64,000 nucleotides of DNA, taken from Flavobacterium silvaticum (GTDB taxonomy: Bacteria > Bacteroidota > Bacteroidia > Flavobacteriales > Flavobacteriaceae). Where the stretch lies: positions 119,126 through 183,125 of the forward strand of contig NZ_JAAMPU010000099.1 in assembly GCF_012911565.1 (NCBI RefSeq), written 5' to 3'. This document shows positions 1 through 64,000 of the stretch, one piece after another. How positions within the stretch are numbered: position 1 is the first letter of the stretch; the number at the start of each line of letters is the position of its first letter. A program made the translations under genes and the position numbers. Under the pieces are notes generated by a model, which saw nothing but the letters and a program-made list of their open reading frames with translations, searched no databases and had not been told where the DNA came from.

Positions 1-26
1 TTAATTGCACGATTTAAACGTTAAAG

Positions 27-59
27 AAGCATCTCATATCGGGATGCTTTCTTATTTTT
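27..59 (+). terminator. rho-independent terminator of a gene left of the window
   Basis: The arms AAGCATC (27-33) and GATGCTT (43-49) form a hairpin followed by a T-rich run. It lies before the first complete gene, so it most likely ends a gene outside the window. Confidence 0.6.
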
Positions 60-91
60 GGCGCTTTATGTTTAATACCACCAACTATTTT

Positions 92-3000
92 ATGACTAAA
101 ATCAACTACTTTTTAAGCCTGGCATTAGTTTTCTCTGTGGGTTTGTCGGCACAATCCGATAAATTCTGGGCTACAACCAATGCTAAGGGATTAATTCCGG
201 CTATAAATACGACACGTGCCGGCTTTCCGACAACATATCAGCTTTTTGAGCTCAATGCTGCGAACCTGAAATCGGTTTTGCAAACGGCTCCCCAACGCGA
301 CCTGACTAAGCGCCAAACAGGAGTTATCATTTCTATCCCGAATGCCGCCGGAACTATTGAACATTTTGAAATGTTCGAAGCTTCTAATTTTGCACCTGGG
401 CTTCAGGCACGTTATCCCAACATTCGCGCCTATGTGGGTAAAGGGGTCGAGAACAAAGGTTCCATCCTTAGAATTAGCTCAGGAGTCAAAGGGGTTCAGG
501 GAATGATTCTTCGAGATGGTGCTTCCAGTGAATTCATTGAAAAATATGCAGCGGATCAACAAGTTTATGCAGTATATGAGTCACAACGAACAAAAGGCTC
601 CTTGCCCTGGACATGTTCAACCGAAGATCAGGCTTTGGCTAATGATGTAGCTCCTCAGGCAATGGCCCGTCAGCAAATGTCAAATGCTGGAGAATTAAGA
701 ACTTTACGTCTGGCACAATCGGTTAATGCACAGTACACGACTTATTTTGGTGGAACCGTTCCCGATGCGCTCGAAGGCATCAACAATACCCTTACACGTG
801 TTAACGGGGTTGATGAAAGGGATTTAGCCGTTCATCTTGAATTGATTGAGAATACAGATGATGTAATATACACCAATGCCACAACAGATCCCTATTCAAC
901 TCCTGACAATTGGAACGCCGAAGTTCAGGCGACATTGACAGCGGTAATTGGAAATGCGAACTATGACATCGGCCATCTCTTTGCCGTTCTTCCTGTGCCT
1001 CAGGGTGGTGGCGGTAATGCGGGATGCGTAGGATGTGTTTGTGTAAATAATCAAAAAGGAAGTGGATATACATCACCATCTGATGCTATTCCCATGGGTG
1101 ATAATTTCGATATTGACTACGTTGTCCATGAAATGGGGCATCAGTTAGGGGGCTCACATTCATTTTCATACGCAAATGAAGGTTCCGGAACAAATGTAGA
1201 ACCTGGTTCAGGATCGACTATTATGGGATATGCAGGAATTGTACCTGGCCTGAACGTACAAACACACTCTGATGATTATTTTGTGTATGCCAACGTAATC
1301 CAGATACAGCAAAATTTAGCCACTAAGACATGTCCGGTTGTGACACCTATTTTAGATTCTGCACCAACTGTAAATGCGGGCCCAGACTACATTATGCCGT
1401 ACAGTACACCTTTTATATTGACAGCCAGCGGGGCTGACGAAGATGGTGATGCCCTGTTGTATTGCTGGGAAGGTTCAGATAATGTGACCGCCACTTCTAC
1501 AGATGATAATAGTGAATGTTCCACAACAAAAGCAAGCGGTCCAAACTGGCGTACATATGACCCAACATCTTCGCCGAGTCGCTTTATGCCCAGAATCCAA
1601 TCGGTCGTAGCAAACAACCTGACGACAACATTTGGAGGTTTTACATCAGAAGCGGTAAGTTCTGTAGCCCGTGATTTAAATTTTGCAGTTACGGTTCGCG
1701 ATATCAGTACGGGAGTGGGACAAACAGCTACAGATTATATGAAAGTTTCTGTAACAACTGCTGCGGGACCATTTTTGGTAACCTCTCCAAACACAGTTGT
1801 TTCTTATGTAGCCGGCTCAAACCAAACGGTTACATGGGACGTAGCGGGGACTACCGGTAATGGTGTAAATACGCCAACAGTCGATATCTATTATTCTCCA
1901 ACCTCAGCTTTTAATAACCTCACTTTATTGGCTAGTGATGTGCCAAACGACGGTTCTGAAGTTGTAACAATTCCAACAACTACCGGATCGACTAATCGCA
2001 TCATGGTCCGTGGTCACAATCACATTTTCTATGATATCTCCAATGCCAATTTTACTATAACTGCAGCAACATCGTCTTTCTCGGTTGCTTTTAGCGGAGT
2101 AGCTGGTGAGCAACATAAAAATGTTTGTCAGGGCAGTACCGTGACATATACCATCCCTTATAATCCTTTAGCTGGTTTTACAGGAACCACGACGTTCAGT
2201 CTTGCCGGTCAACCTGCAGGTTCCGTAGTTACTTTCAGTCCTGATAATGTAACCGCTTCAGGTAATGTTATCCTAAGTGTTACGCCTCCTGCGGGAGCCA
2301 CTGTTCAGCTTTATTCTTTGGTGGTTACTGCAACTTCAGGATCTGTTGTCAAAACGGTTCCGTTCTATCTTGATGTTAAAGATGGGAATTTTACAGGAAC
2401 GACGCTTATTTCACCGGCAAACAATGCAACAGGTCAAAGTGTTTCGCCAGCCTTGACCTATACAGCTGATGCAGCCGCAACTTCTTATGATGTTCAAATA
2501 GCTTCCGATTCAGCCTTTACGAATATTGTTGCTTCAGGAACATCTCTAACCACGACTTTTGTTGCGGGCGGATTGGCAGAAGGAACAACTTATTATTGGA
2601 GAGTCCAACCTAAAAATGAAGCGTGTCAGGGTACATTGAGTGCCGTCTACAGCTTCCAGACAGGACAAACGGTTTGTGGGGCTACAGCCGCCACATCTCC
2701 GAATGTTCCTAAAGCTATCTCGGCTTCAGGAACGCCTACGGTAACCTCTACAATAACTGTTGGAGCAGGAACTCCAATTTCACGTATGACAGTAACGGCG
2801 AATATCACGCACTCCTGGGTTAGCGACCTCACTGTGAAACTGACAAGTCCAAGCGGAACGCAAATTACATTGATCCAGAATCCTTGTGATGACCAGAACA
2901 ACATCAACAACGTTACTTTTGATGATCTCGGAGGCGTTCCGTTATGTGCTACGAATCCTGCAGTTACCGGATTGATCAGACCGACCCAACTGCTTTCTAC

Positions 3001-3382
3001 ATTCAACGGAGAGAATCCAGCCGGAGTCTGGACATTGACGGTGTCAGATAATACTGCCGGTGATGGTGGTTCACTTACGGCCTGGAGCCTGAATATTTGC
3101 AATGAGCAGCCTCTTGGAACAGCCGAACAGCATTTGAACGATCTTGCCATCTATCCAAACCCTAACAACGGAACATTCAACGTCAGCTTTACGCCAAACC
3201 AGAATGAAGATGTGAAAATTGGAGTTTTCGATATCCGCGGACGTCAGATTTTCAACAAAGGCTATGTTGCGAACGGATTGTTCCAGCAGATACTTGACTT
3301 AGGCCATCCATCTTCCGGGGTTTACCTGATCCAGATTGAGAATGGCGGAACACGTGAGACACGTAAGATTGTAGTAGAATAA
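92..3382 (+). CDS. secreted reprolysin-like metallopeptidase with P-domain and T9SS sorting domain
   Basis: Predicted secreted zinc endopeptidase of about 1096 residues. I chose the ATG at 92 because it gives a clean signal peptide (MTKINYFLSLALVFSVGLSAQ without its last residue or so is the hydrophobic core); upstream in-frame starts would add an unlikely hydrophilic extension. The metzincin zinc motif HEMGHQLGGSH begins near residue 346 and fits HExxHxxGxxH. After it come Ig/Fn3-like modules (the last near residues 767-860), a proprotein-convertase P-domain (about 867-1006) and a T9SS type A sorting domain (about 1013-1096) with the usual YPNPN start. It is expected to cross the outer membrane by T9SS and to be released or surface attached. 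Substrate unknown. It is convergent with the next gene across a bidirectional terminator. Confidence 0.9.
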   Translation: MTKINYFLSLALVFSVGLSAQSDKFWATTNAKGLIPAINTTRAGFPTTYQLFELNAANLKSVLQTAPQRDLTKRQTGVIISIPNAAGTIEHFEMFEASNFAPGLQARYPNIRAYVGKGVENKGSILRISSGVKGVQGMILRDGASSEFIEKYAADQQVYAVYESQRTKGSLPWTCSTEDQALANDVAPQAMARQQMSNAGELRTLRLAQSVNAQYTTYFGGTVPDALEGINNTLTRVNGVDERDLAVHLELIENTDDVIYTNATTDPYSTPDNWNAEVQATLTAVIGNANYDIGHLFAVLPVPQGGGGNAGCVGCVCVNNQKGSGYTSPSDAIPMGDNFDIDYVVHEMGHQLGGSHSFSYANEGSGTNVEPGSGSTIMGYAGIVPGLNVQTHSDDYFVYANVIQIQQNLATKTCPVVTPILDSAPTVNAGPDYIMPYSTPFILTASGADEDGDALLYCWEGSDNVTATSTDDNSECSTTKASGPNWRTYDPTSSPSRFMPRIQSVVANNLTTTFGGFTSEAVSSVARDLNFAVTVRDISTGVGQTATDYMKVSVTTAAGPFLVTSPNTVVSYVAGSNQTVTWDVAGTTGNGVNTPTVDIYYSPTSAFNNLTLLASDVPNDGSEVVTIPTTTGSTNRIMVRGHNHIFYDISNANFTITAATSSFSVAFSGVAGEQHKNVCQGSTVTYTIPYNPLAGFTGTTTFSLAGQPAGSVVTFSPDNVTASGNVILSVTPPAGATVQLYSLVVTATSGSVVKTVPFYLDVKDGNFTGTTLISPANNATGQSVSPALTYTADAAATSYDVQIASDSAFTNIVASGTSLTTTFVAGGLAEGTTYYWRVQPKNEACQGTLSAVYSFQTGQTVCGATAATSPNVPKAISASGTPTVTSTITVGAGTPISRMTVTANITHSWVSDLTVKLTSPSGTQITLIQNPCDDQNNINNVTFDDLGGVPLCATNPAVTGLIRPTQLLSTFNGENPAGVWTLTVSDNTAGDGGSLTAWSLNICNEQPLGTAEQHLNDLAIYPNPNNGTFNVSFTPNQNEDVKIGVFDIRGRQIFNKGYVANGLFQQILDLGHPSSGVYLIQIENGGTRETRKIVVE

Positions 3383-3402
3383 CAGTCTTTAATTTATACA
3401 AC

Positions 3403-3436
3403 AAAAAAACCGGCGGTTGATTCTGCCGGTTTTTTA
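3403..3436. terminator. bidirectional terminator between convergent genes
   Basis: CCGGC (3410-3414) and GCCGG (3425-3429) form a hairpin flanked by an A-run on the left and a T-run on the right, so it can end transcription on both strands. It lies between the stop codons of the metallopeptidase and the kinase. Confidence 0.85.
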
Positions 3437-3459
3437 TGTTTTACTAATTATGATTTCAT

Positions 3460-4074
3460 CTAAAACAGACCGTTAAGTTCTGCGTCGATCCTGTTGTAAA
3501 CTTTTCCCAAATCTTCCGGATTGTTCACAAAATCCACCGTATCCACATCAATGATGAGCAGCTTGCCACGATTGTAAGTCGTAATCCAGGCTTCATATCT
3601 TTCGTTTAATCGACTTAAATAATCAATCGAGATCGAATTCTCGTAATCGCGTCCGCGTTTGTGGATCTGGTTCACGAGATTCGGGATGGAACTGCGCAGG
3701 TAGATGAGCATGTCCGGCGGTTCGACCAAGGATTCCATCAGCTCGAAAAGCGATGAATAATTGTTGAAGTCACGGTTCGTCATCAATCCCATCGCATGAA
3801 GGTTCGGTGCAAAAATGTGCGCATCTTCATAAATGGTCCTGTCCTGGATGATTTTTTTTCCGCTTTCGCGAATCTGCAATATCTGGCGGAAACGACTGTT
3901 CAAAAAGTAAATCTGTAGGTTAAATGACCAACGTTCCATCTGATGGTAAAAATCATCGAGATACGGATTGTCAACAACATCTTCAAAATGCGGTTCCCAC
4001 TTAAAATGTTTGGCCAGCAGGCGCGTCAAGGTAGTTTTTCCGGCGCCAATGTTGCCTGCGATCGCTATATGCAT
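3460..4074 (-). CDS. deoxynucleoside kinase
   Basis: A 204-residue kinase of the deoxyadenosine/deoxyguanosine/thymidine kinase-2 family, which phosphorylates deoxynucleosides in the salvage pathway using ATP. The P-loop GNIGAGKTTL is at residues 7-16, a DRT motif (QDRTIYED) holds the catalytic Asp/Arg region, and a LID-like Arg-rich segment (RGRDYE) lies near the C-terminus. The length is normal for the family. Its ATG overlaps the stop codon of the upstream gene by one base (TAATG), so the two are translationally coupled. The nucleoside preferred cannot be read from the sequence. Confidence 0.9.
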   Translation of the reverse strand: MHIAIAGNIGAGKTTLTRLLAKHFKWEPHFEDVVDNPYLDDFYHQMERWSFNLQIYFLNSRFRQILQIRESGKKIIQDRTIYEDAHIFAPNLHAMGLMTNRDFNNYSSLFELMESLVEPPDMLIYLRSSIPNLVNQIHKRGRDYENSISIDYLSRLNERYEAWITTYNRGKLLIIDVDTVDFVNNPEDLGKVYNRIDAELNGLF

Positions 4075-4853
4075 TACGGTAATTGGATTTTATACGTGGA
4101 AAGGCCACGGTCGGTAAAAATAGTCAAATTCTGTGGGCTGTACCAAAAGGACGATAGGGATTTTTTGCCCGTTTCTATGCTTTTTGATTCTCCCGTGTCC
4201 AAATCGATTACGCGCAACATGTTGTCTTTTAAATAAATGGCTGTTTTGTCCGATGTGATTCGTGCGGCATCGAAATCAGGCAGTTTTCCCAACGACCGTA
4301 TCTTGCCAAAAACATCGCAGACAAACAATTGCCTTTGATCTGTCATCCAATAAAAATTATTGAAGTCGGTCTGGTAGAAAACAAACTTCCCGCTCAGTTG
4401 TTGCGTAATAGGTTTGTAGGAATTTTTGGTGTAATCCAAAAGACCGATTTGTTGGGTGATGCTGTTGTAAATCCACAACCTGTTCTGCGAAGCGTTTCCG
4501 CAAGCCGTTACCATCAAAGGTTCTGAAAGATCTGAAAAGGAAATTTTCTTTGTCTCGTTCAGCTGATTGTCCAGCATGACAACCGTATTGAAATTGGGAT
4601 ACAGCAAAACGATATTAAGCGGATTCTGCAAATCGACACGTTCAATTTTCCCCAGAGATATGTTTTTATATTGGACTGTCCTGACTTCGGTGCTTTTAAA
4701 AATCGCGTTGTCTTTTGTAAAATAAAGTGCCCCGAGATTGTCGTATCCGAGAAAAACATCGGCATCAAGGACGCTTGTCGATTTATGTTCGGCAACAATC
4801 TGCGAATGCGTAAAAAAAGGGCAGGCGATAAGAAGCCACACGAAAAGTTTCAT
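4074..4853 (-). CDS. secreted protein of unknown function
   Basis: About 259 residues from an ATG at 4853, which gives a signal peptide (MKLFVWLLIACPFFTHSQ). A longer frame reaches upstream to 5015, but its N-terminus is basic and would mask the signal. The mature part looks like short beta strands with repeated hydrophobic-Asp-Thr patterns, as in a small beta-propeller, but I recognise no family. It is transcribed just upstream of the deoxynucleoside kinase and overlaps it by one base; whether they act together is unknown. Confidence 0.75.
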   Translation of the reverse strand: MKLFVWLLIACPFFTHSQIVAEHKSTSVLDADVFLGYDNLGALYFTKDNAIFKSTEVRTVQYKNISLGKIERVDLQNPLNIVLLYPNFNTVVMLDNQLNETKKISFSDLSEPLMVTACGNASQNRLWIYNSITQQIGLLDYTKNSYKPITQQLSGKFVFYQTDFNNFYWMTDQRQLFVCDVFGKIRSLGKLPDFDAARITSDKTAIYLKDNMLRVIDLDTGESKSIETGKKSLSSFWYSPQNLTIFTDRGLSTYKIQLP

Positions 4854-5039
4854 GGTTGAAAAATACAATTTAATGTCCAATCTGCCGGCACGCTTTTTCT
4901 GTTCACGTCGAATAAATGACCGTTCGCCTCTATTTTTTAGGGAATGCCCGATAATGCCGTAAATTCGGACAACTTTAACAGATTGTTGGTAACATGACCA
5001 ATGGATTTCTGTCATATTTGTTTTTCAAAAATCACCCGA

Positions 5040-5936
5040 ATGAAAAATCTAATCTTCTTCATAACCGCTTTAATCAACACCTTAACCGTTTCTGCCCAGG
5101 ACTTTCAGGGAATGGCGGTCTACGAATCCAAAACCAGTACGGCCGATTTCCAGAACCGAATGCAAGGCAACCGCGATATAACGCCGGAAATGCAAAAGAT
5201 GTTCGAGGAGCGCATGAAAAAGGCGTTTGAAAAGACATTCATCCTCAATTTCAACAAGTCGGAATCTATTTACAAAGAAGAAGAAAAGCTCGAAGCCCCA
5301 GGTCAAAATCAAGGCGGTTTCAGGATGATGACATCCATGATGGGCGGAGGCGGAACGTTCTATAAAAACGTCAAGACCAAATCGTACGCAGTCGATAAAG
5401 AATTCATGGGTAAGGAATTTCTCGTCAAGGATTCACTCAAGACCATCAAATGGGAAATGAGCGGTGATAGCAAGCAAATAGGCGGTTATACGTGTTACAA
5501 AGCCACGGCTGTGCTTCCGGCGAGTAAGTCTGATTTGCGTAATTTCCGACCGCGACGCCAGGAAGAGGATGAAAAGAAAAAGGCCGAAGAAGCGAAGAAA
5601 AAAGCCGATTCCGAAAAAAAGACCAACCTGATGGATGAAGTGGAACTGGCAAAGGAAATCACCATCACGGCGTGGTTCGCGCCTGAAATTCCCGTCAGCC
5701 AAGGGCCGGAAAGCTATTGGGGTCTGCCAGGGCTGATACTTGAGGTCAGCGATGGAAAAACAGTGATACTTTGTTCTAAAGTCGTACTCAATTCAAAAGA
5801 CAAGGTCGAAATCAAAGCACCAAAAAAGGGCAAGGAAATCTCACAGGCCGAATATGACGATGTGGTTGTCAAGAAAATGGAAGAATTCCGTCAGAATGGC
5901 GGGCCTGGTGGGCCTGGTGGACGGAGAATGAATTAG
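5040..5936 (+). CDS. GLPGLI family protein
   Basis: A 298-residue exported protein starting at ATG 5040 with the signal MKNLIFFITALINTLTVSAQ. The family-defining motif YWGLPGLILEV lies near residues 229-239. GLPGLI proteins are known only from Bacteroidota, are periplasmic or outer-membrane associated and have no assigned activity. Residues about 175-205 are a highly charged Lys/Glu-rich stretch, probably helical, and the C-terminus is Gly/Pro/Arg-rich. The next gene, an outer-membrane barrel, is a typical partner of this family. A repeat begins directly after the stop codon. Confidence 0.9.
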   Translation: MKNLIFFITALINTLTVSAQDFQGMAVYESKTSTADFQNRMQGNRDITPEMQKMFEERMKKAFEKTFILNFNKSESIYKEEEKLEAPGQNQGGFRMMTSMMGGGGTFYKNVKTKSYAVDKEFMGKEFLVKDSLKTIKWEMSGDSKQIGGYTCYKATAVLPASKSDLRNFRPRRQEEDEKKKAEEAKKKADSEKKTNLMDEVELAKEITITAWFAPEIPVSQGPESYWGLPGLILEVSDGKTVILCSKVVLNSKDKVEIKAPKKGKEISQAEYDDVVVKKMEEFRQNGGPGGPGGRRMN

Positions 5937-5955
5937 GTTAACAGATAACGGTTAA
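5937..5955 (+). repeat. GTTAAC-rich 19-mer, copy 1
   Basis: Exact copy of GTTAACAGATAACGGTTAA starting on the base after the GLPGLI stop codon. It is inverted relative to copy 2 at 6157-6175, so the two bracket the 256-bp gap between the GLPGLI gene and the barrel gene. Confidence 0.85.
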
Positions 5956-6156
5956 TGGTTATTTCGGGGTTAAAGAAATTTTTAGCTCATTTTTTAAATT
6001 GTATTTTGGATTGGAACGGTAGATAAAACTGTGATTTCAATCCAGCGTAAGGTAATCCTGGGTTTTGCGAAACACATACCACACTAAATTTTTACAGCCA
6101 ATGTTATCCATACCGTTCCCGAAAGCAAACAGCAGATTCAATTAAACTAAAAACGG

Positions 6157-6175
6157 TTAACCGTTATCTGTTAAC
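6157..6175 (-). repeat. GTTAAC-rich 19-mer, copy 2
   Basis: Exact reverse complement of copy 1, ending 17 bases before the ATG of the barrel gene. It is followed by a further partial unit (TGTTAACCC). The gap between copies 1 and 2 holds no ORF or hairpin terminator that I can see. Confidence 0.85.
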
Positions 6176-6192
6176 TGTTAACCCAGCAAAAC

Positions 6193-8919
6193 ATGAGGCT
6201 TTTTTTATTTCCACTGCTTCTCTTAACAAGCAACTTCATTTTCTCCCAAAACGTCCGCTTTGACGGAACCGTTGCCGATCCCGATAAAAAGCCCCTCGAA
6301 ATGGCCAACGTCGTCGCCCAGAATACTGTGACCAAAGCCATGGACGCCTTTGCGATTACAAACGACAAGGGAAAATTCTATCTCAATCTCAAAGCAAATA
6401 CTTCTTACGTAATCAAGATCAGTTACCTGGGAATGGCCGCAAAGGAAATTTCGGTGACGACTTCGACGGAAAATATCAGCCAGTCGATTACCATGGAAGC
6501 GGGCGGGATCATGCTCAACGATGTTGAGATCGTACGTGAAATGCCGGTTTCAATAAGTGGCGATACGATTGTCTACAATGCCGATTCGTTCAAATCGGGT
6601 ACCGAACGCAAACTCGAAGACATCCTCAAAAAACTTCCTGGCGTAGAAGTCAATGCCGATGGGGAAGTTGAAGTCGAAGGCAAAAAAGTCCAGAAACTGA
6701 TGGTCGAAGGCAAGGATTTCTTTGACGGTGATACCAAGCTCGGCGTCAAGAATATCCCGGCCGATGCCATCGACAAAGTACAGGTGCTTCGCAATTATAA
6801 TGAAATTTCCCAGCTCAAAGGCCTAGAGAATAACGAGGAAAGCGTCGCCATGAACATCAAGCTCAAAGAAGGCAAAAAGAACTTCTGGTTTGGCGATATG
6901 ACGGCGGGAATCGGGGTCGCCGATGATGAAACCCGTTACCTGATCAATCCCAAAGCCTTTTATTACAGTCCAAAATACAGCCTCAACGTCATCACGAATT
7001 TCAACAACATTGGCGAATTGCCACTGACGATCCAGGATTATTTCAAAATGACTGGCGGATTCAGGTCGATGATGAAAAAAGGCGGAACCAACTTCAACGT
7101 GTCATCCAACGATATTGGGATTTCATTGCTCCGGAACAATCGCGCCAAGGAAATCCAGACCGATTTCGGGGCGGCAAACTTCTCGTACAATCCCACAAAA
7201 TCATGGTCGATCACCGGTTTCGGGATCCTGTCATCGTCCAAAACAGATCTCGAAACCAACACACAAACTGAGATTGTCGCGACAGATGCCACCGAGAACC
7301 GCCAGGAGAAATCAAAGCAATTGAACCGGTTTGGAATTCTCAAATTAAGTTCGAGTTACAAACCGAGTGCAAATTTCCAGTTGGATTATGATTTTATCGG
7401 ACGCAGTTCCAAACAGGATGAAGACACCGGGTTATTGCGGCAATCAATGTTTAACGGTGTGTCCGCAACAGAAAACATCAGCACGGATAAACGCCAGTCG
7501 CCCGTTACCATCAACCAGAACCTGAGCCTGTACTGGACCAAAAGCGAGAAGCATGTATTTGCCGTGGAAATACAGCATCTGTTCCAGGAAGAAGACCCGT
7601 TCTATAACGCGAACCTGGCTACGAATCCGTTTCCGCCTTTCGATGATCCGAACAATCCGTCCGATACGCCATTCGATCTCGGCATTACCGCCCAGCCTTC
7701 CGGACGTTACGACATCAACCAGGACCGACTCGTGCGGACGAATAAAGTAGATGCGAAAGTTGATTATTACTACAGTTTCAGCCCGAAAAGCATCTTCAAT
7801 ATCACGTTGGGCGATACGTATTCCAATCAGGGTTTCAATTCCGATTTGTTCCAGATCCTCGACGATTCCTCAAAAGCCGATCTGGCACCTGAAGCCAACA
7901 ACGACGTCGATTATTCGTTCAACGACGTTTTCCTCGGTTTCCATTACAAATTCCTGATTGGCGAATTCACATTCAATCCGGGTTTCAGCCTGCATGCATA
8001 TAATATGAACAATACGCAATTGGGCACAGAAGTCAAGAATAATTTCGGTAGGTTTTTACCAGATATGTACGCTATGTGGCAAATCAAGAAGTCTGAAACC
8101 CTCACGTATACCTACACTATGACCAATGATTTTACCGATATCAACCAACTGATTTCCGGTTATGTCATGTCCAACTTCAACAGTCTTTTTGGCGGGAACA
8201 GGTATCTGGAAAACGCGACTTCACAAGTACATTCCTTACGATATTACCGGTTCAATATGTTCAATATGGAGAACATTTTCGCCAACGCCAGCTATACCAA
8301 ACGCGTCGATGCCGTCAAGAATTACGCGCAGTTTTTTGGGGTGAACCAAATCACGACGCCGTTCAATTCGGCTTTTGCAGATGAATCGGCTTCGCTCATG
8401 GGGAATTACGGCCGGTCGTTCGCCAAATTCTACAAAGCGTCGTTCCAGGCGGCAGTGAACTGGTCCAAGTTCTATAACATCCAACTCGGCGATTACCGAA
8501 CCACCGAAAGTACCACGCAGAACTATACGTTGCGTGCCTCAACCGTTTTCAAATCGTTGCCGAATCTCGAAGTCGGTTACACGCTTACAGTCAATGATTA
8601 CACGGGCCGCCGTTTTTACACCGATATGCCTTTCGCACGTCTCGATTATTATTTCCTCGATGCGTTTTCGTTCAATGCAGATTACCAGTTTTCGCATTAT
8701 TATGACCGCGAAGGCACTCAGGACAACAAATATGATTTCCTCAACGCGAGCCTGATTTACCAAAAGAAAGGCAGCAAATGGGAATACAAATTATCGGCTA
8801 CAAACCTGCTCAATACCACTTCGCTCAACGATAACAGCTTTAATGAGTTGCGGGTTTCCACTTCACAATATTATGTGCAGCCGCGGTATATTATTTTCAG
8901 CCTGAAGTATAATATTTGA
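6193..8919 (+). CDS. outer-membrane beta-barrel protein with carboxypeptidase-like regulatory domain (TonB-dependent receptor-like)
   Basis: A 908-residue outer-membrane protein. After the signal peptide (residues about 1-18, ending FIFSQ) there is a carboxypeptidase-regulatory-like beta-sandwich domain (about 20-105), a plug-like segment (about 115-210, including VEVEGKKVQKLMVEGKDFF) and a long series of amphipathic strands to the C-terminal IIFSLKYNI. This is the layout of the Bacteroidota outer_membrane_beta_barrel group related to TonB-dependent receptors. The cargo is unknown. It pairs with the GLPGLI gene upstream. The start at 6193 follows a dispersed repeat. Confidence 0.88.
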   Translation: MRLFLFPLLLLTSNFIFSQNVRFDGTVADPDKKPLEMANVVAQNTVTKAMDAFAITNDKGKFYLNLKANTSYVIKISYLGMAAKEISVTTSTENISQSITMEAGGIMLNDVEIVREMPVSISGDTIVYNADSFKSGTERKLEDILKKLPGVEVNADGEVEVEGKKVQKLMVEGKDFFDGDTKLGVKNIPADAIDKVQVLRNYNEISQLKGLENNEESVAMNIKLKEGKKNFWFGDMTAGIGVADDETRYLINPKAFYYSPKYSLNVITNFNNIGELPLTIQDYFKMTGGFRSMMKKGGTNFNVSSNDIGISLLRNNRAKEIQTDFGAANFSYNPTKSWSITGFGILSSSKTDLETNTQTEIVATDATENRQEKSKQLNRFGILKLSSSYKPSANFQLDYDFIGRSSKQDEDTGLLRQSMFNGVSATENISTDKRQSPVTINQNLSLYWTKSEKHVFAVEIQHLFQEEDPFYNANLATNPFPPFDDPNNPSDTPFDLGITAQPSGRYDINQDRLVRTNKVDAKVDYYYSFSPKSIFNITLGDTYSNQGFNSDLFQILDDSSKADLAPEANNDVDYSFNDVFLGFHYKFLIGEFTFNPGFSLHAYNMNNTQLGTEVKNNFGRFLPDMYAMWQIKKSETLTYTYTMTNDFTDINQLISGYVMSNFNSLFGGNRYLENATSQVHSLRYYRFNMFNMENIFANASYTKRVDAVKNYAQFFGVNQITTPFNSAFADESASLMGNYGRSFAKFYKASFQAAVNWSKFYNIQLGDYRTTESTTQNYTLRASTVFKSLPNLEVGYTLTVNDYTGRRFYTDMPFARLDYYFLDAFSFNADYQFSHYYDREGTQDNKYDFLNASLIYQKKGSKWEYKLSATNLLNTTSLNDNSFNELRVSTSQYYVQPRYIIFSLKYNI

Positions 8920-8925
8920 ATTTAA

Positions 8926-9151
8926 AATGAATAATTAACGATTAACAATTATTCAGGTGGGAATTACCGCTGGAAGTATTAGGAACTTTACGGTTTCCCA
9001 AATAGCTTGTGGTAAACTTACCCACTGATTGCCGTTATTCGATCAAGGATGATTAATTACCTTCTATTTTAATTGGAATTTTATAGTTTCCAAAATGAGA
9101 AATGGAGTTGTATTCACACAGATTTCAATTATTAATCATTAATTATTCATT
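8926..9151. repeat. 226-bp segment bounded by AT-rich inverted repeats
   Basis: The left end (8926-8950, AATGAATAATTAACGATTAA...) and the right end (9127-9151) are inverted repeats that agree at about 22 of 25 positions. The interior has no ORF. The right end overlaps the last codons of the membrane protein gene on the minus strand. A related AT-rich unit occurs at 28191-28222. It could be a small non-autonomous mobile element or a dispersed intergenic repeat. Confidence 0.6.
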
Positions 9152-9834
9152 GATTGCGAAACAAGCGATTTCCAAAAATCGGTCTGGGGAAAAACAATCA
9201 GTATAGCGATTTCAAATATCCAACAAACAAGGAAAATGAAATAAGGACTTTTCAAAACGGGTCGCTTGAATTTTAATTTTTCGTACACAAGTATCACTAT
9301 CGAAACCACAAACGGAGTCAGCACCGCACCAAGCATTCCCAAACCCGGCTGGATCAGGTTCAGCAAGCGTCCAAGTCCCGGATTCAGGACAATCAGCGAA
9401 GCTGCGATTATAAAAGCGACATGCCGCCTTATATTACGCCGGTTTACCATCGCCGCAACGTAATATCCGGAAAAGGATAACGCATCCAGACACCCAATCA
9501 GCGCATCGACAATGGCTTCGTCTTTTGACACCGGAAATTCCCTGAGCACTTTTTGGCGCGTGAGTAAAATGATGGTCAAAACAAGTATCGGCGCTAAAAA
9601 ATAGGATGCTTTTCCCAACAATCGGTGCAGCCTGAAATTCTTCTTCCGAATCAAAACAGGTTGTGCGACAATCAGTAAAAGCCAACACGTGAAGGCCGCA
9701 AAATGAATGTGGATAAGGCTTCTGAACTTCCCAAAATCCGGGTAGAAAAAGAGATAGGATTTGAGAAATCCAGATAGTGTGATTGCCGCAAGGACACAGA
9801 AAAACGCAATAAGTACTTTTTGTCTCTTTTCCAT
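9139..9834 (-). CDS. polytopic membrane protein of unknown function
   Basis: About 231 residues from the ATG at 9834 (MEKRQKVLIAFFCV); an upstream extension to 9945 is rejected because it runs into the metK terminator. Six or seven hydrophobic segments are visible, with His residues near the starts of helices (HIHFAAF, FRLHRLLG). The arrangement recalls DUF2306-type membrane proteins, but that is a guess. The terminal Met-Asn-Asn and stop codon lie inside the AT-rich repeat at 9127-9151, so the C-terminus may have been changed by the repeat. Confidence 0.75.
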   Translation of the reverse strand: MEKRQKVLIAFFCVLAAITLSGFLKSYLFFYPDFGKFRSLIHIHFAAFTCWLLLIVAQPVLIRKKNFRLHRLLGKASYFLAPILVLTIILLTRQKVLREFPVSKDEAIVDALIGCLDALSFSGYYVAAMVNRRNIRRHVAFIIAASLIVLNPGLGRLLNLIQPGLGMLGAVLTPFVVSIVILVYEKLKFKRPVLKSPYFIFLVCWIFEIAILIVFPQTDFWKSLVSQSMNN

Positions 9835-9931
9835 AGAAAGACTGCGATTGGATTTTGTGGCAAAATGATAAAAAAATATAAAGTCTCCAAACCTTTGCGA
9901 TAGACGACGACGTCTGTTTACAGACAACAAA

Positions 9932-9959
9932 AAAGCCCGCGACATTCAGTGCAGGCTTT
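9932..9959 (-). terminator. rho-independent terminator of metK
   Basis: Read on the minus strand, AAAGCCTGC and GCGGGCTTT form a 9-bp stem with one G-T wobble followed by a T-run. It lies about 25 bp after the metK stop codon. Confidence 0.8.
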
Positions 9960-9984
9960 CTATATTTTCGTAAAGGGTCAACTG

Positions 9985-11235
9985 TTAAATTCCGAACTCA
10001 GCTTTCACGTTGTCCACAAAATCAAGTTTCTCCCAAGTGAACAATTCCACTTCGACGGTTTTTTCCTGTCCGTACGGATTCTTGAAGGTTTTGGAAACAG
10101 TTTGTGGTTTACGGCCCATATGTCCGTAAGCAGCCGTTTCGCTGTAAATAGGATTCCGGAGCTTCAGTCGTTGTTCGATAAAATAGGGACGCATATCAAA
10201 AATACCTTCTACTTTTTTAGCAATCTCACCGTCAGTCAGGTTCACTTTTGAAGTGCCGTATGTGTTTACATAAATCCCCATCGGCTTTGCCACTCCAATC
10301 GCGTAAGAAACCTGAACCAGGATTTCTTCTGCAATGCCTGCAGCCACAAGGTTCTTGGCAATATGACGTGTCGCGTAAGCAGCCGAACGGTCAACTTTGG
10401 AAGGGTCTTTTCCGGAGAATGCACCGCCACCGTGAGCGCCTTTTCCTCCATAAGTATCAACGATGATTTTACGTCCGGTCAAACCTGTGTCTCCGTGAGG
10501 TCCGCCAATGACGAACTTTCCGGTCGGGTTGATATGGTATTGGATCTTGTCGTTGAACAAGTGTGCGTATTGCGGATATTTGGCAATGATACGCGGAATC
10601 AGTATTTCGACGATGTCTTTCTTGATTTTGGCTAGCATGGTTGTTTCCTCATCGAAATCATCATGTTGCGTAGAGATTACGATGGCATCGATGCGGACCG
10701 GCTTGTTATTGTTGTCATACTCCAATGTAACTTGTGATTTTGCATCGGGACGAAGGTATTTGATAGCATCGTTCTCTCTTCGTAAACCAGCAAGTTCCTC
10801 AAGCAGTTTGTGTGAAAGATCGAGGGCTAACGGCATATAATCTTCGGTTTCGTTCGTGGCATATCCGAACATCATTCCCTGATCGCCCGCACCTTGCTCT
10901 TCTTTGCTGGCACGGTCTACACCCTGGTTGATGTCACTTGATTGTTCGTGTATGGCAGACAAAATTCCACACGAATTAGCCTCGAACATATATTCGCTTT
11001 TCGTGTATCCTATCCTCTGGATTACATCGCGCGCAATTTGCTGGACGTCAAGGTAGGTTTTGGATTTCACTTCACCCGCAAGGATAACCTGCCCCGTTGT
11101 GACAAGTGTTTCACAGGCTACTTTGGATTCGGGATCGAATGCTAGGAAATTATCAATTAAGGCATCGGAAATCTGGTCGGCGACCTTGTCCGGATGTCCT
11201 TCACTCACAGATTCTGAGGTAAACAGATACGACAT
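9985..11235 (-). CDS. metK: S-adenosylmethionine synthetase
   Basis: A 416-residue cytosolic enzyme that makes S-adenosylmethionine from methionine and ATP. Family motifs are present in order: [15 protein letters not shown] near the N-terminus, [12 protein letters not shown] (residues about 118-129), [10 protein letters not shown] and the Gly-rich [19 protein letters not shown]. The length is slightly above the roughly 384 residues of the E. coli enzyme, as is usual in Bacteroidota. It is a single-gene transcript with its own promoter, a structured 5' leader that may sense SAM, and a strong terminator. Confidence 0.97.
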
Positions 11236-11259
11236 AAGTTTTTTTATTTTTTTTGGAAA

Positions 11260-11345
11260 AACCTGAGCAGTCGCGGGCTAAAGAAGTGTAGAACTGCTTT
11301 AGCATTTTTTACCGAGGTTGCAATCAGGCAAATTTTTCCTCCTTT
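11260..11345 (-). ncRNA. structured metK leader, candidate SAM-II-like riboswitch
   Basis: On the minus strand the leader shows a GGAGG/CCTC stem (plus coordinates 11338-11342 and 11314-11317) whose loop contains TTTGCCTGATTGCA, followed by GGTAAAAAATGCTAAAG. This order (P1, U-rich loop, TTGCA, P1', TAAA, GCTAAA) resembles the SAM-II aptamer. GCTAAAG (11297-11303) can also pair with CTTTAGC (11277-11283), and AGCAGT (11293-11298) with ACTGCT (11266-11271), which ends in CAGGTTTTT; these would be the alternative or terminator-like fold. The identification rests on my memory of the family consensus, so a covariance-model search is needed. Confidence 0.55.
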
Positions 11346-11353
11346 GATGGGTG

Positions 11354-11383
11354 CAAATATAGGGATTCCGGTAAAAAGCAATT
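11354..11383 (-). promoter_or_regulatory. metK promoter
   Basis: On the minus strand TTG (plus 11379-11381) is followed after 17 bases by TATATTTG (plus 11354-11361), matching the Bacteroidota -33/-7 consensus. It places the start of transcription just before the structured leader. Confidence 0.75.
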
Positions 11384-11483
11384 GCCAATATGCATATAAT
11401 TTAAAAATCCGTGCAAGTGTTCCGGGTCGTATTGTAGTGTAAAGTAAATAATTAGATTTGTGATAAACCAAAACCGAATGTTT

Positions 11484-12392
11484 ATGAACAAAAAATTACT
11501 CTTCTTTTTACTGTTTCCCATAGCAGGCGTTTTTGCCCAGAATCTGTTCCATGAAAATTTTGATTCGACCCAAAATCAGCTTTTTACAGCTGGATGGGAA
11601 AGAAGCAATCAAAGTGAACCGCTCGGTACTTCAAATTGGAGCAAGGGAACGGCCGGGGTCCAGGATTATTTTGGCACCGGAGCTTATAATGGAAATGCGG
11701 CGACTTCATTTGCTTATTGCAATTTCGCCAGTGCATTAGGATCGGGGACTATTTCCAATTGGCTGTTTACGCCTGTCATCAGTCTCAATAATGGCGATGT
11801 GATTACATTCTATTCGGCTAAAGGGCTTAGCGGGGGAGAAACCATTTATGCAGATCGCCTCGAACTTCGCATAAGTGCAAACGGAGCGGCTTCTGTCCTG
11901 CCGGCGGGAGCTGAAGATACAGGTGACTTTACCACGTTGGCCTTAACAATAAATCCAGATTTGACTACGGATGGCTATCCTACCGAATGGACTCAATTTT
12001 CATACACGGTTTCAGGAATTCCAGACGGGACAGATTGCCGCATTGCATTCCGCTATTATGTGACCGAAGGAGGAACGACTGGCGCCAATTCCGATTATGT
12101 CGGCATTGATGAATTTTCTGTCGACCGGCCGCTTTCTACTCAGGATTTCTTCAAGAACAATGTGAGCATGTATCCGAATCCGGCAACCAATGAAGTCAGA
12201 TTTACTTCAAAGAACGGAGTTGCATTGATTTCGGCACAGGTTTTTGACATTGAGGGACGAATGGTAGCCGATGCCAAATTCAATGGTTTAAGTGAGACAT
12301 TTGTAAATCTAAGTGAGCTGAGTGCCGGAGTTTACTCGGTAAAAGTGTTTTCTGCAGATGGGAACGGAACGGCAAAACTCATCAAAAAATAA
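11484..12392 (+). CDS. secreted choice-of-anchor J protein with T9SS sorting domain
   Basis: About 302 residues from ATG 11484; ATG 11478 would add two residues. The signal peptide is MNKKLLFFLLFPIAGVFAQ. Residues about 22-215 form a jelly-roll domain of the choice-of-anchor J type: it begins FHENFDS, holds an internal NWLFTPVISL strand and ends VGIDEFSV. The C-terminal 75 residues form a T9SS type A sorting domain (MYPNPATNEV to AKLIKK). A promoter-like TTG-N18-TAGATTTG lies at 11432-11460. The protein is likely exported to the cell surface; its ligand is unknown. The downstream region contains cysteine-leader attenuators that belong to metY. Confidence 0.85.
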   Translation: MNKKLLFFLLFPIAGVFAQNLFHENFDSTQNQLFTAGWERSNQSEPLGTSNWSKGTAGVQDYFGTGAYNGNAATSFAYCNFASALGSGTISNWLFTPVISLNNGDVITFYSAKGLSGGETIYADRLELRISANGAASVLPAGAEDTGDFTTLALTINPDLTTDGYPTEWTQFSYTVSGIPDGTDCRIAFRYYVTEGGTTGANSDYVGIDEFSVDRPLSTQDFFKNNVSMYPNPATNEVRFTSKNGVALISAQVFDIEGRMVADAKFNGLSETFVNLSELSAGVYSVKVFSADGNGTAKLIKK

Positions 12393-12420
12393 ATCAGATT
12401 ATGTTAAAGTCTGAAATTTA

Positions 12421-12450
12421 ACTTGGAAGTTTAAAAATATCTTCCCAAGT
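12421..12450 (+). promoter_or_regulatory. inverted repeat overlapping a candidate metY leader promoter
   Basis: ACTTGGAAG (12421-12429) and CTTCCCAAGT (12441-12450) are complementary apart from one bulged base. TTG at 12423-12425 and CAAGTTTG at 12446-12453 are spaced by 20 bases, close to the flavobacterial promoter form. The repeat could be an operator over that promoter, or the hairpin ending the upstream gene. Confidence 0.45.
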
Positions 12451-12472
12451 TTGTGAAACAAGAAATCGAACC

Positions 12473-12541
12473 ATGAATTTCAATATTTGTCATATGTGTA
12501 TTATCTGTACGGAATCCTCCGGAGGTAACGCATTGGCATAA
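12473..12541 (+). CDS. cysteine leader peptide 1 (22 residues)
   Basis: A tiny ORF starting MNFNICHMCIIC, with Cys codons at positions 6, 9 and 12, and ending at TAA 12539-12541. A strong terminator hairpin follows 28 bases later. GGAGG inside the ORF (12521-12525) can pair with CCTCC of the terminator 5' arm (12571-12575). This is the arrangement of a ribosome-mediated attenuator: stalling at Cys codons would leave GGAGG free to block the terminator. No gene lies between it and the second leader, so both should act on metY. Confidence 0.7.
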   Translation: MNFNICHMCIICTESSGGNALA

Positions 12542-12568
12542 TCTGAACTTTTCAAGATATAACCAAAG

Positions 12569-12595
12569 AGCCTCCCGAAACGGAGGCTTTTTTTT
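12569..12595 (+). terminator. attenuator terminator 1 of the metY leader
   Basis: GCCTCC (12570-12575) pairs with GGAGGC (12582-12587) and is followed by eight T residues. It follows cysteine leader peptide 1, whose GGAGG competes for the 5' arm. Confidence 0.85.
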
Positions 12596-12663
12596 AGCCC
12601 TTAACCCCCAAAGGGGGAATGAATGCCGAATAAAATTGAAAATAAAAATAAATAATAAGTAAA

Positions 12664-12747
12664 ATGAACCTTTCCGCTACCATGATGTGTTGTTGCTGCC
12701 TGCCTACGTGCAAGCCCATACCCATTACCGGAAAGCGAACGACATAA
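12664..12747 (+). CDS. polycysteine leader peptide 2 (27 residues)
   Basis: A tiny ORF beginning MNLSATMM followed by four consecutive Cys codons (12688-12699) and a fifth Cys codon at 12709-12711. It ends at TAA 12745-12747, 24 bases before a terminator. Within the ORF, ATTACCGGAA (12724-12733) can pair with TTCGGTAAT (12777-12785) and AAGCCC (12712-12717) with GGGCTT (12795-12800), which together would dismantle the terminator. Polycysteine leader ORFs that sense cysteine are known from mycobacteria; a similar role in transcription attenuation of metY is inferred here. Low charged Cys-tRNA should stall ribosomes and permit readthrough. Confidence 0.85.
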   Translation: MNLSATMMCCCCLPTCKPIPITGKRTT

Positions 12748-12771
12748 TCTTTTGTTATTGTGTGCTTGTTA

Positions 12772-12808
12772 AGCCCTTCGGTAATCCTACTGAAGGGCTT
12801 TCTTTTTT
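12772..12808 (+). terminator. attenuator terminator 2 of the metY leader
   Basis: AGCCCTTC (12772-12779) pairs with GAAGGGCT (12792-12799), with an inner GTA/TAC pairing, and is followed by TTTCTTTTTT. It lies 101 bases before the metY start codon with no gene between, so it makes sense as a conditional rather than a final terminator. Confidence 0.9.
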
Positions 12809-12908
12809 GTCGGGAGACGGGAAAGTCAGGAAAGCCAGAAAAGACGGGAAAGTTGCCCAACGAATTAAAAAAAATAAAAAATAAATAATAACAATAAAAA
12901 TTAAAACC

Positions 12909-14201
12909 ATGAGTACTAAAAAATTTGCCACAAAAGCCCTTCACGAAGGCCACGACGTAACCAAAAACGGAGGAACACGCGCTGTCCCGATCTATCAAAC
13001 CACGTCCTATGTATTTAACAACGCCGACCACGCAGCAAACCTTTTCGGACTTGCCGAACCCGGGTTCATCTACACACGATTGAACAATCCTACCAACGAC
13101 ATCCTCGAACAACGACTCGCAGCCCTTGAAGGCGGAATTGCAGCAGTTGTGACTTCGTCAGGAACGGCGGCCTTGACCACGGCATTGTTGGTTTTGCTCA
13201 GAGCCGGAGACCACATCGTCGCTTCAAACAGCCTGTATGGAGGTACGTACAATTTGCTTTCGGTTACACTTCCAAGATTGGGAATCACGACCACTTTCGT
13301 CGATCCGTCCGATCCTGAAAATTTCACCAAAGCGGCAAAGGAAAATACCCGGGTATTTTTTGCCGAAAGTCTCGGAAATCCAAAACTCGACGTGCTTGAT
13401 CTAAAGGAAATCGCCGATAAAGCCAAAGCATTCAAAGTGCCGTTCATTGTAGACAACACCGTCGCAACGCCCTATTTACTGAATCCGATTGAATACGGAG
13501 CCAATATCGTGATCCATTCACTGACCAAATACATCACAGGAAACGGGACTTCGCTTGGCGGTGCCATTATAGATGCCGGAACTTTCGACTGGAGCAGCGG
13601 AAAATTCCCTGAATTCACCGAACCGTCTGCAGGTTATCATGGACTCGTATATCACGAAGCACTCGGTCCGGCGGCATTCATAGCAAAAGCACGAATTGAA
13701 GGGCTTCGTGATTTTGGAGCGGCATTGAGCCCGTTCAATGCCTTCCAGACGATACAAGGTTTGGAAACACTTGAACTCCGGATCAAGAAACACAGCGACA
13801 ATGCACTCAAGCTTGCACTCTGGCTGGAACAGCAACCTGAAGTAGAATGGGTCAATTATCCCGGATTGCCATCGTCCAAATACAAAGACCTCGCTCGTAA
13901 ATACCTTCCGAACGGCCAAAGCGGAATCGTGACTTTCGGTTTAAAAGGTGGTTTTGAAGCAGCCAAAAAGGTGGCCGATGAAACCAAACTTTTCTCGCTC
14001 TTAGCCAATATCGGCGATACCAAATCACTCATCATACATCCGGCAAGTACCACGCACCAGCAATTGAGTGATGAACAACAGGAATCTACGGGAGTTACCA
14101 AAGACCTGATCCGATTGTCTGTAGGGCTTGAAGATATTGAAGATTTGAAACTGGATTTGAAAGAAGCTTTTGCTGCTGTGAAAGTGCCTCAGCGGATATA
14201 A
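12909..14201 (+). CDS. metY: O-acetylhomoserine sulfhydrylase
   Basis: A 430-residue PLP enzyme of the Cys/Met metabolism family. It makes homocysteine from O-acetylhomoserine and sulfide. The PLP lysine is Lys207 in HSLTKYITGNG; SSGTAA and ESLGNP motifs precede it. The roughly 430-residue length and the insertion before the lysine favour MetY over the shorter cystathionine gamma-synthases and lyases (about 380-400). The next gene, metX, would make its substrate. Two tandem cysteine-leader attenuators lie upstream, so expression should rise when cysteine is scarce. A sulfhydrylase acting on O-acetylserine as well is possible. Confidence 0.9.
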   Translation: MSTKKFATKALHEGHDVTKNGGTRAVPIYQTTSYVFNNADHAANLFGLAEPGFIYTRLNNPTNDILEQRLAALEGGIAAVVTSSGTAALTTALLVLLRAGDHIVASNSLYGGTYNLLSVTLPRLGITTTFVDPSDPENFTKAAKENTRVFFAESLGNPKLDVLDLKEIADKAKAFKVPFIVDNTVATPYLLNPIEYGANIVIHSLTKYITGNGTSLGGAIIDAGTFDWSSGKFPEFTEPSAGYHGLVYHEALGPAAFIAKARIEGLRDFGAALSPFNAFQTIQGLETLELRIKKHSDNALKLALWLEQQPEVEWVNYPGLPSSKYKDLARKYLPNGQSGIVTFGLKGGFEAAKKVADETKLFSLLANIGDTKSLIIHPASTTHQQLSDEQQESTGVTKDLIRLSVGLEDIEDLKLDLKEAFAAVKVPQRI

Positions 14202-14269
14202 ATCCTAAAGATTGATTTTTATTGGTTTTACCTGCGGTCAGTTCGTCCTTCGTCCTCGGGTGTTTAGTT

Positions 14270-14304
14270 ACTGCCCGATGTCATCCGGCAAAGGGCAGTT
14301 TTAA
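14270..14304 (+). terminator. hairpin between metY and metX
   Basis: ACTGCCC (14270-14276) pairs with GGGCAGT (14293-14299), followed by TTTTA. The short T-run suggests a weak or partial terminator that could lower metX relative to metY. It ends 11 bases before the metX start codon. Confidence 0.55.
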
Positions 14305-14314
14305 AATCATCCAA

Positions 14315-15301
14315 ATGAAAGACTTAAAACACATTTCCCTCAGACAAATCGTCCTCGAAAACGGAAAAACCATTGCAGGTTTACCGTTGACGTACCAACA
14401 TTTCGGGCAGGAAATAGGAACAGCGCCTGTCATTGTAGTCAATCACGCCCTGACCGGAAATTCGAATGTGACAGATTGGTGGAGCGATTTGATAGGTGAA
14501 AATAAAACGATTGATACCAAAAGTTTTACGGTCATCGCTTTCAATATTCCCGGAAACGGTTACGACGACAATCCCGAAAACCTGATTGGGAATTATCGCG
14601 ACTTTACGGCCCGGGACATTGCGGCATTTTTTTGGAAAGGCCTTGAACAATTGTCGATACATTCGGTTTTTGCAGTAATAGGTGGAAGTCTCGGCGGTGG
14701 AATTGCGTGGGAAATGGCTGCGCTCGAACCTACAAAAATCAACAACCTGATTCCCATAGCGACCGATTGGAAAGCGACCGATTGGGTCATTGCCAATGTG
14801 TTGATCCAAGACAAAATCCTCACTAATTCAGATGATCCCGTCAGCGATGCCAGGCTGCATGCCATGTTGTTATACAGGACGCCATTGTCCTTGCTGAATC
14901 GGTTCAACCGGAAAAAATCTGCCGACACATTCAAGGTCGAAAACTGGCTTCTCGACCACGGACAAAAACTCAAGGACCGCTTCAGGTTATCATCGTATAA
15001 ACTCATGAACAATCTGCTCAAAACGGTCGATATCACCAGAAATCGCGGTTCGTTCAAAGAAATCGCCTCAAAAATTACCGCCAACATCCATCTTATCGCT
15101 GTCGATTCAGACCTGTTTTATATTCCGGAAGAAAACATCGACACACTCGAAATCCTTCGTCCATATAAATCAAATGTGTTCTACCACGAAATAGAATCGA
15201 TACACGGGCACGATGCTTTTTTGATCGAGCATCGGCAATTGTCGGACATATTGGAAACTATTTTCAGCCGACTGGGAAAAACGATAAGCCATAACAACTA
15301 A
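14315..15301 (+). CDS. metX: homoserine O-acetyltransferase (MetX-like alpha/beta hydrolase)
   Basis: About 328 residues from ATG 14315 (MKDLKHISLRQ). An upstream in-frame extension to 14222 is rejected because it spans the hairpin. The MetX features are the NHALTGNS oxyanion region, the nucleophile Ser125 in GGSLGGG, an Asp in the AVDSDLFY strand and the C-terminal His in IHGHDAFLIE. It transfers acetyl from acetyl-CoA to homoserine for metY upstream. It is shorter than many MetX proteins (350-380), mainly in the lid region. Succinyl rather than acetyl specificity cannot be excluded by eye, but pairing with metY favours acetyl. Confidence 0.88.
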   Translation: MKDLKHISLRQIVLENGKTIAGLPLTYQHFGQEIGTAPVIVVNHALTGNSNVTDWWSDLIGENKTIDTKSFTVIAFNIPGNGYDDNPENLIGNYRDFTARDIAAFFWKGLEQLSIHSVFAVIGGSLGGGIAWEMAALEPTKINNLIPIATDWKATDWVIANVLIQDKILTNSDDPVSDARLHAMLLYRTPLSLLNRFNRKKSADTFKVENWLLDHGQKLKDRFRLSSYKLMNNLLKTVDITRNRGSFKEIASKITANIHLIAVDSDLFYIPEENIDTLEILRPYKSNVFYHEIESIHGHDAFLIEHRQLSDILETIFSRLGKTISHNN

Positions 15302-15312
15302 GCAATCGACTA

Positions 15313-15364
15313 TGTTACGCAATTTGCTGTTACGTAAATTCAGGTAACAGCAAATTGCGTAACA
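15313..15364. repeat. perfect 21-bp inverted repeat after metX
   Basis: Positions 15313-15333 and 15344-15364 are exact reverse complements of 21 bases separated by 10 bases. The arms begin TGTTACGCAATTTGCTG. There is no T-run directly after the stem, so it is not a standard terminator, although TTTGTTTTTTC follows at 15382. It could be an RNA-stabilising hairpin, a protein-binding site or a relic of a mobile element. Confidence 0.8.
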
Positions 15365-15441
15365 GATCGTCGTTGTCTTCGTTTGTTTTTTCTGCGCCTC
15401 TCTACACAAAAAGCCTCAAAAAAACACTTCAAGAAAATTGT

Positions 15442-15472
15442 TTGCGCAAGTCATCCTTATTGACTTACTTTG
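15442..15472 (+). promoter_or_regulatory. promoter of the SAM riboswitch/metH leader
   Basis: TTG at 15442-15444 and TTACTTTG at 15465-15472 are spaced by 20 bases and match TTG-N-TAnnTTTG except for one base. The position, about 23 bases before the riboswitch, fits a leader transcript. Confidence 0.6.
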
Positions 15473-15495
15473 CAGCGTTCATTAACATGCTGACC

Positions 15496-15595
15496 GTTAT
15501 CACGAAAGGCCGAGGGATTAGACCCGCTGAAGCCTTAGCAACCCTTTGCCAAAAGAAGGTGCTACATTCTACCAATAAAAATTTGGACAGATAAC
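15496..15595 (+). ncRNA. SAM-I (S-box) riboswitch
   Basis: The P1 stem is GTTATC (15496-15501) with GATAAC (15590-15595). Inside it are the S-box conserved blocks in order: GAGGGATTAGACCCGCTGAA, GCCTTAGCAACC and GGTGCTACATTCTACC. The expression platform is unclear: ACCGTTAT (15493-15500) can pair with ATAACGGT (15618-15625), which is followed by a long T-rich run, so a competing terminator-type fold is possible. It controls the split metH genes downstream, and would shut them off when SAM is abundant. Confidence 0.9.
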
Positions 15596-15635
15596 TCACG
15601 GAATTCCCTCACTTTCCATAACGGTTTATTTTTTT

Positions 15636-15780
15636 TGAAGCTGGTCCGGCTGCGCGCTGTAGCTTGTTCAAAAGCTTGTTTTTTGCAATTTGCTGCAAGA
15701 GCTTCCGTTGGTCGCTTTGCCTCAAATGCAAAAAATCGCGCTTTTATCACAAGGCTGCCGCTGCATCCGGGCTAGGGCTT
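15636..15780. repeat. GC-rich dispersed repeat, copy 1
   Basis: The stretch between the SAM riboswitch and metH contains AGCTTCCGTTGGTCGCTT and GGCTGCCGCTGCATCCGGGC, which resemble AGCTTCCTTTGGTCGCTT and CGGCTGCCGCTGCGGGCTAA at the right end of the window. Base composition is more GC-rich than the neighbouring gaps. No gene is visible in it. Directly after it, GTTCGGAAG occurs twice. Confidence 0.55.
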
Positions 15781-15846
15781 TGAGTTCGGAAGTTCCTGGA
15801 TTGGAAGTTCGGAAGTAACTGCAGCAAAGAACCAAAATTTAATGCT

Positions 15847-16848
15847 ATGTCAAAAATAAACCAGGCCATCCAATCCCGAATCCTCGTGCTCGACGGCGCC
15901 ATGGGAACCATGCTCCAACGCCATAATTTCAGCGAGGAAGACTACCGTGGGGAACGATTCAAAGATTTTCCACATCCATTAAAAGGCAACAATGATTTGC
16001 TCACCCTGACCCAACCCGAAGCCATCAAAGACGTACACCGTCAGTATTTTGCAGCCGGGGCCGATATTGTAGAAACCAACACCTTTTCCGGAACCACAAT
16101 TGGAATGGCCGATTATCATATGGAAGATTTGGTTTATGAACTCAACTTCCAATCGGCTAAAATCGCACGTGAAGTCGCCGATGAATTTGAAAAAGCCAAT
16201 CCGGAAAGGCCTCGCTTCGTAGCGGGTTCAATCGGCCCGACAAACCGTACCGCGAGCATGTCGCCAGATGTAAACGATCCGGGTTATCGTGCGGTGACAT
16301 TCGACGATTTGCGTATTGCCTATAAAGAACAGGTCGAAGCGCTGATTGACGGCGGTTGCGATATCCTTTTGGTTGAAACCATCTTTGATACACTCAACGC
16401 CAAAGCCGCATTGTTCGCGATAGAAGAAGTAAAGGACGAACGCAATCTCGATATTCCCGTCATGGTTTCCGGCACGATCACCGATGCATCGGGAAGAACG
16501 TTATCCGGTCAAACCGTAGAAGCTTTTTTGATTTCGATTTCACATATTCCGTTGCTTTCGGTCGGGTTCAATTGTGCGCTCGGGGCAGATCAGTTGCGTC
16601 CGTACCTGAAACGTCTGGCCCAGAATACATCACTGAATATTTCGGCACATCCGAACGCGGGCTTGCCGAATGCTTTTGGCCAATACGATCAGACTCCGGA
16701 AGAAATGCAGGTTTTGATCAAGGAATATTTAGATGAAAACCTGATTAATATTATTGGAGGATGCTGTGGGACAACTCCGGAACATATAAAACTGATTGCG
16801 GAGGTTGCTTCGCATTATCAACCCAGAATGATTCAGGAAACGGTGTGA
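15847..16848 (+). CDS. metH: methionine synthase, homocysteine-binding subunit (split MetH, N-terminal part)
   Basis: A 333-residue Zn-dependent homocysteine S-methyltransferase domain. It binds homocysteine through three Cys ligands, seen as Cys243 (GFNCALG) and Cys306-Cys307 ([10 protein letters not shown]). It begins with the typical [13 protein letters not shown]. In E. coli this domain is the first third of one 1227-residue MetH; here it stops after the first domain and the rest is a separate gene 307 bases downstream, the usual arrangement in flavobacteria. It lies under the SAM-I riboswitch. Both parts are needed for methionine synthesis. Confidence 0.93.
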
Positions 16849-16926
16849 AGTGCATCGATAGTGGGGATAATGGAAAAATAGATAATCCGTTTATCAGGAG
16901 GGGTACAAAATTCAACAATGAATGAA

Positions 16927-17060
16927 TTTAACAAAATGTACGGTTTTTATGTATCTGACATATCGCGGCAATGCCGACCTTGTCATAGGGAAGGGGCCGG
17001 TTTTATCCCTACAGAATTAAATTTTTAATGAGGTACATAAAAAATGTACATTTTGTTAAA
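16927..17060 (+). mobile_element. MITE-like element, copy A (134 bp)
   Basis: The ends are imperfect inverted repeats: TTTAACAAAATGTAC at the left mirrors GTACATTTTGTTAAA at the right, and the match continues for about 26 bases. The interior holds CTTGTCATAGGGAAGGGGCC (16979-16998) and a TCCCTA that can fold back on it. There is no ORF. It lies between the two metH genes and fills much of that gap. Confidence 0.8.
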
Positions 17061-17155
17061 AATCGAAGGAAAGATACTTACGGACCGAAACACTAAATAA
17101 TAAACAAAAAACTGACCCGAAATTCGGTCAGAACATAATAGCATAGGCTTACCGC

Positions 17156-19822
17156 ATGCCAGAACAAAAACAAAAATACTTACGGCTTTCCGGTCTTGAA
17201 CCGTTAATCGTCACCCCTGAATCCAACTTCATCAATGTTGGCGAGCGCACCAATGTCACAGGCTCACGTAAATTCCTGCGTCTGATAAAAGAAGAACAAT
17301 ATGATGAAGCCCTCGACATTGCACGCGGCCAGGTAGAAGGCGGCGCACAGATCATTGACATAAACATGGACGAAGGCATGCTTGACGGGGTTCAGGCCAT
17401 GACGCGTTTCCTCAACCTGATTGCCGCAGAACCGGATATTTCCCGGGTTCCGGTCATGATCGATTCTTCCAAATGGGAAATCATCGAAGCCGGTCTCAAA
17501 GTCGCCCAGGGCAAAAGCGTCGTCAACTCGATTTCACTCAAGGAAGGCGAAGAAAATTTCATCCATCACGCCAAACTTGTAAAGCGGTATGGTGCCGCGG
17601 TTATCGTGATGGCTTTTGATGAAGTCGGACAAGCCGATACATACGAAAGGCGCATCGAAATCTGTAAAAGATCTTATGATATACTGGTTGATAAAGTTGG
17701 TTTTCCCGCCGAAGACATCATTTTCGATCCGAATATTTTTCCCGTTGCCACCGGAATGGAAGAACATCGTTTGAACGCACTCGACTTTTTCCGTGCGACC
17801 AAATGGATTCGGGAAAATCTGCCTTATGCCCATATCTCTGGAGGCGTAAGCAATGTGTCATTTTCGTTTAGGGGTAATGATAAAGTACGCGAGGCGATGC
17901 ATTCGGCATTTTTATATCATGCCATCCAAAACGGAATGACCATGGGAATCGTCAATCCTGAAATGCTTGAGGTCTACGATGAAATTCCAAAAGACTTGCT
18001 TGAAGCGGTAGAAGATGTTTTGCTTGACAGACGTGATGATGCCACGGAAAGACTTCTCGACCTTGCCGAAAGTTTCAAAGGGCAAATAAAATCCGACGAA
18101 AAAGCGATACAGGAATGGCGTTCGGGTTCTGTACAGGAACGATTGACCCACGCATTGGTCAAAGGAATCGACGAGTTTATTGAAATCGATGTTGAAGAAG
18201 CACGTCGGCAATCAGCCAAACCGATCCACGTCATCGAACAGAACTTAATGGACGGAATGAACGTCGTAGGCGATTTGTTCGGAAGCGGAAAGATGTTCCT
18301 GCCTCAGGTGGTAAAATCGGCACGCGTGATGAAAAAAGCAGTGGCTTACCTCTTACCTTTTATAGAACAGGAGAAAGACGGAACATCCCAATCGGCTGGA
18401 AAAATCCTCATGGCCACCGTAAAAGGCGACGTTCACGACATTGGCAAAAACATCGTATCCGTCGTTCTCGGATGCAACAATTACGAGATCATCGATTTGG
18501 GCGTGATGGTTCCGCCTGAAAAAATCATCGAAGCCGCGCAAAAGGAAAATGTCGATATCATTGGTTTGTCCGGATTGATTACACCTTCACTTGACGAAAT
18601 GGTCTATCTGGCAAAAGAAATGGACCGGCTGAATATAAAAATCCCTGTCATGATTGGCGGTGCGACAACTTCACGCGCGCACACAGCTGTGAAAATCGCT
18701 CCGGAATACAAGGAAACGGTCGTTCATGTAAACGATGCATCGCGTGCGGTGACTGTCGCGGGTAATTTGCTGGGCAACGGAAAAATCGATTATGCCTCGT
18801 CGCTGAGGTCAGAATACGATACCTTGAGAGACGGCTATTTGAACCGAGCCCGGGACAAGGATTTCCTGTCAATCGAACAGGCGCGCCAGAATAAGCTGGT
18901 GCTTGATTTCAATCCGGTCAAACCGAACTTTATCGGGACAAAAATCATCGAGGTTCCCATATCGGAACTTATTCCCTATATCGATTGGACACCGTTTTTC
19001 AGGACGTGGGAATTGCACGGGAAATATCCGGCGATCCTGACTGATGAAGTCGTTGGTGAAGAAGCGACGTCTTTGTTTGCAGACGCACGGAAAATGCTCG
19101 AAACGATTGTATTTGAAAATAAGCTCAAGGCTTCTGGAATTTACGGGATTTTTCCTGCCAACACGGTCGATTCTGACGATGTTGAAGTTCGGAACGAATC
19201 AGGCGATTCCATAGGGAAATTCCTTACACTTCGTCAGCAATCCCAAAAGACAAAAGGAGCTCCGAATTTGGCGTTGGCAGATTTCATTGCTCCAAAAGAA
19301 AGCGGTCTTCAGGATTACATCGGGGCATTTTGTGTAACTACAGGTTTTGGTGTTGAAGAATGGGCAGCTGAATTCGAAAAAGACCACGACGATTACAATT
19401 CCATTCTGGTCAAAGCGCTCGCCGATAGATTGGCAGAAGCTTTTGCCGAATACCTGCACGAAAAAATCCGCAAGGAGATCTGGGGTTATGATGCCGATGA
19501 AACCTTGTCAAATGAAGGCCTGATTTCTGAAAAATACAAAGGAATGCGTCCGGCTCCAGGTTATCCGGCTTGTCCAGATCATTTGGAGAAACCGGAAATC
19601 TGGAAACTGCTCGATGTTGAAACTGCAATCGGGGTGACGTTGACCGAAAGTATGGCTATGTGGCCGGCATCGTCCGTTTCCGGATATTATTTCGCACATC
19701 CGCAAAGCAAGTATTTCGGGCTCGGAAAAATCAAGGAAGACCAGGTTGCCGATTATGCGATACGTCGTGGGATTTCTTTGGAGGAAGCTACGAAATGGCT
19801 GAATCCGAATATTGCTGATTAA
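17156..19822 (+). CDS. metH: methionine synthase, pterin- and cobalamin-binding part (split MetH, C-terminal part)
   Basis: An 888-residue protein holding the remaining MetH modules: methyltetrahydrofolate-binding (residues about 20-290), the cobalamin cap and B12-binding domain with GDVHDIGKN (the B12 ligand is His427), and the SAM-dependent activation domain (about 560-885) with [15 protein letters not shown]. It moves methyl from 5-methyl-THF through cobalamin to homocysteine bound by the first subunit, so the organism makes or imports B12. A MITE-like element separates it from the first part, so it may rely on readthrough or on its own promoter. metF follows. Confidence 0.95.
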
Positions 19823-19920
19823 GCCGGTCAACAGTTGGCCTCGAGTAAAAACAAACAGTCTTTCGATTGGGAAACGGAGATTGTAAAAGAATCAAGAATT
19901 TCCCGCTAACGAAATCACCG

Positions 19921-19939
19921 TTAACCGTTATCTGTTAAC
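19921..19939 (-). repeat. GTTAAC-rich 19-mer, copy 3
   Basis: Exact reverse complement of copy 1, followed by another partial unit (CGTTAACCC). It ends 15 bases before the metF start codon. Confidence 0.85.
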
Positions 19940-19954
19940 CGTTAACCCAATTAT

Positions 19955-20911
19955 ATGAAAGTAACCGAACACATACAAAATGCCGCCGGCAAACCGCTTT
20001 TCTCATTCGAAATCCTGCCCCCGCTCAAAGGCCAGAACATCCAATCCATTTTTGACAGCATCGATCCGCTGATGGAATTCAATCCGCCGTTTATCGATGT
20101 GACTTACCATCGCGAGGAATACGAATTCAAGGAGCTGGAAAATGGCCTGCTCGAGAAAAAAGTCGTTAAGAAACGTCCGGGAACAGTCGGGATTTGTGCG
20201 GCCATACAGAATAAATACCAGGTAGATGCCGTGCCTCACGTACTTTGCGGTGGCTTTACCAAAGAAGATACGGAGAATTTGTTGATTGACCTTGACTTTC
20301 TCGGAATCAACAATGTCGTGGCATTGCGGGGTGATGCCATCAAAAGCGAAATCTATTTCAAGCCTGAAAAAGAAGGTCATGCGTACGCTACCGAACTGGT
20401 TTCGCAAATATCGAATCTGAACAACGGAATCTATCTGGACAACGATCTCAAGAATGTGAGTAAAACCGATTTTTGTATTGGCGTGGCCGGTTATCCGGAG
20501 AAACACATGGAGGCGCCGAGTTTGGATTCGGATTTATATTTCCTCAAACAAAAAATCAAGAACGGAGCCGATTATATCGTGACGCAAATGTTCTTCGACA
20601 ACAAAAAATTCTTTGATTTTGTTGACAAATGCCGCACTGCCGGAATCACGATTCCCATAATTCCGGGGCTTAAACCTATTTCGACCAAAAAGCAACTGAA
20701 CCAGATTCCGCATCGGTTCAGTGTAGATTTACCAGATGATTTGATCATGGAAGTAGTCAAAGCGAAAGATAATGACGCCATTCGCCAGATTGGGATTGAA
20801 TGGTGTACGGCCCAAAGTAAAGAACTGGTGGCTGCCGGAATTCCGGTGTTGCATTATTATTCTATGGGGAAGGCTGAGAATGTTAAGGCGATTGCGAAGG
20901 AGGTTTTTTAG
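19955..20911 (+). CDS. metF: 5,10-methylenetetrahydrofolate reductase
   Basis: A 318-residue flavoenzyme that reduces methylene-THF to 5-methyl-THF, the methyl donor for MetH. The TIM-barrel family markers are visible: FSFEILPPLKG near the N-terminus, VDVTYH-like FIDVTYHREE, ALRGD, and DYIVTQMFFDN in the second half. The length is typical of MetF (about 300). It is the last gene of the methionine block, 132 bases after metH, with a GTTAAC repeat just before the start codon. No separate regulatory RNA was seen before it. Confidence 0.95.
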   Translation: MKVTEHIQNAAGKPLFSFEILPPLKGQNIQSIFDSIDPLMEFNPPFIDVTYHREEYEFKELENGLLEKKVVKKRPGTVGICAAIQNKYQVDAVPHVLCGGFTKEDTENLLIDLDFLGINNVVALRGDAIKSEIYFKPEKEGHAYATELVSQISNLNNGIYLDNDLKNVSKTDFCIGVAGYPEKHMEAPSLDSDLYFLKQKIKNGADYIVTQMFFDNKKFFDFVDKCRTAGITIPIIPGLKPISTKKQLNQIPHRFSVDLPDDLIMEVVKAKDNDAIRQIGIEWCTAQSKELVAAGIPVLHYYSMGKAENVKAIAKEVF

Positions 20912-21047
20912 GAAGATCGGGAGTTATTAGTTCGGAAGATTAGAAGATGATTATTGAGCACAAAGTTTAAAAGATCGTTTATAAGCTGTTCCAAAGAAAG
21001 ATCTAATGCGAAAAAAACGTCTAACTATGCCCTCAGATTTTCCTAAC

Positions 21048-21181
21048 TTTAACATTTGAGGTAGAAAAAATGTACACAGGGTATTCGTCCAAATCATACC
21101 TTGTCATAGGGAAGGGGCCAATGTTGTCCCTACGAAATTCCGGATAATCCTAAGTACATAAAAAATGTACTTTATGTTAAA
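21048..21181 (+). mobile_element. MITE-like element, copy B (134 bp)
   Basis: Same size, ends and orientation as copy A; the CTTGTCATAGGGAAGGGGCC core is identical (21100-21119) and is followed by GTCCCTA. The left end has diverged more than the right. It sits in the 646-bp gap between metF and the PagL-like gene. In the same gap GGGTACATGAAAAATGTA at 21386-21403 looks like an isolated element end. I see no gene in the rest of this gap. Confidence 0.78.
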
Positions 21182-21557
21182 ATTCAATCACAACTCATAC
21201 GTTATGGATTTGCATATCACATCTTCATTTTCCTTAGCACGAATTTTAACTAACTGGCAGCTTGCATAAGTGAAGTAATCCGGTTCGGGTCAACTCCGGA
21301 AAATAAAATCTTATTTAAAAGCTGTTGCACAATTCCATGTTGCAAAAAATCACAAAACACAAAATCACGCAACCACTTTTAAGAAATGGGTACATGAAAA
21401 ATGTAATTGGGGTATTATGTTGAAGTTTACCTTTATAGGGTGGGAGGGTGAATAAACATGAACAATTTCCTTAGGACTGACCTGTTTTGAATTTTTGTAG
21501 TCTCACAATAGATATTAGACATCTGACTTACTTATATTTGCCGCATTCCCATCAAGA

Positions 21558-22688
21558 ATGAAACACATTTACGGCATTGTGGCATTGTTTTTTTCAGGAT
21601 TTCTGTTCGCCCAGGATTTGAGCCTGACGACACAAACCGTCAATGCATCGTCTGAAACCAACAACATAGAAGTCTCCTACTTCCGCGGAAACATCTATCA
21701 ACACACAGCTTATGTCACCCATCTCATCACGGGTCATCCCGATGGTGTTTTGATTAGTCTTAACCGCCAGACTTTCGGCGCCAAAGAATGGGAGCAAGCC
21801 TACAATTTCCCAGATTACGGCATGTCTTTCCAATACCAGGATTTCGGTAATGAAACGCTGGGAAAAGCTATGGCGCTCGCGGTACATTACAACTTTTATT
21901 TCCTTAATCGGCATTTGCAGTTCCGTATTTCTCAGGGAATCGGGTACGCGACGAATCCGTATGACAAGGAAACGAATTACAAGAACAATGCATTCGGGTC
22001 TACGTTGCTCAGCAGTAATCTGTTCATGTTGAATTATAAAAAGCAGCATCTCGTGGGCCGATTTGGAATCCAGGCTGGATTGATGTTCACGCATTTTTCC
22101 AACGGACGCGTCAAGTCGCCCAATAGCGGAATCAATACCTATGCGGCCAATATCGGGGTCAACTATAACCTCGATGCTGAACAGCCGCAATATGTTTCGA
22201 ACGATACCTTGTCGCGGAAAAGCTGGCGTGAACCCTTACGATACAGTTTGTATTTCAGGTCAGGTGTAAGCGAAAGCCTTATTGTGGGAAGCGGACAGAA
22301 ACCATTTTACCATATCGGGCTTGCCGTAGACAAACGCGTCGGACGTAAAAGCGCCATCCAATTGGGAACCGATATTTTCTTTTCACTCTATCTCAAAGAA
22401 TATATCCGGTATATGTCAATCGCTTACCCGGATAGGCCCTATCTCGACCCAAATACCGATTATAAACGAGTCGCCGTTTTTGTCGGACACGAATTGTTCG
22501 TCAACAGATTATCCATAGAAACCCAGGTTGGATTTTACGTTTACAAGCCTTATAAATATGAATCTGATGTCTATCAACGGCTCGGGGCGAAATATTACGT
22601 AACCAAAAACCTGTTTGCAGGCATCGCCCTTAAAGCCCACGGCGGCCGGGCAGAAGCCATTGAGGTTGGAATAGGAGCAAGGATTTAA
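21558..22688 (+). CDS. acyloxyacyl hydrolase / PagL-like lipid A 3-O-deacylase
   Basis: A 376-residue outer-membrane barrel protein with the signal MKHIYGIVALFFSGFLFAQ. The PagL-family catalytic signature THFSNG is present, with His179 and Ser181 as the likely catalytic pair. Alternating hydrophobic strands continue to the C-terminus (EVGIGARI). It is about twice as long as PagL (about 170), as is common in Bacteroidota acyloxyacyl hydrolases. It would remove an acyl chain from lipid A and change surface charge and recognition. TATATTTG at 21533-21540 may be its promoter. The lipoprotein gene starts one base after its stop, so they form an operon. Confidence 0.85.
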   Translation: MKHIYGIVALFFSGFLFAQDLSLTTQTVNASSETNNIEVSYFRGNIYQHTAYVTHLITGHPDGVLISLNRQTFGAKEWEQAYNFPDYGMSFQYQDFGNETLGKAMALAVHYNFYFLNRHLQFRISQGIGYATNPYDKETNYKNNAFGSTLLSSNLFMLNYKKQHLVGRFGIQAGLMFTHFSNGRVKSPNSGINTYAANIGVNYNLDAEQPQYVSNDTLSRKSWREPLRYSLYFRSGVSESLIVGSGQKPFYHIGLAVDKRVGRKSAIQLGTDIFFSLYLKEYIRYMSIAYPDRPYLDPNTDYKRVAVFVGHELFVNRLSIETQVGFYVYKPYKYESDVYQRLGAKYYVTKNLFAGIALKAHGGRAEAIEVGIGARI

Positions 22689-22689
22689 T

Positions 22690-23436
22690 ATGAAAAAAGC
22701 TATCCTGATTTTATCGGCCGTTATTTTTTCGGCATGTTCGTCACCTGAAAATTGCTTCAAAAGTTCAGGTGAGGCGACTACAAAAGAAATTGATGTTTCG
22801 GAAACGCCTTTCACAAAGATCGAAATCAATGAAGGTATCAGTCTTGTCATCAAACAAGGCGATGATTACAGTGTCAGCATTCATTCAGGGAAGCATATCA
22901 TTGACGATGTCGAAACCAAAATCACAGACGGAAAAATCACTTTTACACAGGATTCAGGGTGTAACTTTACGCGTGCTTACAATGAAACCGTAGTTTACAT
23001 TACGGCTCCTCAAATTGAAGAAATTTATTCAAATGGAAATGGTGAAGTACGTTCCGACGGTGTGCTGAGCTATTCGACGCTTCGTTTGTTTTCGATGGAT
23101 TTTTTCGGAGGTGTCGGAACGGGAGATTTCCATATAGATGTCGATAATACACAGCTGGTTGTTGAATCCAATCACGTTTCCGGGTTTTACATCAACGGAC
23201 ATACCGACCAATTGCTGCTCAATTTCTATAATGGTGTCGGACGTTTTGAAGGTGCCGGTTTACTTGCGGAAGGCATCATTGTTTTCCAACGCGGCTCGAA
23301 CGATATGACCGTGCATCCAATACAGACGCTGGACGGAAACATCTATAGTACGGGAAATGTAATTTCAGTATCGCATCCGATAAACGAACCAACTGTGGTT
23401 GCGCATTACACAGGACGATTGATTTTCCAGGATTAA
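22690..23436 (+). CDS. GIN-domain (DUF2807) lipoprotein
   Basis: A 248-residue lipoprotein: the lipobox is FSACS, with the acylated Cys at residue 17. Residues about 35-230 form a head GIN domain, a right-handed beta-helix type fold known from Bacteroidota surface proteins (typical start FTKIEINEGISLVIKQGD). Function unknown; an adhesive or cell-envelope role is suspected for the family. It is co-transcribed with the PagL-like gene. Its stop codon abuts the gldA stop codon with no gap, so the two genes are transcribed tail to tail. Confidence 0.85.
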   Translation: MKKAILILSAVIFSACSSPENCFKSSGEATTKEIDVSETPFTKIEINEGISLVIKQGDDYSVSIHSGKHIIDDVETKITDGKITFTQDSGCNFTRAYNETVVYITAPQIEEIYSNGNGEVRSDGVLSYSTLRLFSMDFFGGVGTGDFHIDVDNTQLVVESNHVSGFYINGHTDQLLLNFYNGVGRFEGAGLLAEGIIVFQRGSNDMTVHPIQTLDGNIYSTGNVISVSHPINEPTVVAHYTGRLIFQD

Positions 23437-24339
23437 TCAGGCTTCTTTATTCCCGGTCATTTCACGGAATACGGTTTCCAGATTTTTGGAGCGTTGGTTC
23501 ATCGACAGTATTTTAAGATCGTTCGATTGGGCAAAATCAAAGATCGACGGACGCATGTCGTTTGCTGTTTCAAACTGCAATACCCATTTGTTTTCCTCGG
23601 TATTATCGGCAGCCGCCAGATTTGAAAGCGTCAACAGCGCGGCATCTATCCGTTTATCGAATTCCACTTCCACAACCTGCACATCAGTTTCCTGCAATTT
23701 CTCAATGGCGCGGTCTGCAACGATTTTCCCGTGATCGATAATGATGACGCGGTCACAGATGGCCTCGACTTCCTGCATAATGTGAGTCGACAGGAAAACG
23801 GTTTTATTTTTTCCCGCCTGACGGATAACCTGACGGATTTCGACCAGTTGGTTCGGATCGAGGCCCGTGGTCGGTTCGTCCAGGATCAGGACTTCCGGAT
23901 CGTGCAGCAACGCATTGGCCAGTCCGACACGCTGGCGATATCCTTTTGAAAGTTGTCCGATTTTTTTGTGCGCTTCCGGTTTGAGGCCTGTCAATTGGAT
24001 GACTTCTTCGATCCGATTCTTTTTTACGCCATAAATTCCAGCGTTGAATTCAAGATATTCACGAACATATAAATCCAGGTAAAGCGGATTGTGTTCCGGA
24101 AGATAGCCTACCGATTTCTGGACTTTTTGCGGATCTTTTTCCACATCGAAACCATTAACTACAGCTTGTCCTGAATCTGCTGACAGAAATGTGGTCAGGA
24201 TTTTCATCAACGTCGATTTTCCGGCTCCGTTTGGCCCAAGGAATCCAACTATCTGTCCTTTGGGAATTGAGAATGATACAGCATCAAGTGCTTTCTGGCT
24301 TCCGTAGCTTTTGGTGATTTGGCTGACTTCTATCGACAT
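23437..24339 (-). CDS. gldA: gliding motility ABC transporter ATP-binding protein
   Basis: A 300-residue ATPase of the GldA/GldF/GldG ABC transporter needed for flavobacterial gliding. Walker A is GPNGAGKST (about residues 34-42), the signature is LSKGYRQR, Walker B is VLILDEPTTGLDP and the H-loop His is in STHIMQEVE. The C-terminal 90 residues form the regulatory extension typical of GldA. Partner genes gldF and gldG are not in this window. Its 5' end faces the aromatic operon leader, so the region 24340-24490 carries divergent promoters. Confidence 0.9.
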   Translation of the reverse strand: MSIEVSQITKSYGSQKALDAVSFSIPKGQIVGFLGPNGAGKSTLMKILTTFLSADSGQAVVNGFDVEKDPQKVQKSVGYLPEHNPLYLDLYVREYLEFNAGIYGVKKNRIEEVIQLTGLKPEAHKKIGQLSKGYRQRVGLANALLHDPEVLILDEPTTGLDPNQLVEIRQVIRQAGKNKTVFLSTHIMQEVEAICDRVIIIDHGKIVADRAIEKLQETDVQVVEVEFDKRIDAALLTLSNLAAADNTEENKWVLQFETANDMRPSIFDFAQSNDLKILSMNQRSKNLETVFREMTGNKEA

Positions 24340-24445
24340 GAAAATCTTGGTTTAGGGCAAAAGTAAGCGAACTGGTTTAAATAACGCAAGTCGAGCGTGC
24401 AGATTGCCGTCTAAAAAAAGCTATCGAAAAAAAGAGCAAAAAATG

Positions 24446-24474
24446 TTGCGGCAAAACTATTTTTCCTATTTTAG
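24446..24474 (+). promoter_or_regulatory. candidate promoter of the aromatic operon
   Basis: TTG (24446-24448) and TATTTTAG (24467-24474) are spaced by 18 bases, close to the TTG-N-TAnnTTTG form. Transcription from here would include the aromatic leader peptide. Confidence 0.45.
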
Positions 24475-24491
24475 CCCAACAACAAAGCAAA

Positions 24492-24569
24492 ATGAGCACG
24501 ACTACGTTTTATACCAATTCCTTTTATTATTTCTGGAGCAGAAATCGGGAACGGTATGTAGTGGCTTAA
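24492..24569 (+). CDS. aromatic leader peptide (25 residues, Phe/Tyr/Trp-rich)
   Basis: A tiny ORF starting MSTTTFYTNSFYYFWSR. Eight of 25 codons are aromatic: three Phe, four Tyr and one Trp, with five of them in a row. It ends at TAA 24567-24569, 31 bases before a terminator. ATCGGGA inside the ORF (24544-24550) repeats the terminator 3' arm and can pair with TCCCGAT of its 5' arm (24602-24608), giving an antiterminator. The genes downstream make phenylalanine and the common aromatic precursor. Ribosome stalling on scarce aromatic aminoacyl-tRNA would permit readthrough. Confidence 0.88.
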   Translation: MSTTTFYTNSFYYFWSRNRERYVVA

Positions 24570-24599
24570 GTTGATTATTAATTCAAGAACACAAATACG

Positions 24600-24630
24600 A
24601 ATCCCGATGCAAATCGGGATTTTTCTTTTT
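24600..24630 (+). terminator. attenuator terminator of the aromatic operon
   Basis: ATCCCGAT (24601-24608) pairs with ATCGGGAT (24613-24620) around a GCAA loop, followed by TTTTTCTTTTT that runs up to the pheA start codon. Lying between a promoter and the first gene, it must be conditional. Confidence 0.9.
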
Positions 24631-25497
24631 ATGGACAATACAGTTACAATAGGAATCCAGGGAATCAAAGGTTCGTTCCATCATCAGGTGGCATCGGAGT
24701 ATTTTGATTTCGATCACGAGCTTGATGAATGCATGTCGTTCGACAGCCTTGTTTCGAACCTCAAATCAGGAAAAGCGAATAAAGCCGTGATGGCACTTGA
24801 GAATTCAATCGCGGGTTCCATCATCCCGAATTACGCGTTGATCGATAAGAACGACCTTCACATCATCGGCGAGCATTATCTCAATATCCATATGAATCTG
24901 ATGGTGTTGCCAGGCCAGAAAATCGAAGATATCACCGAAGTCCATTCCCACCCGATCGCGTTGTTGCAGTGCGGTGTATTCTTCGCCCAATATCCGCATA
25001 TTAAACTCGTCGAAAGCGGAGATACAGCCGAAACGGCCCAACGCATCGCCACCCAAAAGCTCAAAGGAATCGGAGCAGTTGCAGCGCCGGTTGCCGCAAG
25101 TTTGTACGGCCTTGAAATCCTTGCTGCCGGAATCCACACGGTCAAAAGCAATATGACGCGGTTCGTGATCGTGAAGACTGAAAATAAGGTCTTGCCCAAA
25201 GAAGAAATCAACAAGGCTTCGATCAAATTCGAGCTTGACGATACGCCGGGTGCGCTTGCATCGGTTTTAAACATGATGACGACATCGAAACTCAACCTGA
25301 CCAAAATACAATCGATGCCGATTATTGAAACGCCTTTTCAGTATTCGTTTTTCGTCGATGTGGTTTTCGATAAATACAAACACTACGAAAAAGCCAAAAA
25401 GATACTCGAACTCATGACCACTCATTTTAAAGTGCTTGGCGAATATACCCGGGGAATTTCACCGGAACAGAGCGAAGCTAAAACCGGAACAAGATGA
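24631..25497 (+). CDS. pheA: prephenate dehydratase
   Basis: A 288-residue enzyme converting prephenate to phenylpyruvate. The start is ATG 24631 directly after the terminator T-run; the longer frame from 24571 is rejected because it crosses the hairpin. The catalytic domain (about 4-185) has the family TRF motif in NMTRFVIV and the GSFHHQVA/ENSIAG signatures. A C-terminal ACT domain (about 195-275; TPGALASVL) should bind phenylalanine for feedback inhibition. There is no fused chorismate mutase; that activity is supplied by the third gene of the operon. It overlaps the next gene by 4 bp (ATGA). Confidence 0.95.
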   Translation: MDNTVTIGIQGIKGSFHHQVASEYFDFDHELDECMSFDSLVSNLKSGKANKAVMALENSIAGSIIPNYALIDKNDLHIIGEHYLNIHMNLMVLPGQKIEDITEVHSHPIALLQCGVFFAQYPHIKLVESGDTAETAQRIATQKLKGIGAVAAPVAASLYGLEILAAGIHTVKSNMTRFVIVKTENKVLPKEEINKASIKFELDDTPGALASVLNMMTTSKLNLTKIQSMPIIETPFQYSFFVDVVFDKYKHYEKAKKILELMTTHFKVLGEYTRGISPEQSEAKTGTR

Positions 25498-26645
25498 TCG
25501 TTACAGCAGACAGATTAAACACCGTAGCGGAATACTATTTTTCCCGAAAGCTACGTGAAGTGCGTCAATTGGTCGCCGATGGAAAACCGGTCATCAACAT
25601 GGGAATCGGAAGCCCTGATTTGACGCCGCCGGATTCCGTAATAGATGCCATTAAAAATGCAATGGCAGATCCGGGCGCACATCAATACCAAAGCTATCAG
25701 GGTTTGCCCGATTTGCGAAAAGGAATTGCCAGTTTCTACAAATCTTATTTTTCAGTCGATGTCAATCCCGATTCGGAAATTTTGCCGCTTATGGGTTCCA
25801 AAGAAGGCATCATGCATATTTCGCTCGCTTTTTTGAATCCGGGCGATGAGGTGCTGATCCCGAATCCGGGTTACCCAACTTATGAATCGGTGACGCGGTT
25901 GGTTGGTGCGATTCCGAGATTTTTCGATCTGGATGAAGCCAAAAACTGGCAGCCCGATTTTGAAAAACTGGAAGCATCGGATTTGTCGAAAGTGAAACTC
26001 ATGTGGGTCAATTATCCGAACATGCCAACAGGTGCAACAGGTTCTTTGGAGTTATTTGAACAACTCGTTGGCTTTGCCAGAAAACATTCGATTTTGTTGG
26101 TGAACGACAATCCGTATAGTGCCGTCCTCAATTATGATATGCGGTCGATATTTGCGGTTTCGGATGCGAAAGATGTCGCACTTGAACTGAATTCATTGAG
26201 CAAGACATTCAATCTTTCCGGTTGGCGCGTGGGTTATGTAATAGGGAAAAAGGAATTTATAGATGCTGTGCTGACCGTAAAAAGCAACATGGATTCCGGT
26301 ATGTTCTACGGCATCCAGAAAGGTGCGATCGCCGCTTTGCAATTGGGTTGGGATTGGTTCGACAAGCAGAATGCGGTCTATTCCAAGCGACGCGGCCTGA
26401 TTTGGAAATTGGCAGATTTGTTAGGTTGCTCTTATGACAAAAATGCCGTCGGAATGTTCGTTTGGGCCAGATTGCCAGATGATATTCCAGATGCCGAAAA
26501 CTTCGTAGACAAATTGCTTTATGAGAAACATCTGTTCGTTACGCCCGGAAAAATCTTCGGAAGTAACGGCGACAGATACATTCGGTTTTCGCTTTGTTTG
26601 CCGGAAGAAAAAATAAACGAAGCACTTGTGAGAATTAACAGTTAA
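25494..26645 (+). CDS. class I/II PLP aminotransferase, probably aromatic
   Basis: A 383-residue aminotransferase of fold type I. The PLP lysine is Lys237 in LSKTFNLSGWRVGY; NYPNMPTG and the C-terminal RFSLC arginine are also present. The start overlaps the pheA stop by 4 bp. Its position suggests the last step to phenylalanine and tyrosine, or transamination of prephenate to arogenate; the exact substrate is not readable from sequence. In related flavobacterial operons a prephenate dehydrogenase gene (tyrA) often follows; here it does not. Confidence 0.88.
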   Translation: MIVTADRLNTVAEYYFSRKLREVRQLVADGKPVINMGIGSPDLTPPDSVIDAIKNAMADPGAHQYQSYQGLPDLRKGIASFYKSYFSVDVNPDSEILPLMGSKEGIMHISLAFLNPGDEVLIPNPGYPTYESVTRLVGAIPRFFDLDEAKNWQPDFEKLEASDLSKVKLMWVNYPNMPTGATGSLELFEQLVGFARKHSILLVNDNPYSAVLNYDMRSIFAVSDAKDVALELNSLSKTFNLSGWRVGYVIGKKEFIDAVLTVKSNMDSGMFYGIQKGAIAALQLGWDWFDKQNAVYSKRRGLIWKLADLLGCSYDKNAVGMFVWARLPDDIPDAENFVDKLLYEKHLFVTPGKIFGSNGDRYIRFSLCLPEEKINEALVRINS

Positions 26646-26747
26646 CAATTGGCTTTAGTGGAATTGCAATTCAAACAGAGCCTTTCAAAAAATAAGAACC
26701 AATAAAAAAATTCTTGTCTTCGTGGCAAAAAAAAAACAATAAAATAA

Positions 26748-26773
26748 CCTTTGTGTCTTCGTGACTTTGTGTC
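26748..26773 (+). repeat. TTTGTGTCTTCGTG-type short repeat, copy 1
   Basis: CCTTTGTGTCTTCGTGACTT followed by TGTGTC; a copy matching about 24 of 26 bases lies at 60594-60619. Both are in intergenic DNA. The rest of the 158-bp gap here holds A-rich runs and no gene. Confidence 0.6.
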
Positions 26774-26803
26774 AAAATTTGAGCGAAGCGAAAATCTAAA
26801 AAT

Positions 26804-27886
26804 ATGGAAAACGATAAATCCCTCCGCAACTGGCTCAACGCCCTGAACCTGAATCATCCACTTGTAATCGCAGGCCCATGCAGCGCCGAGACGGAAGATC
26901 AGGTGCTAAAAATCGCACACGAACTCAAAAACTCCGACGTAAGTTTTTTTCGCGCCGGAATCTGGAAACCCAGAACGCGTCCCGGCGGATTTGAAGGCGT
27001 AGGTGCCATCGGACTCAAATGGCTCCAGAAAGCCAAAGCCGAAACAGGTTTGCCAATGGCCATTGAAGTAGCCAATGCGACCCATGTGAAACTGGCTTTG
27101 GAGCACGACATAGACGTACTTTGGATTGGCGCTCGAACAACGGTGAATCCATTCGCGGTACAGGAAATTGCCGATGCGTTGGAAAATACCGATAAAATCG
27201 TATTGGTGAAAAATCCCGTTAATCCGGATTTGGCTTTGTGGATTGGCGGAATCGAAAGATTGTACAATGCCGGAATCCGTAACCTCGGTGCCATCCACAG
27301 AGGTTTCTCTACATACGAAAAGACCAAATACAGGAATATTCCAGAATGGCAATTACCGATTGAATTGCAAAGCCGTTTTCCAGATTTACCATTGATTGGC
27401 GATCCTTCACACATTACCGGCCGACGCGATTTAATACAGGAAGTTTCCCAACAGGCTTTGGATTTGAATTACGACGGATTGATCATCGAAAGCCATATCG
27501 ATCCGGATAATGCCTGGAGCGACGCGGCCCAACAAATCACACCGACGGTTTTGAAAAAGCTTTTCGAAGATTTACGCATGCGTAAACTGACTGTCGAAGA
27601 AGACGATTTCAACAGTCGTATGGCCAAACTCCGCATAAGCATTGACGAAGCCGACAGCAAGTTGTTGGAAATACTTGGCAACCGAATGAAGGTAGCGGAA
27701 CAGATAGGTGCTTTGAAAAAAGAGAAAAATGTCGCGATCCTACAGAATAAACGCTGGAATGAAATACTCGATAAAATGACTGAAACCGGTGTGTCAAAAG
27801 GCTTGACGAGAGAATTCGTGCAGCGGTTATTCGAAGCGGTTCATTTGGAAAGTATTGCGCATCAGGAAAGGGTGATCAATGGGTAA
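26804..27886 (+). CDS. bifunctional DAHP synthase / chorismate mutase
   Basis: A 360-residue fusion. Residues about 10-255 form a DAHP synthase of the AroA-beta/KDO8P type (GPCSAET, KPRTRPGGFEG, GDPSHITGRRD), which starts the shikimate pathway from PEP and erythrose 4-phosphate. Residues about 270-355 form an AroQ-type chorismate mutase (RISIDEADSKLLEILGNRM, then QNKRW). The fusion joins the first and a branch-point step and allows chorismate or prephenate to inhibit the synthase. It lies 158 bp after the aminotransferase. A MITE-like element starts 2 bp after its stop codon. Confidence 0.93.
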   Translation: MENDKSLRNWLNALNLNHPLVIAGPCSAETEDQVLKIAHELKNSDVSFFRAGIWKPRTRPGGFEGVGAIGLKWLQKAKAETGLPMAIEVANATHVKLALEHDIDVLWIGARTTVNPFAVQEIADALENTDKIVLVKNPVNPDLALWIGGIERLYNAGIRNLGAIHRGFSTYEKTKYRNIPEWQLPIELQSRFPDLPLIGDPSHITGRRDLIQEVSQQALDLNYDGLIIESHIDPDNAWSDAAQQITPTVLKKLFEDLRMRKLTVEEDDFNSRMAKLRISIDEADSKLLEILGNRMKVAEQIGALKKEKNVAILQNKRWNEILDKMTETGVSKGLTREFVQRLFEAVHLESIAHQERVING

Positions 27887-27888
27887 AG

Positions 27889-28023
27889 TTTAACAAAAAG
27901 TACATTTTTTCTATAGCTGGTATATTTCGGAATTTTTTAGGGAACACCATTGGCCCCTCCCCAGAGCCAAGTTCGGAATTCTACAAATACATCGGTTACA
28001 TGAAAAATGTATTAAATGTTAAA
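27889..28023 (-). mobile_element. MITE-like element, copy C (135 bp, inverted)
   Basis: Ends TTTAACAAAAAGTACATTTT and ATGAAAAATGTATTAAATGT plus TAAA match the ends of copies A and B. The core is reversed (CATTGGCCCCTCCCCAGAG), so this copy is in the opposite orientation. It begins two bases after the DAHP synthase stop codon. The remaining gap up to rsgA holds no gene apart from the AT-rich repeat at 28191. Confidence 0.78.
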
Positions 28024-28190
28024 AGATGAATAAATACGTACCGGCCCAGATTTTAGTGAGCCAGCTTGCTGAATTACGGCCTTTGGTTTTACCGCCAAAA
28101 CTGAGCGACCAACAGAAGCTCCTGTTTTAGCGTTGTTAAATCAAGGCGGGAAAAGGCAACTGCGAGCGGAAGCCGGAATTGCCGCCGAAC

Positions 28191-28222
28191 AATTATTAAT
28201 TATTCATTGTTAATTATTAATT
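28191..28222. repeat. AT-rich dispersed repeat near rsgA
   Basis: Overlapping units of AATTATTAATTATTCATT and its reverse complement, related to the ends of the segment at 8926-9151. It supplies the TTG of the rsgA promoter, so the repeat has become part of a regulatory region. Confidence 0.6.
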
Positions 28223-28239
28223 CCGCGCATTTATCTTTG
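28207..28239 (+). promoter_or_regulatory. rsgA promoter, probably giving a leaderless mRNA
   Basis: TTG (28207-28209) and TATCTTTG (28232-28239) are spaced by 22 bases. The ATG of rsgA is only 5 bases after the -7 box, which puts the expected transcription start on or beside the start codon. Confidence 0.75.
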
Positions 28240-28244
28240 CCTCC

Positions 28245-29213
28245 ATGACAGGCACAGTCTATAAATCTACGGGAAGTTGGTATTCGGTCAAGGCCGAAGA
28301 CGGAACATTCATTGATTGCCGTATTAAAGGAAAGCTCCGGATGAGTGATATTCGGAGTACAAACCCCGTAGCCGTAGGCGATTTGGTAGATTATGAAATT
28401 GAAGATACGCCTGACGGATTGCGTGGCGTGATCAAGGAAATTCACGACCGCGAGAATTATATCGTTCGCAAATCGGTCAACTTATCAAAGCAATTGCACA
28501 TCATCGCGGCCAACATCGACCAGGTTTTTTTGATCGTGACGATAAATAATCCTACAACAACCACGAGTTTTATAGACCGTTTTTTGGTGACTGCAGAAGC
28601 GTATGACATCAAAGCCGTACTGGTTTTCAACAAAATCGACACCTTTGATGAAGCCATGCTCGACGAACAGCTTTTCCTGCAACATACGTATTCCCAAATA
28701 GGATATGAGTGCCTTCGCGTTTCTGCAATCCAGAATAATGGACTCGATAAGTTAAAGGAAATGATGGTTGGAAAGACCAGTATGTTTTCGGGGCATTCCG
28801 GGGTTGGGAAATCGACGCTTGTCAATGCCATCGAGCCGACGCTTGATTTGAAGACCAAAGAAATTTCAATGCAACATCAGCAAGGGCAGCATACGACGAC
28901 TTTTGCAGAAATGTTCGATTTAGCCTTCGACGCCAGGATTATCGATACGCCAGGAATTCGTGGATTCGGGCTTATCGATATGGAAATCCATGAAATAGGG
29001 GATTACTTTCCGGAATTCTTTGCCCTCAAGAACGATTGTAAGTTCAACAATTGCCTTCACAAAGATGAACCTCATTGCGCAGTCAAAGCAGCGTTGGAGG
29101 AAGACAGGATTGCATGGTCGCGTTACAGAAGCTATCTTCAATTACTTGAAGGCGACGATGAAAATTACCGCAACGACAACTTCGACGAAGAACGGGCCCA
29201 GAATAAATTATGA
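28245..29213 (+). CDS. rsgA: ribosome small subunit-dependent GTPase A
   Basis: A 322-residue circularly permuted GTPase that helps mature the 30S subunit. An OB-fold (about 1-70) precedes the G-domain, in which the G4 motif NKID comes before the G1 P-loop GHSGVGKST and G3 DTPG, the permuted order that defines the family. The C-terminal zinc site is Cys/His-rich (CKFNNCLHKDEPHC). Length is normal. It overlaps dtd by 4 bp. The promoter lies so close to the ATG that the mRNA may lack a 5' untranslated region. Confidence 0.95.
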   Translation: MTGTVYKSTGSWYSVKAEDGTFIDCRIKGKLRMSDIRSTNPVAVGDLVDYEIEDTPDGLRGVIKEIHDRENYIVRKSVNLSKQLHIIAANIDQVFLIVTINNPTTTTSFIDRFLVTAEAYDIKAVLVFNKIDTFDEAMLDEQLFLQHTYSQIGYECLRVSAIQNNGLDKLKEMMVGKTSMFSGHSGVGKSTLVNAIEPTLDLKTKEISMQHQQGQHTTTFAEMFDLAFDARIIDTPGIRGFGLIDMEIHEIGDYFPEFFALKNDCKFNNCLHKDEPHCAVKAALEEDRIAWSRYRSYLQLLEGDDENYRNDNFDEERAQNKL

Positions 29214-29662
29214 GAGTCGTAATACAGCGGGTTTCTGAAGCGTCGGTTACGGTAGACGGTGAAATAATCGGGCAGATTGGAACCGGACTTTTGGTTTTTG
29301 TCGGAATAGAAGATGCAGATTCCAAAGAAGACATCGATTGGCTCTGTGCAAAAATTGCCAACCTCAGAATCTTTAACGATGCGGATAACGTTATGAATTT
29401 GTCTGCCAAAGATGTGTCTGCTGAACTGCTGATTATTTCACAATTCACGCTTCATGCACTCACCAAAAAAGGCAATCGCCCATCCTATATCAAAGCGGCA
29501 AGACCAGAGGTTGCCATTCCTTTATACGAGGCTTTTCTAACTCAAATGAAAGCTGAAACGAGCGGTATGGTTGAGGCCGGAAAGTTCGGTGCCGATATGA
29601 AAATCAGGCTGTTGAACGACGGCCCGGTAACTATTGTGATGGATTCGAAAAATAGAGAGTGA
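29210..29662 (+). CDS. dtd: D-aminoacyl-tRNA deacylase
   Basis: A 150-residue enzyme that removes D-amino acids (and glycine from tRNA-Ala) from mischarged tRNA. The family motifs SQFTL and the cis Gly-Pro of GPVTIVMDS are present; the other dimer-interface motif reads NRPSY. Length is typical (about 145-150). Its ATG overlaps the rsgA stop, so the pair is co-translated, as is common in flavobacteria. Confidence 0.95.
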   Translation: MRVVIQRVSEASVTVDGEIIGQIGTGLLVFVGIEDADSKEDIDWLCAKIANLRIFNDADNVMNLSAKDVSAELLIISQFTLHALTKKGNRPSYIKAARPEVAIPLYEAFLTQMKAETSGMVEAGKFGADMKIRLLNDGPVTIVMDSKNRE

Positions 29663-29758
29663 TTTGTTTGGAGGGGTCAAAAAATCCCTTACTTTTGGAG
29701 CAGGTAAACGTTAAAATTTTCTAAAAAAACCGCTTGCCTCACCAACCAGACAACACGA

Positions 29759-31669
29759 ATGAAATCTCGGTATTTATTTATCCTGCTATTGTTGGGCTTT
29801 GGGCTTTATGCACAGATTCCGGCGTATTCGGTTTTATCGATTCCGGACAGCCTGAAGCAAAACGCAAATCTGGTAATCCGCAAAGATGATACTAAAATAG
29901 CCATCACGTCTCAACGCGACATGACCATAAACAGGATCGTGGCAACAACGGTCCTCAACGAAACCGGTCTAAGGTCTTTGGATTTGTCGGAATACTATCA
30001 GAAAACGAGAAAGATAACTGCGATACAGGCCCGCGTTTTTGATGCTTTCGGAAAAGAAATAAAGATTTTTAAACGACGCGACTTTAGAGATACGAGTGTG
30101 GGCGACGGATTTTCGGTCTTTAATGATGACCGCGTGCTGTCTCTCGATTATACGCCAATAGGGTATCCGTTTACCGTTGTTTTTGAGTCTGAAGTCCAAA
30201 CGTCAAACACGGCTTTCCTGCCAACATGGAGCCCGTTGTCAGGTTTTTTTTCCAGTACCGAAAGTGCTTCGATCGAAATAAAAAGCCCTGCAGATTTAGG
30301 CCTTCAGGTAAAACAGATGAATTTCTCAAAGAAAATTTCAGCCATCAAAACCGAGCGCGATGGTTACGTTTCTGTTTCGGTGGCAAACATAAAGGCGTTG
30401 AAGTATGAAGATTCGTCTCCGGAATTCGGGCAGATTGTACCAATGGTTTATTTCCGGCTCAATAAATTCAATCTGGAAGGTGTCGATGGACAGGCCGCAA
30501 ACTGGAAGGAATTCGGCAAGTGGTATTACGAAAGTCTTTTAGTGGGAACAGACGAGGTTTCGCCCGAAACACAAGCTCGTATAAAGCAACTTGTAGGAAC
30601 AGAGAAAGACCCAGAAAAAATCGCCCGTATCATCTACAAATACGTCCAGGAAAAAACACGGTATGTCAGCATCCAGATCGGTATCGGCGGATTTAAGCCA
30701 ATGCAGGCAAACGATGTGGATAAACTGGGTTATGGAGATTGTAAGGCGTTGTCCAATTACACCAGGGCGTTGCTTGAAGTGGCCGGCGTGCCATCTTACT
30801 TCACGGTCGTGTATGCAAACAACAGGTACAGACACGGTTTCCTGCCAGATTTTGCTTCAGCTTCACAAGGCAATCACGTTATACTCGCCATTCCGAAAGC
30901 GAATGAATATATCTGGCTCGAATGTACGAACCAGGTAAGCCCATTCGGGTTTCAGGGAACATTTACAGATGACAGGGAAGTTCTGGTTGTCAAGCCCGAA
31001 GGAGGAGAAATAGTTCGGACAAGAACGATGGTTAATGACACCAATGCACAACTAAGTAAAGGCAATTATACCATTTTGCCCAGTGGGGCTTTTGACGGCA
31101 ATCTGTCCATAGTTTCACAAGGCAGCCAATATTCGCAGACATTCATGAAAGAGCGTTTTTCGGCGGTTGAAAAAGAGAATTATTACAAAGATTACTTTTC
31201 CAATATCCAAAACCTGAAATTGGACAAGGTTGAATTTGAAAACGACAGGAATCAGGTTCGGTTCACCCAGAATGTGAAACTGTCATCAGAGACATACGCC
31301 ACGCTAACCGGTGACCGCCTGATGTTTGTGGCAAATGCATTCAATTTAAATTCAGGTACTCCAAAAAGATATCGCAACCGCGAAAATGCATTCCAGATTG
31401 AAAGAGGGTTTCTGGACGAAGATGAAATTGTCATCAATCTTCCCGAAGGATTTTCGATAGAAGCACTTCCGTCTGATTTCGAACTCAAGACGAAATTCGG
31501 TCAGTACAACACAAGCCTTATCAAAAAAACCGAAACGACATTGACCTATAAACGCAGGCTTTTGATAAATGACGGATTTTATCCTAAAGAAGAATATGAC
31601 GCGTATCGATTATTCCGCGAACAAATTGCAAAGAATGACAATTCTAAAATCGTATTGAAAAAAGCATAA
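29759..31669 (+). CDS. DUF3857 / transglutaminase-like exported protein, paralogue 1
   Basis: A 636-residue protein with the signal MKSRYLFILLLLGFGLYAQ. A DUF3857 beta-sandwich occupies about residues 45-220, followed by a transglutaminase-like domain (about 275-370) with GYGDCKALSNY, in which Cys is the likely nucleophile, and HVILAIP and WLECTNQ as the His and acidic sites. A third beta domain ends in KIVLKKA. A catalytic triad seems intact, so protease or amidase activity is possible. Substrate unknown. It begins a tandem of three related genes. Confidence 0.88.
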   Translation: MKSRYLFILLLLGFGLYAQIPAYSVLSIPDSLKQNANLVIRKDDTKIAITSQRDMTINRIVATTVLNETGLRSLDLSEYYQKTRKITAIQARVFDAFGKEIKIFKRRDFRDTSVGDGFSVFNDDRVLSLDYTPIGYPFTVVFESEVQTSNTAFLPTWSPLSGFFSSTESASIEIKSPADLGLQVKQMNFSKKISAIKTERDGYVSVSVANIKALKYEDSSPEFGQIVPMVYFRLNKFNLEGVDGQAANWKEFGKWYYESLLVGTDEVSPETQARIKQLVGTEKDPEKIARIIYKYVQEKTRYVSIQIGIGGFKPMQANDVDKLGYGDCKALSNYTRALLEVAGVPSYFTVVYANNRYRHGFLPDFASASQGNHVILAIPKANEYIWLECTNQVSPFGFQGTFTDDREVLVVKPEGGEIVRTRTMVNDTNAQLSKGNYTILPSGAFDGNLSIVSQGSQYSQTFMKERFSAVEKENYYKDYFSNIQNLKLDKVEFENDRNQVRFTQNVKLSSETYATLTGDRLMFVANAFNLNSGTPKRYRNRENAFQIERGFLDEDEIVINLPEGFSIEALPSDFELKTKFGQYNTSLIKKTETTLTYKRRLLINDGFYPKEEYDAYRLFREQIAKNDNSKIVLKKA

Positions 31670-31689
31670 CCACCAACTCCAAAACAAAC

Positions 31690-33693
31690 ATGAAACATTT
31701 ACTGACTCTTGCACTTAGTGTGGTTTCAATTTTTTGCACGGCCCAGAAATCTTCATTGGGAAAAGTAACCGTTGCCGAACTCGAACAGAAAGCACATCCC
31801 GTTGATGCTTCGGCAGCTGCTGCGGTAATTTCCCAGATAGGGAATGTAAGCTTCAACTATTCAGATGCGAATGGCTTTATGATGGTCACAAAAGTCCAGA
31901 CGAAAATAAAAATCTACAATAAGGAAGGTTACGATCAGGCCAATATTTCGATCCAATATTATTCAGATGGTTCGTCGAGGGAAAATATAGATATCTCAGA
32001 TGCGGTGACCTATAACCTTGTCGATGGAAAAATTGTAAAGACAAAACTCAAGAGTGACGGGGAATTCGATGAGAAGGTCAACCGGTACTGGAGCCGGAAA
32101 AAGATTACTATGCCGGCGGTCAAAGAAGGCAGTATCATTGAATATGAGTATGAAGTCGTGTCGCAGTTTTTGAATATGGTTCCGGATTGGGATTTCCAAA
32201 AAGACATTCCTGTCAACTATTCTGAATTCACATTCAGTGCTCCGGAGTATTACGTTTACAATGCCAATATGAGAGGTTATCTGGCACCTAAGTATACAAA
32301 GACGGCAACCCAGAAATCGTTTATGATCAACAGCAAGGAAAGGTCTGGAACGCGTGCGGTACACACAACCTTTTCCAATGATAAAGTGGATTACCTCGAA
32401 AATTCAAGCAAGTATGTGATTGAAAATGTGCCGGCCATGCGAGATGAGGAATTCGTAAACAACATACATAATTATATGTCCAGTGTAACACATGAATTGT
32501 CATCTATCCAGTATCCGAATTCCACTTTCCAGAACTTCTCGACCGATTGGCAAACCGTAACCAAGAAGATATACGAGAACGATGATTTTGGGCCTGAACT
32601 CGATAAAACCGGGTATTACGATCAGGAAATAGCACCATTGATTGCCAAACTGAGTACGCCCGAAGAAAAGGTCGCAGCCATTTTTGAATTCGTCAAAACC
32701 AATGTAAAATGGAATGGCTACCATGGCTATTCCTGTAATGATGGTGTGCGCCAGGCCTATAAAAACAAAGCAGGCAATGTGGCTGAAATCAACCTCATGC
32801 TCACATCTATGCTTCGTTTCGCCGGCATTACCGCAAACCCCGTTTTGGTAAGTACAAGATCTAACGGCATTGCGCTTTTTCCAAGCCGTACCGCTTTCAA
32901 CTATGTAATTGCGGCTGTAGAATTGGGTAATTCGACGCTTTTGCTTGATGCGACCGAAAAATACGCCACGCCAAATATTCTTCCGTTACGGGATTTGAAC
33001 TGGAACGGAGTGCTTATGCGCAAAAATGGTACATCTACGACCATTCCCCTCATGCCGTCAAAAGCCTCACGCGAAACCATTGCGCTTATATGTTCCATCA
33101 AGCCAGACGGACACGCGGAAGGACAGGTTCGCAAAACCGTTACCGACAACATGGCACTTTCATTCCGGGAACGTTATGTCAAGATGAATCAGGATCAATA
33201 TCTGGAACAATTCGAAAATTCACACGGGAAGATAGAAGTGAGCGAGTATGTACGCGATAACGAATCAGATAGTTATAAGCCGCTGATAGAAACATTTCGG
33301 TTTACCCAAAATGATGCTATGGATATAGTTGGCGACAAAATCTATGTTTCTCCAATGCTATTCCTCAAAACCGACGAAAATCCGTTCAAAATGGAAAAAC
33401 GCGAATATCCGGTCGATTTTGGCTACCCGACAAATTCCAGATACTCCATAAGCATTGACATACCGGAAGGTTATGTCGTGGAATCTATGCCCGAATCAAA
33501 AAGTCTCGTCATGGAAAACAACATGGGAAGCCACAAGTACATCATACAGGCGAACGGAAACAAAATCCAGTTGAGCGTCAATACGGAAATCAACGAGCCA
33601 ATCGTGCCCAACACAGGTTATGAAACACTCAGGAACTTCTTTATCCAGGTAGTCCAAAAGGAAAACGAAAAAATCGTATTGAAAAAGGCATGA
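31690..33693 (+). CDS. DUF3857 / transglutaminase-like exported protein, paralogue 2
   Basis: A 667-residue paralogue of the gene before it, 20 bp downstream, with the signal MKHLLTLALSVVSIFCTAQ and the same ending (KIVLKKA). In the transglutaminase-like region the segment reads NVKWNGYHGYSCNDGVRQAY and NVAEINLMLTSML; the usual GDC before the helix is replaced by GNVAEIN, so the catalytic Cys appears to be lost. That suggests a non-catalytic role. Its stop TGA overlaps the ATG of the decayed third copy. Confidence 0.88.
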   Translation: MKHLLTLALSVVSIFCTAQKSSLGKVTVAELEQKAHPVDASAAAAVISQIGNVSFNYSDANGFMMVTKVQTKIKIYNKEGYDQANISIQYYSDGSSRENIDISDAVTYNLVDGKIVKTKLKSDGEFDEKVNRYWSRKKITMPAVKEGSIIEYEYEVVSQFLNMVPDWDFQKDIPVNYSEFTFSAPEYYVYNANMRGYLAPKYTKTATQKSFMINSKERSGTRAVHTTFSNDKVDYLENSSKYVIENVPAMRDEEFVNNIHNYMSSVTHELSSIQYPNSTFQNFSTDWQTVTKKIYENDDFGPELDKTGYYDQEIAPLIAKLSTPEEKVAAIFEFVKTNVKWNGYHGYSCNDGVRQAYKNKAGNVAEINLMLTSMLRFAGITANPVLVSTRSNGIALFPSRTAFNYVIAAVELGNSTLLLDATEKYATPNILPLRDLNWNGVLMRKNGTSTTIPLMPSKASRETIALICSIKPDGHAEGQVRKTVTDNMALSFRERYVKMNQDQYLEQFENSHGKIEVSEYVRDNESDSYKPLIETFRFTQNDAMDIVGDKIYVSPMLFLKTDENPFKMEKREYPVDFGYPTNSRYSISIDIPEGYVVESMPESKSLVMENNMGSHKYIIQANGNKIQLSVNTEINEPIVPNTGYETLRNFFIQVVQKENEKIVLKKA

Positions 33694-34754
33694 GGATTTT
33701 GTAGTTGCTTTGGCTTTTCTGGCAACAGTACTTTGTTCCGCACAAGATTTCAAGTTCGGAAAAGTATCAAAAGAAGAACCGGCGCAAAAGAAACACGCCC
33801 GACAAAAATTTCTCCCAAACCTGGGAAGGATTGGTCCGCACCATTTGGGATGATAAAGATTTTGGGAAACAACTTGCAGATTGTAGTTTCCTGGACAACA
33901 ATGTCCGGCGTATCATCAATCAGGAGCCTGATTACCAAAAACGTATACAGGCAATTTTCAACTATGTCCAGGCTAACATGAACTGGAACGGCAACTTTGG
34001 GTTCTTTACAGAGACGGTCTCAAAAAAGCATCCCAGACCCGAACCGGAAACATCGGAGATATCAATTTGCTGTTGACAACCATGTTGCAAAGAGCGGGAA
34101 TTTCGGCCAGCCCTATCTTGGTCAGTACCGTGATAAACGGAATTTCTATTTACCCGAGGCAGACTTCTTTCAATTATGCTCTTGTTTCCTACGTGATAGA
34201 CGGAAAAACCACATTACTCGATGCCGCCAAAATTTACTATTCCCGGCGTGCTGCCAAATTACACGTTGAATTGGTCCGGACGTGTTGTTTCCCGGGATGG
34301 AACTTGCTCCGAAATAAAAATGATGCCGGCTGATGTTGCAATGGAGCGGACAGTCCTCATGGGAAGCCTCGCTGCCGATGGGTCAATTTCAGGTAAAGCC
34401 CGAAGGAACTTCATGAGCCAGGAAGCATTCTCCTTTCGTGAAGCGCATTCAACGCAAGACAATGAGAATTATCTGAAATTATTTGAAAACGAACTCAATA
34501 AATTCCGGATTACGCTCTTATTGCCCTAAGGCTATCAAGTGGAATCGCTTCCGGCCTCTATTGCCATTTCGACTCCGGATAAGGTCTGCTCGTTCAAACA
34601 TACCTTGCTGGATCAGGATGATAAAATTTCTTTTCAGTATACGTATAAGCATAATACCCGGTTGGTATCGGCAGATTTTTACGGTAACCTGAAGGAATTC
34701 TTCAAAAAAGTAGCGTAAAAACAAAACGAAAGAATAGTTTTGAAAAAAACTTGA
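33690..34754 (+). pseudogene. decayed third DUF3857 paralogue
   Basis: Pieces of a DUF3857/transglutaminase gene occur in order but in different frames. The ATG at 33690 meets a stop after four codons; from 33695 another frame encodes a signal peptide (VVALAFLATVLCSAQ) and FKFGKVSKEE. The DUF3857 domain is then missing and the reading continues at about 33797 with NFSQTWEGLVRTIWDDKDFG. Another shift near 34065 leads to MLLTTMLQRAGISASPILVS, and another near 34230 to the beta domain, which ends at a stop near 34529. A last piece ends in RIVLKKT at 34754. Similarity is highest to paralogue 2. It is broken by several shifts and one large deletion. Confidence 0.9.
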
Positions 34755-34755
34755 C

Positions 34756-35082
34756 ATGAACCTCCAGAATTCCCAAAAGGCCGTAGACGATTGGATCAAA
34801 AACCACGGCGTGCGCTATTTCAACGAACTGACCAATATGGCACAACTGACCGAAGAAGTCGGTGAAGTGGCCCGCATCATCGCGAGACGTTACGGTGAAC
34901 AATCTGAAAAAGAATCAGACAAGAACAAAGATTTGGGCGAAGAACTGGCCGATGTTGTCTTTGTGGTACTTTGCCTGGCTAACCAAACCGGAATCGATCT
35001 TCAGGCCGCTTTCGATAAAAAACTCGACCTCAAGACAAACCGCGATCACGACAGACATAAAAACAACGAAAAGCTCTATTAA
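34756..35082 (+). CDS. MazG-like nucleotide pyrophosphohydrolase
   Basis: A 108-residue all-alpha NTP pyrophosphohydrolase. The two metal-binding acidic motifs are EEVGEVAR (about residues 35-42) and EELADVVF (about 59-66), matching the MazG/iMazG pattern. Length fits the single-domain type. It may degrade non-canonical nucleoside triphosphates; the substrate is not evident. It begins one base after the pseudogene and 60 bp before aroA. Confidence 0.9.
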   Translation: MNLQNSQKAVDDWIKNHGVRYFNELTNMAQLTEEVGEVARIIARRYGEQSEKESDKNKDLGEELADVVFVVLCLANQTGIDLQAAFDKKLDLKTNRDHDRHKNNEKLY

Positions 35083-35142
35083 AATTATTGTTTATTGAGA
35101 CACGGAATACCAATACATAATGCCAATAAATAATAAAAAATA

Positions 35143-36369
35143 ATGTTTTTACGCCTTTCCCGAATACCGTCTGTCAAAAACGAATCCCTGAAACTTTCAG
35201 GCTCCAAAAGCGAAACCAACAGATTGTTGTTGTTGCAGGCGCTTTTTCCGTCGGTCCAATTACAAAACACTTCAGATTCAGACGATTCGATTGCCATGAA
35301 AGAGGCGTTGGCTTCTTCAGGTAATCTGATTGATGTACATCACGCCGGGACCGCCATGCGTTTCCTGACGGCTTATTTTGCATCGGCACAGGGAAAATCG
35401 GTTGTCATTACGGGTTCCGACCGGATGAAACAACGCCCTGTTGGATTGCTCGTGGATGCGTTGCGCCAGCTCGGGGCCGATATCGAATATGAAAATGCTG
35501 ATGGTTTTCCACCGCTTCGCATCAACGGAAAAAAACTAAGCGGTTCCAAAGTTTCGCTCCAAGCCAACGTGAGCAGCCAGTTTATTTCGGCTTTGTTGCT
35601 CATTGCGCCATCGCTTCCCAACGGAATCGAACTTGAACTTTTGGGTGAAATCACTTCTGTTCCTTACATCAACATGACACTTTCGTTGCTGCGACAGGTT
35701 GGTGTCGAAGCCAGTTTTACCGGCAATATCATAAAGGTCAAGCCTCAAAATGAAATTGGAAAAACCGTGGTCGAAGTGGAGTCGGATTGGTCGTCGGCGT
35801 CTTATTTTTTCTCTATCGTGGCACTTTCGCCAATCGGGACAAGTTTGCAATTGCGTTCATTCCGCAAAGACAGTTTCCAGGGCGACAGCGAACTAGTAAG
35901 GTTGTATGAAGATTTTGGTGTGGCTTCCCAATTTTCAGATACTAATCTGACGTTGACCAAAACCGGAATGCCATCGGAACAAATAACATTTGATTTAAAT
36001 AAAACACCGGACATTGCGCAGACTATTGTTGTAACTGCTTTCGGTCTCGGGCTCAACTGCAATCTTACGGGTCTGCATACGCTCAAGATCAAGGAAACCG
36101 ACAGGCTTGAGGCACTTAAGACGGAACTGACCAAACTCGGAGCCAATATTTCCGTGACCAGCGACAGTCTTTCGCTTTCTCCATCGGCACAAATCAATTC
36201 CGGAATTTCAATCGACACCTACAACGATCACCGCATGGCGATGGCTTTTGCGCCTCTTGCTTTACGGACAGCTATTTCCATCAATAATGCCGAAGTCGTT
36301 TCCAAATCGTATCCGGCTTTTTGGGACGATCTGGAAAAGATTGGTTTTACGGTCGATGCCAATCAATAA
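35143..36369 (+). CDS. aroA: 3-phosphoshikimate 1-carboxyvinyltransferase (EPSP synthase)
   Basis: A 408-residue enzyme of the shikimate pathway that joins PEP to shikimate 3-phosphate. The motifs are SGSKSETNR near the N-terminus (the canonical SKS-N-R), HAGTAMRFLTAYF in place of the more common NAGTAMR, QRPVG, and NDHRMAMAFAP near the C-terminus. Length is slightly short compared with E. coli (427), mainly in loops. It continues the aromatic theme of the genes upstream, but the pseudogene and repeats in between make one transcript from pheA uncertain. Confidence 0.95.
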   Translation: MFLRLSRIPSVKNESLKLSGSKSETNRLLLLQALFPSVQLQNTSDSDDSIAMKEALASSGNLIDVHHAGTAMRFLTAYFASAQGKSVVITGSDRMKQRPVGLLVDALRQLGADIEYENADGFPPLRINGKKLSGSKVSLQANVSSQFISALLLIAPSLPNGIELELLGEITSVPYINMTLSLLRQVGVEASFTGNIIKVKPQNEIGKTVVEVESDWSSASYFFSIVALSPIGTSLQLRSFRKDSFQGDSELVRLYEDFGVASQFSDTNLTLTKTGMPSEQITFDLNKTPDIAQTIVVTAFGLGLNCNLTGLHTLKIKETDRLEALKTELTKLGANISVTSDSLSLSPSAQINSGISIDTYNDHRMAMAFAPLALRTAISINNAEVVSKSYPAFWDDLEKIGFTVDANQ

Positions 36370-36425
36370 TAATTTGATGTTACGGCGCGGCCTGCCTCGA
36401 CTTTCTTAAGTTTTGGGCAAAACAC

Positions 36426-36457
36426 TTGACAACGCCTGTTTCACAACCGTATATTTG
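36426..36457 (+). promoter_or_regulatory. queA promoter
   Basis: TTG (36426-36428) and TATATTTG (36450-36457) are spaced by 21 bases, a full match to the flavobacterial consensus. It leaves a leader of about 50 bases before the queA ATG; no preQ1 riboswitch pattern was seen in it. Confidence 0.8.
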
Positions 36458-36513
36458 CACCCGAAAGTTTAAGCGCACCTTTAACACTAAACCTTAAGCT
36501 TCAAAATGCTAAC

Positions 36514-37563
36514 ATGAAATTATCACATTTCAATTTCAATCTTCCCAAAGAATTACTGGCAGAATTCCCAACCGAGAACCGCGACGAGTCAAGGCTCATG
36601 GTCGTAAATCGCAAAACAAAGACCATCGAACACAAAATGTTCAAGGATCTTATCGATTATTTCGATGACGGAGACGTGCTTATTTTGAACAATACCAAAG
36701 TTTTTCCCGCCCGTTTGTACGGAAACAAGGAAAAGACCGGTGCAAGGATCGAAGTGTTTTTGCTTCGTGAACTCAATTCGGAGCAGCGTCTTTGGGACGT
36801 TCTGGTTGATCCGGCGCGTAAAATCCGTATCGGAAACAAATTATATTTCGGAGACGATGATTCCCTTGTGGCAGAGGTAATCGACAACACCACTTCACGC
36901 GGACGTACGCTTCGTTTTCTTTACGACGGTTCTTACGATGAATTCCGTAACAAACTGACCGAACTCGGTGAAACGCCGATCCCGAAATACATCAACCGCG
37001 AAGTCGTTCCGGAAGATGCCGAGCGTTACCAGACGATTTACGCCAAAGAAGAAGGAGCTGTCGCTGCACCAACCGCTGGGCTTCATTTTTCGAAGCATTT
37101 GCTCAAACGCCTTGAGATTAAAGGTGTAAACTTCGCCGAGGTTACGCTTCACGTTGGTTTGGGAACTTTCAATCCGGTTGAGGTCGAAGATCTGTCAAAA
37201 CACAAGATGGATTCGGAAGAGCTTAAAATCACTCAGGAAGCCTGTGATATCGTGAACAAAGCCAAAATGAACCGCAAGCATGTGTGTGCGGTAGGAACCA
37301 CTACGATGCGTGCCATTGAAAGTTCGGTTTCTTCCGGCAAGCTGCTGAATCCGTTTGACGGCTGGACCAACAAATTTATTTTTCCTCCGTATGATTTCGC
37401 TATCGCCGATTCGATGATCACGAATTTCCATACGCCAAAATCTACGTTGCTTATGATGATCTCGGCTTTCACTGGTCATGATCTTATGAAAAAAGCATAT
37501 GATGAAGCTATCAAAGAAGGGTATCGTTTTTATTCTTACGGTGACGCGATGCTGATTCTTTAA
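36514..37563 (+). CDS. queA: S-adenosylmethionine:tRNA ribosyltransferase-isomerase
   Basis: A 349-residue enzyme of queuosine synthesis that adds the cyclopentene ring precursor from SAM to 7-aminomethyl-7-deazaguanine in tRNA. Family signatures are the N-terminal [31 protein letters not shown] and THVGLGTF-like [13 protein letters not shown]. Length is normal (about 350). It consumes SAM, and queE at 56.9 kb supplies an earlier step of the same pathway. It has its own promoter and terminator. Confidence 0.96.
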
Positions 37564-37590
37564 TGTAAAAAGCATCCGGACAATACACTG

Positions 37591-37618
37591 ATCCCAATCG
37601 AAAGATTGGGATTTTTTG
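37591..37618 (+). terminator. queA terminator
   Basis: ATCCCAATC (37591-37599) and GATTGGGAT (37604-37612) form a 9-bp stem with a GAAA loop, followed by TTTTTTG. Confidence 0.9.
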
Positions 37619-37704
37619 TTTCCTCTTTTTCTGTTTACAAAAAATTGTAAACACAGAATTTGTAAACGCCCACAATTGAAGCTGAATCAGTTGTACGCAA
37701 AGGA

Positions 37705-37990
37705 ATGAAATAAAAAAACCGGAGCTTTCGCCCCGGTTTCAGTGATAAAAGGTTCTTCCTATTTAACTCAATTTATCACCCAATATGATGAAACACCATA
37801 TATTTTTTACTTAGTCTCCTATTCTTAAAAAATGTAACCGGATATTTTTAACCGGTGCCAATATGCTATAACAAATAAGGTTCAAAATTCCCCACGTATT
37901 GTAATGTTATTTTTAAGTAAGCTTTATTTTAAGGTAGTCAATATTGAGATTCGAATGCTTATAACGCAAAGTTTTTGCTTTTAATGCAAC
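37705..37990 (-). ncRNA. candidate minus-strand small RNA in the queA-kynU gap
   Basis: Read on the minus strand, the gap ends in a textbook terminator: ACCGGGGCGAAAGCTCCGGT followed by TTTTTTT (plus 37714-37733 with the A-run at 37707). Just upstream, GTGATAAA and TTTATCAC (plus about 37740-37780) can form a second stem. There is no convincing ORF and the promoter is weak, so the 5' limit is arbitrary. The rest of the 483-bp gap is AT-rich with no visible gene. Confidence 0.35.
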
Positions 37991-38046
37991 GTTGGTCAAT
38001 TTTAGGGCGTTTGATTTTTTTACCTTTGCGAACCAACACACAAAAC

Positions 38047-39336
38047 ATGTTCCAGAATACACGCGATTTCGCAAGGCATCTCGATTCCCAGGATAAAATT
38101 TCCAAATACAGAAACGAGTTCATCTTTCCAAAAGTCAATGACAAACAAGTAATTTACTTTGTCGGGAACTCGTTGGGTCTTCAGCCAAAAACCGCCAAAT
38201 CCTACGTTGACGAAATCATGACCGATTGGGCCGAACTCGCCGTAGAAGGTCATTTCTACGCCCACAAACCCTGGTGGGATTATCACGAACGTTTCGCGCA
38301 GCCGCTGAGTAAAATTGTCGGGGCATTGCCATCTGAGATCACTGTCATGAATACGCTATCGGTCAATTTACATTTGCTGATGGTTTCCTTTTATCGCCCA
38401 ACGGGTAAACGAATAAAGATTATCTGCGAGGAAAAAGCATTTCCGTCAGATCAGTATCTATTGCAGAGCCAGGTCAAATTCCACGGTTTCGATCCAAAAA
38501 CGACCATCGTTGAAATCAAACGGCGCGAAGGTGAAAACAACATCCGTCATGAAGATGTCATTGCCACGATAGAAGAAGTAGGCGATGAGCTTGCGTTGTT
38601 GCTGATGGGCGGCGTCAACTATTACACCGGCCAGGTCTTCGATATGAAAACCATTACCGAAGCAGCCCAGAAACAAGGCGCTTTCGTCGGTTGGGATTTG
38701 GCCCATGCCGCCGGAAACATCAAACTCGAACTCCACGACTGGAAAGCAGATTTCGCAGCCTGGTGCAGTTATAAGTACATGAATTCAGGGCCGGGAAATG
38801 CATCGGGTTGCTTTATTCACGAAATGCATCATAATGACCCGGAGATGCCGCGATTTGCCGGCTGGTGGGGCCAACGCAAAGACCGTCGTTTCAAGATGGA
38901 ACCTGAGTTCATGCCCGAATCAGGGGCAGACGGCTGGCAGGTTTCAAATCTTCCGGTACTGACACTCGCGCCTTATCTGGCATCGGTGGAAATGTTCGCC
39001 GAAGTCGGCATGGATGCGCTCATTGAAAAACGCGATAAGATTACGGCCTATCTGGAATTCATCCTTCACGAAATTGATAAGGAAGTAGAAAGCACGTTTG
39101 AAATCATAACGCCGTCCGATCCAAAAGAACGTGCCTGTCAGTTATCGGTCTATCTGCATGGCGAAGGACGCAATCTTTTTGACTGGCTTATGAAGAACGG
39201 AGTCATTACAGATTGGCGCGAACCTAACGTAATCCGTCTCGCTCCCGTTCCGTTGTACTGTTCGTTTGAAGATATGTATGATTTTGGCCAGCTGCTCAAA
39301 AAAGGAATATCAGAACTTCATTCGGTATCAAAATAA
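38047..39336 (+). CDS. kynU: kynureninase
   Basis: A 429-residue PLP enzyme starting at ATG 38047 (MFQNTRDFARHLD). It cleaves kynurenine or 3-hydroxykynurenine to anthranilate or 3-hydroxyanthranilate plus alanine. Signatures: YFVGNSLGLQPK near the N-terminus, the PLP-binding GWDLAHAAGN, and the lysine in WCSYKYMNSGPG. TACCTTTG at 38021-38028 is a likely -7 box. kmo, the step before, is 4 kb away on the same strand. Together they suggest the eukaryote-like tryptophan-to-NAD route found in many Bacteroidota, although tryptophan dioxygenase and 3-hydroxyanthranilate dioxygenase are not in the window. Confidence 0.95.
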   Translation: MFQNTRDFARHLDSQDKISKYRNEFIFPKVNDKQVIYFVGNSLGLQPKTAKSYVDEIMTDWAELAVEGHFYAHKPWWDYHERFAQPLSKIVGALPSEITVMNTLSVNLHLLMVSFYRPTGKRIKIICEEKAFPSDQYLLQSQVKFHGFDPKTTIVEIKRREGENNIRHEDVIATIEEVGDELALLLMGGVNYYTGQVFDMKTITEAAQKQGAFVGWDLAHAAGNIKLELHDWKADFAAWCSYKYMNSGPGNASGCFIHEMHHNDPEMPRFAGWWGQRKDRRFKMEPEFMPESGADGWQVSNLPVLTLAPYLASVEMFAEVGMDALIEKRDKITAYLEFILHEIDKEVESTFEIITPSDPKERACQLSVYLHGEGRNLFDWLMKNGVITDWREPNVIRLAPVPLYCSFEDMYDFGQLLKKGISELHSVSK

Positions 39337-39369
39337 AAAAAGCCCCGATTCAATTTCGGGGCTTTTGAT
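39337..39369. terminator. bidirectional terminator between kynU and the adhesin gene
   Basis: AGCCCCGA (39341-39348) and TCGGGGCT (39356-39363) form an 8-bp stem flanked by A- and T-runs, between two convergent stop codons. Confidence 0.9.
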
Positions 39370-39371
39370 TT

Positions 39372-41789
39372 CTATTTTACGATTATTTTTTTGGTTGCGG
39401 TTCCATTGTCAGATGAAGCCTTGAGGAAGTAGGTTCCGGCAGATAATCCGGTCAGGTCGATAAATTCTTCGAGATTGCCCGACGGGTTTATGTTGCGGAC
39501 TTTTCTTCCGGACAAATCTGAAACTTCGATTAATGAAAGCGTCTTTCCGGTGTCGTTTCTTAAAATGGTTGTTCCCGATGCAGGGTTCGGTGCGATTTTC
39601 AAACCGGCAGCGAATGCATTTTCAGCTGTTCCGAGTTGGATCGATGTCAGCGTCAAAATCACTTTATTATCGTCGACGCATCCGACTGAAAACGTATATT
39701 CCATTCCGTTGTAAACCGCCGATGTTGTCGGTTCCAGCGAACAATTCGTAATCACATTGGTCGTCATGACCGTAAAACTGTCGCCGATGACTGGGGAAAA
39801 ATGTAAATCCACTACAACCGATCCGTCAAGCGATGCATTGTTCCAGAAATTGAATACGTCGTATTGCGTGCCTGAAGTCAATCCGTAAAGCTCGACCAAC
39901 AGACGCGCGTCAGCTTCCATGCTGAAACTTCCTGAGCCAGACATGGAACCCGGATTCCCGCCCGGAGCGAACGTTCCGTGATTGACAAGAGACGTTGGGT
40001 TCGGGAAATCGACATGGGACGTTCCGGTTACTGTACCGTCTGTTTCATTATGCAGGTTGTAGAATTGGAATGTCCCGGCCCAGGTTTCGATGGTTCCATG
40101 ATTTTCGACCAATGGCGATACCGAACCTGTTCCCGTAGAAGCCGATTTCGTGAAAGTTCCGTGGTTTATAATGGACGAACTTCCGGCACCTGCAAGGATT
40201 TGCATTCCAATCGTCATATCTATGGTTCCTTCTTCCGAATTGACTATCGAACCGTTTTCAATCGTGAATCCGCTGTCTGAAGTCAGGGCGAATGTGTCGT
40301 TATTGAGCAATGTGGTCGATGCGTTGATTTTTTTGGTCGCACCTGCGGTCTGGGTCAGCAATCCGTTGTTGATCAATTGTCCGCCGCCGATAAGCTCGCC
40401 GGAATACCAATGTAAGCTGCTCGATCCGTCAAAGTCCAACGTGGCTGTCGCGGGTACGGAAAGATTTCCCCACCAACGGATATGGGAATTAAGTGTTCCG
40501 GTCAGCGTTCCGGATAAGGTAACGGTCTGGTTGAGGTCGAGCAAACCATCCGGGCCAACGTTATAGATGCCTCCGTTGAATTGCGAAAGGCTGTTGTCAA
40601 TCGAAAATACACCTGAATTTGCTTCAAGGGTTCCTGTATTCATCAATTTTGCCTGGATGGCAAGTACTCCGGTGCTGGCACTTTTACGGATGATTCCCGC
40701 GTTCTGGACCAAATGAGATCCGGTTGAATTGTCCTGCATGATGGTATGCGGAAATGAAAAATCGATGACTCCGGACGAGAGGTTATCCAGGATTCCGTCT
40801 GCGATGGTAAGGCTCCAGTCTGTAGACACCGGCATTTGGTTGTGATTCCGCAAGGTGGTTCCGCCAGTTATGGTCTTTACACCATAGTAGGCAGCCGTAA
40901 GTGACAACGTGCCAAGGTTATTCAGTATGCCGCCACCAGTGAGCGTTCCGTTGCCCCAGTTGAAAGTACCCCCACCATCGAAATCGAGCGAGGCTTCGGA
41001 AGGAACGTTTACGGTTCCCGACCAGTTGATCTGTCCGTTTAGATTCCCACCTGTATTTCCAATCAGTGTTACGGTATTGAACCATTCCATGTTGGCTCCT
41101 TCAGAAACATTTATGGTAGAATTGATGAGTTCTATTTGCGGATTGTTCAACTGAAGCGTGCCGGCTTCCACCTGAATGGTTCCGGTATTGTGCAATTCAA
41201 CTGTAATGGGGGAATAGGAAGTAGAAGCAGATTTTATGATTGTACCGTAGTTGTTCAGGACATGGCTGCCCGAACCCGTACCTATTATGTTCGCCTGGGC
41301 AAAGGCAAGGTTTATGACCCCGCCGGTAAGATTGTTTACCACGCCATCTGTAATGTCGAACGCCCAGTCTGTCGTAATCAGCATGGTTCCGGCGTTGTCC
41401 AGTTGGGAACCGTTGATGAGTTGTTTGGTTCCGTATGGCTCCAGGTTCATCTGGCCTTCATTGGTAATCGTCTGTGCGGATATTTGGCCGCCGGTCCAGA
41501 TTAAGATAGCTCCTTCCGGTACCATAATGTGGGTGTTGCAATTCAAATTAGTTGCAATGGTTAGCGTTGAACCGCTGTTGAGTGCAATCGAGTTACAAAC
41601 TACCGGGCTTGTGGCTACGGCATTTTTACCTTCCTGGATCAGGACGTTGATAGAACCGGTAGGTACAAGTCCGGTGTTCCAGTTATTGCCATTGTTCCAG
41701 TCATTGTCTATGGCGCCGATGAACATACTGGTCTGGGCCGACACCGACACAAAAAAGAACAGTAAAAGAAAAGAGGAAAGTTGTTTCAT
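39372..41789 (-). CDS. large T9SS-exported adhesin-like protein with three long repeats
   Basis: An 805-residue secreted protein with the signal MKQLSSFLLLFFFVSVSAQ. The body is rich in Asn, Gly, Ser and Thr and reads as a beta-helix. A unit of about 180 residues recurs three times, each with a KSAST segment (near residues 186, 370 and 549) preceded by an N-x-G-T-I turn and followed by an N-x-G-T-[IL]-E strand. Residues about 725-805 form a T9SS type A sorting domain (IAPNPASG to TKKIIVK). Surface adhesion or polymer binding is likely; the ligand is unknown. It stands alone between two terminated genes. Confidence 0.82.
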   Translation of the reverse strand: MKQLSSFLLLFFFVSVSAQTSMFIGAIDNDWNNGNNWNTGLVPTGSINVLIQEGKNAVATSPVVCNSIALNSGSTLTIATNLNCNTHIMVPEGAILIWTGGQISAQTITNEGQMNLEPYGTKQLINGSQLDNAGTMLITTDWAFDITDGVVNNLTGGVINLAFAQANIIGTGSGSHVLNNYGTIIKSASTSYSPITVELHNTGTIQVEAGTLQLNNPQIELINSTINVSEGANMEWFNTVTLIGNTGGNLNGQINWSGTVNVPSEASLDFDGGGTFNWGNGTLTGGGILNNLGTLSLTAAYYGVKTITGGTTLRNHNQMPVSTDWSLTIADGILDNLSSGVIDFSFPHTIMQDNSTGSHLVQNAGIIRKSASTGVLAIQAKLMNTGTLEANSGVFSIDNSLSQFNGGIYNVGPDGLLDLNQTVTLSGTLTGTLNSHIRWWGNLSVPATATLDFDGSSSLHWYSGELIGGGQLINNGLLTQTAGATKKINASTTLLNNDTFALTSDSGFTIENGSIVNSEEGTIDMTIGMQILAGAGSSSIINHGTFTKSASTGTGSVSPLVENHGTIETWAGTFQFYNLHNETDGTVTGTSHVDFPNPTSLVNHGTFAPGGNPGSMSGSGSFSMEADARLLVELYGLTSGTQYDVFNFWNNASLDGSVVVDLHFSPVIGDSFTVMTTNVITNCSLEPTTSAVYNGMEYTFSVGCVDDNKVILTLTSIQLGTAENAFAAGLKIAPNPASGTTILRNDTGKTLSLIEVSDLSGRKVRNINPSGNLEEFIDLTGLSAGTYFLKASSDNGTATKKIIVK

Positions 41790-41922
41790 TACAATATTGA
41801 TTAAGATTTACGAATGCTTTGACAAATCGAAAATAACCGTAACCAATAATAACAGCGTTCCAAATGATGCACGGCGCAACTTTTAGGACGAAATAATGCC
41901 CAGGAATATAATCAGGATGAAA

Positions 41923-43068
41923 TCAGACCGGAATTTCCGAAGTGGTTTGATTTGCACCCCCAAGATTTTTACGGTATTCAGATGGCGTAATTCCGGTGAT
42001 TCTCTTAAACGCACTATTGAAGGTTGTCTTGGAAGAAAAACCCGCTTCAAGCCCGATTGCGACCAATGTATATTGTGCGAAATCTTTGTTGGTCAAATAA
42101 AACTTCGCTTCATTGACCCGAAGGCTGTTGACGTATTCCGAGAAACCCATCGGGTACTCCTTGTTCAGCGTACGCGAAAGATAACTTTTGCTGACGCCGA
42201 GTTTTTCCGCGACCGAATCAAGCGTAAGTTGCGGATCGAGGAAATATTTTTGGTTCACCAGCAAATCGTCGAAGGCAGTCAAATGTGTATTCCGGCTTGT
42301 GTCGATCACATTGAAACTATTGCTCAAACTGTAGTCGCGTATTTTCTTGCGCTCTTCCTGTATTCCGAATTTATAGATGCCGATGTGTCCGAGCCAGTAA
42401 ATCAATACCGAAAGCGAAATCCAGGTCCAATACCACCAGGTATATGGTGCCCCAAGAAGATTGACTTTGATTGAGATGAAAAGCCAAAGTACATCCACCG
42501 CGGCAAAAGCCCAAAGTGTCAGGCGGAACCACTGCAGTTGCGGATATACCACATCGGCCCTGAAATTTTTGTTGCGGCGATCTACAACGTAAGCCAGGCG
42601 CAACAGCCAGCCAATGCAAACAGCGGCGATAAATACACCGGCGAATTCCACAATGATGGTGAAAATCCAATAGGAATCGGGGAAGTTTACGGGAATTTCA
42701 TGGGCGTAAGCAATCTTAAAATAAGTGCTGCAAATGAGACACAGGATAAAAGGCAGCAACAGCCAGAAGATTTGCTTTTTTGTCAGTGGAATCTGGGGAT
42801 ATAAGAACCGGAAACCATAGGCAAACAACAGCGGCCCCAAAAGCACATGTTCCGGAATCCAGAAAATGCCATATAAAACCCGCGAATCCATCAGGCCTGC
42901 ATCGACGAAAAAAAACTGCAGGTTATTTATGGAAAAAGCAACGATGAGCAAAGCCAGCAAACGTGTAGACGGTGCCTTATACTTTTTTGAAAACCCAACC
43001 ACCACACCAAAGATAAATCCCTGGATGACGCCCATCAACACAATGAAGTTGAATATATTGAATTCCAA
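41923..43068 (-). CDS. membrane-bound AraC-family transcriptional regulator
   Basis: A 381-residue protein with seven hydrophobic helices in residues about 5-235, then a linker and a C-terminal AraC/XylS DNA-binding domain (about 275-370: LDSVAEKLGVSKSYLSRTLN and FSSKTTFNSAFKRITGITPSEYR). This 7TM-AraC fusion is common in Bacteroidota and probably senses a signal at the membrane. It is divergent from kmo, whose promoter lies about 210 bp away, so kmo is a candidate target. Its signal is not known. Confidence 0.9.
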   Translation of the reverse strand: MEFNIFNFIVLMGVIQGFIFGVVVGFSKKYKAPSTRLLALLIVAFSINNLQFFFVDAGLMDSRVLYGIFWIPEHVLLGPLLFAYGFRFLYPQIPLTKKQIFWLLLPFILCLICSTYFKIAYAHEIPVNFPDSYWIFTIIVEFAGVFIAAVCIGWLLRLAYVVDRRNKNFRADVVYPQLQWFRLTLWAFAAVDVLWLFISIKVNLLGAPYTWWYWTWISLSVLIYWLGHIGIYKFGIQEERKKIRDYSLSNSFNVIDTSRNTHLTAFDDLLVNQKYFLDPQLTLDSVAEKLGVSKSYLSRTLNKEYPMGFSEYVNSLRVNEAKFYLTNKDFAQYTLVAIGLEAGFSSKTTFNSAFKRITGITPSEYRKNLGGANQTTSEIPV

Positions 43069-43280
43069 TTGCCTGTTTCTTGTATACCTATAAAAATACA
43101 GATTTAGCCGGATTGGAACAGGCTGACCTCAAAATTTATTGTGTCTCGAACATTTCAGATACATTTTATTGACACAACGACTACTCAGGCATGATTCCGC
43201 AGTTTATTTTGTGGCTGATCAAGGTTCGGAAACTATCTAAATAAAGCTAAAATGTGCGGTTCCACACTGCATATTATATG

Positions 43281-43288
43281 TACCTTTG
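43281..43288 (+). promoter_or_regulatory. kmo promoter (-7 box)
   Basis: TACCTTTG at 43281-43288, followed by GCACG, sits 20 bases before the kmo ATG. It shows that the upstream in-frame codons from 43252 are not translated. A clear TTG at the right spacing was not found. Confidence 0.55.
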
Positions 43289-43308
43289 CACGTTTACATA
43301 GCGTTTTT

Positions 43309-44658
43309 ATGCAGAAATCATTGAAGATTGCAGTCGTCGGATCAGGCCTTGTGGGATCGCTTCTGGCAATTTATCTCAAGAAAGCCGGACATACGGTCCA
43401 TGTTTTTGACCGAAGCCCTGACATCCGGAATATGGTTTTTTCGGGGCGATCGATCAACCTGGCCATGAGCGACCGCGGATGGAAAGCCGTCGATGCGGTC
43501 GGGATTGGCAATGAAATCCGCAGTATCGCAATCCCCATGGACAAACGCGCGATCCATGTAGACAGCAAGATGAATTTCCAGCCGTATGGCAAAGATGGTG
43601 AAAGCATTTACTCCATCGGACGCGGGACTTTGAACCGCAAAATGATTGACCTTGCCGAAGCCGCGGGAGCCGAATTTTTCTTCGAGCAACGCATCTGGGA
43701 CATCACACTTTCTACGGCTACCTTACATATTGGCGAAACCGAAAGAGGCGAATGGACAGATCTTAAATACGATATTGTGTTTGGCGCAGACGGTGCTTTT
43801 TCGCGAATCCGCCACAGAATGCAACGCCAGAGCATGTTCAACTATTCCCAGGAATTTCTGCCGACGGGTTACAAGGAACTGCATATTCCGGCGAATGCAG
43901 ACGGAACGCATAAACTCGATAAGAACTCCTTCCATATCTGGCCGCGCGGCAATTACATGCTCATTGCACTTCCGAATCTCGACGGAAGTTTTACCTGTAC
44001 GTTGTTCATGCCTTTCGAAGGTGAAAATTCGTTTGAATCTTTGCCGGACCAGGAATCTGTAGAACGATTTTTTGAAAAGAAATTCCCGGATTCGATCGAT
44101 ATCATACCAAACCTGACCGCCGATTTTTTCAGGAACCCGACAAGTACGTTGGTGACCATGAAGTGTTATCCGTGGACATTTGAAGATAAAGTCGCATTGA
44201 TAGGCGATGCCTGCCACGCGATCGTACCTTTTTACGGTCAAGGGATGAATGTAGGTTTTGAAGATATTACGGTATTGTCCGGACTGATGGAAAAATACGG
44301 TGATGATTGGACGACTATTTTTGAAGAATACCAAGAGTTGCGTAAACCCAATGCCGATGCGATTGCGGAATTGTCGTGGCGTAATTTCAGAGAAATGTCA
44401 TCGAGTGTCGCCGATGAGAAATTCCTGTTGCAGAAGAAAATCGAGAAGTGGTTTTCAGAAAAACATCCGGATAAATGGTTGCCTTTGTACAGTCGCGTGA
44501 CGTTCAGCCATCGACCGTATTCCGAAGCGCTTGCTTTGGGTGACGGACAGAATGCCATCATGCAGGAAGTCATGTCGTTGCCGGATATTGAAGAAATCTG
44601 GAACAGCCCTGAAGTGGAAAAACTGATGCTTCAGTTGCTCGATAAATCTACTTTCTAA
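43309..44658 (+). CDS. kmo: kynurenine 3-monooxygenase
   Basis: A 449-residue FAD monooxygenase that hydroxylates kynurenine. The dinucleotide-binding motif VVGSGLVGSLLA is at residues about 10-21, and the second FAD motif GDACHAIVPFYGQGMN lies near residues 299-314. Substrate-family features GRSINLA and GRGTLNRKMI are present. A C-terminal membrane-anchor helix found in the eukaryotic enzyme is absent. It works with kynU in the window. Its stop codon is interleaved with that of the convergent NADH dehydrogenase gene (CTAA). Confidence 0.95.
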   Translation: MQKSLKIAVVGSGLVGSLLAIYLKKAGHTVHVFDRSPDIRNMVFSGRSINLAMSDRGWKAVDAVGIGNEIRSIAIPMDKRAIHVDSKMNFQPYGKDGESIYSIGRGTLNRKMIDLAEAAGAEFFFEQRIWDITLSTATLHIGETERGEWTDLKYDIVFGADGAFSRIRHRMQRQSMFNYSQEFLPTGYKELHIPANADGTHKLDKNSFHIWPRGNYMLIALPNLDGSFTCTLFMPFEGENSFESLPDQESVERFFEKKFPDSIDIIPNLTADFFRNPTSTLVTMKCYPWTFEDKVALIGDACHAIVPFYGQGMNVGFEDITVLSGLMEKYGDDWTTIFEEYQELRKPNADAIAELSWRNFREMSSSVADEKFLLQKKIEKWFSEKHPDKWLPLYSRVTFSHRPYSEALALGDGQNAIMQEVMSLPDIEEIWNSPEVEKLMLQLLDKSTF

Positions 44659-45926
44659 AGATTTTCCACTTTTTTTGAAGCCGGTTTGATGATGACACGC
44701 AACGTCGAATCGTTGTTGAAATAGCTGAACATCCAATTTACGAAAATCGATAGCTTGTTCTTGACGCTCAGTATCAGCATTAAGTGGACAAACATCCAGG
44801 TAAACCAAGCCAACCGTCCCTGAAAACTGAACTGGGGCAAATCGACGACTGCTTTTCTCTTTCCAACTGTCGCCATCGAGCCTTTGTCATGGTATTCGTA
44901 AGCCACCGTATTTAAGCCCTGTTTCAATCTGATAAAATTTTTAGCCAATACTTTTCCCTGTTCGATGGCCACGGCTGCCAATTGCGGATGACCATTTGGG
45001 TATTTGGGTGTTGACATGACGGAGATATCGCCAATGGCATATACGTCTTTCAGATTTTCAATTTCGTTGAAACGGTTTACAGTCAGTCGATTTCCACGTG
45101 CATAGCTTTCTTTGGGGATTCCGTCGAGTGAAACTCCTGAAATTCCAGCTGCCCAGATTACATTTTTTGCCTTAATGGTCTCGCCAGATTTTAAAGTCAC
45201 GGTTTCACCATCGTAGTCAGACACAATCGTCTCTGTCTTGACATGGACGCCGAGGTCTTCAAGGTATTTACGCGATACTTTTTTGGAATCGTCGCTCATG
45301 GCATTGAGCAGATTCGGAAGTCCTTCGAGAAGATAAACGGTTAGTTTTGAAAAGTCCTGATCCGGATAATCTTTTGGCAGGATATATTTTTTCATTTCGG
45401 CCAAAGCGCCTGCTAGTTCAACTCCGGTAGGGCCGCCACCTACGATGACGAAATTGAGTAGTGATTGCATTTCAGCTTCCGGAGCCAGGACGGCCTGTTC
45501 GAAAGTCTCGAGAATCCGGTTGCGGAGTTGGATTGCTTCGGGAACGGACTTCATTGGAAAAGCATGTTTTTCGAGTTCCGTGTTTCCAAAATAATTGGTT
45601 TTTGCACCCATAGCCAATACCAGATAATCGTATGAATAATCGCCAATCGAAGTCTTGACAGTCTTGGAATTGGTATCGACCGATGTCACTTTTGCAATCC
45701 GGACATGGACGTTTTTGCAGTATTGGAAGACTTTTCTGAGCGGAAACGAAATATTCGAAGCTTCGAGCCTTGCCGTGGCGACCTGATACATCAAAGGTTG
45801 GAACTGATGGTAGTTGTGTTCGTCAATCAGGAAAATGTCGTAACCCGATTTTTTAAGGTCCTGAGCCAGTCGTAATCCGCCGAAACCGGCACCGATTATG
45901 ACAATTGTCTTTTTGTCCATGGTCAT
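44655..45926 (-). CDS. type II NADH dehydrogenase (NDH-2) family FAD oxidoreductase
   Basis: A 423-residue (or 421 from the second Met) flavoprotein with two Rossmann motifs: IVIIGAGFGGLRLA near residue 8 and FVIVGGGPTGVELAGAL near residue 160. GVYAIGDIS-like DVYAIGDISVM marks the second FAD-binding site. C-terminal hydrophobic and aromatic helices (FTWMFVHLMLILSVKNK) suggest attachment to the inner membrane, as in NDH-2, which passes electrons from NADH to menaquinone without pumping protons. The longer C-terminus is usual in Bacteroidota. A related ferredoxin- or thiol-type enzyme is less likely. Confidence 0.9.
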   Translation of the reverse strand: MTMDKKTIVIIGAGFGGLRLAQDLKKSGYDIFLIDEHNYHQFQPLMYQVATARLEASNISFPLRKVFQYCKNVHVRIAKVTSVDTNSKTVKTSIGDYSYDYLVLAMGAKTNYFGNTELEKHAFPMKSVPEAIQLRNRILETFEQAVLAPEAEMQSLLNFVIVGGGPTGVELAGALAEMKKYILPKDYPDQDFSKLTVYLLEGLPNLLNAMSDDSKKVSRKYLEDLGVHVKTETIVSDYDGETVTLKSGETIKAKNVIWAAGISGVSLDGIPKESYARGNRLTVNRFNEIENLKDVYAIGDISVMSTPKYPNGHPQLAAVAIEQGKVLAKNFIRLKQGLNTVAYEYHDKGSMATVGKRKAVVDLPQFSFQGRLAWFTWMFVHLMLILSVKNKLSIFVNWMFSYFNNDSTLRVIIKPASKKVENL

Positions 45927-46048
45927 TTTATAGGTTCCTAAAGTTACCCATTAAACACCATTCGACTGGGTTTGATTAACGTTTCCTAAACACAAAATGC
46001 GACACTTTCTTGCGCCGAATTTTAAGTTTGATCCGAATGGTTTCTATT

Positions 46049-48859
46049 TTATTGACGGATGATTTTTTGGGTAGAACTCCCCTTGTCTGTTTTTACTTTG
46101 AGGAAATAAACGCCTTGTGCCTGAGTTGACAAGTCCATTTGCGCTTCTGTCCCTGAAGCAATCGAAATACCAATCAATCTTCCCTGAACATCATAAAGTT
46201 CCAAAGATGTAATCGCTGAATCTGCCGTAACGGTCACTTTATTCTTAACCGGATTCGGGAAAATGGAAACCGATGCATCGACATGATCCGAAACACCAAG
46301 ATTCGAGACCGTAGTCACGGCAGGTTCGGTAACGATAGGGAAGTTGTAATCGAAGAAAATATCGGCGCTGTTGCTTACGGAATTCCCGATGACCAGGTTC
46401 GGTTTGGTTTTGATCTTGAACGATACGAATCCGTGGCTTCCGGGTTCGTCATCCTGTTCTGCGGGCAACATGATGTTTTCAAAGATGAATTCGACGACAT
46501 TATCCGTGATTCGTGTTTCATGAGTATGTGATGCAGCAATAGGGCGAAGTGTGGAAATGTCATATTTTGTGGCATCGATAACGTCCCTGACCACTACATT
46601 CTGGGCGTAAAAAGTTCCGCTGTTCTGGAACCGGATGACATAGTGAAGGTAATCGCCTACCATTTGCTGAGAGATAAGAGATCCTTCGACACACGTTTTG
46701 TCGTTCGGGTCATACGAACCTACAACAGTCTGTGGAAATTGAAACACATTGTTTTCGGGTGTTTCCGCATCGCCAGCAGCAACGGAGATAGAAGCCGTAA
46801 AATTCAATAGATCATCGTTGTTCACTGCCGGAATTTCTACAGGGGAATTGACATTTAGCTTTACGTATATGTCTCGACTTTCAAATGGAGCAAGATTCGC
46901 ATAATTCCACGAAAGCATGCCTGTTGATTGGCTATCCGGACTGATATCAGCCGAAACAAGATCCAGTACGGAATCATCATATGTAAAAGATACAGAGCCT
47001 GACATTGTCTGGTTCCCTATATTTTTGTAGGTTATCAGATAAGTAGCGTCAAATCCGGGCCTCGCGGCATCAATTGGTGTGATCGTAATTTCAGGATCGT
47101 AGTGAATTCCATTTGGCGATAAACAGAAATTACGGTTTTGGGTAGAAGAATCAGCCGCAGGAAAAACAACCGTCTGGTCGCCCGAAAAAGTGAAATAATT
47201 ATTTTCCAGTACAGGAGCCACCGTGAAGGAACCGGCACCAGTATTAAACGTGTACGTACCATCGGCGTTAGTGAAATAAGCGCCATTGTTCGTGCCGTCT
47301 GTGATAGTAAGTTTAAGGTCTGCGAAGACGGGATCTGTTTCGCTGCACCCGTCCTGTGCCAGGTCCACATGCACCGTTCCCTGAATGGTGTTATACAACC
47401 CGCCGGGAGCAAAACTACAATACGTGCCCACCATAACGTTTGGAACTGCGCTGAACTGGGATTGTAGTGTACCGAGATTCTGCTCGCTTGCGCATACGTA
47501 AGCCAGATTGGGACAGTTAAGATTGGCGATATTAACAAAAGGACTATAAAGGCCATTCTTCAGGTTGACGAATTCCAGGTTGGGGTTATCAGAAAATTTA
47601 AATGATGAACTTCCACCCAAGGCTGTAGTCGTATAGCTGAAGTCCAGCGTTTCGAACAAATTTGCGCTACAGTCAGCACTGCGTATATATGGATTGGCGG
47701 ACAAGTCGAGGCTTGTCAATTGATTTCCCCAGCAATTCAGGCTGTAAAGCAACGGATTATTGTTGAGGTGGAGTGTAATAAGTTGATTGTCACCGCAAGA
47801 GAGGCTTTCAAGTAAAGGCAAGGCCGATACATCAAGTTGGGTAAGCTGGTTGGAAAAGCAGTTTATGTCTTTGAGTTGCGTACAGTTACTGAAATTAAGC
47901 GATCCCAGCGGGTTGACTGAACACATCAACGTTTGCAGGTTTACGAGGTTGCTTAAATCAAGTGAAGTCAGTTGTGCATCATAGACATTGAGGTATATCA
48001 GGTTAGACAGTGTGGAAAGATCGACTGTTCCCAGATTGTTCCCGCCTATGGCAAGCGTTTGCAAATTTGTCAACCCCAGAACGTTTACAGATGTGAGTCC
48101 GTTACTGGGACAAGAAAGCAAAGTCAGGCTAGTGAATGGGGCCGCATCAAATGAATTGAGCTGGTTGTGTGGGCATTTCAGGACTGAAAGGCTTGCCGGA
48201 TTTTGTATGGTTAGGGATGTCAGAAGGTTATAACCGCAGTCGAGATAATTTAGATCCTGGGCACCGGTCAGATCCAGACTGGACAAGTCGTTTTCAAAAC
48301 ACTCAACACTTTCGAGATGGGTGAGTCCGTTCGCTATAAGCGTGGTCATTCCGTTCTGATAGGCCTTTAAGGTCGATAGTGAAAAAAGCATGCTCACATC
48401 CAGGTTATCTATCGCGTTGGTGCTACAGTTAAGGATCAACAGCTGGGAATTGGCGGAAACGTCCAGGGAAGTGAGCGCATTCCTTGAGCAATCCAGCCAT
48501 GTGAGGTTTGCCAATGCTGATAAATCAAGGGATGTAAGGTCATTGTCGTGGCAGTCCAGATGGCTCAGCATTGGAAAAATAGAAAAATCCATTCCGGTAA
48601 GGTAGGACCCGTAAATTTCGAGCCAGGTTACATTTGAAAAGGCTGAAAGACTTGTGTAATCCTCGACGAAATTGTTTGATAATTTAAGTGTTGTTGCTGC
48701 CTGGGCTTCGCTGAGTTGGATTTCGCCGTCATAATTCAAGTCAATCACTGGAGCATGGTTCAGCAGGTTCCATTTGAGATTTTCATTGGGTATGTCAACA
48801 ATCTGCCCCTGGCAAATAGAAATAAAGAAGAAAAGGAGTACAGCGTAAAATTGTTTCAT
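46049..48859 (-). CDS. leucine-rich-repeat surface protein with T9SS sorting domain
   Basis: A 936-residue secreted protein (signal MKQFYAVLLFFFISICQGQ). Residues about 40-470 hold roughly 18 leucine-rich repeats of about 20-21 residues with the frame LTSLDLSxxxxLxxLxCxxN, the Cys-containing type common in Bacteroidota. A Ca-binding-like DLNYDGEI precedes them. Then come a SdrD-B-like segment (about 490-560), a conserved-repeat domain of the DUF11 kind (about 590-840; GSYDPNDK at its core) and a T9SS type A sorting domain (about 860-936, ending STQKIIRQ). A role in binding or adhesion is probable. Ligand unknown. Confidence 0.88.
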   Translation of the reverse strand: MKQFYAVLLFFFISICQGQIVDIPNENLKWNLLNHAPVIDLNYDGEIQLSEAQAATTLKLSNNFVEDYTSLSAFSNVTWLEIYGSYLTGMDFSIFPMLSHLDCHDNDLTSLDLSALANLTWLDCSRNALTSLDVSANSQLLILNCSTNAIDNLDVSMLFSLSTLKAYQNGMTTLIANGLTHLESVECFENDLSSLDLTGAQDLNYLDCGYNLLTSLTIQNPASLSVLKCPHNQLNSFDAAPFTSLTLLSCPSNGLTSVNVLGLTNLQTLAIGGNNLGTVDLSTLSNLIYLNVYDAQLTSLDLSNLVNLQTLMCSVNPLGSLNFSNCTQLKDINCFSNQLTQLDVSALPLLESLSCGDNQLITLHLNNNPLLYSLNCWGNQLTSLDLSANPYIRSADCSANLFETLDFSYTTTALGGSSSFKFSDNPNLEFVNLKNGLYSPFVNIANLNCPNLAYVCASEQNLGTLQSQFSAVPNVMVGTYCSFAPGGLYNTIQGTVHVDLAQDGCSETDPVFADLKLTITDGTNNGAYFTNADGTYTFNTGAGSFTVAPVLENNYFTFSGDQTVVFPAADSSTQNRNFCLSPNGIHYDPEITITPIDAARPGFDATYLITYKNIGNQTMSGSVSFTYDDSVLDLVSADISPDSQSTGMLSWNYANLAPFESRDIYVKLNVNSPVEIPAVNNDDLLNFTASISVAAGDAETPENNVFQFPQTVVGSYDPNDKTCVEGSLISQQMVGDYLHYVIRFQNSGTFYAQNVVVRDVIDATKYDISTLRPIAASHTHETRITDNVVEFIFENIMLPAEQDDEPGSHGFVSFKIKTKPNLVIGNSVSNSADIFFDYNFPIVTEPAVTTVSNLGVSDHVDASVSIFPNPVKNKVTVTADSAITSLELYDVQGRLIGISIASGTEAQMDLSTQAQGVYFLKVKTDKGSSTQKIIRQ

Positions 48860-48915
48860 TGTCAGTTTGGAGTTTGTTTAGAGGTTAGATATCACAAGGA
48901 TACATATTTTTTAGA

Positions 48916-49284
48916 CTATCTGCGGAAGAAAAAATAAACAGCCAGTACCAAACACGCAAATCCCGCAAAATGATTCCATTTCAAGGTTTCGTTTTTAAAG
49001 AAAAATGTGGTAAACCCGACAAAGACCAAGAGGGTAATAACTTCCTGTATGACTTTTAACTGAAGCAGCGAAAATGGTCCGCCATCTCCTTCATAACCCA
49101 TTTTATTGGCCGGAACCTGAAAGCAATATTCAAAAAAAGCCAACCCCCAACTAATCAGTATAATGGTAATCAATCCTGCATTTTCAAACCACTTGAGTTC
49201 CTTGAATTTCAAATGGCCGTACCAGGCAATCGTCATGAAAATATTTGACAGGACAAGAAGGGCGATAGTGTAAAAACCTTTCAT
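48916..49284 (-). CDS. DUF486 / DMT-family membrane protein
   Basis: A 122-residue protein with four hydrophobic helices that nearly fill it (start MKGFYTIALLVLSNIFMTIAW). The conserved CFQVPANKMGY and GGPFS loops identify DUF486, a family related to the drug/metabolite transporter superfamily with unknown substrate. Length is typical. Its ATG overlaps the stop of the upstream HerA-like gene by 4 bp, so they are co-transcribed, with no evident functional link. Confidence 0.9.
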   Translation of the reverse strand: MKGFYTIALLVLSNIFMTIAWYGHLKFKELKWFENAGLITIILISWGLAFFEYCFQVPANKMGYEGDGGPFSLLQLKVIQEVITLLVFVGFTTFFFKNETLKWNHFAGFACLVLAVYFFFRR

Positions 49285-50807
49285 TTCCCTTTGAGCAATT
49301 TAGAAAGGATTCCAAAGGCACCGCGGATAAATGTGGCGCTTGTCAATACTTTTACAACAGATTTAGTCACTGGGCTATTGAGTATTTCGCTTGGTTTTTC
49401 AGCTTCTTTTCTGGCTGCCGTTTCCTGTTTTTTGGTTTCGGCTTCTTCATTGGCCGATGCAATTTTGGCATTCAACAATTCGTAGGCGCTTTCCCGATCA
49501 ATAAGTTCACTGTATTTGCGGACGAGTTTTGATTTGGCATTGATGGCGTCGATTTCGCCTGTCGTCAAAACGTCCATTCTGGATTCCGGCGCGCGCATCA
49601 TGGTGGCGGCAAGCGGAGTCGGGATGCCTTTTTCGTTCAGGGCGGTGACTAACGCTTCTCCTATACCTAAATTGGTGAGCATTTCATCTGTTTTATAGAA
49701 TTCAGATGTCGGGTAATTATCGGCTGTTTGTTTGATGGCCTGACGGTCTTTTGCCGTGAATGCTCTTAAAGCGTGTTGTATTTTGAGTCCGAGTTGTGCA
49801 AGTACAGATGCCGGCACATCCATCGGATTCTGCGTAATAAAATAGATTCCGATGCCTTTGGAGCGTATGAGTTTTATGATGGTTTCGATCTGATCCAATA
49901 ATGCCTTGCTCGCTTCATTGAAAATCAGGTGTGCTTCGTCTATGAAGATGACAAGTTCCGGCCGGCCGGAGTCGCCTTGTTCCGGCATTTGCTGATAGAT
50001 TTCGGCAAGTAGGCTCAGCATAAAGGTTGAAAATAGTTTTGGTTTGTCCTGAATGTCGTTGAGTCGAAGTATGTTGACATAACCGCGGCCGTTTTCATCG
50101 ATCCGCATCAGGTCGTCAATTTCGAAAGACAATTCCCCAAAAAATAAATCGCCGCCTTGTTGCTCGAGCGCAATGATGTTGCGAAGTATGGTTCCGGTTG
50201 TCGCCGTGGAAATCTTACCATAGTTTTCCTCGATTTCGTCTTTGCCTTCGTCTGTGATGTAATTGAGGACTTTTTTGATGTCTTTTAAGTCGAGCAGAGG
50301 CAGCTTCTGGTCGTCGCAATATTTGAATATGATTGACATGACGCCGCTTTGTACATCGTTCAAATCTAAAATCCGAGAGAACAATACCGGCCCGAATTCA
50401 GAAACGGTCGCCCGTAGACGCACGCCACCCTGTGATGAAAGTGTCAGGAGCTCCACCGGAAATGATTTTGGCAAAAACGGGATGTTTATTTTGGCTTGTC
50501 GTTCGGTGATGAAAGGCTGTTCCGTGCCGGGTTCGGCAATTCCGCTGAAGTCGCCTTTGATATCCATCATGAGTACTGGAATCCCGGCGGCGGAAAGTTG
50601 TTCTGAAAAGACCTGTATGGTTTTGGTTTTTCCGGTTCCGGTAGCTCCGGCAATCAATCCGTGGCGGTTAATTGTTTTAAGCGGAATCGAAACATGGGCA
50701 TCGGGAATGGCTTGTCCGTCCAGCATCGCAGCTCCTAATAGGATGCTTTCGCCTTTTGAGTTATATCCGTTGGTAATCTGCTGTGAAAAATCTTCAGTTC
50801 TGGACAT
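49281..50807 (-). CDS. HerA-like ATPase (DUF853)
   Basis: A 508-residue P-loop ATPase of the HerA/FtsK-like DUF853 group. Walker A is AGATGTGKTKT (about residues 54-63) and Walker B is LVIFIDEAHLIF (about 287-298), with FITQNP as sensor. Residues about 440-490 are Ala/Glu/Lys-rich and probably a coiled coil. Hexameric ATPases of this family may act on DNA or on proteins, but for DUF853 no role is known. It is divergent from exbB, with 289 bp between; that gap holds promoter-like TAAATTTG at 51020-51027 and no gene. Confidence 0.88.
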   Translation of the reverse strand: MSRTEDFSQQITNGYNSKGESILLGAAMLDGQAIPDAHVSIPLKTINRHGLIAGATGTGKTKTIQVFSEQLSAAGIPVLMMDIKGDFSGIAEPGTEQPFITERQAKINIPFLPKSFPVELLTLSSQGGVRLRATVSEFGPVLFSRILDLNDVQSGVMSIIFKYCDDQKLPLLDLKDIKKVLNYITDEGKDEIEENYGKISTATTGTILRNIIALEQQGGDLFFGELSFEIDDLMRIDENGRGYVNILRLNDIQDKPKLFSTFMLSLLAEIYQQMPEQGDSGRPELVIFIDEAHLIFNEASKALLDQIETIIKLIRSKGIGIYFITQNPMDVPASVLAQLGLKIQHALRAFTAKDRQAIKQTADNYPTSEFYKTDEMLTNLGIGEALVTALNEKGIPTPLAATMMRAPESRMDVLTTGEIDAINAKSKLVRKYSELIDRESAYELLNAKIASANEEAETKKQETAARKEAEKPSEILNSPVTKSVVKVLTSATFIRGAFGILSKLLKGK

Positions 50808-51096
50808 ATTCGGTTTGGATTTATAGCTGCAATTTAGTTAAATAAAAATCTTCTTCCGACTTCAATTTATATGATTCCCAAATTGTTGTGGAAGCCCTGT
50901 GGATCTTGTTGGCAGATGTCTTTCTATATCGTTTGCATATTAGGGAAAACGATGTTTTTTCTCACATTAAATTAATGCTAATAAAAATGAAAAAAGTTTT
51001 TTTATTTAAAGTAAAAATCTAAATTTGCGACCTATGGTTTTTTACCAGATTTATAAAAAAAGATAAGAAAATTGTTAAAAACTAAAATTTTAAAAA

Positions 51097-51918
51097 ATGG
51101 CAAACGCTAAAAAACAAGGTGGTTCAAACGGGGGAAGTGCATTCTCTGCAATTACTATTGTCGCATGTATTTTTATTGGATGGGTAATTTGGAATTTCAT
51201 CATGGGCGCCGGCTCCAACTTTGAAGGCGGAGTCAATACAGGTCACCCGCTACCAGGAAACTATCTTGCAATGGTATATAAAGGAGGTCCAATCGTTCCG
51301 GTTTTGATGGGTCTTTTGCTTATGGTTGTCGTTTTTTCAATCGAGCGTTTCTTTGTGATCTCAAAAGCTGCCGGTAAAGGTAATCTTGACAGTTTCATGC
51401 GTTCAGTTCAATCAAGCATCACATCTGGTGACATCGAAGGTGCTATCAACGCTTGTGACAAACAACAAGGTTCTGTAGCGAATGCTATTAAATCTGCTTT
51501 GATCAAATATCAGGAAGTTAAAAAAGAAGGTTTGGACAGCGAACAGGCTGCTGAAACCATCCACAAAGAAATCGAAGAAGCTACTTCTTTGGAAATGCCA
51601 ATGTTGGAGAAAAACCTTACTATCCTCTCTACTTTGGTTTCGTTGGGTACTCTTGCTGGTCTATTGGGTACGGTAACAGGTATGATCAAGGCATTTGGTG
51701 CGTTGGCTACTGCAGGTACTCCTGATCAGGCTCTTCTTGCAAACGGTATCTCTGAAGCACTTATCAACACGGCTACAGGAATCTCGACTTCGGCTCTTGC
51801 CATCATCACTTACAACTTGTTTACCTCTAAAATCGATACGCTTACCTATTCAATTGACGAAGCAGGTTCGACTATCGTGAATACATACAGAAAATACAGA
51901 GGAACTCTTAAGAACTAA
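51097..51918 (+). CDS. exbB: ExbB/TolQ/MotA proton-channel protein
   Basis: A 273-residue inner-membrane protein with three transmembrane helices (about 22-40, 65-85 and 190-245) and the MotA/TolQ/ExbB signature LGTLAGLLGTVTGMIKAF in the third region. It forms the ion channel that energises TonB. An extra N-terminal helix compared with E. coli is typical for Bacteroidota. It starts the operon exbB-exbD-exbD-tonB-small protein-phosphate-binding-like protein-TPR. Confidence 0.95.
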   Translation: MANAKKQGGSNGGSAFSAITIVACIFIGWVIWNFIMGAGSNFEGGVNTGHPLPGNYLAMVYKGGPIVPVLMGLLLMVVVFSIERFFVISKAAGKGNLDSFMRSVQSSITSGDIEGAINACDKQQGSVANAIKSALIKYQEVKKEGLDSEQAAETIHKEIEEATSLEMPMLEKNLTILSTLVSLGTLAGLLGTVTGMIKAFGALATAGTPDQALLANGISEALINTATGISTSALAIITYNLFTSKIDTLTYSIDEAGSTIVNTYRKYRGTLKN

Positions 51919-51982
51919 ATACTAATTGTGAAAGAGTCGTCGTTTATGTGATGCCGACTCTTTCATAATATCATACAAAATT

Positions 51983-52600
51983 ATGGCTAAAGTAAAAATG
52001 GCTAAGAAAGCCGCGAGCATCGATATGACTGCGATGTGTGACGTTGCCTTTCTTTTGCTTACTTTCTTTATCTTGACTGCAACTGCCAAGCAGCCTGAGC
52101 CACTTCCGGTAGATACGCCAAGTTCCAACGTACAGACTAAATTGCCTGATAGCGATTTGGCTACGATTACCATAGGTAATAATGGTACAGTGTTTTTCGG
52201 AATGACCGGGCGTGACCTGAGAGTTGCTGCTCTTGAAGCTATGGCTCAAAAATATGGGCAGCAGTTTAGTGAAGAAGATAAGCAAAGATTTGCGCTCGTT
52301 GAAAATTTCGGAACACCTATTCAGGATTTGTCACGTGTGTTGAACCTGCCAAGTTCTGAGAGAAACAAAAAAGGTGTCCAGCCAGGTATTCCAAAAGATT
52401 CGCTAAACAATCAGTTGGCAGATTGGATTCAATATGCGCGTAAAGCGACCATTGACCTGCACGACAAGGAACTTGCCATCGCTATCAAAGGCGATGCTAA
52501 AGAAGATTATCCGAATATCAAAAAGGTAATGGATATACTTCAGGATCAAAAGGTGAACAGTTTCAATCTGGTAACCGGTCTTAGAGGAAAAGACTTTTAA
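51983..52600 (+). CDS. exbD: ExbD-type biopolymer transport protein, copy 1
   Basis: A 205-residue protein with one N-terminal transmembrane helix that carries the essential acidic residue (SIDMTAMCDVAFLLLTFFIL), followed by a periplasmic domain. It couples the proton-motive force to TonB with ExbB. It is longer than E. coli ExbD (141) because of inserts in the periplasmic domain, usual in this operon type. It is followed 15 bp later by a second exbD. Confidence 0.93.
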   Translation: MAKVKMAKKAASIDMTAMCDVAFLLLTFFILTATAKQPEPLPVDTPSSNVQTKLPDSDLATITIGNNGTVFFGMTGRDLRVAALEAMAQKYGQQFSEEDKQRFALVENFGTPIQDLSRVLNLPSSERNKKGVQPGIPKDSLNNQLADWIQYARKATIDLHDKELAIAIKGDAKEDYPNIKKVMDILQDQKVNSFNLVTGLRGKDF

Positions 52601-52615
52601 TTTCAACAATATAAA

Positions 52616-53185
52616 ATGGCTGAATTAAATACCGGCGGGGGCGAAGGAAAAAAAGGCTCCAAGAAAGTCCGGAGTAAAAAACTGAATTCCAAGGTAGATT
52701 TAACTGCAATGGTTGATCTTGCCTTTCTTCTGATTACGTTCTTCATGCTTACGACATCTTTGTCCAAGCCTCAGTCCATGGATTTGAGTCTACCTAATAA
52801 AGAAGATGATCCGTTAAAGGAAAAGCCTCAAAAGGTGGATGAGAACCGTACGATGACTTTGCTTCTGGGTGAAAATAATAAGCTTATGTATTACATGGGC
52901 ATTATCAATCAACCTATGGCACCAAAGGAAATTGCTTACGGGAAGGCTGGATTACGTCCTGAAATCCTGAAGCAAAAGCAGAAAGTAACGGAATATACAC
53001 GTGATCCTAAGAAAGGATTAATCGTGATTATCAAACCAAGTAAAAAGTCAAAGTACCGCAACGTGGTCGACGCACTTGATGAAATGGGTATTGATGATGT
53101 TCCTACTTACGCTATAACTGATATCACAGATGAGGAAGCTAAGCTGCTCGACGGTTCTACCGGGACAGAAACTCCTTCAAAATAA
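52616..53185 (+). CDS. exbD: ExbD-type biopolymer transport protein, copy 2
   Basis: A 189-residue paralogue of the preceding gene, with the same helix (KVDLTAMVDLAFLLITFFML) after a basic Gly/Lys-rich N-terminus. Two different ExbD proteins in tandem are a regular feature of Bacteroidota; they may form a mixed dimer. It lies 18 bp before tonB. Confidence 0.93.
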   Translation: MAELNTGGGEGKKGSKKVRSKKLNSKVDLTAMVDLAFLLITFFMLTTSLSKPQSMDLSLPNKEDDPLKEKPQKVDENRTMTLLLGENNKLMYYMGIINQPMAPKEIAYGKAGLRPEILKQKQKVTEYTRDPKKGLIVIIKPSKKSKYRNVVDALDEMGIDDVPTYAITDITDEEAKLLDGSTGTETPSK

Positions 53186-53203
53186 TCGAAAGGAAAACGA
53201 AAT

Positions 53204-53998
53204 ATGAAACTTGACTTATTAAAACCGCAATGGCTTGACATCGTCTTCGAAGGACGAAACAAGCTATATGGTGCTTATCAGTTGCGAAAGGAAAACCCTA
53301 AGACAACTGTCAAGGCACTTGCTATTGGAGCGGTAATCTTTGCGTTTCTGGTAAGTATACCAATGTTGGCCAAGCTTATCCCGGATTCCGCAGATGAAGA
53401 TACTACATTAGACAAAAAAATCGTGACGGTAAAACTTCCTCCTAAAAAAGAAGTTCCGCCACCGAATTTGCCGCCACCTCCACCACCACCGCCAAAAATC
53501 GATCAGGTTAAGTTTGTTAAACCGATTGTGGCCAAAGCAGAAGAGGTTGTTGAAGAACCGCCAAAAATCAAAGAAATTGTCGACAAAAAAGTCGGTGACA
53601 AAGATATTAAAGGAGATCCGGATGCCGAGTTGACAGTTGAACCGGTAGGTACAGGTCCAAAGCAGGTTGTTGAAGAAGACAATACGCTTTACAATATGGC
53701 CGGTATTGAAGTAAAACCTGAATTTCCGGGTGGTATCGACAAATTTTTGAAGTTTGTCGGAAATAATTATCGCGCTCCGGAAGAAGAAGGTCTCAAAGGA
53801 CGTGTAATTGTATCTTTTGTTGTTGAAAAAGACGGTTCGCTTACAGACATCAAAGTACTGAGAGACATCGGTTTTGGAACGGGTGCAGAAGCTATTCGGG
53901 TTTTGAAAAAATCTCCAAAATGGCAACCGGCTGAACAGAACGGGCGTAAAGTAAGATGTTCTTACCAGCTTCCAATTATGATCCAATCGGCCAATTAA
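53204..53998 (+). CDS. tonB: energy transducer TonB
   Basis: A 264-residue TonB protein: an N-terminal cytoplasmic segment, one transmembrane helix (about 46-66), a proline-rich spacer (about 82-135, with PPPPPPPP) and a C-terminal TonB domain (about 175-264, with RVIVSFVVEKDG and SPKWQPAEQNGRKV). It passes energy from ExbB-ExbD to outer-membrane receptors such as the barrel protein at 6-9 kb. Spacing of 3 bp to the next gene shows one operon. Confidence 0.95.
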   Translation: MKLDLLKPQWLDIVFEGRNKLYGAYQLRKENPKTTVKALAIGAVIFAFLVSIPMLAKLIPDSADEDTTLDKKIVTVKLPPKKEVPPPNLPPPPPPPPKIDQVKFVKPIVAKAEEVVEEPPKIKEIVDKKVGDKDIKGDPDAELTVEPVGTGPKQVVEEDNTLYNMAGIEVKPEFPGGIDKFLKFVGNNYRAPEEEGLKGRVIVSFVVEKDGSLTDIKVLRDIGFGTGAEAIRVLKKSPKWQPAEQNGRKVRCSYQLPIMIQSAN

Positions 53999-54001
53999 TA
54001 C

Positions 54002-54235
54002 ATGACCAATCATTCGAGAATACAGAAGAAATCGCTGAATGAGCGATTTCTTCTCATTATAGGGATATTCTTTTTTTTGGTTTATCTCTTTATGGGGTTA
54101 ACCCTTATTGTTTGGCATTCCATGCCTTTAAACATGGAGTATAAATATAGGGTAGCACTCGGAATCGTCTTGATTGTATATGCCATGCTGCGTTTTTTGC
54201 GTTTCTTTAAACGCGATAATTCTTTACAGGAATGA
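54002..54235 (+). CDS. small two-helix membrane protein
   Basis: A 77-residue protein with two hydrophobic helices (about 15-38 and 49-66) and a basic C-terminus. I recognise no family. The position between tonB and the phosphate-binding-like gene, with a 4-bp overlap at its end, is conserved in style in flavobacterial TonB operons, so it is probably part of that system. Confidence 0.75.
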   Translation: MTNHSRIQKKSLNERFLLIIGIFFFLVYLFMGLTLIVWHSMPLNMEYKYRVALGIVLIVYAMLRFLRFFKRDNSLQE

Positions 54236-55131
54236 AATTATTGGTTCGGATTTTAATCGTTTTTCTTGTTGTCAATTTTTTGTTCATGTGCAACCGGACA
54301 GGAAAAAGCGAAACGGAAACTATACTTAAGGGCTCTGCGACGGTAGTAGTCGATGAAACGCTTTTGCCAATTCTTGAAGATGAGAAAATGGTATTTGAAA
54401 GTACTTATGATGCCAAAATTAATCTGAAGCCCCGATCTGAAGCCGAAGCCATTCAGGCTTTATTAAAAGATTCAGCCCAAATTGTCGTATTGGCAAGAAA
54501 TCTCAATTCAGAAGAACTGAAATTTTTCAGCTCAGCCCAAAGATATCCTAAAGTGACGCCTTTTGCTAAGGACGCCATTGCCTTGATTGGTAATTTAAAT
54601 AGAAAAGACTCTACGATTGCATTATCGGAAGTGCTTGATTTTATGAAAGGAAAATCTTCGTCTTCATTTAAAGGATTGGTTTTCGATAATCCGAATTCAG
54701 GAACTGTTCAGTATATGAACAATCTCGCAGGAATAAAAAATGCTCCAGAAAAAGGTATTTATTCTTTTAAGACCAATGCAGAAGTTCTCAAATATGTAGC
54801 GGAAAACCCCGATATGATTGGAATTATCGGCATTAATTGGATTGTTCAACCTTCTCCGGAAGTACAAAGTTATCTTAAAAACATCCAGGTTCTGGATGTT
54901 CAAGGTGTTGGAAAACAGGGGTTTTATGCTCCAAGCCAAAATAACCTTGCAGAAGGAACATACCCGCTGGCACGGCAGTTGTACTTCGTCAATGTACAAG
55001 GTTATGACGGATTGGGCATGGGCTTCGCGTCTTTCATAGCCGGTGAGCGCGGTCAGCGTATCATTTTACAATCGGGACTTTTACCGGAGCATATGCCTTC
55101 GAGAAAGATCGTAACCCGAAAAACACTTTAA
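54232..55131 (+). CDS. PstS-like substrate-binding protein
   Basis: A 299-residue protein of the phosphate-binding (PBP2) fold, with an N-terminal lipoprotein-like signal: FLFMCNRTG has Cys as likely acylation site near residue 19. GSATVVVDETLLPILEDE and the later DPNSGT-like DNPNSGTVQYM match the PstS pattern. The partners pstC, pstA and pstB are not present. Being between tonB genes and a TPR gene, it may bind a small anion for a TonB-linked system, but that is inference. Confidence 0.85.
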   Translation: MKLLVRILIVFLVVNFLFMCNRTGKSETETILKGSATVVVDETLLPILEDEKMVFESTYDAKINLKPRSEAEAIQALLKDSAQIVVLARNLNSEELKFFSSAQRYPKVTPFAKDAIALIGNLNRKDSTIALSEVLDFMKGKSSSSFKGLVFDNPNSGTVQYMNNLAGIKNAPEKGIYSFKTNAEVLKYVAENPDMIGIIGINWIVQPSPEVQSYLKNIQVLDVQGVGKQGFYAPSQNNLAEGTYPLARQLYFVNVQGYDGLGMGFASFIAGERGQRIILQSGLLPEHMPSRKIVTRKTL

Positions 55132-55160
55132 AATTACAATAACAACTAAAATAGAAAAAG

Positions 55161-56831
55161 ATGAGTAAGTTAAGAATTGCAGCCTTTACGGCTTTCATCC
55201 TTGGATCTTCTGCCATCCAGGCGCAAGATACCAATGCTGCATTGAAAGCTATAGATGGCGAACAATATGAAAAAGCAAAAACGATCCTCAAATCAATTAT
55301 ACAATCAAAGCCGTCAGATGGACGCGCTTCTTTTTTGCTTGGTAAGGTTTATCTGAAACAAGACGTTGAAGATTCCGCGAAAGTCGTTTTCGATAAAGGG
55401 ATAACAGCAAAAGATGATGGAAACCTCAATTACATCGGTCTTGGTGAAATCGACTTGAACAACAATAATACTTCCGGAGCACAGGCGAATTTCACAAATG
55501 CCCTTAAGGATGTCCGTAAAAAAGATACCGAAGAGTACGTCTATATTGCTAAAGCCTACATGGATGCCGATAAGCCCGATTTCAAAAATGCCCTCACCAC
55601 ACTTGAAAAAGCAAAAGTGGCAAACGCACAGGATGCACAGGTTCAGTTAGCATTGGGTGACGCTTACTTTGGTAACAAAAACCAAAACGAGGCTTATGTT
55701 TCCTACAGAAGTGCCGCCCAAATTGATCCGACACTTATCCGGGCAAAAATGCAGCTTGGTGTTCTTTTGAAATTCGCCCGTGCTTTTGCAGAAGCAGACA
55801 AAGCTTTCAAAGGTATTGTAGCAACAAACCCTGATTACGGACCGGTTTATCGCGAACTTGCTGAAACCTACTATTTGTGGGGAAATAATGAGCCTAAGAA
55901 ATACAATGAGTACGTAAAACAGGCGGTTACGTATTACGAAAAATACATGAGCCTTACAGATTATTCATTGGCCTCACGTATGCGTCACGCCGACTTCCTG
56001 ATTTTGGCCAAAGACTACAAAGCCCTTGAAGTAGAGGCAGATCAAATGAAAAAGATCGATAATGTAAACCCACGTATTTTGCGCTATCTGGGCTATTCGG
56101 CTTATGAAAACGGAAATACGGATGTTGCCATCAAGTCACTTCAGGACTTCATTGCCAATCCAAAAAGTAAAGTCATTGCCCGTGACCATATGTACCTTGG
56201 TCTTTCCAAATTGAAGAAAGCGGCGGGAACTGCAGGTCAGCCTGTAGATACGGCTTTATTCGACCAAGGTGTTGCCGATATCAAAAAGGCAGTGGAAATG
56301 GACAATACACTCACTGCGGATTTGAGCGAATTGGGTAAAACATTCTTCGACCAGAAATTGTTCCGTGAAGCAGCTGCGATTTATGAAATTGCCGTTTCAA
56401 ACCCGGAATCAAAGAATTACACCCAGGATTTGTTCTATTATGGTTACGCGCTCTATTATGCAAACAACCGTAAGGATGCAAAACCAGATATGGATCAATT
56501 GGTTAAAGCAGAAGCTGCGTTCGCAAAGGTTGCAGAAAATTCCCCAACAACTCAAGATGCCCATTTGTTCCGTGCACGTGCAAACAGTTTGATGGAGAAA
56601 AATGCCGAGATGGCCAAGAGCTATGAAGATTACATTCGGGTTGCATCTGAAAAAGGACCTGAAGAATTGGCAAAGGAAGCAACCAAGAAAAAATTGGTAG
56701 AAGCCTATAACAATGCAGGAGCTTTCTACGCCGCAACTAACGATAAGGTCAAAGCAAAAGACTATTTCAATAAGTCAATCGCAATTTCTCCGACCGATGA
56801 GTTTGCGACACAATCGCTTAAAAAACTATAA
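55161..56831 (+). CDS. periplasmic tetratricopeptide-repeat protein
   Basis: A 556-residue protein with the signal MSKLRIAAFTAFILGSSAIQA. Nearly all of it is TPR helices of about 34 residues (for example DGRASFLLGKVYLKQDVEDS and GPVYRELAETYYLWGNNEP), perhaps 12 or more repeats. A TPR protein at this place is usual in flavobacterial TonB operons and could scaffold envelope complexes. It ends the operon before a strong terminator. Confidence 0.88.
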   Translation: MSKLRIAAFTAFILGSSAIQAQDTNAALKAIDGEQYEKAKTILKSIIQSKPSDGRASFLLGKVYLKQDVEDSAKVVFDKGITAKDDGNLNYIGLGEIDLNNNNTSGAQANFTNALKDVRKKDTEEYVYIAKAYMDADKPDFKNALTTLEKAKVANAQDAQVQLALGDAYFGNKNQNEAYVSYRSAAQIDPTLIRAKMQLGVLLKFARAFAEADKAFKGIVATNPDYGPVYRELAETYYLWGNNEPKKYNEYVKQAVTYYEKYMSLTDYSLASRMRHADFLILAKDYKALEVEADQMKKIDNVNPRILRYLGYSAYENGNTDVAIKSLQDFIANPKSKVIARDHMYLGLSKLKKAAGTAGQPVDTALFDQGVADIKKAVEMDNTLTADLSELGKTFFDQKLFREAAAIYEIAVSNPESKNYTQDLFYYGYALYYANNRKDAKPDMDQLVKAEAAFAKVAENSPTTQDAHLFRARANSLMEKNAEMAKSYEDYIRVASEKGPEELAKEATKKKLVEAYNNAGAFYAATNDKVKAKDYFNKSIAISPTDEFATQSLKKL

Positions 56832-56837
56832 ATTATA

Positions 56838-56864
56838 AAGACCGGCCTCGAGCCGGTTTTTTAT
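56838..56864 (+). terminator. terminator of the TonB operon
   Basis: ACCGGC (56841-56846) and GCCGGT (56852-56857) with a CTCGA loop, followed by TTTTTT. Confidence 0.9.
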
Positions 56865-56870
56865 TGGTCT

Positions 56871-56901
56871 TTGATAAAGCACATTGATATGCGTATCTTT
56901 G
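56871..56901 (+). promoter_or_regulatory. queE promoter
   Basis: TTG (56871-56873) and TATCTTTG (56894-56901) are spaced by 20 bases. The -7 box lies inside the frame extending up to 56884, which excludes those upstream start codons. Confidence 0.8.
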
Positions 56902-56910
56902 CGCCGAATT

Positions 56911-57543
56911 ATGATGGATACAGTAACACAAGACTTAGTCAACCAGGGAAAAATGCTTCCGCTAATGGAGGAATTCTATACCATACAAGGTGAAGGCTTC
57001 CATACCGGAACAGCTGCTTATTTTATCCGCGTTGGCGGATGCGACGTAGGATGTCATTGGTGCGATGTCAAAGAAAGCTGGAATGCCGATTTACATCCGC
57101 CAACTTCAATTAACACTATTTCTGAAGCTGCTTCGAAACACGGAAAAACGGTCGTAGTTACAGGCGGAGAACCGTTGATGTGGGATATGGAGCCGTTGAC
57201 TACTGAATTGGTTCGGGCAGGAATGAAAGTGCACATAGAAACTTCCGGAGCATATGAACCAAGCGGTCATTGGGATTGGTTCTGTCTGTCTCCCAAAAAG
57301 ACAAAATTGCCTGTAGATAAGGCTTACGAACTGGCCGATGAACTCAAAATGATCATCTACAACAAACACGACTTTGAATTCGCCGAACAACAGGCCGCCA
57401 AAGTAGGTGCCAAAACACATTTATTCCTTCAGCCCGAATGGAGTAAACGCGAACAGGTAACGCCATTGATTGTAGATTATGTGATGAACAATCCAAAATG
57501 GCGGGTTTCATTGCAGACACATAAATACCTCAATATTCCATGA
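56911..57543 (+). CDS. queE: 7-carboxy-7-deazaguanine synthase
   Basis: A radical SAM enzyme of about 210 residues from ATG 56911 (MMDTVTQDLV). It makes CDG from carboxytetrahydropterin in queuosine synthesis. The cluster-binding Cys motif reads CDVGCHWC (CX3CX2C), which binds the 4Fe-4S cluster; VTGGEPLMW and HIETSG are other radical SAM QueE features. queA at 36.5 kb acts later in the same pathway. It overlaps the next gene by 4 bp. Confidence 0.95.
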   Translation: MMDTVTQDLVNQGKMLPLMEEFYTIQGEGFHTGTAAYFIRVGGCDVGCHWCDVKESWNADLHPPTSINTISEAASKHGKTVVVTGGEPLMWDMEPLTTELVRAGMKVHIETSGAYEPSGHWDWFCLSPKKTKLPVDKAYELADELKMIIYNKHDFEFAEQQAAKVGAKTHLFLQPEWSKREQVTPLIVDYVMNNPKWRVSLQTHKYLNIP

Positions 57544-57911
57544 TGAGGAAATGGTGTTTAGTTGTCTTTGTTTTATTTTCGGCCATGTCGAACGCTCAAG
57601 TTGGCGATGTTGACGACGTTCATCCGGCAGATTTCATCGAAGCCAAATTCCAGGGTGGAACCGTCCTGGATTTCCATAAATATGTGGCCGATCATTTCGA
57701 TACATCAAAAGCGTCAAAAGGCAAAATGGTAGCGTCTTTCACTATTTCTGAATCTGGCGAAATTACCGATATCAGGATCGTGGAAATTACAACAGTCGAA
57801 GCGGCCCAGGAATTCATTCGAATATTAAAAGCAGCTCCAAAATGGGAACCTGCCAAAAAAGGCGGAAAACCGGCCAGCATGAAAATCAAATTGCCACTAG
57901 TCTATAATTAA
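57540..57911 (+). CDS. TonB C-terminal-like exported protein
   Basis: A 123-residue protein with the signal MMRKWCLVVFVLFSAMSNAQ and a single TonB C-terminal domain (about 45-120: KMVASFTISESGEITDIRIVE, then APKWEPAKKGGKPA). It lacks the transmembrane anchor and proline-rich spacer of a true TonB. It is translationally coupled to queE, without an obvious functional link. Its role is unknown. Confidence 0.85.
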   Translation: MMRKWCLVVFVLFSAMSNAQVGDVDDVHPADFIEAKFQGGTVLDFHKYVADHFDTSKASKGKMVASFTISESGEITDIRIVEITTVEAAQEFIRILKAAPKWEPAKKGGKPASMKIKLPLVYN

Positions 57912-57914
57912 TAT

Positions 57915-57938
57915 GCCCGGGATTGCCGGGTTTTTTTA
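57915..57938 (+). terminator. terminator after the TonB-like gene
   Basis: CCCGG (57916-57920) and CCGGG (57926-57930) followed by seven T residues. The next start codon is 5 bases after the T-run, so the aminotransferase must use a promoter within or before this hairpin or readthrough. Confidence 0.8.
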
Positions 57939-57942
57939 TGCC

Positions 57943-59097
57943 ATGAAAGAACAATTTTTACTAAATCCAGAAATCGCCTATCTCAACCACGGTTCTTTTG
58001 GCGCGTGCCCGAAGCCCATTTTTGATGCGTGGCAAAACTGGCAACACGCCCTCGAATTCGAGCCGGTACAATTCATCCTTAAAAAATCGCCCCAGCAGCT
58101 TTTGAAAGCCAAAGCGGCACTGGCTAAATTCATAAATTGTGAGCCTCAGGATTTTTATTTCACTCCGAATCCTACGTATGCGATCAACACGGTCATGCAT
58201 AGTTTGAAGTTGAAGCCAGGCGATGAAATCCTGGCAACAGATAACGAATATGGCGCAATGGACAGAACCTGGAATTATTTTACCAGGAAAACAGGTGCGG
58301 TGTACGTTCGGCAACCGGTGACTTTGCCCGTTGTTTCAAAAGAACAAATGATTGCAGATTTCTGGAAAGGCTATTCAGAAAAGACTAAAGTGGTTTTCCT
58401 GAACCAGATTTCAAGTGCGACGGCTTTGATCTTTCCGGTTAAGGAGATTTGTGAAAGGGCCAAGGAATTGGGATTGATAACTATTGTTGACGGGGCTCAT
58501 GTCCCTGGGCATATTGACCTCGATTTAAGAGATCTGGATCCGGACTATTATACCGGAACGTTGCACAAATGGATGATGGCACCCAAAGGCTCTTCATTTT
58601 TATATGTGAAGAAAGAGCTTCAAAATGACCTAGATCCGTTGGTGGTTAGTTGGGGTTATGACAGCGATATGCCGGGAGAAAGCCGATTCCTTGATTATCA
58701 TGAACATCAGGGAACACGCGATATTTCATCGTTTTTGACAGCCGATACGGTTGTGGAATTCATGGAAAGTATCGATTGGAAAACACAGGCAAAATACAAT
58801 CGCCAACGGATTCTTGAGCAATATGGACGATTCTGTGATTTGGTGGTAAGCCAGCCGATTTGTCCGGTGACGGAGGAATTTTTAGGGCAGATGTGCAGCA
58901 TTCCGATTAAGACAACGGATGCAATCGCGTTAAAGGAATTGCTATTCTCCAGATACAAAATCGAAATTCCGGTGATGGCGTTGAACGGACAAGTCTATAT
59001 AAGGATTTCAACCCAGGTTTATGTTTCGGATGAAGATATTGAAAGGCTTTACGACGCTTTGAAAGAAATAAAGGCCCAAACAGATTTGCTTGCCTAG
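57943..59097 (+). CDS. class V PLP aminotransferase (isopenicillin-N-epimerase-like)
   Basis: About 384 residues from ATG 57943 (MKEQFLLNPEIAYLN). An in-frame start at 57913 lies in the terminator hairpin and is rejected. Class V features are YLNHGSFGACP near the N-terminus, IVDGAHVPGH (Asp that holds PLP) and the lysine in TLHKWMMAPKGSSF. The nearest type is the isopenicillin N epimerase-like/cysteine desulfurase-like group; the real substrate is unknown. It stands as a single gene. Confidence 0.87.
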   Translation: MKEQFLLNPEIAYLNHGSFGACPKPIFDAWQNWQHALEFEPVQFILKKSPQQLLKAKAALAKFINCEPQDFYFTPNPTYAINTVMHSLKLKPGDEILATDNEYGAMDRTWNYFTRKTGAVYVRQPVTLPVVSKEQMIADFWKGYSEKTKVVFLNQISSATALIFPVKEICERAKELGLITIVDGAHVPGHIDLDLRDLDPDYYTGTLHKWMMAPKGSSFLYVKKELQNDLDPLVVSWGYDSDMPGESRFLDYHEHQGTRDISSFLTADTVVEFMESIDWKTQAKYNRQRILEQYGRFCDLVVSQPICPVTEEFLGQMCSIPIKTTDAIALKELLFSRYKIEIPVMALNGQVYIRISTQVYVSDEDIERLYDALKEIKAQTDLLA

Positions 59098-59142
59098 CCC
59101 GGACAAAGCGGTTAGCCCACAGGACAGAAAGCCCGTGTTTGC

Positions 59143-59180
59143 GGGTTTATATGGCGACCACCGGAAGCCAATATAAACCC
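59143..59180. repeat. hairpin between convergent genes
   Basis: GGGTTTATATGGC (59143-59155) is complementary to GCCAATATAAACCC (59167-59180) apart from one bulged A. It lies between the stop codons of the aminotransferase and the methyltransferase. No T-run follows, so it may be a repeat element rather than a terminator. Confidence 0.6.
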
Positions 59181-59240
59181 GACAATAAACGGCTTTATGG
59201 TCGAGGACTATTAGCGGCGGCCGGAACCAGCTCCAAAAAA

Positions 59241-59945
59241 TCAAACAAAAAGCCTTGCCAGATAATCGAAGTGCTTTCCTTCAAAAGCTATTTCACATTT
59301 GAGTCCGTTGGCATTTGCCGCAGTATGCAACGTATTATAGTCTAAATATAACCAGAAAAACGGCTCTTCGAATTCGCCTTTGTATTGCACGCGGAATTCG
59401 AGTTCGCCATAATAGCTTGATGCCGGAACTGATACTGCACCGTCTTCATCTTGGTCGAACATATAAATGATATCAGATGAATCAATAAGAATCTGGCCAT
59501 TTGGTCGCAAAAGTGATTTGAGTTTTTTAAGGAAAGCTGACAGATTTGAATATTTCCCGCAGATTCCGGTTCCGTTCATTAGCATTAGGATGGTGTCGTA
59601 TTTTTCACCTGACAATTCCATTATGTCTGCAACCGATGCGTTTTTGATACCGCGTAATCTACACGCTTCGATGGCTTTTGGTGAAATATCTATCGAATGC
59701 ACTTCGAGATTGCGTTCGTCCTGCAGATATAATCCGTGACTTGCGGCGCCGCACCCAACTTCGAGAACTTTTCCGTGTGACAACTGAAGCGCCTTTTTCT
59801 CCAGTTTCGGCATTTGGCTGTAGCTGCGGAAAAGCCACGAGACGTTCATGACATCGGGTTCAGAAATGGAAGTTTCCGTAATCAGATCTTCGGGTTCATT
59901 ATCGGTCTGGAAGTCGAGGATGGCAAGGCCGAAAAGGTCTTTCAT
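59241..59945 (-). CDS. SAM-dependent methyltransferase (class I)
   Basis: About 234 residues from ATG 59945 (MKDLFGLAILDFQ). The SAM-binding motif I is VLEVGCGAASHGLYL (about residues 64-78), followed by the acidic strand end VHSIDIS and YDTILMLMNGTG. The N-terminal 50 residues are a family-specific cap and the C-terminal part has aromatic strands. The substrate cannot be inferred; small-molecule methyltransferases have this length. It is convergent with the aminotransferase and divergent from the Cys-cluster gene. Confidence 0.87.
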   Translation of the reverse strand: MKDLFGLAILDFQTDNEPEDLITETSISEPDVMNVSWLFRSYSQMPKLEKKALQLSHGKVLEVGCGAASHGLYLQDERNLEVHSIDISPKAIEACRLRGIKNASVADIMELSGEKYDTILMLMNGTGICGKYSNLSAFLKKLKSLLRPNGQILIDSSDIIYMFDQDEDGAVSVPASSYYGELEFRVQYKGEFEEPFFWLYLDYNTLHTAANANGLKCEIAFEGKHFDYLARLFV

Positions 59946-59995
59946 AAGGCAAATGATCAAAGTCTGAAAGGCGAATGATTGAAGTCCTTTGTCAT

Positions 59996-60030
59996 TTGTC
60001 GTTCAGTCATTCATCGTATTAGTATCTTTG
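59996..60030 (+). promoter_or_regulatory. promoter of the Cys-cluster gene, probably leaderless
   Basis: TTG (59996-59998) and TATCTTTG (60023-60030), spaced by 24 bases. The start ATG is at 60035, 4 bases after the -7 box, so the mRNA probably begins at or next to the start codon. Confidence 0.7.
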
Positions 60031-60034
60031 CAGC

Positions 60035-60529
60035 ATGCAAGAATTCCTCAAACAATTACCGCAGCTTGCCAAAGATAAGCATATCGAAAACAAAAAATAT
60101 TTCGATAAGCTCAGGAAAAAGCCGCCCAGGAATCTAGATTACGTGATGCAGGAATTACATGATGCGGAATTCAAACGCACCGATTGCCTCGATTGCGCCA
60201 ATTGTTGTAAAACCACAGGCCCTTTGTTTACGGATATGGATGTGGAGCGGATCGCCAAACATCTGAAATTAAAACCGCAGCAATTCATCAATCAATATTT
60301 GCGTATTGATGAAGACAATTATTACGTGTTGCAAAGTGTTCCGTGTACGTTTCTGGCAGCCGATAATTATTGTCTGATTTATGACGTGCGCCCAAAAGCT
60401 TGTCGCGAATTTCCGCATACCGACAGAAAAAAGTTCCAGCAGATTTCGGCAATCACTTTGAAGAATATTCCAATTTGCCCGGCGACTTACAGAATTGTGG
60501 AGGAAATGAAGAAGCGGTTGCCTTTGTGA
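60035..60529 (+). CDS. YkgJ-family cysteine cluster protein
   Basis: A 164-residue protein of the YkgJ/CxxCxxCC zinc- or iron-chelating family. The signature is CLDCANCCKTTGP (near residues 52-64) with further Cys in PCTFLAADNYC and RPKACREFPH, eight or so conserved Cys in all. It probably binds a metal cluster; function unknown. Its promoter is so near the ATG that the mRNA may be leaderless. A GTTAAC-rich repeat follows it. Confidence 0.88.
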   Translation: MQEFLKQLPQLAKDKHIENKKYFDKLRKKPPRNLDYVMQELHDAEFKRTDCLDCANCCKTTGPLFTDMDVERIAKHLKLKPQQFINQYLRIDEDNYYVLQSVPCTFLAADNYCLIYDVRPKACREFPHTDRKKFQQISAITLKNIPICPATYRIVEEMKKRLPL

Positions 60530-60538
60530 TGGTTAACA

Positions 60539-60557
60539 GTTAACAGATAACGGTTAA
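60539..60557 (+). repeat. GTTAAC-rich 19-mer, copy 4
   Basis: Exact copy of the 19-mer, preceded by GGTTAACA and starting 9 bases after the stop of the Cys-cluster gene. Confidence 0.85.
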
Positions 60558-60593
60558 CAGTTGGACAAATGACGCGCAGATACTTTTATAATT

Positions 60594-60619
60594 CCTTTGT
60601 GTCTTAGTGGCTTTGTGTC
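60594..60619 (+). repeat. TTTGTGTCTTCGTG-type short repeat, copy 2
   Basis: CCTTTGTGTCTTAGTGGCTT followed by TGTGTC; second copy of the repeat at 26748-26773, differing at two positions. Confidence 0.6.
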
Positions 60620-60653
60620 TTCGTGTCAAAAATTAGCGCATTAGCGCCTTTCC

Positions 60654-60679
60654 AAAAAAAAGCCTCCAATCGGAGGCCA
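60654..60679 (-). terminator. terminator of the small minus-strand gene
   Basis: On the minus strand GCCTCC and GGAGGC (plus 60662-60667 and 60672-60677) form a hairpin followed by eight T residues, just after the stop codon at 60681. Confidence 0.85.
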
Positions 60680-60680
60680 A

Positions 60681-60905
60681 CTATACGAACAAATAATCGT
60701 CTGCTAATTGTAAATGATCTGTCTTTCTTCCACCTACTGCAGAGACCAGATAATCTACGCCGCGTCCGATATAATCAATCATCTTATTGATCCATTCCCG
60801 GATCGTGGAAAAAAATTCGACCGCTTTGTCGACATACGAATGAAGCACTTCGATAATGCGTTGCAATTCGTCCATTACATTGAGGAGTGTTTCTGCGCCT
60901 TTCAT
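60681..60905 (-). CDS. small helical protein of unknown function
   Basis: A 74-residue protein, predicted almost wholly helical, with heptad-like hydrophobic spacing (VMDELQRIIEVLHSYVDKAV) and a YIGRGVDYLVSAVGG segment. I recognise no family. It is supported as a real gene by the rho-independent terminator directly after it and by a composition unlike random translation. It may be a small membrane-associated amphipathic protein. Confidence 0.65.
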   Translation of the reverse strand: MKGAETLLNVMDELQRIIEVLHSYVDKAVEFFSTIREWINKMIDYIGRGVDYLVSAVGGRKTDHLQLADDYLFV

Positions 60906-60952
60906 AGGAATTTCGTGTTGTTATTCAGTTGACTAAATATAGAAAACCGGCC

Positions 60953-62281
60953 TCAATAAATTTCATAAGGTTTTCTTATTTTTTTGAATTCGTCGATTCC
61001 GGGTTTCCAGCTTTGGCGTATTTCTGCCTCGGACATTCCGCTTTCTATCTGGCGCTGCAAGGTTGGTGAACCTGCCAGTTTGGTAAAATAGGAAATGAAG
61101 AATTTGGGTTTGTCGGTGAAATCCTGATAGGCTTTGAGCAGCCATTTCAATTCGATTCCCGCGTGTCTTGTTTCAAAGGACAAATCCTCGCCACAACAAA
61201 TTTTGCCGTTTAGCGGCGGATTTTTAGACCCGAAATTCGGCTTTGGCGTAAATTCAAAATGCATCTCAGGCAAATTCGGAGAGCCGTAAACCTGGAATTG
61301 TTTCTCGGTTCCGCGTCCGATGCTCACATTCGTCCCTTCAAAAAAGCAAAGGCTCGGATATAAGTTGATAGCGCGGTCATTTGGTAAATTGGGCGAAGGA
61401 CGAACCGGCAAATGATAAGTCATCTGTCTGTTATAATTCAAACAAGGAATCACAGTCAGGTCGCATTGAATGCCGTTCTTGAGCCATTTTTCACCATTGA
61501 TCATTCGGGCATACTCGCCAATAGTCAACCCGTGAAGCACCGGAATTGGGTGCATTCCCACAAAGCTGCTGTATTGTTTTTCAAGCGTCGGTCCATCGAC
61601 GACGCTTCCGTTCGGGTTTGGCCGGTCTAGTACAATCAGCGGAATCTTATTCTCGGCACAGGCTTCCATTACATAATGAAGTGTCGAAATGTAAGTGTAG
61701 AATCTGGTTCCGACATCTTGCAAATCGAACAACATCACATCTATTCCTTTGAGTTGATCTGCAGAAGGTTTTTTATTATCGCCATAAATCGAAATAATAG
61801 GAATTCCGGTTTTGGTGTCTTTTCCGTCCTTGATGTCTTCGCCGTCATCAGCGGTTCCGCGAAAACCGTGTTCTGGCGCATATATTTTTTTGAGCTTCTG
61901 ATGTGATTTCGTAACGAGAAAATCTACCAGATGTATTTGTTTCCGGATACGCATTTCGCGATTCTTCATCGAAACGGAATCGGTCATCCGGAACACCGAA
62001 TCATAATCGACAATCCCGGTTTGGTTGGTGACTATGCCAATGTCTTTTCCGTCGATGAGCTCAAAATAAGCCTCGGTATTGCTCGCGCCTGTGTGGAATT
62101 GCGCGGTAGGAACCTGACCTTTCATCACTTTGATGGCTCCGGGAACAGGATCGTTCCCAACAACAGCACCTTTTCTGGCGGGGACGCACGAATGAACTAA
62201 CGCCAATAACATTGAGGCAAAAACAAGAATGACAATATAGCCGTTGTTATCGGGACGGCGCCGCTTTTTCAAAACCTTCAT
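60953..62281 (-). CDS. DUF1343 protein, NamZ-like exo-beta-N-acetylmuramidase
   Basis: A 442-residue protein with an N-terminal membrane/signal helix (about 14-32) having a Cys at LVHSC, so possibly a lipoprotein. The DUF1343 features are IGIVTNQTG, the acidic YAPEHGFRG and DLQDVGTRFYTY, followed by LDRPNPNG. The family removes terminal N-acetylmuramic acid from peptidoglycan fragments, as shown for NamZ of Bacillus subtilis. It would support cell-wall turnover or recycling. It is divergent from the permease gene downstream. Confidence 0.92.
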   Translation of the reverse strand: MKVLKKRRRPDNNGYIVILVFASMLLALVHSCVPARKGAVVGNDPVPGAIKVMKGQVPTAQFHTGASNTEAYFELIDGKDIGIVTNQTGIVDYDSVFRMTDSVSMKNREMRIRKQIHLVDFLVTKSHQKLKKIYAPEHGFRGTADDGEDIKDGKDTKTGIPIISIYGDNKKPSADQLKGIDVMLFDLQDVGTRFYTYISTLHYVMEACAENKIPLIVLDRPNPNGSVVDGPTLEKQYSSFVGMHPIPVLHGLTIGEYARMINGEKWLKNGIQCDLTVIPCLNYNRQMTYHLPVRPSPNLPNDRAINLYPSLCFFEGTNVSIGRGTEKQFQVYGSPNLPEMHFEFTPKPNFGSKNPPLNGKICCGEDLSFETRHAGIELKWLLKAYQDFTDKPKFFISYFTKLAGSPTLQRQIESGMSEAEIRQSWKPGIDEFKKIRKPYEIY

Positions 62282-62357
62282 TTAAAATCGGAAAAATAAA
62301 TAGACACTAGGTTTATGGCTTTGGAATAGCGTATTTTTGAGGACAGAACAAGGTAAT

Positions 62358-63614
62358 TTGAATCTCGAATATTTCATAGCGCGCCGGCTGATTACCGCCA
62401 GGAACCGTAAAAGTAGCATTTCGGCCCCAATTATGAAAATTGCGGTGTGGGCTATTGCCATCGGGATGATCATGATGATTTTGTCTGTGGCTACAGGCAT
62501 TGGGCTTCAACGTAAAATTCGTGAAAAAGTTGCGGCCTTCAATGGGCAGATCATCATTACGAATTTGGATGACAACGAATCTGATGTCAGTGTCAAACCT
62601 GTTTCCATCCATCAGAAATTCTATCCTGTTTTTAAGGAAATTCCAGAAATCACCCATGTTCAGGCTGTCGCTTCAAAAGCCGGTATTATAAGAACAGCCG
62701 ATGCTTTTGAAGGCGTCATTTTTAAAGGTGTTGGGTCAGACTACAGATGGGACAATCTCAAAGAATATCTTGTTTCAGGTCGATTGCCTAATTTGAAAGG
62801 TACGCTTAACGATGAAGTCATCATATCTGAATACCTCGCCAATCGCCTCAATTTAAGAGTGGGCTCGCGTTTCAATACGTTTTTCATGAAAGACGACGGG
62901 GCTGTGCGGAAACCGAACCTGCGTGTTTTTCAGATTGTCGGTATCTATAATTCAGGATTTCAGGAATTCGACGCTCAGTTCATACTCGGAGACATCCGGC
63001 ATTTGCAACGCATCAATAAATGGAAACCAGACCAGGTTGGCGCTTTTGAATTGTTCGTGGACGATTTTTCAAAGCTCGACGAAATAGGCGATAAGGTTTA
63101 CAAAACGACTTTCAATGCCCAAAACCCAGCTGAAACACTCGACAGTAGAACGATTGCTGAGAAATACGGATACATTTTCGAATGGCTCAAACTGTTTGAT
63201 TTCAACATCATCGTAATCCTTGTTGTCATGATCCTCGTAGCTACTATTAATATGGTTGTGGCTTTGTTAGTATTGATCTTGGAGCGAACGCGTTTTATAG
63301 GTACGCTTAAATCGCTTGGTGCAAACAATTGGACCGTCCGTAAAATTTTTCTGTACAATGCCGGTTATCTTATTTTGAGAGGTCTTTTTTGGGGCAACGC
63401 TATCGGAATACTATTAATAGTAATACAGCAGCAATTCGGAATCGTAAAACTCAACCCTGAGAATTATTATGTGACTACGGCTCCCGTATATTTTGATTTT
63501 GGTTACATTTTCCTTCTGAATTTCGGTACTTCGATTATTTGCCTTATCGTTTTGCTCATTCCTTCTATTATAATTTCACGAATTTCTCCGGTAAAAGCTA
63601 TTCGTTTTGATTAG
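62358..63614 (+). CDS. FtsX/LolE-type ABC transporter permease
   Basis: About 418 residues. The start is uncertain: I prefer TTG 62358, giving [M]NLEYFIARRLITAR, over TTG 62337. There are four transmembrane helices: one near residue 30, and three between about 285 and 410. The large periplasmic domain in between is of the MacB_PCD kind. This is the plan of LolC/LolE and MacB permeases, which move lipoproteins or other envelope components out of the inner membrane. The matching ATPase is not in the window. The end of the gene is followed by the GC-rich repeat. Confidence 0.88.
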   Translation: MNLEYFIARRLITARNRKSSISAPIMKIAVWAIAIGMIMMILSVATGIGLQRKIREKVAAFNGQIIITNLDDNESDVSVKPVSIHQKFYPVFKEIPEITHVQAVASKAGIIRTADAFEGVIFKGVGSDYRWDNLKEYLVSGRLPNLKGTLNDEVIISEYLANRLNLRVGSRFNTFFMKDDGAVRKPNLRVFQIVGIYNSGFQEFDAQFILGDIRHLQRINKWKPDQVGAFELFVDDFSKLDEIGDKVYKTTFNAQNPAETLDSRTIAEKYGYIFEWLKLFDFNIIVILVVMILVATINMVVALLVLILERTRFIGTLKSLGANNWTVRKIFLYNAGYLILRGLFWGNAIGILLIVIQQQFGIVKLNPENYYVTTAPVYFDFGYIFLLNFGTSIICLIVLLIPSIIISRISPVKAIRFD

Positions 63615-63639
63615 TGTTTGGGCGTGTCCCTCGGCATTG

Positions 63640-63890
63640 CCCAATTGGTGAAGATCATCACTGATGTGCCTCGTGCCGGTCTGCGTCTTTTAGTCCTCGC
63701 GCCGCCGTGGTTCGTCAATCGTCCTGGAAAAGCTTCCTTTGGTCGCTTCCCCAGGTCGTGCCTCACACCCGGCTGCCGCTGCGGGCTAACCGTCTGCGCC
63801 CTCACGCGGGGGGCATCTGGCAATCCAACGGTTCGGCAACCGGAAAAAAAATCCCTATCCAATTCGATAGTTCCCAGCGCCTTACGGAAA
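63640..63890. repeat. GC-rich dispersed repeat, copy 2
   Basis: After the permease stop codon the sequence becomes GC-rich and carries AAGCTTCCTTTGGTCGCTT and CGGCTGCCGCTGCGGGC, as in copy 1 at 15.6-15.8 kb. Open frames of 70-110 codons cross it in several frames but have no recognisable protein signal, so it is taken as non-coding. Confidence 0.55.
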
Positions 63891-63916
63891 AGGGGAAAAA
63901 ACTTTTGGGAAAAGGC

Positions 63917-63946
63917 TTGGAAAAGTAAAAAAGGGGGCTACCTTTG
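63917..63946 (+). promoter_or_regulatory. strong promoter at the right edge of the window
   Basis: TTG (63917-63919) and TACCTTTG (63939-63946) are spaced by 19 bases, followed by CACCCGC. No gene starts before the window ends, so its target lies outside; a leader of at least 50 bases suggests an RNA gene or a long 5' leader. Confidence 0.7.
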
Positions 63947-64000
63947 CACCCGCTAAAGCAGCAGGCTCTTATATATTCTGATGGTTGATAAAAAGGTTGG

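Follow-up and report, generated by a model that had tools for sequence, protein, structure and literature searches.

Two leader-peptide units in series before metY-metX in Flavobacterium silvaticum as candidate cysteine- and methionine-sensing attenuators

Two leader units in the window

A short ORF with a run of cysteine codons precedes metY-metX in Flavobacterium silvaticum: which signal would it pass on to the operon? The metY product makes homocysteine, the precursor of methionine; the metX-like ORF downstream scores 171.6 bits against TIGR01392, under the cut-off of 500. We analysed the stretch of 64,000 nucleotides that holds the operon (the window; Table 1). The original prediction described the short ORF accurately, with four consecutive Cys codons at 12688-12699 and a fifth at 12709-12711. 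The strong terminator it placed 24 bases after the stop codon is present as well (stem-loop 12773-12808, -18.5 kcal/mol, z -6.6 for the fold against dinucleotide shuffles). The Cys run was rejected as evidence by itself. Four TGY triplets in succession occur at 23 forward and 15 reverse places in this genome, against 12 and 14 for a reversed-pattern control; such runs are not rare, and the evidence is conservation rather than the run.

Table 1. Features of the metY-metX region (positions within the window)
Feature	Position	Strand	Details
SAM-II riboswitch before metK	11289-11347	-	Rfam
Promoter-like site, Bacteroidota type	12422-12453	+	-33 CTTG, -7 CAAGTTTG; predicted start near 12460
Leader ORF 1	12473-12541	+	MNFNICHMCIICTESSGGNALA; 3 Cys, 1 internal Met
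Segments 1 (CCTCC) and 2 (GGAGGT) within ORF 1	12515-12526	+	in the stalled-state fold, 12570-12575 is the partner of segment 2
Terminator 1	12566-12595	+	segments 3 and 4, then 8 T
Leader ORF 2	12664-12747	+	MNLSATMMCCCCLPTCKPIPITGKRTT*; 27 sense codons; 5 Cys, 2 internal Met
Segment 1 of leader 2 (protector arm)	12670-12676	+	CTTTCCG; complementary to 12729-12735
Segment 2 of leader 2	12724-12735	+	ATTACCGGAAAG; partner is segment 1 or segment 3
Terminator 2	12771-12808	+	segment 3 12771-12785, segment 4 12790-12800, T-rich tract after; begins about 24 nt past the ORF 2 stop codon
metY, O-acetylhomoserine sulfhydrylase	12909-14201	+	TIGR01326 639.8 bits, cut-off 495.1; PF01053
metX-like ORF (start codon uncertain)	14222-15301	+	TIGR01392 MetX best NCBIfam model; PF00561
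S-box (RF00162) before split metH	15494-15597	+	Rfam

Directly upstream of the polycysteine unit lies another (12473-12595), giving two units in series ahead of metY-metX. The original prediction overlooked this unit and the Met codons, two of which stand next to the Cys run of leader 2. The motifs CCTCC and GGAGG occur in ORF 1 and recur in terminator 1 (-14.7 kcal/mol, z -4.1 against shuffles); judged by their letters, they make up the four-segment layout of a classical attenuator. When the whole window was scanned for short ORFs with at least four Met/Cys codons and a terminator, the forward strand gave only units 1 and 2. The reverse strand gave one, at 15070-15249, that overlaps the coding frame of metX and is probably due to chance.

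Promoter-like sites were scored against the Bacteroidota-type consensus (-33/-7, 10 positions). The site ahead of leader 1 in the window scores 8/10, its predicted start leaving a 5' leader of about 13 nt, and the best site ahead of leader 2 scores 6/10. A site of at least 9/10 within 90 nt before leader 1 was found in 46 of 51 two-leader loci (mean score 9.04, shuffled 7.05). Ahead of leader 2, where the gap is 12-219 nt and often insufficient for a promoter site, one was found in 13 of the 51, and unit 1 would be bypassed there. As the site mostly occurs before leader 1 only, a single transcript through both terminators is favoured in most loci.

No Rfam family, T-box and curated leader families included, matched positions 12380-12920 at gathering level. 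At E-values up to 10, the same interval gave 19 matches, all far under threshold, the best leader matches being Phe_leader at 25.6 bits (reverse strand) and 23.4 bits (forward strand) against a threshold of 55. The only RF00162 match in the window is the one before metH, with none ahead of metY. Elsewhere in the genome, the leader-2 RNA model (R1) had two further weak matches (E 3.6e-4 and 0.004), and other matches of the leader-1 model (R2) had E 0.075 or worse. Together with the S-box and the SAM-II riboswitch, the leaders would bring the RNA sensor kinds in the window's methionine cluster to three.

Conservation and alternative pairing among relatives

We determined how widespread such units are in a first sample of 81 metY loci, made up of the best 80 of at least 526 confirmed relatives plus the window. 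A unit was defined as an ORF followed by a terminator, with at least three internal Met/Cys codons, in the 1300 nt upstream of metY. Among these best 80 and the window, at least one unit was present in 61 of 81 loci; leader 1 was found in 41, leader 2 in 58 and both in 38. By script, 20 of the 61 leader loci had leader 2 only (within 1300 nt) and three leader 1 only, including L003, where a leader 2 overlooked by the script is visible on reading. The same definition gave no units in the 81 reverse strands of these regions or in 243 Markov-resampled sequences. Third matches near -1100 (MFHKLLL.. and alike) were removed before counting, as metK lies on the other strand there. Five loci of the two family samples show a leader-1 unit alone before metY (L039, L054, L151, L163 and L179) and may be natural single-unit variants.

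Covariation was quantified in alignments of 35 leader-1 (A3) and 30 leader-2 (A4) sequences for the protector (1:2), antiterminator (2:3) and terminator (3:4) pairings. In A4, the terminator was paired in 99.4% of cells with 47 changed on both sides, the antiterminator in 82.0% with 10, and the protector in 70.3% with 19. In A3, the antiterminator was paired in 85.0% of cells (21 changed on both sides) and the terminator in 92.1% (40). The covariation scores of these five helices were matched by none of 500 shuffles. The count of pairs changed on both sides in the leader-2 antiterminator was matched by 66 of 500, and several of its pairs are often open at the ends (column 110 unpaired in 13 of the 30 sequences, column 111 in 14). 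In A4, MAFFT shifted segment 2 of the window by one column relative to neighbouring sequences, an offset that would lower the counts if it had any effect. A 1:2-type helix in leader 2 was also found unprompted by RNAalifold (16 sequences).

An alignment-free comparison gave a similar picture. In both leaders, the mean 2:3 and 1:2 duplexes formed by a locus's own segments were stronger than re-paired ones in all 5000 permutations (n = 37 and 30; repeated with n = 35 and 25). Support for the leader-1 protector comes from this permutation test only. Six of eight decoy comparisons, which excluded five leader-2 loci lacking 40 nt of downstream sequence, gave nothing clear, and in the other two own pairs came out mildly stronger (38 and 81 of 5000). 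L149 and L151, the latter left out because the script chose the wrong ORF there, are absent from the codon and decoy test and from the promoter count, and were kept in the first permutation test. Weak leader-2 antiterminator duplexes (-4.3 to -9.9 kcal/mol) occur in nine loci of one Flavobacterium clade (L018, L021, L031, L032, L043, L046, L057, L060 and L070), most others being about -10 kcal/mol or stronger.

The original prediction had drawn a nested antiterminator. Its inner helix (12724-12733 with 12777-12785) is present and covaries in relatives. The outer one (12712-12717 with 12795-12800) can form in the window but is not conserved, being paired in 45.9% of cells against a shuffled mean of 44.5% (30 sequences), and was dropped. 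What is conserved, and was absent from that description, is the protector helix 12670-12676:12729-12735. Leader-1 sequences retain the CCGCAGAGG segment but read it in either of two frames (..SPQR.. or ..SAE..), so the constraint there is on the RNA and not the peptide. As in trp-type attenuators, antiterminator and protector are conserved and mutually exclusive, the short ORF is enriched in Met/Cys codons, and an intrinsic terminator follows it by sequence and fold. This covarying, scorable motif could serve to annotate metY leaders across Flavobacteriaceae.

Proposed mechanism and the amino acids sensed

Trp/his-type ribosome-mediated attenuators have regulatory codons in a leader ORF, helices for either termination or antitermination, and an intrinsic terminator. 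The units described here share these features and differ in forming two serial units, with two sulfur amino acids per leader, in Bacteroidota. The mechanism class is already known. Going by sequence and its conservation, we consider it very probable that the two in-series units before metY-metX act as ribosome-mediated transcription attenuators that respond to the charging of tRNA-Cys and tRNA-Met.

When neither amino acid is short, the ribosome would run on to the stop codon and mask segment 2; 3:4 would then form and transcription terminate. A shortage of either would halt the ribosome in the Met/Cys run, over segment 1, so that segment 2 could pair with segment 3 and RNA polymerase would read on. 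If the leader is not translated, 1:2 would form, and 3:4 would end transcription. Full transcription would require read-through at both units, and this series arrangement may confer low leak and a steep response. If so, joint read-through of the two stacked units would be measurable. Folding is consistent with these states. With the ribosome placed on the Met/Cys run and segment 4 still to be transcribed, segment 3 was paired upstream in 35/35 leader-1 and 29/30 leader-2 sequences. This count is only mildly informative, because segment 3 still paired in 162 of 350 (leader 1) and 176 of 300 (leader 2) trials once the upstream part had been shuffled. When the ribosome sat at the stop codon or was absent, the terminator was in the best fold of all 35 leader-1 and all 30 leader-2 sequences.

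Which amino acids would be sensed was judged from the codons of the dereplicated sets (35 leader-1 and 30 leader-2 sequences). Met and Cys make up 24.7% of in-frame codons in leader 1 and 34.2% in leader 2; the other two frames reach 11.1/4.5% and 11.2/3.0%. These figures are partly conditioned, since the unit finder itself requires Met/Cys; an unfiltered look for units covered 13 loci only. The two residues are typically mixed, as in the leaders of L011, MKFTICNMMSCMMPEYSAETLL and MKTIARKNMMCCSMMQMCIPTCCCQK. As the leaders are also Met-rich, the term polycysteine suits this species better than the family, where methionine, by codon content, is at least as prominent as cysteine.

We therefore weighed single-signal readings against the two-amino-acid attenuators. 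That the leaders sense methionine only, with Cys codons incidental or positioning the ribosome, would fit the internal Met found in all 65 dereplicated leaders (35/35 and 30/30), an almost wholly Met leader in L139 (MKKAMNNMMMRDMMMSMMMRHMNRYCQNRI), an operon that makes the Met precursor and an alternating S-box that senses SAM. We nevertheless think this unlikely, as Cys occurs in 31/35 leader-1 and 30/30 leader-2 sequences, makes up 9.2% and 14.0% of residues over all leaders of each set, and exceeds Met in 8/35 and 7/30, both window leaders among them. The original view, in which one polycysteine attenuator senses cysteine alone, draws on the CCCC run and five Cys of leader 2 and on L002, the nearest relative in the MetY tree, where Cys likewise exceeds Met in both leaders. 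Against it stand the second conserved unit upstream and Met codons conserved family-wide, two of them adjoining the window's Cys run, and we hold it to be quite improbable. Parts of that prediction survive in the reading that we prefer. It looked to relatives for conserved Cys codons and covarying terminator and antiterminator pairs, and both are found there, along with the protector. Attenuation through a Cys-containing leader peptide before metY-metX is likewise supported, in two units and not one. Cysteine as the signal keeps its conserved codons, but Met codons are at least as constant, and charged tRNA-Met is probably sensed too. With Cys to internal Met at 3:1 in leader 1 and 5:2 in leader 2, cysteine is the likelier main signal in this species.

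Two further readings would do away with tRNA charging or with unit 1. Cys- and Met-rich peptides can bind metals, and copper-responsive Cys-rich upstream ORFs exist in other bacteria, so the nascent chains might instead sense copper, another metal or redox state. The number and position of Cys and Met vary widely between leaders, however, relatives have a SAM riboswitch before the same gene, and the 1:2/2:3/3:4 layout is of the tRNA-charging type, which makes metal sensing very improbable. Scarcely any weight falls on the idea that the hairpin at 12566-12595 merely terminates the upstream secretion-tail gene, with ORF 1 arising by chance and a single attenuator remaining. That gene (11460-12392, forward strand) does end just 80 nt before ORF 1. 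Yet unit 1 has a Met/Cys leader, covarying pairs and its own promoter-like site, and it is conserved before metY in loci with a reverse-strand SAM-II riboswitch upstream, where the neighbour is probably a divergent metK.

Paired attenuators sensing both charged tRNAs can also be compared with described systems. Mycobacteria reportedly have leaderless polycysteine short ORFs, which Canestrari et al. in 2020 are said to call cysteine-responsive in their title. The likeness lies in a short ORF with a Cys run (CCCC here) before sulfur genes. PMC13236596 treats the mycobacterial cysteine case as translation attenuation, and describes mycobacterial ilvB1 as a ribosome-mediated transcription attenuator. 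Candidate Cys leaders in actinobacteria were presented by Seliverstov et al. (2005, PMC1262725), who detected no conserved terminator hairpins in Mycobacterium. By these accounts, the mycobacterial system differs in its leaderless ORF and in translation attenuation with no intrinsic terminator, whereas here there are two intrinsic terminators and covarying antiterminators; the present case also has Met codons, precedes a different gene and belongs to a different phylum. Tandem attenuators are described for mgtCBR, where, according to Lee and Groisman (2012, PMC3641672), the ORFs answer ATP and proline additively; here, the same two codon kinds occur in both units, which argues against separate signals, and each unit has its own terminator.

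The original prediction knew of no example in Bacteroidota, which is too strong for the mechanism class. PMC9723704 reports strong clues, from transcriptome structure, that leader peptides attenuate amino-acid operons in F. psychrophilum, in the same genus and mechanism class as here. Its passages on this name no operon, Cys or Met, and its Table S7 may list a metY leader. Leader-peptide-like short ORFs in Bacteroides thetaiotaomicron are reported in PMC7366714. In titles and the beginnings of abstracts, we found no report of a Met/Cys leader attenuator before metY, nor of Met/Cys sensing by intrinsic termination, leader pairing or S-box exchange. If correct, our reading would place ribosome-coupled attenuation in a phylum for which the literature search gave only hints.

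Exchange with the S-box and distribution

The S-box SAM-I riboswitch (RF00162) resembles the leaders in its position before metY and differs in that the RNA senses SAM directly, with no leader peptide. It was absent before metY from all 60 leader loci of the first sample's relatives, and present in 19 of the 20 loci without leaders, L062 having neither. A second sample comprised 100 further metY loci of the family, taken from 200 genomes with a match, mostly in score order with a few skipped. G047 and G269 were included in the 100 because the RNA model matched them, and L091-L093, found by that model, were added (n = 103). Here, 78 loci had an S-box (nhmmer), 17 a leader (both units in 13), eight neither and none both; the 100 alone held 14 leader loci, or 12 without G047 and G269.

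Combined, the 184 metY loci comprise 78 with a leader, 97 with an S-box, nine with neither and none with both, or 78, 93, nine and none among 180 distinct loci, as four S-box loci are double. Counted among the leader loci in the 184 is L149, with a short ORF about 640 nt upstream, which is doubtful and is labelled "none" in the MetY tree. The nine loci with neither element (L062, L144, L154, L158, L162, L177, L194, L211 and L212) have no terminator within 1000 nt upstream of metY. A MetY tree (FastTree, 152 rows) requires at least eight changes between leader and S-box; with each label set against all other rows, the starred branches alone force three. This suggests that the two have replaced each other repeatedly, whether through loss, gain or transfer, which a quick, single-gene tree does not tell apart. 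Such exchange between peptide sensor and SAM riboswitch offers a natural experiment on why lineages sense tRNA charging or SAM.

Outside the family, we considered 81 metY loci of the class, among which L330 is a paralogue from the window's own family and two genomes contribute two copies each. Met/Cys leaders occurred in five, an S-box in 37 (nhmmer, at a looser E of 0.01), neither in 39 and both in none. The five leader loci belong to three other families (three to f18, one each to f35 and f52), the f18 loci representing all three genomes with a MetY match among ten genomes of that order. All five have two units, three by script and two (L250 and L251) with the second unit read by eye. At E ≤1e-5, R1 matched 29 of 346 genomes of the window's own order, all in its family and 27 in its genus. 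One could tentatively see paired in-series Cys/Met-charging attenuators as an ancient, phylum-level regulator of metY in Bacteroidota, acting as a multiplicative gate and repeatedly swapped with the SAM riboswitch, to which we give slightly less than an even chance. If true, close relatives would govern one and the same pathway by tRNA charging in some cases and by SAM in others.

Further leader-like units were observed beyond those directly before metY. R1 matched 134 of 299 family genomes at E ≤0.01, including stretches without metY (L101-L112); because not all R1 matches are metY leaders, we counted by metY locus. One leader-2-like unit, MKNFYRRNMIMMNKCMKMYQLFYGQKRKS plus terminator (L094:1491-1646), had no metY match in the fetched stretch. 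A third leader (..MNKMFNVARICVRVC) with terminator occurs about 2.8-3.1 kb downstream of the metY start (L005:5387-5488, L009:5371-5463 and similar; at a shorter distance in L058 and L078), chiefly among F. johnsoniae-like loci (40 rows, one being an unrelated reverse-strand row). In L009, it lies ahead of a second metY copy, and in L018, L021, L031, L032, L043 and L046 a leader like it stands directly before metY as leader 2. After the third leader, L005:5639-5842 encodes a hypothetical protein of a 60-67 aa family that has 186 homologues and no Pfam match. Inspection by eye shows similar small ORFs in F. johnsoniae-like loci, where they fall between leader 2 and metY, and in L046, behind metY.
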